A stretch of DNA of 21,394 nt. It comes from a virus. Of the stretch, positions 1 through 21,394 are shown in pieces. The DNA lies in the IMG/VR virus record IMGVR_UViG_3300048838_000817, positions 1-21,394 of that record. One strand, given 5' to 3'. Within the stretch, counting starts at the first letter, position 1. Every line of letters begins with the position of its first letter. Under the pieces are notes generated by a model. That model did not search any database, had not been told where the DNA came from, and was given only the letters and a program-made list of their open reading frames with translations. Position numbers and translations under genes: made by a program.

Positions 1-364
1 TCAGAAAAGGTTTAAGAACCTGATCTTCAATGATTATTCTTGCCATTTCAATAATGGGTATTACCCACGCAATCCACTGGAATCCTGCACCGGGAATATC
101 ATCATGCCAGAATATCGCATCAACCATCAATGTATTGCAAAGTATATCCTTTTGTTCCTGTGTGAGCATCTTAACATGTACAGGTTCCATGACCCACACT
201 TCAAGTGTGTGTCGTCCTGCACGGTATTCGTTGTAATCAATGGCTGTAACAGTAAGTTTCAACCCCAATGCATCAATGTTCTTCTGCACATCCTTGACAT
301 ACAGAACCTGCTTGCCGAAAAAAGCATACAGGAATTTTTTGAGAAAAAGAATGAATTTTTTCAT
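1..364 (-). CDS. Hypothetical protein, truncated by the window edge
   Basis: The frame opens with ATG at 364 and stays open to the left edge, giving at least 121 residues; the C-terminus is missing. The product starts with a basic, Phe/Leu-rich stretch (MKKFILFLKKFL) that could be a short membrane-associating helix or weak signal sequence. A mixed region follows, then an aromatic, hydrophobic segment (FQWIAWVIPIIEMARIII) near residues 95-115. Tryptophan is written TGG and no in-frame TGA occurs. It is the last gene of the minus-strand series visible here, 14 nt downstream of the small zinc-finger gene. I do not recognise the family. A small membrane-associated phage protein is a guess from hydrophobicity only. 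Confidence 0.6.
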   Translation of the reverse strand, partial: MKKFILFLKKFLYAFFGKQVLYVKDVQKNIDALGLKLTVTAIDYNEYRAGRHTLEVWVMEPVHVKMLTQEQKDILCNTLMVDAIFWHDDIPGAGFQWIAWVIPIIEMARIIIEDQVLKPFL

Positions 365-378
365 GTTGTAAGCAATTT

Positions 379-525
379 TTATGATTGTTTGATTTTTACT
401 TCTCCTGTGCCCTTGCATTTCGGACATTCTTCATAAATGTCCATGTGCCGGGCCTTATCTTTGATTTTTATCTGACCCCGCCCGTTGCATTTCGGGCATG
501 TTTCGATTTTTTGTTCTTTTGCCAT
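379..525 (-). CDS. Small twin CxxCxGxG zinc-finger protein (DnaJ-like repeat)
   Basis: ATG at 525 to TAA at 379-381 gives 48 residues. The protein is almost entirely two copies of the DnaJ-type cysteine repeat: CPKCNGRGQI near residues 11-20 and CPKCKGTGEV near 34-43, joined by a charged linker (KIKDKARHMDIYEE). Four cysteines in two CxxC pairs can bind one zinc ion, as a pair of such repeats does in DnaJ/Hsp40. There is no J domain, so this is a stand-alone zinc hairpin. In the family these modules hold unfolded protein or nucleic acid; the partner here is unknown. It lies 14 nt upstream of the truncated gene at the left edge and follows a strong stem-loop (556-614). The motif is clear; the function is inferred. 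Confidence 0.75.
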   Translation of the reverse strand: MAKEQKIETCPKCNGRGQIKIKDKARHMDIYEECPKCKGTGEVKIKQS

Positions 526-555
526 AATGTGACAGTTTTAATGAAGAAATAAAAC

Positions 556-614
556 GAGGGCGGCTGTCGAATAGGCTAACCTGGAAACGGTCGGATGGGA
601 CTTTTGCCGCCCTC
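556..614 (-). terminator. GC-rich stem-loop, terminator-like on the minus strand
   Basis: A perfect 9-bp stem (GAGGGCGGC at 556-564, GCCGCCCTC at 606-614) encloses a 41-nt loop. On the minus strand the stem is followed by GTTTTATTTC, as expected for an intrinsic terminator or 3'-end processing hairpin before the zinc-finger gene. Confidence 0.55.
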
Positions 615-645
615 TATAAAAACGAATTGACATGACAGAAAAGGT

Positions 646-682
646 GGGGCCGCCAATAGGGGGATGTAAGTGCGGCGGCCCC
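646..682 (-). terminator. GC-rich stem-loop downstream of the 50-residue membrane protein gene
   Basis: A perfect 9-bp stem (GGGGCCGCC at 646-654, GGCGGCCCC at 674-682) lies just after the TAG stop of the small membrane protein. On the minus strand it is followed by ACCTTTTCTG, a short T-run. It is the first of two consecutive hairpins between that gene and the zinc-finger gene. Confidence 0.6.
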
Positions 683-696
683 GGTGTTCATGGGTG

Positions 697-849
697 CTAT
701 TCTTTACTAAATAGTCGCCAAAGAAAATAAATTAAAGCGGCTATTGAGAATAATAATGCCCCCAAGTCAAAGGTATTTTCATGCTCTCTATAGACAAATA
801 TATTGCCTACACAGCACACAATCATAGTTAAATGTAATAACTTTCTCAT
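697..849 (-). CDS. Small membrane protein, unknown function
   Basis: ATG at 849 to TAG at 697-699 gives 50 residues. Two hydrophobic stretches are visible: LLHLTMIVCCVGNIFV near residues 4-19 and LGALLFSIAALIYFLW near 29-44. A short polar loop (YREHENTFD) separates them and a basic, polar tail (RLFSKE) ends the protein. This suits a two-helix membrane hairpin, as seen in small phage holin-like or superinfection-exclusion proteins, but nothing identifies which. The TAG codon is a genuine stop: reading on would run straight into the GC-rich hairpin at 646-682. Trp is TGG. Hairpins lie on both sides (646-682 and 879-913). Confidence 0.55.
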   Translation of the reverse strand: MRKLLHLTMIVCCVGNIFVYREHENTFDLGALLFSIAALIYFLWRLFSKE

Positions 850-878
850 ATAATGTAGTGTTTTGATGTCTATAAAAG

Positions 879-913
879 TCCCCCAACATCAGCAGGACGC
901 TAATGAAGGGGGA
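879..913 (-). terminator. Stem-loop, terminator-like on the minus strand
   Basis: TCCCCC at 879-884 pairs with GGGGGA at 908-913. On the minus strand the stem is followed by CTTTTATAG. It sits between the 37-residue gene and the small membrane protein gene. Confidence 0.45.
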
Positions 914-948
914 GCATACAAGAAAATCCTTCTTTAAACTAGGGAAAA

Positions 949-983
949 GTGGCCCCGCCATTTATTTCTAAACGGCGGGGCAC
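949..983 (-). terminator. Strong stem-loop immediately after the 37-residue basic protein gene
   Basis: GTG plus CCCCGCC (949-959, one bulged G) pairs with GGCGGGGCAC (974-983), giving 10 bp. It ends 3 nt beyond the TAG stop of the small basic protein. On the minus strand CTTTTCCC follows, so this is a likely intrinsic terminator of the tRNA and small-gene transcript. Confidence 0.6.
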
Positions 984-986
984 TCG

Positions 987-1100
987 CTAAATGTGGCCAG
1001 CCTTTCTTTTTTTGCGCTGTGAAGCGCAGAAAAGGCGACGTACAGCTCGGGCTTCGGCACGTGTCATGCCCTCAGCCCGCATTTTTGAGCGAGTTTTCAT
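987..1100 (-). CDS. Small basic protein, unknown function
   Basis: ATG at 1100 to TAG at 987-989 gives 37 residues. The product is very rich in Arg and Lys (RSKMR near the start, RRLF in the middle, RKKRK near the end) and has an alanine-rich middle (MTRAEARAVRRL) that could form an amphipathic helix. The charge suggests RNA or DNA binding, but no family is recognised. The gene starts 20 nt after the tRNA-Ile on the minus strand and ends against a strong terminator-like stem-loop, so it may be co-transcribed with the tRNAs. An ORF this short could arise by chance; its tight fit between tRNA and terminator is the main support. Confidence 0.4.
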   Translation of the reverse strand: MKTRSKMRAEGMTRAEARAVRRLFCASQRKKRKAGHI

Positions 1101-1120
1101 AATGAATGGTTTTGATTAGT

Positions 1121-1191
1121 GGCCTGGATGGGAATCGAACCCGCCTCCTCCGATTTATCAGATCGGCGCTCCGCCTCTGAGCTACCAGGCC
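1121..1191 (-). tRNA. tRNA-Ile (GAT)
   Basis: On the minus strand the acceptor strands GGCCTGG (5') and CCAGGCC (3') pair perfectly. TAGCTC opens the D arm. The anticodon stem CCGAT/ATCGG holds the loop CTGATAA with anticodon GAT and U33 in place. The T arm carries GGTTCGATTCC, but its stem has a C-A mismatch, so it is weaker than normal. It reads ATC/ATT codons. It is the last of three tRNA-type genes in a row on this strand. Confidence 0.85.
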
Positions 1192-1245
1192 CTGACACTC
1201 CACAAAAGTGTTACTCGATTAACTCTTGCTTTAACGTGTCATTGT

Positions 1246-1318
1246 GATGGAGCTGGGATTCGAACCCAGAACTGGGGACCGCGGCAGTCCCCAGTGTTAC
1301 CAATTACACCATTCCATC
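1246..1318 (-). tRNA. tRNA-like gene with an abnormal anticodon arm (isotype unclear)
   Basis: On the minus strand the acceptor GATGGAA/CTCCATC pairs except at the seventh position. The D arm GTGT...ACAC and the T arm CTGGG-TTCGAAT-CCCAG are perfect. The anticodon arm is odd: stem GGGGA/TCCCC encloses a 9-nt loop, CTGCCGCGG. With U33 kept, the anticodon would be GCC (Gly). If the extra C-G pair closes a 7-nt loop, the anticodon would be CCG (Arg), but U33 becomes G. The variable region is also one base short. The body resembles Bacteroidota tRNA-Gln in the D arm. It may be a degenerate tRNA, a frameshift-type tRNA, or a tRNA mimic. Confidence 0.65.
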
Positions 1319-1380
1319 CAGGTCCTATCTCCAATCTTTTGTCTAGAATTAAGACGGGAGATATTTTTGTGGACCCTTGT

Positions 1381-1452
1381 GACTCCGGCTGGATTCGAAC
1401 CAGCGCCCCTCTCATTAAAAGTGAGATGCTCTACCTACTGAGCTACTGAGTT
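1381..1452 (-). tRNA. tRNA-Lys (TTT)
   Basis: On the minus strand the D arm is GCTC...GAGC, the anticodon stem TCTCA/TGAGA holds the loop CTTTTAA (anticodon TTT), and the T arm is GCTGG-TTCGAAT-CCAGC. The acceptor (AACTCAG with CGGAGTC) has two mismatches, including the terminal pair, so it is somewhat degenerate. A stem-loop with a T6 run (1459-1502) lies directly upstream on the same strand. Confidence 0.85.
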
Positions 1453-1458
1453 AAAAAA

Positions 1459-1502
1459 CTGCACTCTTCTACATAAAAATAACTAATAAGAGACGAGTGC
1501 AG
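1459..1502 (-). terminator. Stem-loop with T-run upstream of the tRNA cluster
   Basis: A perfect 8-bp stem (CTGCACTC at 1459-1466, GAGTGCAG at 1495-1502). On the minus strand AGTTTTTTAAC follows, which suits an intrinsic terminator just before tRNA-Lys. Confidence 0.6.
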
Positions 1503-1529
1503 CCTAAGTTTTAATTGAGGTTTAAAAAT

Positions 1530-1597
1530 CCCGGCAAGGACTTTAGCGTAACATCAAAAACCTAACCAAATACAGCTGTAACAATATGCCTTGCCGG
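1530..1597 (-). terminator. Stem-loop with T-run
   Basis: A perfect 9-bp stem (CCGGCAAGG at 1531-1539, CCTTGCCGG at 1589-1597) with a 49-nt loop. On the minus strand GATTTTTAAACC follows. The stretch 1453-1695 holds no gene that I can see, only three stem-loops one after another. Confidence 0.55.
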
Positions 1598-1623
1598 ATG
1601 AATTCTTTATAGAGTTTAATTAA

Positions 1624-1656
1624 GGGGTCAGCGGATTTTGTAAGCGTGCTGACCCC
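1624..1656 (-). terminator. Stem-loop, no clear T-run
   Basis: A perfect 9-bp stem (GGGGTCAGC at 1624-1632, GCTGACCCC at 1648-1656) with a 15-nt loop. The minus-strand flank is TTAATTAAAC, so it may be a processing or stability hairpin rather than a terminator. Confidence 0.45.
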
Positions 1657-1695
1657 ATGCTCTATTATCTATCTCTTATACTACCATTCCCTGAA

Positions 1696-1828
1696 AGGTT
1701 AAGTAATCCGCATTTTCACCAGTAACGTGCGGGTTCGAAGGATATCACTCATTTTTGTCCGTAATGCTGGGAAGAATGACTTGGCAAACCCAACAAAGTG
1801 ATTATATCCCGATCACTTACCGGTAACG
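1696..1828 (-). ncRNA. Structured RNA element, copy A (3' end of the 97-residue gene)
   Basis: This 133-nt stretch is a diverged copy of 2126-2258. Read on the minus strand it begins in the last codons of the 97-residue gene and continues as its 3' flank. Stems: AAGTGAT/ATCACTT around the conserved loop CGGGATATA, with the gene's TGA stop inside the stem; TTGGG/CCCAG; GGA/TCC after the conserved block ATTACGGACAAAA; and CCGCA/TGCGG. Several stems differ between copies by paired changes. One-base indels put the best-conserved block in different reading frames in the two copies, which argues for RNA rather than protein conservation. Function is unknown; a processing signal, protein-binding site or mRNA 3'-end element is possible. 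Confidence 0.6.
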
Positions 1829-2106
1829 GGTGACTTTTCCCAGAGTAATCCCAAAACAGGGACATCTGGATGGCAGTCTCCTGCCACAAGTCTGCTGCAT
1901 TCAGTCAGAGCGTAATTGCTCCAATGAAATGCAGTCTCTTTGCCGTAGTGGCTAACCACAAATCCCATGTGGTTATCCAACTGCATACCCGCAAGTTGTG
2001 CGAGTGCAGCGGCAAATATTTCTCCTTTAAAGCCGGAGATGACCATAGCAGACATTGAGCTACCAACAGATTGGCGATAGGTGTAAACCTTTTTAACTAT
2101 TAACAT
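1813..2106 (-). CDS. Hypothetical protein, 97 residues
   Basis: ATG at 2106 to TGA at 1813-1815. The middle is Ala/Gly-rich and hydrophobic (ISGFKGEIFAAALAQLAG, near residues 23-40), followed by a His/Trp-bearing part and a Pro/Leu-rich end (VPVLGLLWEKSPVTGK). No family is recognised. Trp is TGG and the gene ends in TGA. Translating TGA as Trp would extend it 38 codons to a TAA at the end of the structured RNA element, but the nucleotide evidence there favours a noncoding RNA. The last four residues, VTGK, resemble VTVK at the end of the next gene upstream (2243-2482), although the rest of the two proteins is unrelated; the shared end belongs to the repeated element. Confidence 0.5.
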   Translation of the reverse strand: MLIVKKVYTYRQSVGSSMSAMVISGFKGEIFAAALAQLAGMQLDNHMGFVVSHYGKETAFHWSNYALTECSRLVAGDCHPDVPVLGLLWEKSPVTGK

Positions 2107-2125
2107 TCGTTGTTAAAGTTTAAAG

Positions 2126-2258
2126 AGGTTAAATAATCTGCACTTTAACCAGTAGCCCGCAGTTTGGAAGGATACTGAGTCTTTTGTCCGTAATGCTGAG
2201 AGACCCTAACTTCGAGAACTCAACAAAGCAGCTATATCCCGGCTACTTAACGGTTACG
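2126..2258 (-). ncRNA. Structured RNA element, copy B (3' end of the 79-residue gene)
   Basis: This is the second copy of the 133-nt element at 1696-1828. It has the same order of stems: AAGTAGC/GCTGCTT around CGGGATATA (one G-U pair; the TAG stop of the gene lies in the stem), TTGAG/CTCAG, the conserved block ATTACGGACAAAA, and CTGCG/TGCAG (one G-U pair). Compared with copy A, paired positions change together: T-A to C-G, G-C to A-T, and the stop-codon stem differs at several pairs. The two copies are the same length although internal loops differ by one base each way. It lies between the 79- and 97-residue genes on the minus strand. Confidence 0.6.
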
Positions 2259-2482
2259 TTGAACGGGGTAAACCTGAAAGGGTTTTCCCCGCTGTCGTCG
2301 TTGATGTCCCCCCAAGAATCTGCTTGGAGTTCAATCAACCCTTCTTTAGAATTCCACGTAGGAATTCCTCCGAATAGACGACAGGCCTCAACCTCCGCGT
2401 CGTCTTGCGACATGGTTGAAGTGTTGTACTGCACTTTGGCAATGAAACCTTCGTGCAGTGTTTCAATTATATTCATTTGCAT
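2243..2482 (-). CDS. Hypothetical protein, 79 residues
   Basis: ATG at 2482 to TAG at 2243-2245; the start could also be the second Met at residue 3. The product is acidic and soluble, with EGFIAKVQYNTSTMSQDDAE near the N-terminus, ACRLFGGIPTW in the middle, and an Asp/Asn-rich turn (WGDINDDSGENPF) before a C-terminal beta-like strand (RFTPFNVTVK). It looks like a compact alpha/beta protein; no family is recognised. Trp is TGG. The stop lies inside the first stem of the structured RNA element copy B. A group of stem-loops (2521-2727) separates it from the next gene upstream. Confidence 0.5.
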   Translation of the reverse strand: MQMNIIETLHEGFIAKVQYNTSTMSQDDAEVEACRLFGGIPTWNSKEGLIELQADSWGDINDDSGENPFRFTPFNVTVK

Positions 2483-2520
2483 GAATTTAATTGATAAAAT
2501 TCTGTGTCTTAACTCTTACG

Positions 2521-2554
2521 AGCCTTCTCTCCTGAGACACGTTACGGAGAGGCT
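2521..2554 (-). repeat. Inverted repeat (imperfect stem-loop)
   Basis: CTCTCC (2527-2532) pairs with GGAGAG (2546-2551), extended by AGC/GCT across a small internal bulge, with the loop TGAGACACGTTAC. It stands just upstream (minus strand) of the 79-residue gene and may be a leader hairpin. Confidence 0.35.
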
Positions 2555-2602
2555 GCGAACAGTTTTATTTCATGGATGCTACGCAGCAAATACCATGAAC
2601 CG

Positions 2603-2621
2603 CCTGTCAAGTTTAGACAGG
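2603..2621. repeat. Short inverted repeat
   Basis: CCTGTC (2603-2608) and GACAGG (2616-2621) with a 7-nt loop; on the plus strand ATTAAAAG follows. It is part of a cluster of hairpins between two minus-strand genes. Confidence 0.35.
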
Positions 2622-2627
2622 ATTAAA

Positions 2628-2669
2628 AGAGTCAGGCTATAACAAATTAAATCCATTATGCCTGACTCT
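2628..2669 (-). terminator. 10-bp stem-loop, possibly bidirectional
   Basis: A perfect 10-bp stem (AGAGTCAGGC at 2628-2637, GCCTGACTCT at 2660-2669). T-rich sequence follows on both strands: TTTTAATC on the minus strand and GTATTTATTTT on the plus strand. Confidence 0.55.
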
Positions 2670-2685
2670 GTATTTATTTTAAAAA

Positions 2686-2727
2686 GGGGACAGCTCTAAA
2701 AGATAAACTCTCAATAGAACTGCCCCC
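2686..2727 (-). terminator. Terminator of the 102-residue gene
   Basis: GGGG-A-CAG (2686-2693) pairs with CTG-CCCC (2720-2726) around a 26-nt loop, 7 nt beyond the TGA stop. On the minus strand TTTTTAAAATAAAT follows directly. This is the best terminator candidate of the left arm. Confidence 0.65.
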
Positions 2728-2733
2728 TAGTTT

Positions 2734-3042
2734 TCAGAACTGTTCGTACTGAAATGTCTCTTTGTTATAGAAACAATTGTACATCATCGCTGATGTTTCA
2801 ATACAGAGCCACAGAATATCGACTGCGTGTTTGAAATCATCTGAATTAGGGCTAAATTTGCTGCAAGCAACTTGTGCTTGATCTGATGCTGCAGCTGTCA
2901 ACCCCATAAATTCATCTATTGAGGCGGCTCTAGCTCTCATCCGAAGAAAACCTTCGGCTGTTCTAAGAGCGAGCTCTGCCTCTGAATTGAGAACAAGTGC
3001 CCTATTGATTTGTTCCCAGGCTGTAGAGGAAATCTTTAACAT
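2734..3042 (-). CDS. Hypothetical protein, 102 residues, mostly helical
   Basis: ATG at 3042 to TGA at 2734-2736. The sequence is Ala/Leu/Glu-rich and looks helical throughout: NRALVLNSEAELALRTAEGF, then a central block (FMGLTAAASDQAQVACSKF) and a C-terminal helix with aromatic residues (AVDILWLCIETSAMMYNCFY). No signal peptide or clear motif is visible, and I do not recognise the family. Its TGA is a true stop: reading through would place coding sequence across the terminator at 2686-2727. Trp is TGG. It lies downstream of the 161-residue gene, from which a terminator-like hairpin (3161-3208) separates it. Confidence 0.5.
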   Translation of the reverse strand: MLKISSTAWEQINRALVLNSEAELALRTAEGFLRMRARAASIDEFMGLTAAASDQAQVACSKFSPNSDDFKHAVDILWLCIETSAMMYNCFYNKETFQYEQF

Positions 3043-3160
3043 ATCTGTAAGTGGTTGGTTTCAATTTATTGGATTCCTGCCCTACTATCAAGAGGGGCTA
3101 ATAAACTCTTTACTTCAGACCTACTATCACTCGGTTATTAATGATAAGGCCCAAAAATAT

Positions 3161-3208
3161 AAAGAGGTAAGGGGGGCGAAGGTGCTAAAAATGTGGATTA
3201 ACCTCTTT
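3161..3208 (-). terminator. Terminator of the 161-residue gene
   Basis: A perfect 8-bp stem (AAAGAGGT at 3161-3168, ACCTCTTT at 3201-3208) overlaps the TAA stop; ATATTTTTGG follows on the minus strand. The 10-nt word CCTACTATCA occurs twice just downstream, at 3081-3090 and 3120-3129. Confidence 0.6.
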
Positions 3209-3683
3209 GCCGTCTGCCTTGAACTTGTCCGCTTTTCGCAGTTACATTCAAGTTCTTGTCAATAAAGTCCTTTACATCAGGGCCAGAAAAGCCAAAAAAC
3301 TCTTCTTTCTTTTCGTCGACATAAAGAACGGCGTTCTTGTATGTCCCGCGCAGTTTTGGCATAACGTATGCTGTATTTTCAGCAGGGTATTCAAACAAAG
3401 CGAGACCGTCCACGCCCTGTATTTGGAATTTGCCCCGCATACCACTCCCCCACGTGCCCTCACAAGTAAAGGAAATCAGCGTGCTGATTTCACCTGTGCG
3501 GTCGTAGTTCGCTGGGTCATACACAAAGGGCTCCCGTTCTTTCAGTGTGGCAACGTCAAACGTTACCAATGCACCGTCATTCGGGAAAGAAGAAGGAACG
3601 CCTTGTTCGCCGGCATTGCCGGTGAACTGTGGGTTCACTGCCTCAGTGAAAATCTTCTTGAGAACATCGATGGTAAGTGCCAT
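3198..3683 (-). CDS. Hypothetical protein, 161 residues, first gene of the left arm
   Basis: ATG at 3683 to TAA at 3198-3200. A short N-terminal helix (MALTIDVLKKIFTEAV) is followed by a strongly beta-type region with many Gly, Asp and aromatic residues (LVTFDVATLKEREPFVYDP, EGTWGSGMRGKFQIQGVDG, LFEYPAENTAYVMP), then a helix (PDVKDFIDKNLNV) and a basic tail (GRRQRG). No family is recognised. It is the promoter-proximal gene of the minus-strand unit: a TTTG-N20-TAAATTTC element lies just upstream. Trp is TGG and base composition is clearly GC-richer than in the plus-strand genes. As the first gene of the non-recoded arm it may be expressed early in infection (inference). Confidence 0.6.
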   Translation of the reverse strand: MALTIDVLKKIFTEAVNPQFTGNAGEQGVPSSFPNDGALVTFDVATLKEREPFVYDPANYDRTGEISTLISFTCEGTWGSGMRGKFQIQGVDGLALFEYPAENTAYVMPKLRGTYKNAVLYVDEKKEEFFGFSGPDVKDFIDKNLNVTAKSGQVQGRRQRG

Positions 3684-3689
3684 AAGAAT

Positions 3690-3721
3690 GAAATTTATTA
3701 CAGTGATGAAATAAAAACAAA
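3690..3721 (-). promoter_or_regulatory. Bacteroidota-type promoter for the left arm
   Basis: On the minus strand TTTG (3721-3718), a 20-nt spacer and TAAATTTC (3697-3690) match the Bacteroidota consensus TTTG-N19-21-TAnnTTTG except for the last base. The start codon is 6 nt downstream, so the leader would be very short. Confidence 0.5.
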
Positions 3722-3958
3722 CAAAACGACACCCCCGCCCCCCCTTTTGGAATCCAAACCCGAACAGGGGGTATTTTGTTAGGAGGGTACTGAGTCTATA
3801 ATTTCAAAAAAAATTTTTTTATTTTGGTACCACTTATATATTCTCAGAAATTTTTTAAAAATTTTTTAGAAAAAAATAATTTTTTAATAATTTTTAGTAG
3901 GTATAAATGCAAAAAGGCCCTTTAACCGTGTATTTTTTTAAAATTTTTTCTGTTTTTA
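3722..3958. other. Divergent intergenic region: C-tract, inverted repeat, A/T runs
   Basis: No gene is seen between the two divergent arms. The region holds a C-tract (ACACCCCCGCCCCCCC, about 3729-3744), an inverted repeat TTTGGA-A-TCCAAA just after it, and an AGGGGG stretch around 3773 that could pair with the C-tract. About 130 nt of very A/T-rich sequence with many A and T runs (3798-3960) follows. Such DNA is typical of promoters, bending sites and replication origins; nothing here decides between them. Confidence 0.45.
3917..3940 (+). repeat. Promoter-associated repeat motif, copy 1
   Basis: GCCCTTTAACCGTGTA followed by seven T. A near-identical motif (GCCCTTTAAGCGTGTAC followed by T8) occurs at 18473-18497. 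Both stand 14-19 nt upstream of the TTTG box of a TTTG-N20/21-TAnnTTTG promoter, so the motif may be a phage regulatory site or a terminator of upstream transcription. Confidence 0.55.
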
Positions 3959-3991
3959 TTTGGAGGAATAATTAAAAAGTTTGTATATTTG
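3959..3991 (+). promoter_or_regulatory. Bacteroidota-type promoter of the right arm
   Basis: TTTG (3959-3962), a 21-nt spacer and TATATTTG (3984-3991) fit the Bacteroidota sigma-70 consensus fully. Transcription would start near 3998, about 375 nt upstream of the first plus-strand coding sequence. Confidence 0.65.
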
Positions 3992-3997
3992 CAATAT

Positions 3998-4372
3998 CAT
4001 TCGTCCGAGATCAAAGAGGTGCAACTCCTCTTCAGACTCTGGACCCTGACTGGGGTTGATCTTTTCACACTGACATAGAGAAGGGCCCTCAGTAAGATTA
4101 GAATGTATAAGCTTTTTAGTGAGCGACTCACTCCTATCATCGTAAGCGAGTATTAGTTTATAGGATACTCTAACCCTGAAGATGAATAGGAAGGGATACA
4201 GTCAGACTCCCCATCAAGGAACTGATTGAAAGTGAGCGCGAGGTAATAGGAAACGAATGCACTGCTAAAAAGGAAGATTCTAATTAAATTGAAGGATAAA
4301 AACTTAAATTGACTGTCTGGTCTCTAAGGGATAATCATGCCCATAAATAATATAAAATATTAAAGGTTACTA
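3998..4372 (+). ncRNA. Long structured leader or ncRNA upstream of an HNH gene
   Basis: The transcript predicted from the promoter at 3959-3991 begins with 375 nt without a gene, GC-richer than its surroundings to about 4290. Its first part folds as a three-way junction: GATCAA (4010-4015) pairs with TTGATC, enclosing AAGAGG-TGCAACT-CCTCTT and ACCC-TGACTG-GGGT. Further hairpins are GTGAG-CGA-CTCAC (near 4120-4132) and GAGTAT/ATACTC (near 4147-4170). Short pieces resemble group I intron elements (AGGTGCA...GACTC and GATACAGTC), but P and Q elements are not seen. It could be a free ncRNA, a regulatory leader, or a degenerate intron. Confidence 0.5.
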
Positions 4373-4825
4373 ATGATGGCTAATGTGCTTATTGATGAAT
4401 CAGAAATAGAGAGATTTGAATACCATCACGTGATACCCTTGAGTATGGGAGGATGAGATATACCTCATAATACTGTTAAGTTATCCCGGGAAGATCACTC
4501 AATCATCCACAGAGTTCAGAATATCAATTATGATGAAATCCGGTATTTTAAGAAGAAGACTAATCACCTTCCTTATCATCATCCTGATTATGAGAAATAT
4601 TGAACTACTCTTCTTACTAAGTACTTTGCCTCTAGTATAACATTACCTAACTACCTGATTAGGGAACAATGAGTTACCCTCAAAAATCTTGCTCACTTTC
4701 TCTACAACCAGAATGACTTACATCCCCGAGCTACCCCTACTCACTACCAACATGACTACACTAAACTCTTTTACTGATTACGTATCTGTATAAATTTGAA
4801 ATTATTCTACTTTACTTTAAATTAA
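4373..4825 (+). CDS. HNH endonuclease (TGA-recoded)
   Basis: ATG at 4373 (or the next codon) to TAA at 4823-4825 gives 150 residues, provided its four in-frame TGA codons are read as Trp; it has no TGG. The N-terminal part carries an HNH core: EYHHVIPLSMGG, then D, then HNTVKLSREDH and IIH, i.e. the paired histidines, the central Asn and the downstream metal-binding histidine. The rest is basic and rich in His and Tyr (KKKTNHLPYHHPDYEKY). HNH proteins of this size are usually homing endonucleases or nicking enzymes of phages. It follows the structured leader at 3998-4372 directly. With the standard code it would be broken into short pieces. Confidence 0.75.
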
Positions 4826-4871
4826 TTTAAAAATAGTTACTTAAAAATTAGGATTATTACCGATTAATTAT

Positions 4872-4879
4872 TATCTTTG
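4872..4879 (+). promoter_or_regulatory. Possible -7 promoter element
   Basis: TATCTTTG matches the Bacteroidota -7 consensus TAnnTTTG and lies 19 nt before the ATG at 4899. No TTTG is present at the expected -33 position, so support is partial. Confidence 0.4.
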
Positions 4880-4898
4880 TATTCTAAACTTGAATACT

Positions 4899-5327
4899 AT
4901 GCATATAGCTATCAATAATCAAACTGATAGAGACTTTTATCGAAATTATTTAACCATTGTTAACTTTGCTCTCTCTTCGAGAAAAGAGATGCAACTAACG
5001 GAAACTGAACTTAATCTTCTTGTTGAATTCCTTTTACTTCCTGAAAAGTTTAAATACACTAGATTCTCCACTCTTGGTAAATCTAAAGTAGCTAAGACAG
5101 TAAAAGAATTATTTGACTGGTATCTTTCCAGAATAAATATCAATAACAAGATTTACTCCATGGTTGAAAAAGGATTTCTTAGAAGAGATGATGACGGGGT
5201 TATTTACTTGATTACCCCTATTCAAAAAGGAATTGAACAAGCCTTGAAGGCTTTTAAAGAAGGAAAGCAATATTCGATATCTTTTGACTTCTCTCCCATA
5301 AAAGAATCTAACACTGATGAAGCGTAA
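4899..5327 (+). CDS. Hypothetical protein, 142 residues, possible winged-helix fold
   Basis: I chose ATG at 4899; an upstream TTG at 4890 would add three residues. It ends in TAA at 5325-5327. The order of likely helices (LTETELNLLVEFLLLP, SKVAKTVKELFDWYLS, NNKIYSMVEKGFLRR) followed by a two-strand wing (DDDGVIYLITP) resembles the helix-turn-helix plus wing of MarR-like DNA-binding proteins, including the common end-of-helix phrase 'ekGflrrdddg'. That would suit a regulator at the start of the right arm, but the match is by eye only. A lysine-rich stretch (KAFKEGKQYS) and an acidic end follow. The next gene starts inside its last codons (11-nt overlap), so the two are translated together. Confidence 0.6.
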   Translation: MHIAINNQTDRDFYRNYLTIVNFALSSRKEMQLTETELNLLVEFLLLPEKFKYTRFSTLGKSKVAKTVKELFDWYLSRININNKIYSMVEKGFLRRDDDGVIYLITPIQKGIEQALKAFKEGKQYSISFDFSPIKESNTDEA

Positions 5328-5745
5328 ATTCTCTCGTAACCACAGAGAACGATACCACTATTCCAAGACAGCTAACACTCCACCTCCCAGACACAGTGTC
5401 ACTTCAATCGATCCTATTATAGATATTATTGTAGTAATACTTGATGGGGAATATTCTAAGAAAGAAGTTAAACAAGTAATTGATCATTATTTCCAATATC
5501 TGAGATCTTGATTTGATAAGCCTTTTCTATCTGCCAGATTTCTTATTCCTGGTATAGGTTCTTTTGAAATTGATGATAACTCTGTTAGAGGATACATCTG
5601 AGAATATCTTCAAAAGCTTAGAAAAGATAGAAACTTGGAATGAGCTAAAACACTTCTAAGAGAATACTGGAGAATTAAAGATTTATCCAGACATCTTAGA
5701 ATAACCAGATCTAAATATCGAAATTATTTTGCAACTAAATTTTAA
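5317..5745 (+). CDS. Hypothetical basic protein, 142 residues (TGA-recoded)
   Basis: ATG at 5317 to TAA at 5743-5745, with three in-frame TGA codons read as Trp and one TGG. The N-terminus is strongly basic and disordered in look (MKRKFSRNHRERYHYSKT, then TPPPRH). A helical region follows (DPIIDIIVVILDGEYSKKEV, KQVIDHYFQYLRS), then a conserved-looking stretch (FLIPGIGSFEIDD) and a C-terminal half rich in Arg, Lys and Leu (YLQKLRKDRNLE, LLREYWRIKDLSRHL). The composition suggests nucleic-acid binding. No family is recognised. It overlaps the preceding gene by 11 nt and ends 2 nt before the GroES-like gene, so all three probably form one operon. Confidence 0.65.
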
Positions 5746-5747
5746 GT

Positions 5748-6191
5748 ATGTTAATTAACGAAGAAATCAAAGAACAAAGAATGCAGCATAACAAAAACAT
5801 GCTTGACATTCCAGTACAACTCCAGAATGGAAAACTTCCCGGAAAGAATTTAATTATTAAGCTATTCTATTATGAAGCTGAAACTATTACCGCTTCTGGC
5901 GTAATAGAACCTCGATACATCGCTGAGACATCAGAAGGTGGCAGACCAGTTGCCAGACTTAGTGAAGAACAATGGCAACCAAGAGGAGTAATTGTTAAAT
6001 TAGGTGAAGAAGTTTATACGGATAAAAACAATATTTTTAAAGTAGGTGATATAGTTTGGGTAGACCATAGGACAACAGCTAATCATTCTCAATTCTTAGT
6101 AAATAGAGAATCTCCTGTTGATGTACCACAAGGATATATTAAAGTACCTACATTCGGAGTAGAATTTATAGAAGGACCTTATGAAAATTAG
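5748..6191 (+). CDS. GroES-like co-chaperonin (T4 gp31-type role)
   Basis: ATG at 5748 to TAA, 147 residues, against about 97 for bacterial GroES and 111 for T4 gp31. After a 30-residue N-terminal extension (rich in Glu, Gln, Lys) comes a GroES-like beta-barrel: NLIIKLFYYEAETITASGVI (first strand and the start of a mobile loop that ends in a hydrophobic patch), a 30-residue variable region, PRGVIVKLGEEV (the GroES 'rG.vvavG' strand), KVGDIVWVDH (the GroES 'kvGD.V.f' strand), and a final strand (VPTFGVEFIEG). Such proteins cap the chaperonin ring during capsid protein folding. The GroEL partner is at 11949-13619, about 6 kb away, not adjacent as in bacteria. No TGA is used. Assignment rests on this motif order. 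Confidence 0.65.
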   Translation: MLINEEIKEQRMQHNKNMLDIPVQLQNGKLPGKNLIIKLFYYEAETITASGVIEPRYIAETSEGGRPVARLSEEQWQPRGVIVKLGEEVYTDKNNIFKVGDIVWVDHRTTANHSQFLVNRESPVDVPQGYIKVPTFGVEFIEGPYEN

Positions 6192-6639
6192 TGACATCAC
6201 TCCTGAAAATATTACCAACGCTGTACAAGGTACAACGAATCTGGTAGCCTCGAAATTGCACATTAGAGAAATTTATCTCGAAGAGCAGTTCAGGTACAGA
6301 GCTTTCTTATGTTTAGAATGTGTAAAGCATGGTAAATGTCTTGTATGCGGGTGCTCTTCTCCCGGTATTTTTTATGCCCCAAATAAACACGATCCAAAAA
6401 ATCGTTGGCCGCTGCTTCTTCAAGATGCGGAATCGTGGGCAAAATTTAAAGAAAGGGACGATACCTTCAAAAAATTCCAAGCCCTCCTTAGCACAAAAGG
6501 CATCAGCTATCTTTCTGATAATTACTTTAGGGATATCCTTAGTATCAGCAATAGCGAGTATAATAGTGTTATGGAAGGATCAACAGGAATACAATCAATT
6601 CCAAAAGGAGGAGATCAGCAGATTAGACCAGCAGCTTAA
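6181..6639 (+). CDS. Zinc-binding-type hypothetical protein, 152 residues
   Basis: ATG at 6181 to TAA at 6637-6639; it starts inside the end of the GroES-like gene (11-nt overlap). Residues 45-62 hold a cysteine cluster (CLECVKHGKCLVCGC), two or more CxxC-type pairs that could bind zinc. A Pro/Asn-rich segment (YAPNKHDPKNRWPLLL) and a helical region follow (DAESWAKFKERDDTFKKF, then ISYLSDNYFRDILSIS). The last 72 codons lie over the start of the M15 peptidase gene in another frame (6425-6639), a long out-of-frame overlap. The function is unknown. The cysteine cluster lies before the overlap, so a shorter true product would keep it. Trp is TGG. Confidence 0.65.
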   Translation: MKISDITPENITNAVQGTTNLVASKLHIREIYLEEQFRYRAFLCLECVKHGKCLVCGCSSPGIFYAPNKHDPKNRWPLLLQDAESWAKFKERDDTFKKFQALLSTKGISYLSDNYFRDILSISNSEYNSVMEGSTGIQSIPKGGDQQIRPAA

Positions 6640-7051
6640 AGAAGCTAATGACTCTATTAAGTTCTTAAACTTTCAATTAGAAGAAAGATCTTTTGATGAC
6701 TACTTTGTAGTGTCAGAATTCGACTCTAAAGATAGAAAAGGTTCTGGACAAAATATGCAAGAAGAATTTAAAGAGAAAATTACGTGTCTTCGTGAAAAAT
6801 TAGGAGACAACATCTTTATAAATTCTGGATTTAGAACCTCGTACCGAAATAGAAATGTAGGCGGTGCAGAAAAATCAGCACATAAGGAAGGTCTAGCTGC
6901 AGACATAAAATGTACAAATAACGAACAAAGATATTTTGTAATAAAAGCAGCACTCGATTGTGGATTTAATAGAATCGGAATCTCAAACAGGTTTATCCAC
7001 GTTGATTGTAAACATTCAAAACGAGAAAACTTAATTTGGTTATATGACTAA
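6425..7051 (+). CDS. Membrane-anchored M15-type peptidase (endolysin)
   Basis: I start it at ATG 6425 (208 residues); an earlier ATG at 6329 in the same frame is less likely because it lies deep inside the preceding gene's cysteine region. A basic N-terminus is followed by one membrane segment (AIFLIITLGISLVSAIASII, near residues 28-47), a short coiled-coil linker (ISRLDQQLKEANDSIKFLNF), and a C-terminal peptidase domain. Zinc ligands of the M15_3 / D-Ala-D-Ala carboxypeptidase type are seen: SAHKEGLAADI (His and Asp) and RFIHVDC (His), with the SGFRT motif before them. The enzyme would cut peptidoglycan cross-links at lysis, with the anchor acting as a signal-anchor. It overlaps the 152-residue gene by 215 nt. 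Confidence 0.8.
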   Translation: MRNRGQNLKKGTIPSKNSKPSLAQKASAIFLIITLGISLVSAIASIIVLWKDQQEYNQFQKEEISRLDQQLKEANDSIKFLNFQLEERSFDDYFVVSEFDSKDRKGSGQNMQEEFKEKITCLREKLGDNIFINSGFRTSYRNRNVGGAEKSAHKEGLAADIKCTNNEQRYFVIKAALDCGFNRIGISNRFIHVDCKHSKRENLIWLYD

Positions 7052-7559
7052 TCTACTTATTAACTTAGACTTAAACTTTTGGGAAGCTAATCCTAACTTA
7101 AAATATATATTCTCTGATCTTTATAATCAAGATCTGTCTATTTCAAAAGAAGAGTCTTCGAAGAAGATGTGATTTATCACTATGATGTATCATCCGAACT
7201 CTGAGTTAGCTGAACTTTATGAATCAGAAAGACTTGATATTTTAAAAGCTGATTACTATAAAGATTTGGAATGAGACGAAGAAGAAAATGAAGCATTAGT
7301 ACAAAAGTTTAAGCATACTTGTCTTTTAAAAAAGAAGAGGTTCTTATCTGACTGGGAAAAGAAATTAGAAGAACGAGATGCCTATATGAATTCTTTGCCT
7401 TATAATGAGGATAACTTTATTATTCTTGAAAAATTAATGGGCAATAGAAAATCTCTTTGGGATGCTTATCACGCTGCAATAGCTGAAGCCGAAAAAGAAG
7501 ATGGTGGATCTGCTTTTGGCGGATTGATCGAATCTCTTACTGAACAAGGAAAAATATAA
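7044..7559 (+). CDS. Hypothetical protein, 171 residues (TGA-recoded)
   Basis: ATG at 7044 overlaps the end of the endolysin gene by 8 nt; TAA at 7557-7559. Two in-frame TGA codons are read as Trp, after KEESSKKM and after YYKDLE; three further Trp are TGG. The protein is soluble and mostly helical with many Glu, Lys and Leu: an N-terminal region NLLINLDLNFWEANPNLKYI, a central charged helix (WDEEENEALVQKFKHTCLL, then KKKRFLSDWEKKLEERDAY), and a C-terminal Ala-rich helix ending in a Gly-rich loop (DAYHAAIAEAEKEDGGSAFG). No family is recognised. Its place between endolysin and the anchored coiled-coil protein suggests a late (lysis or virion) role, by context only. Confidence 0.7.
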
Positions 7560-7563
7560 TCAA

Positions 7564-8280
7564 ATGAAAGTTACAAATATTTTAGCAAGAGTTTTTAGTA
7601 TTGCATTAATTGTTTTACTTTTAGCTTCATTCTATTTTGCTACTCAATTGAAAAGTAAAGCAAATATATTAGAAAAAGAATTAACTGAATTAAAACAAAC
7701 AAGTGATGATATCTCAGAAGAGCGAGATAGACTTTTAGATTTACAAAAACAGTTACGAAAAGAAAATACTAATTTAAAAGAAGAAGTTCAAATACTGACA
7801 GATAAAAAATTAAGTTCTGGTAATACCCGTATACAAAATAATACTATTTATAAATTTGATAATAAACTTGCTGTAAAACTTAATAACGAAATAGATTCTT
7901 TAAAAAGAAATGTAGAATTAGAAAAACTTAGAGCAATATCAATTATAGAAGATTCAGAAAATAGAATAGAAGAACTAAATACGTTTATAGATAGTACGTT
8001 AAGTACATATATTCCTACTCCACACGTTAGCTATTATTCTGATCTATTTAATGAATTCAAAGTAATTACTCAGCCAGATACCACCTTACTTGAAGGTACG
8101 ATAAAAAATGATTTAGAAATAACTCATTACACAAAAAAGGAAAAGAAAAGAGGCAGAGTAACTTATGTTAATGTAAAGAATAATAACCCCTTTGTTGTAG
8201 ATGAAAAGGTAGTCGCTTATAAGATAGAGCGACCTAGGAAAAAATGTTTTATCTTTGGATTGTTATTTAAAAATAATTAA
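7564..8280 (+). CDS. Membrane-anchored coiled-coil protein, possible spanin-like lysis protein
   Basis: ATG at 7564 to TAA at 8278-8280, 238 residues. A single N-terminal membrane helix (IALIVLLLASFYFATQL, near residues 13-29) is followed by a long coiled coil (about residues 30-80, KANILEKELTELKQTSDDIS and on), a linker, a second coiled stretch (about 95-135), then a small C-terminal domain ending in a basic, hydrophobic tail (PRKKCFIFGLLFKNN). A membrane helix plus a periplasmic coiled coil is the layout of i-spanins and of Rz-type proteins, and the endolysin lies just upstream; both support a lysis role but do not prove it. No Trp codon occurs. A hairpin (8289-8309) follows 8 nt after the stop. 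Confidence 0.7.
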   Translation: MKVTNILARVFSIALIVLLLASFYFATQLKSKANILEKELTELKQTSDDISEERDRLLDLQKQLRKENTNLKEEVQILTDKKLSSGNTRIQNNTIYKFDNKLAVKLNNEIDSLKRNVELEKLRAISIIEDSENRIEELNTFIDSTLSTYIPTPHVSYYSDLFNEFKVITQPDTTLLEGTIKNDLEITHYTKKEKKRGRVTYVNVKNNNPFVVDEKVVAYKIERPRKKCFIFGLLFKNN

Positions 8281-8288
8281 AGATCCTG

Positions 8289-8309
8289 CTGTTTCATGGG
8301 ATGAGACAG
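8289..8309 (+). terminator. Stem-loop after the lysis-type genes
   Basis: CTGTTTCAT pairs with ATGAGACAG (9 bp, one G-U) around a GGG loop. ATTTC follows rather than a long T-run. It is either a weak terminator or the first stem of the GC-rich RNA region that follows. Confidence 0.45.
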
Positions 8310-8342
8310 ATTTCAGCTCCCTAGGAAACTAGGGGGCAATTG

Positions 8343-8418
8343 TGCGCGTAGTTTAAAGAGTAAAACACCGGGTCCGAAAGGCCGGGATGGTGGTTCGAGT
8401 CCACCCGTGGTACGCCAC
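8343..8418 (+). tRNA. tRNA-like element, degenerate or unusual
   Basis: The D arm GTTT...AAAC and the T arm GGTGG-TTCGAGT-CCACC are perfect. The acceptor GTGCGCG pairs with CGTgGTAC only with a bulge and two G-U pairs. The anticodon arm is abnormal: CCGG/CCGG encloses a 10-nt stretch GTCCGAAAGG that can itself fold as CC-GAAA-GG. U33 would be the T before CCG, giving anticodon CCG (Arg), but the loop is too long. GCCACCA is encoded at the 3' end. It may be a decayed tRNA or a tRNA mimic inside the surrounding RNA. Confidence 0.5.
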
Positions 8419-8510
8419 CATGAGCAACGATATTAGACAGTTGCCAATATATGGGAAGCTCCCTGGGAAACCAGGGGGCGTCTGGGTCCGCCAGGTATAG
8501 ATTATATAAG

Positions 8511-8657
8511 ATGATACAATTTTTTAAATCGCAAGTCAACAGACTTATCAGTCGTTTATTCTCAAGGAGAAGAGCTGCTGACGTTCCTGAGCATACGACA
8601 AGCTCAACTTCCTGCAAAGGAAACTGTGACGGCTGCTCCTGCCGCATCTGAGATTAA
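8511..8657 (+). CDS. Possible small Cys-rich protein
   Basis: ATG at 8511 to TAA at 8655-8657 gives 48 residues with one TGA read as Trp; without recoding it stops at 8649. A basic amphipathic N-terminus (MIQFFKSQVNRLISRLFSRR) is followed by a polar linker and a cysteine cluster, CKGNCDGCSC. A second frame (8512-8694) is also open once TGA is Trp. It reads like protein in its last 30 codons (PAKETVTAAPAASE..., MELVEVHA) and ends in TAG-TAA, but lacks a convincing start. One frame may be a frameshifted continuation of the other, or the region may be RNA. The call is tentative. Confidence 0.35.
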
Positions 8658-8763
8658 CTCAGAAGAAATGGAGCTGGTGGAAGTGCACGCATAGTAACCT
8701 ATACGTCCCTATTTATTAATTAATTTTTTCATCTGCTTTAAATAGCGAATCTTATATAAGACG

Positions 8764-8787
8764 TCGGTTCGATTCCGACCGGATCCA
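8764..8787 (+). other. Orphan tRNA T arm and 3' acceptor strand
   Basis: GTCGG-TTCGATT-CCGAC is a perfect T arm, followed by CGGATCC and A as the 3' acceptor strand and discriminator base. No matching 5' half (GGATCCG plus D arm) lies within the preceding 75 nt. The nearest partial partner is GATCC at 8282-8286, at the start of the GC-rich RNA region, which would make a roughly 500-nt tRNA-ended RNA. Otherwise this is a tRNA remnant. The stretch 8698-8763 shows nothing else. Confidence 0.5.
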
Positions 8788-8802
8788 CAAATATTTTAAT
8801 TT

Positions 8803-9084
8803 ATGTACGAAGATATTCAAACTAAACTAGCATATAATTTATTACTAAGTTCTGGTAAACTTCGTGAAGAATACCCTGAACTTATGGGAGAATGAGAAGT
8901 TGATTGGCCCGTTATATTTGAATCATTAAATCCTGGGTATAATAAACGTTTAGACGCAAGAGTAGAACAAGCTTTAGATGACGCTGCATTAAGATTATCA
9001 AAAGCAATCTACTCTGATCTATTAGAGTCTAGACCCCCTGATAATATATTTTCATCTCAATTAGATAACGATGTTGATAACTAG
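8803..9084 (+). CDS. Hypothetical protein, 93 residues (TGA-recoded)
   Basis: ATG at 8803 to TAG at 9082-9084, with one in-frame TGA read as Trp (in LMGEWEVDWP; the other Trp is TGG). The TAG here acts as a normal stop, since the next gene already starts upstream of it at 9071. The product is acidic and helical (EDIQTKLAYNLLLSSGKLRE, then RVEQALDDAALRLSKAIYSD). No family is recognised. It opens the run of small genes between the RNA region and the first intron. Confidence 0.65.
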
Positions 9085-9292
9085 CTTTGAATTTGATACG
9101 CCTGAGCAGTATAATCAATGGAAAATAAACAATTCCAGTAATAGTGATTCTTTTCAGTTTGTAACTGTTACCCCTCCGGAAAGATTTCCTGCAAAGTTAA
9201 AACTATTTCCTGATAATAAAAATCCCAATGTGTGGGGTAATTTTGTCTGGTCATATCCTTCTGAAGATCAATCATTTTTTTCACCTTATTAA
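9071..9292 (+). CDS. Hypothetical protein, 73 residues
   Basis: ATG at 9071 overlaps the preceding gene by 14 nt; TAA ends it at 9290-9292. The sequence is rich in aromatic residues, Asn, Ser and Pro (FEFDTPEQYNQWKINNSSNS, VTPPERFPAKLKLFPDN, PNVWGNFVWSYPSEDQSFF), which suggests a small beta-type protein; three Trp are all TGG. The family is unknown. The coupling with its neighbours by overlap supports real translation. Confidence 0.6.
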   Translation: MLITSFEFDTPEQYNQWKINNSSNSDSFQFVTVTPPERFPAKLKLFPDNKNPNVWGNFVWSYPSEDQSFFSPY

Positions 9293-9304
9293 AAATTAAT
9301 TATA

Positions 9305-9784
9305 ATGCTTTACGGAAAATTTTCAGAGCCAATTAAAGTAGGGGACTTAACTTTACACAGTGTAGAAGGTTTATACTTGTATGCAAAATACCTGTATGAT
9401 CAATATGTTCGTCTTGTAACAAGGATTGATGAAGAGTTTAAATGGAGATTTAAACAAAAGTTTAAGGATGAATTAAATGCTTTAAGAAAACTTCAAGAAA
9501 AGAATCAAAAAGAAGCACTTAGAATTCAGCACTTAAAAAATCAAGTGCTTAAGCAGAAAGTACGTAACAAGCAGATCGCTCAGAAGTACCAAGATACTTT
9601 AGATTTATTGAATTTTTCTAATCCAATTGTCCTAGGATGCACTACGATAAATGATTTAGAACATCTTATTAGTTTTGCTAAAGGAACTCATGCTATTGCA
9701 GATTATCAAGCAAAAATGATAAAGCAGTTATTGCAGGAAAATAAAGAATTACGTAAAAATAAAAATATCGAGAACTATGGGTAG
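9305..9784 (+). CDS. Coiled-coil hypothetical protein, 159 residues
   Basis: ATG at 9305 to TAG at 9782-9784. A short beta-type start (MLYGKFSEPIKVGDLTLHSV) leads into a long charged helix (about residues 30-100) with coiled-coil spacing (KFKDELNALRKLQEKNQKEA, LRIQHLKNQVLKQKVRNKQI), a short non-helical part, and a second Lys/Glu-rich helix at the end (LLQENKELRKNKN). No membrane segment is seen. It could be a structural or scaffold-type protein, but no family is recognised. The next gene overlaps it by 8 nt. Confidence 0.65.
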   Translation: MLYGKFSEPIKVGDLTLHSVEGLYLYAKYLYDQYVRLVTRIDEEFKWRFKQKFKDELNALRKLQEKNQKEALRIQHLKNQVLKQKVRNKQIAQKYQDTLDLLNFSNPIVLGCTTINDLEHLISFAKGTHAIADYQAKMIKQLLQENKELRKNKNIENYG

Positions 9785-9971
9785 CAAAGAGGTACTTAAT
9801 AACTATCAATTAATTAGTTATAACAGTACAGATACAAAACCTTCGTATTTAGCTAAACCTTTAGCATCTGATCTTTCACTACTCTTAGTAAGAGAACTTA
9901 GTGGCAAAATAGAAAATACTGAAATTACAAAATTAACTAATAAAATAATTCAACTATTAAATATTAAGTAA
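9777..9971 (+). CDS. Hypothetical protein, 64 residues
   Basis: ATG at 9777 (8-nt overlap with the previous gene) to TAA at 9969-9971, whose last base is the first of the following ATG. The product is polar, with a likely helical second half (LSLLLVRELSGKIENTEITK, then LTNKIIQLLNIK). No Trp, Cys or recognisable motif is present, and the function is unknown. Coupling by overlap at both ends supports it as a real gene. Confidence 0.55.
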   Translation: MGSKEVLNNYQLISYNSTDTKPSYLAKPLASDLSLLLVRELSGKIENTEITKLTNKIIQLLNIK

Positions 9972-10866
9972 TGACAAACGACCCAATAGTTCTGTATTAT
10001 ACCAAATCGTGCTGAAAAAATACTAATATAAAGATCCCTGAGTGGAGCAGGTAGTCTCCACTAATATACGCCAGCTTATCTGTTAGGAGACAGAGAGAAT
10101 CTTCAAAATTCTGGAAGTCCTCGTCCAAAGAGGAATGATACGGGTTAATTCGAGCCCCTTTTATGAGAAATCATAATCGAATAATTGGAAGAATTCAGGG
10201 AAAAGCAGACAAGCCAACCCTGAGCCGAGCCTCGTAAGAGGAAGGTGCAGAGACTACCTGAGTACAGGAATTAGTTTATTTAAGTAAATGAAAAAGCATC
10301 CAATATCCATGATCGAATTACGTTGCGAAAGTTGCAAAAAGTTATTTTATAGAAAGAGTTATGCAGTTGAAAAGTCATTAAAAAGAAATCAACATTACTT
10401 TTACTGCAGTAAAGATTGCCAAAACAAAAATCGAAAAGGTAATCCAGAGCTTCAAAAATATTCTGGTAATAGACTTGATAGTTTATCTCCGTATAAATGG
10501 TATATTAGAGTATCAAAATACAGAGACAAAACAATTGATTTAACTCCGCAATATTTAAAAGAACTTTTTGAATCACAAAACAAAAAATGTGTTTATACTA
10601 AAGTCCCACTAGAATTGTGGGATTATAAAGTTAAAGGTGGAAATAACAAAATATATACAGCATCCCTTGATAGAATAGATTCTGATAAAGGATATATAAA
10701 AGGAAATGTCCAGTTTATATCAATGGCCGCTAATTTCTTTAAACACACAATGTCTCATGAAGAGACTATAGAGTTTTGTAAAATAATTGCAAATAATTAT
10801 AACAATCAGGATAATGATATAGTCCATTAAATGTCGAGTCCTGTCTGGCGTGCTAAAACTTATTAA
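9971..10866 (+). CDS. Small split gene interrupted by a group I intron (28 residues after splicing)
   Basis: ATG at 9971 overlaps the preceding stop (TAATG). Exon 1 reads MTNDPIVLYYTKSCW (Trp from TGA) and on. If the intron starts after ACT at 10024 and ends with the G at 10833, exon 2 (10834-10866) continues in frame as SSPVWRAKTY and stops at TAA. Such a short spliced product is unusual. The 5' splice site is uncertain: only four base pairs (TACT with GGTA) support it, and other T residues nearby are possible. The intron could also sit between genes without a coding exon. Confidence 0.35.
10025..10833 (+). mobile_element. Group I intron carrying an HNH endonuclease
   Basis: The conserved core is visible: P (AATTCAGGGAAAA, 10192-10204), Q (AACCCTGAGCCGAGCC, 10216-10231), R (AAGGTGCAGAGACTA, 10242-10256) and S (GATATAGTCC, 10816-10825). 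GACTA of R pairs with TAGTC of S to form P7. A 5' hairpin GTGGAG/CTCCAC (near 10033-10054) suits P2. The endonuclease gene lies between R and S, thus in the P8 region, and its stop is just past S. Boundaries are approximate, especially the 5' end. Confidence 0.8.
10288..10830 (+). CDS. HNH homing endonuclease in the group I intron
   Basis: ATG at 10288 to TAA at 10828-10830, 180 residues. The N-terminus holds a zinc ribbon (CESCKKLF, then CSKDCQ), the middle is basic, and the C-terminal half holds an HNH core of the phage intron type: C with YTKVPLELW, then SLDRIDSDKGYIKGNVQFIS with the D, the GN pair and the following N. The enzyme cuts intronless alleles and drives intron spread. It uses only TGG for Trp (two), unlike the host genes around it, which may mean recent arrival or simply chance with two codons. 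The last codons overlap the intron's S element. Confidence 0.8.
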   Translation: MKKHPISMIELRCESCKKLFYRKSYAVEKSLKRNQHYFYCSKDCQNKNRKGNPELQKYSGNRLDSLSPYKWYIRVSKYRDKTIDLTPQYLKELFESQNKKCVYTKVPLELWDYKVKGGNNKIYTASLDRIDSDKGYIKGNVQFISMAANFFKHTMSHEETIEFCKIIANNYNNQDNDIVH

Positions 10867-10868
10867 CT

Positions 10869-11528
10869 ATGATGAAATTTAAAGTAGTAAAAGAAGGTAA
10901 ACATAAATTCAATCCCTCTGAACTACATCCCTTTACATACAATAAAGGTCATATTTATACAACTTCATTTGCAGCTAGATTTGACCCGTCTTGCCAAGTT
11001 GATGTTTATGAAGGTAATGATGATTCTTGGAATAAACTATGCGGAGTTGCATTTAATCTTCTAGTATCTACTAAAAATTCTGTTATGGTAGGTTGAAGAT
11101 ATGCACCACACTTGAAGAGTAGATTAGGTAAACACGACGTTTTTGAACTTTGCCCATATTGGCACGGTACAGATGGGTCAAAAAATTATACTGAAGCACT
11201 GTTTACAGTTAGCGCAGGTGAATTATTTTATGTCGACTTTATTATAAATAGACAAGACGGATCTATCAGTGTTGGATTTGAAAGATACAGAAAGTCAAAT
11301 AATCATTCTAGTGATTATAATCTGTATAAAATCAATAAAAACACTCCTTCAATTAATAGTATAGCTCGACGCATTAATCCTTGGTTTGGTGGTCAAAAAG
11401 CTGCTCCTCAAGAAATGAAACTACAATGTAGTAGATTTCAAACTATAACATATCTTAAAGACGAGAACCCTGCTAATTTAGGAAACTTAATAGTTGACAG
11501 GAAAGAAGAAAATATAAATGATATTTAA
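10869..11528 (+). CDS. Hypothetical protein, 219 residues (TGA-recoded)
   Basis: ATG at 10869 (a second ATG follows directly) to TAA at 11526-11528. One in-frame TGA (11094-11096) is Trp and joins what would otherwise be two ORFs, in MVGWRYAPH. The protein looks beta-rich: KFNPSELHPFTYNKGHIYTT, CGVAFNLLVSTKN, LFTVSAGELFYVDFIINRQD, GSISVGFERYR, with a Gly/Trp turn PYWHGTDGSKNY. Such composition suits a virion or tail-associated beta-sandwich, but no family is recognised. It begins 2 nt after the stop of the split gene and ends 2 nt before the next gene. Confidence 0.7.
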
Positions 11529-11530
11529 TT

Positions 11531-11956
11531 ATGGCTAATAAGAAAAAGAATTCAAAGCAACCAGTTGAAATGCAATCTGCGCACGCTCTTATAACAGATG
11601 CTGTTAAAAGTTTGCCTGCAAAAGACTTAACTCCTGTTGTAGTTGTAACTTCTGATCAAAAAGAAATCATAGATTACTTAGTAAATACTGAGCAAATTCA
11701 ACTCCGCTCTGATGTAGAGTTAGTAACTCACGGAATAAAAGACTCTAATGAAAAAGCATTAAGAGCTCTTGCTATTCTTACTGAAACATTCTCCTCCGAA
11801 GATAATAATGAATATGGATTTAAAATCCCTAATAAGTTTAACTTTTGGTGGGTAATGACTAATTTCAGCAAGATAATTAAATTAGTTAAACGACTAATTG
11901 AAATATTTAAACCAGATTTAGATAATAAAAAAGTCACGCAATTAATTTATGGTTAA
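11531..11956 (+). CDS. Hypothetical protein, 141 residues
   Basis: ATG at 11531 to TAA at 11954-11956. A basic, polar N-terminus (MANKKKNSKQPVEMQS) is followed by likely helices and strands (HALITDAVKSLPAKDLTPVV, DQKEIIDYLVNTEQIQ), an acidic loop (TFSSEDNNEYGFKI), and an aromatic, basic C-terminal helix (NFWWVMTNFSKIIKLVKRLI) that may be amphipathic. Trp is TGG. No family is recognised. The GroEL gene starts within its last three codons (8-nt overlap), so the two are coupled. A link with the chaperonin is possible but rests on position only. Confidence 0.65.
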   Translation: MANKKKNSKQPVEMQSAHALITDAVKSLPAKDLTPVVVVTSDQKEIIDYLVNTEQIQLRSDVELVTHGIKDSNEKALRALAILTETFSSEDNNEYGFKIPNKFNFWWVMTNFSKIIKLVKRLIEIFKPDLDNKKVTQLIYG

Positions 11957-13619
11957 TAAAGATGTAACACTCGGTGCTGATGCACGAGAAGGTTTAAAAA
12001 ATGGAATTAATATTTTAGCAAACGCTGTAAAGGCTACTCTTGGCCCTAAAGGTAGATTTGTTCTTATAGAAACTGAAGCAGGGCCTCATGTCACAAAAGA
12101 CGGAGTTACTGTTGCCAAGTCTATATATTTAAAAGACCCCATTGAAAATATGGGAGCTCAATTAGCTAAACAAGCAGCTTCAAAAACTGCAACTATCGCA
12201 GGTGATGGTACTACTACAAGTACTGTACTTGCACAAGAATTAGTTAATCTTGCGAATGAAGCTATTGCTAAAGGTGCTGCACCTATCTCTATCACAAAAG
12301 GTATAGAGCAGGCAGCAGAATTAGCTTATAAAAAGCTTGATGAATTAAAAGAAGAAATTGATATTAAAGATTGGGAGAAACTTGTGAATGTTGCCTCTAT
12401 CTCTGCTAACAATGATCGAGAGATTGGTGAAATTATTGCTAATGCATTTACCTTTACTGGTAAAGATGGCGTACTAGCAGTAGAAGATTCTAAAACTGTG
12501 GACACCTTTACTGAAATGGTTCAAGGTATGCAATTTGAGAATGGATATATAAGTCCATACTTCGTAACAGACCCTAATAAAATGGTATGCGAGTACGATA
12601 ATGCTATGTTCCTTCTCTTCGATGGCGCAATTAAAAATCCAAAATACATTGTACCAATTCTTGATAAAGTTGCAGCATTAAACAACACACCACTTGTTTT
12701 AATTGCGGAAGAATTTGATGCTCAAACATTATCATTATTAGTAATAAATAAGTTACGAGCTGGCCTCAATTTAGTGGCTGTTAAATCTCCAGCATTCGGA
12801 GAACGTAGAAAACAAATTCTAGAAGATATAGCCATTCTTACGGGTGGCACAGTTATATCTGAAACCCAAGGTATTACTTTAGACAAAGTTTTAGTATCAC
12901 ATCTTGGAAGAGCAAAGAAGGTAAAAATAACTTCAAAAGCCACGACTATTGTAGATGGTCTTGGTGAACCTGCAGCTATAGAAGCACGTATTGAGCAGCT
13001 AAAAGAACAACTTCAGAACTTTACAGATTCTTGGAATATTGAAAAATATAAAGAACGCATTGCTAAACTAAGTAAAGGTGTTGCAGTAATCAAAGTTGGT
13101 GCAATTACTGAAGCTGCATTAAAAGAGAAGAAAGATCGTATAGATGATGCTTTGCATGCAACACGTGCAGCACTTCAATCTGGTATAGTTCTTGGTGGTG
13201 GGATGGCATTACTTAATATTGCCAACAGTCGTGCGCATCATGAACTTGGTTATGTACCTTATTCAGATAAATCAGCTGATGAGATTTTAGGCATTGAAAT
13301 CTTTAATAAAGCATTGACTGCTCCATTTAGAACAATACTTATTAACGCAGGTATAAATCCTAATGATGTTTTAACAGAATTGATTATACCCTCAGATGAG
13401 ATGAATTTGAATAATCCAAACAGAGGGTTTGATGTAAAAAATGAACAATACGTAGATTTAAAAGAAGCAGGAATTATTGATCCATTACTCGTAGTAAAAT
13501 CAGCATTAGAGAATGCAGTAAGCGTTGCTAATCTTATGATCTTAACAGAATGTACTATAAATATTTCACCTGTAACTCCTAAAGAGAATCCTTACGACAC
13601 TGATTTGATAACTGTATAA
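11949..13619 (+). CDS. groEL: Phage-encoded GroEL chaperonin (Hsp60)
   Basis: ATG at 11949 to TAA at 13617-13619, 556 residues, close to bacterial GroEL (about 545). Group I chaperonin landmarks run in order: NAVKATLGPKGR near residue 30 (nucleotide site), KDGVTVAKSI near 50, AGDGTTTSTVLAQ near 83-96 (phosphate binding), an apical domain with AFGERRKQILEDIAILTGGT near 285-304, RIDDALHATRAA near 400 (catalytic Asp), and GIVLGGGMALL just after. The Gly-Met tail of bacterial GroEL is absent and the end is VTPKENPYDTDL. A ring-forming chaperonin here would fold phage proteins such as the capsid, with the GroES-like protein at 5748-6191. No TGA is used; both Trp are TGG. Confidence 0.97.
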   Translation: MVNKDVTLGADAREGLKNGINILANAVKATLGPKGRFVLIETEAGPHVTKDGVTVAKSIYLKDPIENMGAQLAKQAASKTATIAGDGTTTSTVLAQELVNLANEAIAKGAAPISITKGIEQAAELAYKKLDELKEEIDIKDWEKLVNVASISANNDREIGEIIANAFTFTGKDGVLAVEDSKTVDTFTEMVQGMQFENGYISPYFVTDPNKMVCEYDNAMFLLFDGAIKNPKYIVPILDKVAALNNTPLVLIAEEFDAQTLSLLVINKLRAGLNLVAVKSPAFGERRKQILEDIAILTGGTVISETQGITLDKVLVSHLGRAKKVKITSKATTIVDGLGEPAAIEARIEQLKEQLQNFTDSWNIEKYKERIAKLSKGVAVIKVGAITEAALKEKKDRIDDALHATRAALQSGIVLGGGMALLNIANSRAHHELGYVPYSDKSADEILGIEIFNKALTAPFRTILINAGINPNDVLTELIIPSDEMNLNNPNRGFDVKNEQYVDLKEAGIIDPLLVVKSALENAVSVANLMILTECTINISPVTPKENPYDTDLITV

Positions 13620-13622
13620 AAT

Positions 13623-15957
13623 ATGATTATGCCTACTACTCCATGAGGAGTAATACCTGTATCCCCATATGCGTTCGTAGAAGAAATAGAAGTACTTTCA
13701 CCTTATAGTAGAGAATATTTACCGTATTGAAAAGAACAAAAAAGACGTTGTATTGAGGGACATTGAGTAGGTGGAGACTGGATGCCAGGTAAGCTTTATT
13801 TTTATGTCAACTTTGCTACTATTAAACGAAACGTAGATGGCTCAAAGTTTAAGTTTTATTCCAGACCATTATTAAGAGATCTTGAATGAGAATGGTTTAG
13901 GTTAGTAGAAGAAGCTAGAGGATTTTCTGGATTTGAAAATGATCCAGATAACTCATGTAACGAGTTATTATTAGATCCTGTTCTGACTAATGAAGATTTA
14001 GTAGAATTATGTAAGAATGAAAAAGGAGAAATAAATTATGTAAAATATTACAATTTATTTAAAAACGATAATACAAGAAAAGAATATATTCATCCAAGAG
14101 ATTATTTGAGAAGGACGTTCCCACAGTCGATGGGGCGTCCTTTGCATTTTAATCAAGCTAAGAATATTCTTATGATTGGTTCTCGTGGGTATGGTAAATC
14201 TTATTCTGTTGGAGCGGGTGTGGTAGCGCACGAATGGTTATTTGATGGTATGACACATTATACTCCTGAAGGGATTGCTAACCCTCCTGCTGTCGAAGTT
14301 ATTGTTGGTGCTTCAGATGCTAAGTACTCTACAGATATTCTTGATAAAACTCGAGCTTGTGTTGAAAAATTACCCGGTGAATTTACCACTGCTGATAAAA
14401 CAATTCCTTCTCCACTAAGTAAACATTATGTTGGTTCGTGAGGACCAGCAAGACAAGATTTTAGGCTCTAAATCGATGATAAAACATCGTACATATAAAG
14501 ACAACGAATTTGCAGCACAAGGTTCTCGTTCTACCATTTCTGTATATGAAGAGATTGGTATGTTCAGTAACTTAATTAGAACCGTAAATGCTAACGTAGA
14601 AACACAAAGAGACAGTACTTCTAAGTTTGGTACCAGTATATTTATAGGTACTGGGGGTGACTTTGAAGGCGGCGGTACACGAGATGCCCACGAAATGTTT
14701 TATCATCCTGATAAATTCGATCTTTTGATTTTTGAAGATGAGTGGGAAAGCCGTGGAAAGATTGCTTATTTTATTCCAGCTTACCGAGGTCTTAATCAAT
14801 TCAAAGATAAGAATGGTAAATCTAATGAGGAGGCAGCACTTAAGTACCTATTAGATTATCGCGGCAAGTTGCAGGAAGATCAAAGCAGTAAATCAGTTTA
14901 CGCTAACGAACTTCAATATCGTCCGATAAAACCCAGTGAAGCTTTTTTATCTAGAACAGGTAATATACTTCCAGTTGTAGAAGCTAAAAATAGAAAGTCA
15001 GTTCTGCTTGAAAATCTGGGTGAAGACTATTCTTTATTGTCAAAGAAAGTACACCTTTCATTTAATTCCAAAAGTACTTACGGAGTAGATTATGAAATAG
15101 ATACAGCTAATCAACTAACTCCAATTGATAAATTTCCGTGGAAAGAAACTAACAAAGAAGGAGCTGTTGTAATTTACGAATTCCCATTGACTAAAAAAGA
15201 TGGTACAGTACCAGATGGATTGTATATAATAGGTCACGACCCTGTTGCGTCTGATTCTGAAACTGGACAATCTTTATCTGTAACCATTGTTGGCAAAACT
15301 AAGAAGTATTGAGATGAATTTGGACATGATGAGATTGTAGCTATATATGTTGCACGACCATATTCAGGAAGAGAAACAGTAAATGAAAACTTAATGAAGC
15401 TTTCAATGCTGTACGGCAATGCTAAAATTTATTTTGAAAACTCTGTTGGTAACGTAAAAGAATACTTCGAAAAACATAAGAGACTTGATTTATTAGCAAA
15501 ACGTCCTACAACAATATTTACAAAAAAAGCTTCTTATTCTACAGGTACTCCCACTAACGAATACGGTTATCCTATGTCAAATAGATATTTTAAACTAGAT
15601 GGTTTACAATATCTTCGTACCTGATTACTTGAGTCTAGAGGACAAGACGGCGCAAATGTTATGCGGAATATTGATAGAATATGGGATGTAGCTACCTTAG
15701 ATGAAATTATTTCATTTGACTTAGAGGGTAACTATGACCGTGTCATGGCATTGATCGGATACGTAGTTGGACTGAATGAAACTTACAACCAATATGAAAA
15801 AAAGATAAAAGATATTTCTTTACATAATAATTTATCAAGCAGTGAACTTGATTTTATAGTAAATAATAAGAGACTATTTATGGGGTCAGCGTCTGTAATG
15901 GAAACTAGACAAGTTCTTTCTGATTCTAATATAGACTTTAATAAATTTTTTAAATAA
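13623..15957 (+). CDS. Terminase large subunit (TGA-recoded, with a +1 frameshift)
   Basis: The gene starts at ATG 13623, 3 nt after GroEL, and ends at TAA 15955-15957; seven in-frame TGA codons are Trp. The first frame carries the ATPase P-loop (GSRGYGKS, near residue 183) and runs to TAA at 14469-14471. The second frame, open from 14419, continues with GSKSMIKHRTYKDNEF, a Walker B-like VYEEIG, and a nuclease-type motif (YIIGHDPVASDSETG). A single +1 shift between 14442 and 14468 would join them into about 777 residues, in line with crAss-like terminases. The shift may be an indel at the T4 run (14459-14462), a mutation, or programmed. The protein packages DNA into proheads through the portal encoded next. 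Confidence 0.88.
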
Positions 15958-18464
15958 TGAAATCTGAATTAATATATTCAAAAAGGCTCAGCGAAAGAGA
16001 CAAACGTAAAAACGATTTTGAGTGAGCTAAAAAAACAATGGATTTCTTAATTGATGCTTCTACAGAATCAAAAAGCTTAGAGTATTATAAAATGCTTTCT
16101 AATTATCGTTTATATAATAATGTATTAGATCAACGAGATTTTGAAAGAGACTGTAATTTACTGGGTATAGAGGTTGGTCAGTTTAAGGATGAAATCTTAC
16201 CGTACAATAAAACTTATAATAAAATTCAAGTTTTACTTGGAGAAGAACTAAAACGACCATTTGACTACTTTACTCTTATTGTTAATGAAGAAGGAGTCAG
16301 AGAAAAACTTGCTATGAAAGATAGCATGATTTATGACTATTTATTTGGTGTAGTAGAAGCAATTGAAACTGAGACAGCAAATGCTATAAAACAGACAATG
16401 CAACAAATTCCTGATGAGCAAAAGCAAACAATGAGTGAACAAGAAGTTGCTCAAATGGAACAGCAAATTCAACAAGAAGTACAGGCAAAAGTTGCAAAAA
16501 AACTTGAGTCAATGCAATCTCCTATGGAAGTAGAAATGGCGTTACGTCAAGGTACTTTGCATAAGAAAGAAAAAGCCGGAGCTAAGTTATTAAAATATTT
16601 AACTCTTGAGCAAGACATTATCGATAAGAAAAATGATTCATTTAAACATGGGCTTATTTCAGGAAAACAGATTGTTTGGACTGGAGTAAGAAATGGCGAA
16701 CCTGTAGTTGATTTGATAAACTCTTTGAATTATTTTGGTCATAAATCTGAAGAAGTTAAATGGTTCCAAGATGGTTTATATGGCGGAGTAAAAACTACAA
16801 TGTCAATTCCTGATGTTATAAGTAACTATGGTCAATTTCTTTCACCTAAAGATTTAAAGAAAGTAGAAGATTACGGAAGTTTATTTACAACTGATAAAGT
16901 TGAAGTAAGCAAGACAATGAAATATCCTAATGATGATATATTCTCAATACAAGAACGTACATTAGCTAAGTCTACTGAAGGTTCTTATGGAAGTTCTGAT
17001 TCATTACTTGGGGATATCGATGTATATCACTTAGAATGGAAAACTCTTAGAAAAATATATTTTCTTTCTTTTCTTAATGAGTACGGAGAACCACAAATGG
17101 ACTTAGTCTCTGAAGATTTTCCTATTCCTACTTATGCAGAAGTGACGAATGAAATCAATGACCACGGCATAAAAAAGAAAATCTATTACTTTGATAACAT
17201 GACTGCTGAAGAAGCATGGATTGAAGATGTTTGGTCTGGTGTTAGAATAGGAGAAGATATTTATTGTGCCATAGGAAGGAAACCTTATCAAATAAGAACA
17301 AAAGATAACCCGTATAAAGCTAGATTAGGATATCACGGAGTTAATCACTCTGCTATGAATGCACCTAATATATCATTGATGGACAGAATGAAACCTTTTC
17401 AATATTTGTACTTTTTAGTTATGCACAAATTAAAGAGTATGATTGCAAAAGATAAAGGTAAGATATTCCACTTTGATAGTACTATGGTGGATCCTAAGAT
17501 AGGATTAGAAAAAACATTGTATTATCTTGACCAGCTTGATATAGACTTCTTTAACCCTTTAATGAATGCTGAACAGCCTGGCGCGTATCAGCGCGGAAAA
17601 ATTACTACAGCTACAGATCGTTCCAACGCTCAACATATTATTAACTATGTTAATTTACTTGCGGCTCTTGATGAACAAATAGGTGAAGTTGCTGGTATTA
17701 CAAAACAGAGAGAGGGTCAAAGTTCTACTTACGAAGCTGTAACAAATAATCAAACTGCTATTGTGCAGTCTACTACAATTACCGAAGTGTATTTTCAAGT
17801 ACATAGTAAATTGTGGGAAAAAGTCTTAAACTCTTTGATTCAAACTGCACAATGGTGCTACAAAGATAAAGGAGTTAGAAAGCAGTACATTTTAGATGAT
17901 GGAACTGTTCATATATTAGAGACTACCCCAGAAGATTTAGCAGATGTAGATTTAGGTATATTTATTACTAACTCTAGAAAAGATGCTGAAATATTTAACC
18001 GTCTTCGTTCTATTGCTGAATTTGCTCTTACACATGATAAAGCTTCACTTAGTGATGTAATTAAGATGTTTAAAGCTGAGTCAATAGCTCAATTAGAGTC
18101 TTATGTAGAAGCTTCAGAAAGTCTGAAAAATCGTCAGATTCAAGCACAACAAGAAAGAGAGGCAGAACTTGAGCAGATGAAAATAAAATCTGCAGAGGAA
18201 CAAGCTGCCTTACAACGTGAGCATGAAATTGAGATCGCTATGATTAAAGCTGGCTTAGATCGAATTAATCAAGAAGCACAAGAAACTACGGACGGAGTTA
18301 ATATGAATCCAAGAAATATTGATAATCCTGAAGAGCTCACTCAAAATCAAAAATTACTAGATTTAAAAGAACGGGAAATGCTTTTAAAGCATTCTCAAAA
18401 AATGGCAGAAATTAAATCGAAAGAAAAAATTGCTGCTCAAAAACCAAAACCAACTAAAAAATAG
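15957..18464 (+). CDS. Portal protein
   Basis: I start it at ATG 15957 (overlapping the terminase stop by one base), which needs one TGA as Trp (KNDFEWAKK). The next ATG at 16038 would lose 27 residues. It ends in TAG; 835 residues, the size range of crAss-like portals. Features typical of these portals: an N-terminal helical region with NKTYNKIQVLLGEELKRPFD, a Gln/Glu-rich insertion (near residues 145-180), a stem/wing region with Trp-rich beta strands, TDRSNAQHIINYVNLLAALD and VAGITKQREGQ late in the protein, and a C-terminal charged coiled coil (EREAELEQMKIKSAEEQAA). It forms the ring at the capsid vertex and binds the terminase. All other Trp are TGG. Confidence 0.88.
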
Positions 18465-18472
18465 TTAAAAAC

Positions 18473-18497
18473 GCCCTTTAAGCGTGTACTTTTTTTT
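18473..18497 (+). repeat. Promoter-associated repeat motif, copy 2
   Basis: GCCCTTTAAGCGTGTAC followed by T8, matching the motif at 3917-3940 except for two bases. It starts 9 nt after the portal stop. ACGC/GCGT could form a short stem before the T-run, so a terminator role is possible, but that pairing is not kept in copy 1. Confidence 0.55.
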
Positions 18498-18514
18498 AAA
18501 AATATTGAATTTTA

Positions 18515-18546
18515 TTTGCATTAACTTTTGTTTAAAATTAATTTTG
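18515..18546 (+). promoter_or_regulatory. Promoter for scaffold and capsid genes
   Basis: TTTG (18515-18518), a 20-nt spacer and TAATTTTG (18539-18546) fit the Bacteroidota consensus. The -7 element lies directly before the first ATG (18548), so transcripts from it would start at or after that codon. The in-frame ATG at 18581 would then serve. Confidence 0.55.
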
Positions 18547-18547
18547 T

Positions 18548-19627
18548 ATGGAAATTCCATTAGAAGATCTTATTTCCTTTATGGATGAACCGACTACTGT
18601 TCCTAATGATCCAACGCCTCCTAATACTAACTCAGATAAGTCTGATATAGACGATGATGACGATGAACCAGTAATAGATGATGACGATGACGATACAAAT
18701 GACCCACCTAAAAGTGACAATATTGACATCTCTTCGTTAACTCCTGATTCAAATATTCATGACATCTTTGAAACAGTTAAAAATGACGTATTACTTCTTG
18801 ATGAAGATTTTAAATTCGACGGTACTGTTGAAAGTTTAAAAGATGCGTTTGTAACAACATATGAGAAACTAACTGAAAAAGCCAAAGAATCTCTTCTAGA
18901 ATCACTTCCTGAAGATTATAAGCTTTTAGTTAAGTACGGTTTAACAACTAAAAGATCAGTTGCTGATTTCTTTGAAGATAATAAAGAGATTAGCTATGAC
19001 TGAGAAAATATCGATTTAACCGATGTTTCAACTCAAAAATCAATTATCGCTGAATATCTTAGTTTAACAACTAAGTATAATGATGAAAAGATTAGAAGGT
19101 ATATTGAAACATTAGAAAATAATGAAATGCTTGCAACTGAAGCATCTGACACTTTGGCAGAATTAATTCAATTGCAAGAAGAGAAAAAAGCTGAAGTACA
19201 AAAAAATCTTAGCGAATTAGAAGCTAATCGTGCTAAAATAGCTGCAGAAGAACGAAAAACTTTTGAGACATTAATTGACGAAGATCAAACTATTCCTAAA
19301 GAAAGTAAATCAAAGTTAAAAGCTTTCCTCAATAATAGGCAAATATCTTCTAAAGATAACACTGTCACAAGTAATTTCTCAAGAAGTCTTAGAGCAGTTA
19401 TAAAAAATCCTAAGCATCTTGTCCAATTAGCGGATATCCTCATGGATTACGATGAAACTAATGGGTTTTCATTTGATAAATTAGTACAAAGAAAAGGTAC
19501 TGATAAGTTGAAAAAAATCAAAAAAAATATAGAAGAAGTTATAGATCCAAAAACTGGAACTGTTAAGACATCTTCTCCAAAGACTAAGGATTCCTTTGAC
19601 TGGGAAACTTGGGCTAAATCATTTTAA
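18548..19627 (+). CDS. Capsid scaffold-like acidic coiled-coil protein (TGA-recoded)
   Basis: ATG at 18548 to TAA at 19625-19627, 359 residues, with one TGA read as Trp at 19001-19003 that joins two halves. The N-terminal 60 residues are extremely acidic (runs of four to six Asp around DDDDDEP and DDDDDDT). A mixed helical part follows, then a long coiled coil (about residues 195-240: TLAELIQLQEEKKAEVQKNL and on) and a Lys-rich C-terminus. An acidic, helical protein encoded between portal and major capsid protein is the usual place and make-up of a scaffold protein. A start at ATG 18581 would remove 11 residues and agree better with the promoter. One further Trp pair near the end is TGG. Confidence 0.75.
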
Positions 19628-19667
19628 TTTATACTACAATAATTTAACAACACAATAATATTAAACT

Positions 19668-20797
19668 ATGCCTGCTGGAAGTTCATATATTATAAAACAT
19701 TACGATGGTTTTGGTGGTAATTTCTTAGATTCTCAATATTTGGGTAATTCTTATGATACTGGCAAACCTCACATGTTTGAAAATTCTCTTATGAGAATTT
19801 ACTCTGCTGAAAGCCGTTTTATGACGGGTAAATTGCTTGTCGGAATGACAGGTGCTAAAGAAGGTGGAGTAACAGAAATTGATACTGAGGTATATCGTTG
19901 GAGACTCCAAGGTGCAGAATTCAAAGCTGCTCGCGTACTTGAAGTACTTGATGATTCTAACACAGCCCCAGGTCTTAACGGAACTACTTTCCGTGTAAAA
20001 TTGGATCTCGACTATTTCCACTTCCCCGATGTACTTTTGGGTGAAGATCCTGATTATCCAGTTCAAGTTGTAGATGGCCCAATTCCTGATGGTATTGGCT
20101 CGATCTATGTATTGAAACTGCAAGGTGACAATCCTACTAAATTCTTCCCAACTGAATATCTTCAGATTGGTCGTGAATTTACGAAAGGTTGGACTAGCGT
20201 ACCTTCTGAATACAACCAATGGTTTGGTACTCAACAGTATCCTAACTCATTGATGCTTGAAGGTCAAGTAGGTGCTTTCGCACAATCTCTGACTATCACT
20301 GACAAAGCACTCCGCGATCAAGGTCGTTTGGCGTGGGAATTCATGTACACAGATGCTAACGGTAAAACTCAGAAATCTTCTAAGTTTATGCCTATGGCTG
20401 AAAACAAAATGTGGGATGAACTCTATCAGTCAATGGAAGCTCAAGCTTGGTATGGTACTAAGCAGACTCAAGCTGGCCCCGATGGTTACTGGATTAAAAC
20501 TGGTCCTGGTATCCGCGAGCAATTAAAAGATTCTCATATCGAGTACTACAACGGTGCTTTAACAGAAAACAAATTGAAGGATTATCTGATGGATATTTTC
20601 TTCTCTCGTACTGATGAAGCTGATCGTAAAGTTGTAGCTGTAACTGGTACGCTTGGTTCTATGATGTTCCATGACATGTTGGCTGCTGCTGCTAGCTCAT
20701 TCTTTACTCTTGATACACACTTCATTGACCGCTACAATGCAGGTCTTGCTGGACGTCACCTTTCTTATGGTGCACAATTCCGTCACTATTTACTACT
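19668..20797 (+). CDS. Major capsid protein, exon 1
   Basis: ATG at 19668 follows a 40-nt gap. The coding sequence reads 376 codons plus 2 nt up to the intron at 20798, and the rest lies beyond the window. It is rich in Gly, aromatic residues and Asp (SSYIIKHYDGFGGNFLDSQY at the start, KMWDELYQSMEAQAWYG near residue 250, VVAVTGTLGSMMFHDMLAAA near 330). Gene order after portal and scaffold, size, and the intron inserted in a conserved gene all point to the HK97-type major capsid protein of crAss-like phages. All seven Trp are TGG; TGA is avoided, as expected for the most strongly translated gene. Without splicing, translation would stop at TAG 20811-20813. Confidence 0.8.
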
Positions 20798-21394
20798 GCT
20801 GACCGCTTGGTAGTGACGTTAAAAAATTCTCTTAATTGCTGGGACATCTCATTGAGACAATCAGCAGCCAAGCTTCGCCGTCTGCGAAGAAGGTTCAACG
20901 ACTAAGATTAATTCCAACACGATACTTTAGGTATTCGATATTATGTCAAAGATTACAAAGAATTCCCGCCATTTATTTCTTTCAATGGTTTTAGGGGATG
21001 GTCATTTAGATAAATATGGCCAACTTAATTTACTACATTCTGATAAACAATTAGAATATTTAGAATGAAAAGTAAAATTGCTTAAAAAGCATGGTATAAA
21101 TGTAAGTGAAATAAAACACAAAATAAACAATAAAAATTATATTGCGTTTTATGCCTCTACAAAAGTTTATAATTTTTCCAAACTTTATAGAAAAATCTTA
21201 TATACACCTAAAAAAACATATCCATTAAAACAGTTATTAAAACTAACACCATTGCATATTGCAATTTGGTATATGGATGACGGATCTTTAAGTGTATTAA
21301 AAAATAAAGATGGATATATTAGAGGCAACACTTTAACATTACATACAAATATTTCAAAAGAGGAAAATCAAACAATAATTGATTACTTCAATTT
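20798..21394 (+). mobile_element. Group I intron in the capsid gene (3' part outside the window)
   Basis: The 5' splice site is well supported: the exon end TTACTACT (20790-20797) pairs with GGTAGTGA (20809-20816) over 8 bp, with the conserved U-G pair at the splice site. Core elements follow: P (AATTGCTGGGACA, 20834-20846), Q (AATCAGCAGCCAAGC, 20859-20873), a P6 hairpin CTTCGC/GCGAAG, and R (AAGGTTCAACGACTA, 20890-20904). The endonuclease gene begins 38 nt after R. The S element and 3' splice site must lie past the right edge. Confidence 0.92.
20943..21394 (+). CDS. LAGLIDADG homing endonuclease in the capsid intron (partial)
   Basis: ATG at 20943, open to the right edge (at least 150 residues). 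The first LAGLIDADG-type motif is LSMVLGDGHLDK near residues 12-24 and the second is IAIWYMDDGSL near 116-126, each with the acidic residue that binds metal. The spacing is that of single-chain or 'THY/intron' type enzymes found in organelle and phage introns. One in-frame TGA (21066-21068, YLEWKVK) is read as Trp, so the endonuclease is adapted to the recoded phage. It lies in the intron's P8 region. The enzyme cuts capsid genes that lack the intron. Confidence 0.88.

Follow-up and report, generated by a model that had tools for sequence, protein, structure and literature searches.

What is the sequence that occurs twice on the minus strand of the virus record IMGVR_UViG_3300048838_000817, each time after a small gene, and what might it do there? 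An earlier note had described two 133-nt copies of an apparently new structured RNA at this locus. Within the window, by which we mean the whole 21,394-base record that was analysed, both copies lie where that note had placed them, and the homologous stretch extends to 137 nt in each (c1 and c2, Table 1). Here we describe the setting of the two copies, the fold that they share and the readings of its function that can be set against one another.

A repeated element at gene junctions of a crAss-like phage

We read the record as a fragment of a crAss-like phage, based on its Crassvirus major capsid protein, its portal and terminase families, and its GroEL and LAGLIDADG endonuclease families; identity of the capsid to IMG/VR relatives is 56–65%. 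In the left 3.8 kb, small ORFs on the minus strand are accompanied by three tRNAs and by several GC-rich, long-looped hairpins; the remainder is a plus-strand structural arm. On self-comparison, c1 and c2 form the best-supported repeat of the window (75% identity, E 8.8e-19 by BLAST). They can be aligned from about CGT at the 5′ end to TTAACCT at the 3′ end with no net change in length. An unfiltered covariance-model scan of the window detected no third copy.

Both copies are located at the junction that follows a small ORF: c2 lies between two ORFs and c1 precedes a terminator-like hairpin. The two upstream genes are unrelated to each other, as had been proposed. The 79-aa and 97-aa ORFs look coding, since their frame ranks top on codon usage, and searches found no relatives of either or of a 161-aa ORF. 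The end of c2 is about 16 nt from the ATG of the 97-aa ORF, the next start codon downstream. Downstream (3′) of c1 there is no notable ORF for about 240 nt, just hairpins and tRNA.

Table 1. Positions, in the window, of the element, its predicted helices and neighbouring features
Feature	Positions	Strand	Details
Structured RNA element, c1	1692..1828	-	137 nt
Structured RNA element, c2	2122..2258	-	137 nt
Orphan ORF upstream of c1	1813..2106	-	97 aa; 135 aa, to 1699, if TGA = Trp
Orphan ORF upstream of c2	2243..2482	-	79 aa
TGA within P1 of c1	1813..1815	-	Stop of 97-aa ORF (standard code); Trp under apparent late-gene code
TAG within P1 of c2	2243..2245	-	Stop of 79-aa ORF
Invariant block in c1	1753..1769	-	CAGCATTACGGACAAAA
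Invariant block in c2	2182..2198	-	CAGCATTACGGACAAAA
P1 hairpin, c1	1796..1818	-	AAGUGAU (1818-1812):AUCACUU (1802-1796), loop CGGGAUAUA
P1 hairpin, c2	2226..2248	-	AAGUAGC (2248-2242):GCUGCUU (2232-2226), loop CGGGAUAUA
P2 hairpin, c1	1765..1795	-	UGUUGGG (1795-1789):CCCAGCA (1771-1765)
P2 hairpin, c2	2194..2225	-	UGUUGAG (2225-2219):CUCAGCA (2200-2194)
P3 hairpin, c1	1708..1732	-	CCGCA (1732-1728):UGCGG (1712-1708)
P3 hairpin, c2	2138..2162	-	CUGCG (2162-2158):UGCAG (2142-2138)
Pseudoknot Q, c1	1740..1809	-	GGAUAU (1809-1804, P1 loop):AUAUCC (1745-1740)
Pseudoknot Q, c2	2170..2239	-	GGAUAU (2239-2234):GUAUCC (2175-2170)
Helix K (tentative), c1	1716..1826	-	UUACCG (1826-1821):UGGUGA (1721-1716), in P3 loop
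Helix K (tentative), c2	2146..2256	-	UAACCG (2256-2251):UGGUUA (2151-2146)
Terminator-like GC-rich hairpin downstream of c1	1624..1656	-	GGGGTCAGC...GCTGACCCC
GC-rich left-arm hairpins	556-614, 949-983, 1459-1502, 1531-1597, 1624-1656, 2629-2668, 2686-2726		
tRNA genes	1119-1452		Downstream of c1; nearest tRNA about 240 nt from c1
In-frame TGA regions	13656-15879, 15981-16035, 18548-19624, 20943-21392, 7062-7557		

Among catalogued RNA families the element has no match. No Rfam 15 model reached its gathering score, and the best weak match in the region was BTnc231 at 16.9 bits (gathering score 80.4), on the plus strand. Phage and plasmid collections contained no relative. Pattern scans of IMG/VR with different conserved blocks returned either nothing or unrelated, mostly coding sequence, as judged by inspection and the covariance model, and a pattern scan of GTDB genomes gave 56 matches that were all judged to be chance after model screening and inspection. 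The covariance model found nothing in ten capsid-relative phage records, nor in 395 genomes from the class of a Prevotella genome. A weak blastn match of c2 in the phage records L009 and L010 (E 0.066) was rejected as chance; it falls inside the capsid gene. The element family has two members on one phage fragment and stands as a candidate, not as an established family, and the lack of relatives in the collections searched is not proof that it is unique.

Several other features of the record are described for their own sake. The GC-rich hairpins between the small left-arm genes have stems of 8–11 bp and unusually long loops, and some are followed by T runs. A 48-aa ORF (379-525, minus strand) contains two CPKCxGxG knuckles that arose through an internal duplication, and has weak similarity to anti-termination Q-like families. 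A 52-nt intergenic direct repeat (3911-3962 and 18467-18518, 75% identical), starting with AAAAAGGCCCTTTAACCGTG and AAAAACGCCCTTTAAGCGTG, may be a common promoter or terminator. At 20790-21394, similarity of the major capsid gene to its relatives is lost past about 20789-20813 and a LAGLIDADG homing endonuclease ORF comes next, which suggests an intron within the capsid gene. At 14434-14453 the terminase frame is shifted by one base relative to intact relatives, and this may be a sequencing error, a mutation or a programmed shift. A tmRNA-like gene at 8484-8790 (plus strand; Rfam tmRNA match E 1.9e-7, under the gathering score) lies downstream of a degenerate tRNA-like stretch at 8345-8409. 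In the related phage record L009, ARAGORN located a tmRNA with a 33-residue tag (L009:1183-1463), and a tRNA with anticodon TCA that was called SeC (L009:1804-1880) is a candidate UGA suppressor.

A predicted minus-strand fold shared by both copies

All helices possible in both copies were enumerated and their pairs were counted. Five helices can be formed by c1 and c2 alike: the hairpins P1, P2 and P3, a pseudoknot Q and a weaker pseudoknot K. Every one of the 31 pairs is kept in both copies (62/62 cells), with six compensatory double changes. P1, a 7-bp stem around CGGGATATA, differs by double changes in 3 of its 7 pairs, and P2 (7 bp) and P3 (5 bp) carry one each. The three stems with paired changes reported in the earlier note are thus all present, and Q and K are new additions to that layout. 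Q is nearly invariant between the copies and so contributes little covariation support. K joins the 5′ end to the P3 loop and contains the remaining double change; 6-bp helices with one such change are common in shuffles.

P1 (7 bp) and Q (6–7 bp) together have the arrangement of an H-type pseudoknot in both copies; H-type geometry played no part in the choice of helices. The predicted crossing loops are about 2 nt and 1 nt, and the third loop is about 51 nt long and accommodates the P2 hairpin along with an invariant A-rich stretch. The block CAGCATTACGGACAAAA, 17 nt long and partly unpaired, shows no difference between c1 and c2. It lies in differing reading frames in the two copies through one-base indels, in agreement with what had been noticed earlier.

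The covariation withstood statistical testing. The best non-overlapping set of shared helices comprises 6 double changes and 32 bp; 6 double changes were reached in 4 of 2000 column shuffles, and the base-pair total in none of the 2000. Per shuffled alignment, 0.001 helices with 7 bp or more and 3 or more double changes are expected. The weight is uneven, with P1 carrying most (0.001 expected per shuffle), P2 some (0.16) and K little (0.57). When pairing partners were slid by 1–3 columns, just 0 or 1 double change remained. RNAalifold, unaided, recovered the three hairpins P1, P2 and P3 and added a closing helix of 3 bp. Read on the plus strand, the alignment gives 17 bp with 1 double change, versus 32 bp with 6 on the minus strand; because the pairing collapses on the plus strand, the feature is to be regarded as a minus-strand RNA. 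The minus strand is also the strand of the flanking genes. The nested folding energy of c1 and c2 is no better than that of shuffles, and the minimum-energy folds of the two copies differ; the summed stem energies come near the nested minima, though they are not better. Taken as a whole, the comparison shows two homologous copies with a common predicted minus-strand fold and compensatory changes, and we consider it very probable that the structure is real. The proposal of a new structured RNA is borne out by compensatory changes beyond those in shuffles, by strand asymmetry, by substitutions that show no codon-position bias, and by the Rfam result.

Stop codons, apparent TGA reassignment and possible roles of the element

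The earlier note had further observed that the stop codon of each upstream gene sits inside the first stem, and had linked the element to termination or 3′-end fate. Both codons do lie inside P1, but the TGA in c1 acts as a stop only if the standard code applies. The terminase, the 5′ end of the portal gene, a scaffold-like ORF, the LAGLIDADG ORF and the region 7062-7557 all contain TGA in frame, and neither TAA nor TAG interrupts these frames ahead of their ends. Relatives carry Trp at 29 of 45 aligned TGA positions (one gap counted), and table 11 gene calls are fragmented in this phage. Judging from these alignments, TGA has apparently been reassigned to Trp in the late genes. TAG terminates other genes of the phage, and the TAG in c2 is clearly a stop. 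The TGA in c1 may encode Trp, which would give the longer frame listed in Table 1. In the ORF at 2734-3042 the TGA is immediately followed by a terminator-like hairpin, and in genes of the left arm TGA may have kept its role as a stop. Since TGA is recoded in this phage, the association between stop codon and first stem is not safe. The inferred tie to termination or 3′-end fate is left unsupported, as the c1 TGA is likely to be Trp and the occurrence of the same frame in two copies is a coincidence of about 1 in 3. For c2, which ends so close to a start codon, a tie to the downstream gene is equally possible.

Confidence in any function is low. The reading that we prefer is that the pseudoknotted element acts in cis on mRNA at gene boundaries. 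A compact pseudoknotted RNA, present twice in an early-type left arm, would be carried on the minus-strand mRNA of small genes; the P1/Q pseudoknot would form and the 5′ end might dock into the P3 loop through K. A ribosome finishing or passing the upstream gene would open P1 and Q, and the knot would refold once the ribosome had gone. The refolded knot could then serve as a barrier or a protein-binding site that determines how stable the neighbouring message is, how it is processed or how far it is expressed. We put the probability of a cis role at roughly 0.4, and no higher because position is its sole evidence; TGA recoding weakens the part of that evidence which concerns where the element lies with respect to the upstream stop.

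Position relative to a downstream gene leads to a different reading, in which the element is a 5′ leader regulator, an aptamer or protein site of the operator or riboswitch type, and c2 controls the 97-aa ORF. The short distance to that ATG suits such a role, as does an alternative helix (AGUGAU:GUUACU in c1, AGUAGC:GCUACU in c2) that is kept in both copies and excludes P1; by competing with P1 it might give a two-state switch. A place directly upstream of a regulated gene fits c2 only, however, and fails for c1 with its long stretch devoid of notable ORFs. The alternative helix is also within chance, at 0.57 such helices expected per shuffle, and we view leader regulation as rather unlikely. 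It is also unlikely that the element is a small RNA, processed twice from mRNA, that acts in trans by binding a protein or RNA of host or phage. Structured RNAs that occur in several copies and bind proteins are commonly seen, and the compact predicted fold and the identical, partly unpaired 17-nt block would suit one, but neither copy is clearly framed by a promoter-like or terminator-like site.

The pseudoknots and invariant unpaired segment also bring to mind an undescribed class of self-cleaving ribozyme, which would cut phage transcripts at gene boundaries or ahead of the tRNA cluster. Small ribozymes typically show nested pseudoknots and an invariant unpaired core. Theta ribozymes adjoin tRNAs in gut phages, mostly those of Bacteroidota (PMC10879173). 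Against this, the element matches no Rfam ribozyme model, lacks hammerhead, pistol and hatchet cores and any HDV-like arrangement common to both copies, and in c1 is separated from the closest tRNA by about 240 nt; we find self-cleavage doubtful. Broader still, and improbable in our estimate, is the idea of a new catalytic or ligand-sensing RNA class exclusive to a crAss-like lineage that recodes TGA. On one form of this idea, the UGA in P1 of c1 would tie folding to the recoding state of the phage: with UGA as stop the knot would refold, and with UGA as Trp ribosomes would traverse the entire element as far as the TAA on its 3′ edge.

If the frames did continue past TGA (as Trp) in c1 and past TAG in c2, the copies could encode related C-terminal peptides. 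Both frames are open for 37 codons to a common TAA, which in c1 lies at 1699 at the 3′ edge of the element, and the late genes of this phage read TGA as Trp. In-frame substitutions are nevertheless spread over codon positions as 10/12/8, 4 of the 21 codons that changed are synonymous, and control frames do as well in residue identity (15/30 and 18/30, against 16/33 here), so that none of these three measures reveals protein-level selection past the stops. The best conserved block is shifted out of frame by indels, TAG terminates other genes, and the stems stay paired. On these grounds a readthrough peptide was rejected, and a coding tail is very unlikely. Programmed readthrough or frameshifting likewise failed, as no constraint on protein sequence was seen beyond the recoding site. 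A frameshift element was also discarded, as a GGGAAAA run upstream of c1 does not fall in a slippery frame and the distances of the runs are unequal in the two copies. A template/variable pair of a diversity-generating system was rejected as well: differences between c1 and c2 extend beyond adenines.

The element could in principle be a DNA feature, either a recombination site of the integron attC type or a single-strand hairpin recognized by a transposase. Repeats that follow unrelated small genes at a spacing of 430 bp resemble gene cassettes, and like attC sites the copies are structured repeats placed right after such genes. attC sites are single-stranded DNA palindromes, whereas the element, with its one-strand G-U pairs and the loss of pairing on the opposite strand, pairs on one RNA strand only. 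The ends of attC follow the order RYYYAAC...GTTRRRY on an imperfect palindrome; here the end motifs are reversed (GTTRRRY...RYYYAAC), and three tandem hairpins take the place of one long, strand-symmetric palindrome, all of which makes a DNA site highly improbable. Least credible of all is a plain duplication that diverged and kept its pairs by luck, for which the sample of two sequences and the ordinary nested folding energy might be cited, and which the shuffle tests and slid controls counter.

Comparison with known structured RNAs

The two papers found that mention both crAss-like phages and structured RNA report, by title and abstract, no folded RNA element, and such elements of these phages appear little described. 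If functional, the element would provide a handle on early-message control in an abundant group of viruses, and a fold to seek in unassembled metagenomes.

GOLLD and ROOL are ornate structured RNAs of bacteria and phages, several hundred nucleotides long and in some cases near tRNAs. They are in Rfam and are far longer than the element, which does not match them. Among small ribozymes, a minimal HDV-like ribozyme is about half the length of the element, and the CUGANGA (hammerhead), pistol and hatchet cores are absent from the minus strand of 1460-2760. Theta ribozymes are small, pseudoknotted, HDV-like ribozymes of Bacteroidota gut phages that are often found beside tRNAs and are linked to stop-codon recoding (PMC10879173). 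The phage described here likewise shows recoding, and tRNAs lie near the element, but the HDV strand order (P1, P2, P3, P1′, P4, P2′) does not emerge from the comparison of both copies. A loose HDV descriptor matched c1 with weak, G-U-rich helices and gave no match at the corresponding place in c2, where the 5′ strand cannot pair likewise. In the tRNA-associated subset of theta ribozymes the cleavage site is at most 5 nt from the 3′ end of a tRNA, far closer than the tRNAs are to c1.

Three-stem H-type pseudoknots, such as the frameshift elements of coronaviruses, combine short crossing loops with a long loop that contains a third hairpin, and the predicted fold has both features. It differs in having no in-frame slippery heptamer at a fitting distance. 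Furthermore, with the presumed stop inside stem 1, a ribosome would have opened that stem already. The operator of T4 gene 32 consists of one small pseudoknot, located in the leader of a single gene; the element is larger, with three hairpins, is present in two copies at gene junctions, and has no known binding protein. In the T4 case, binding of a phage protein to an H-type pseudoknot in the mRNA controls expression (PMC535899), and by analogy protein binding of this type is a plausible working mode for the element.
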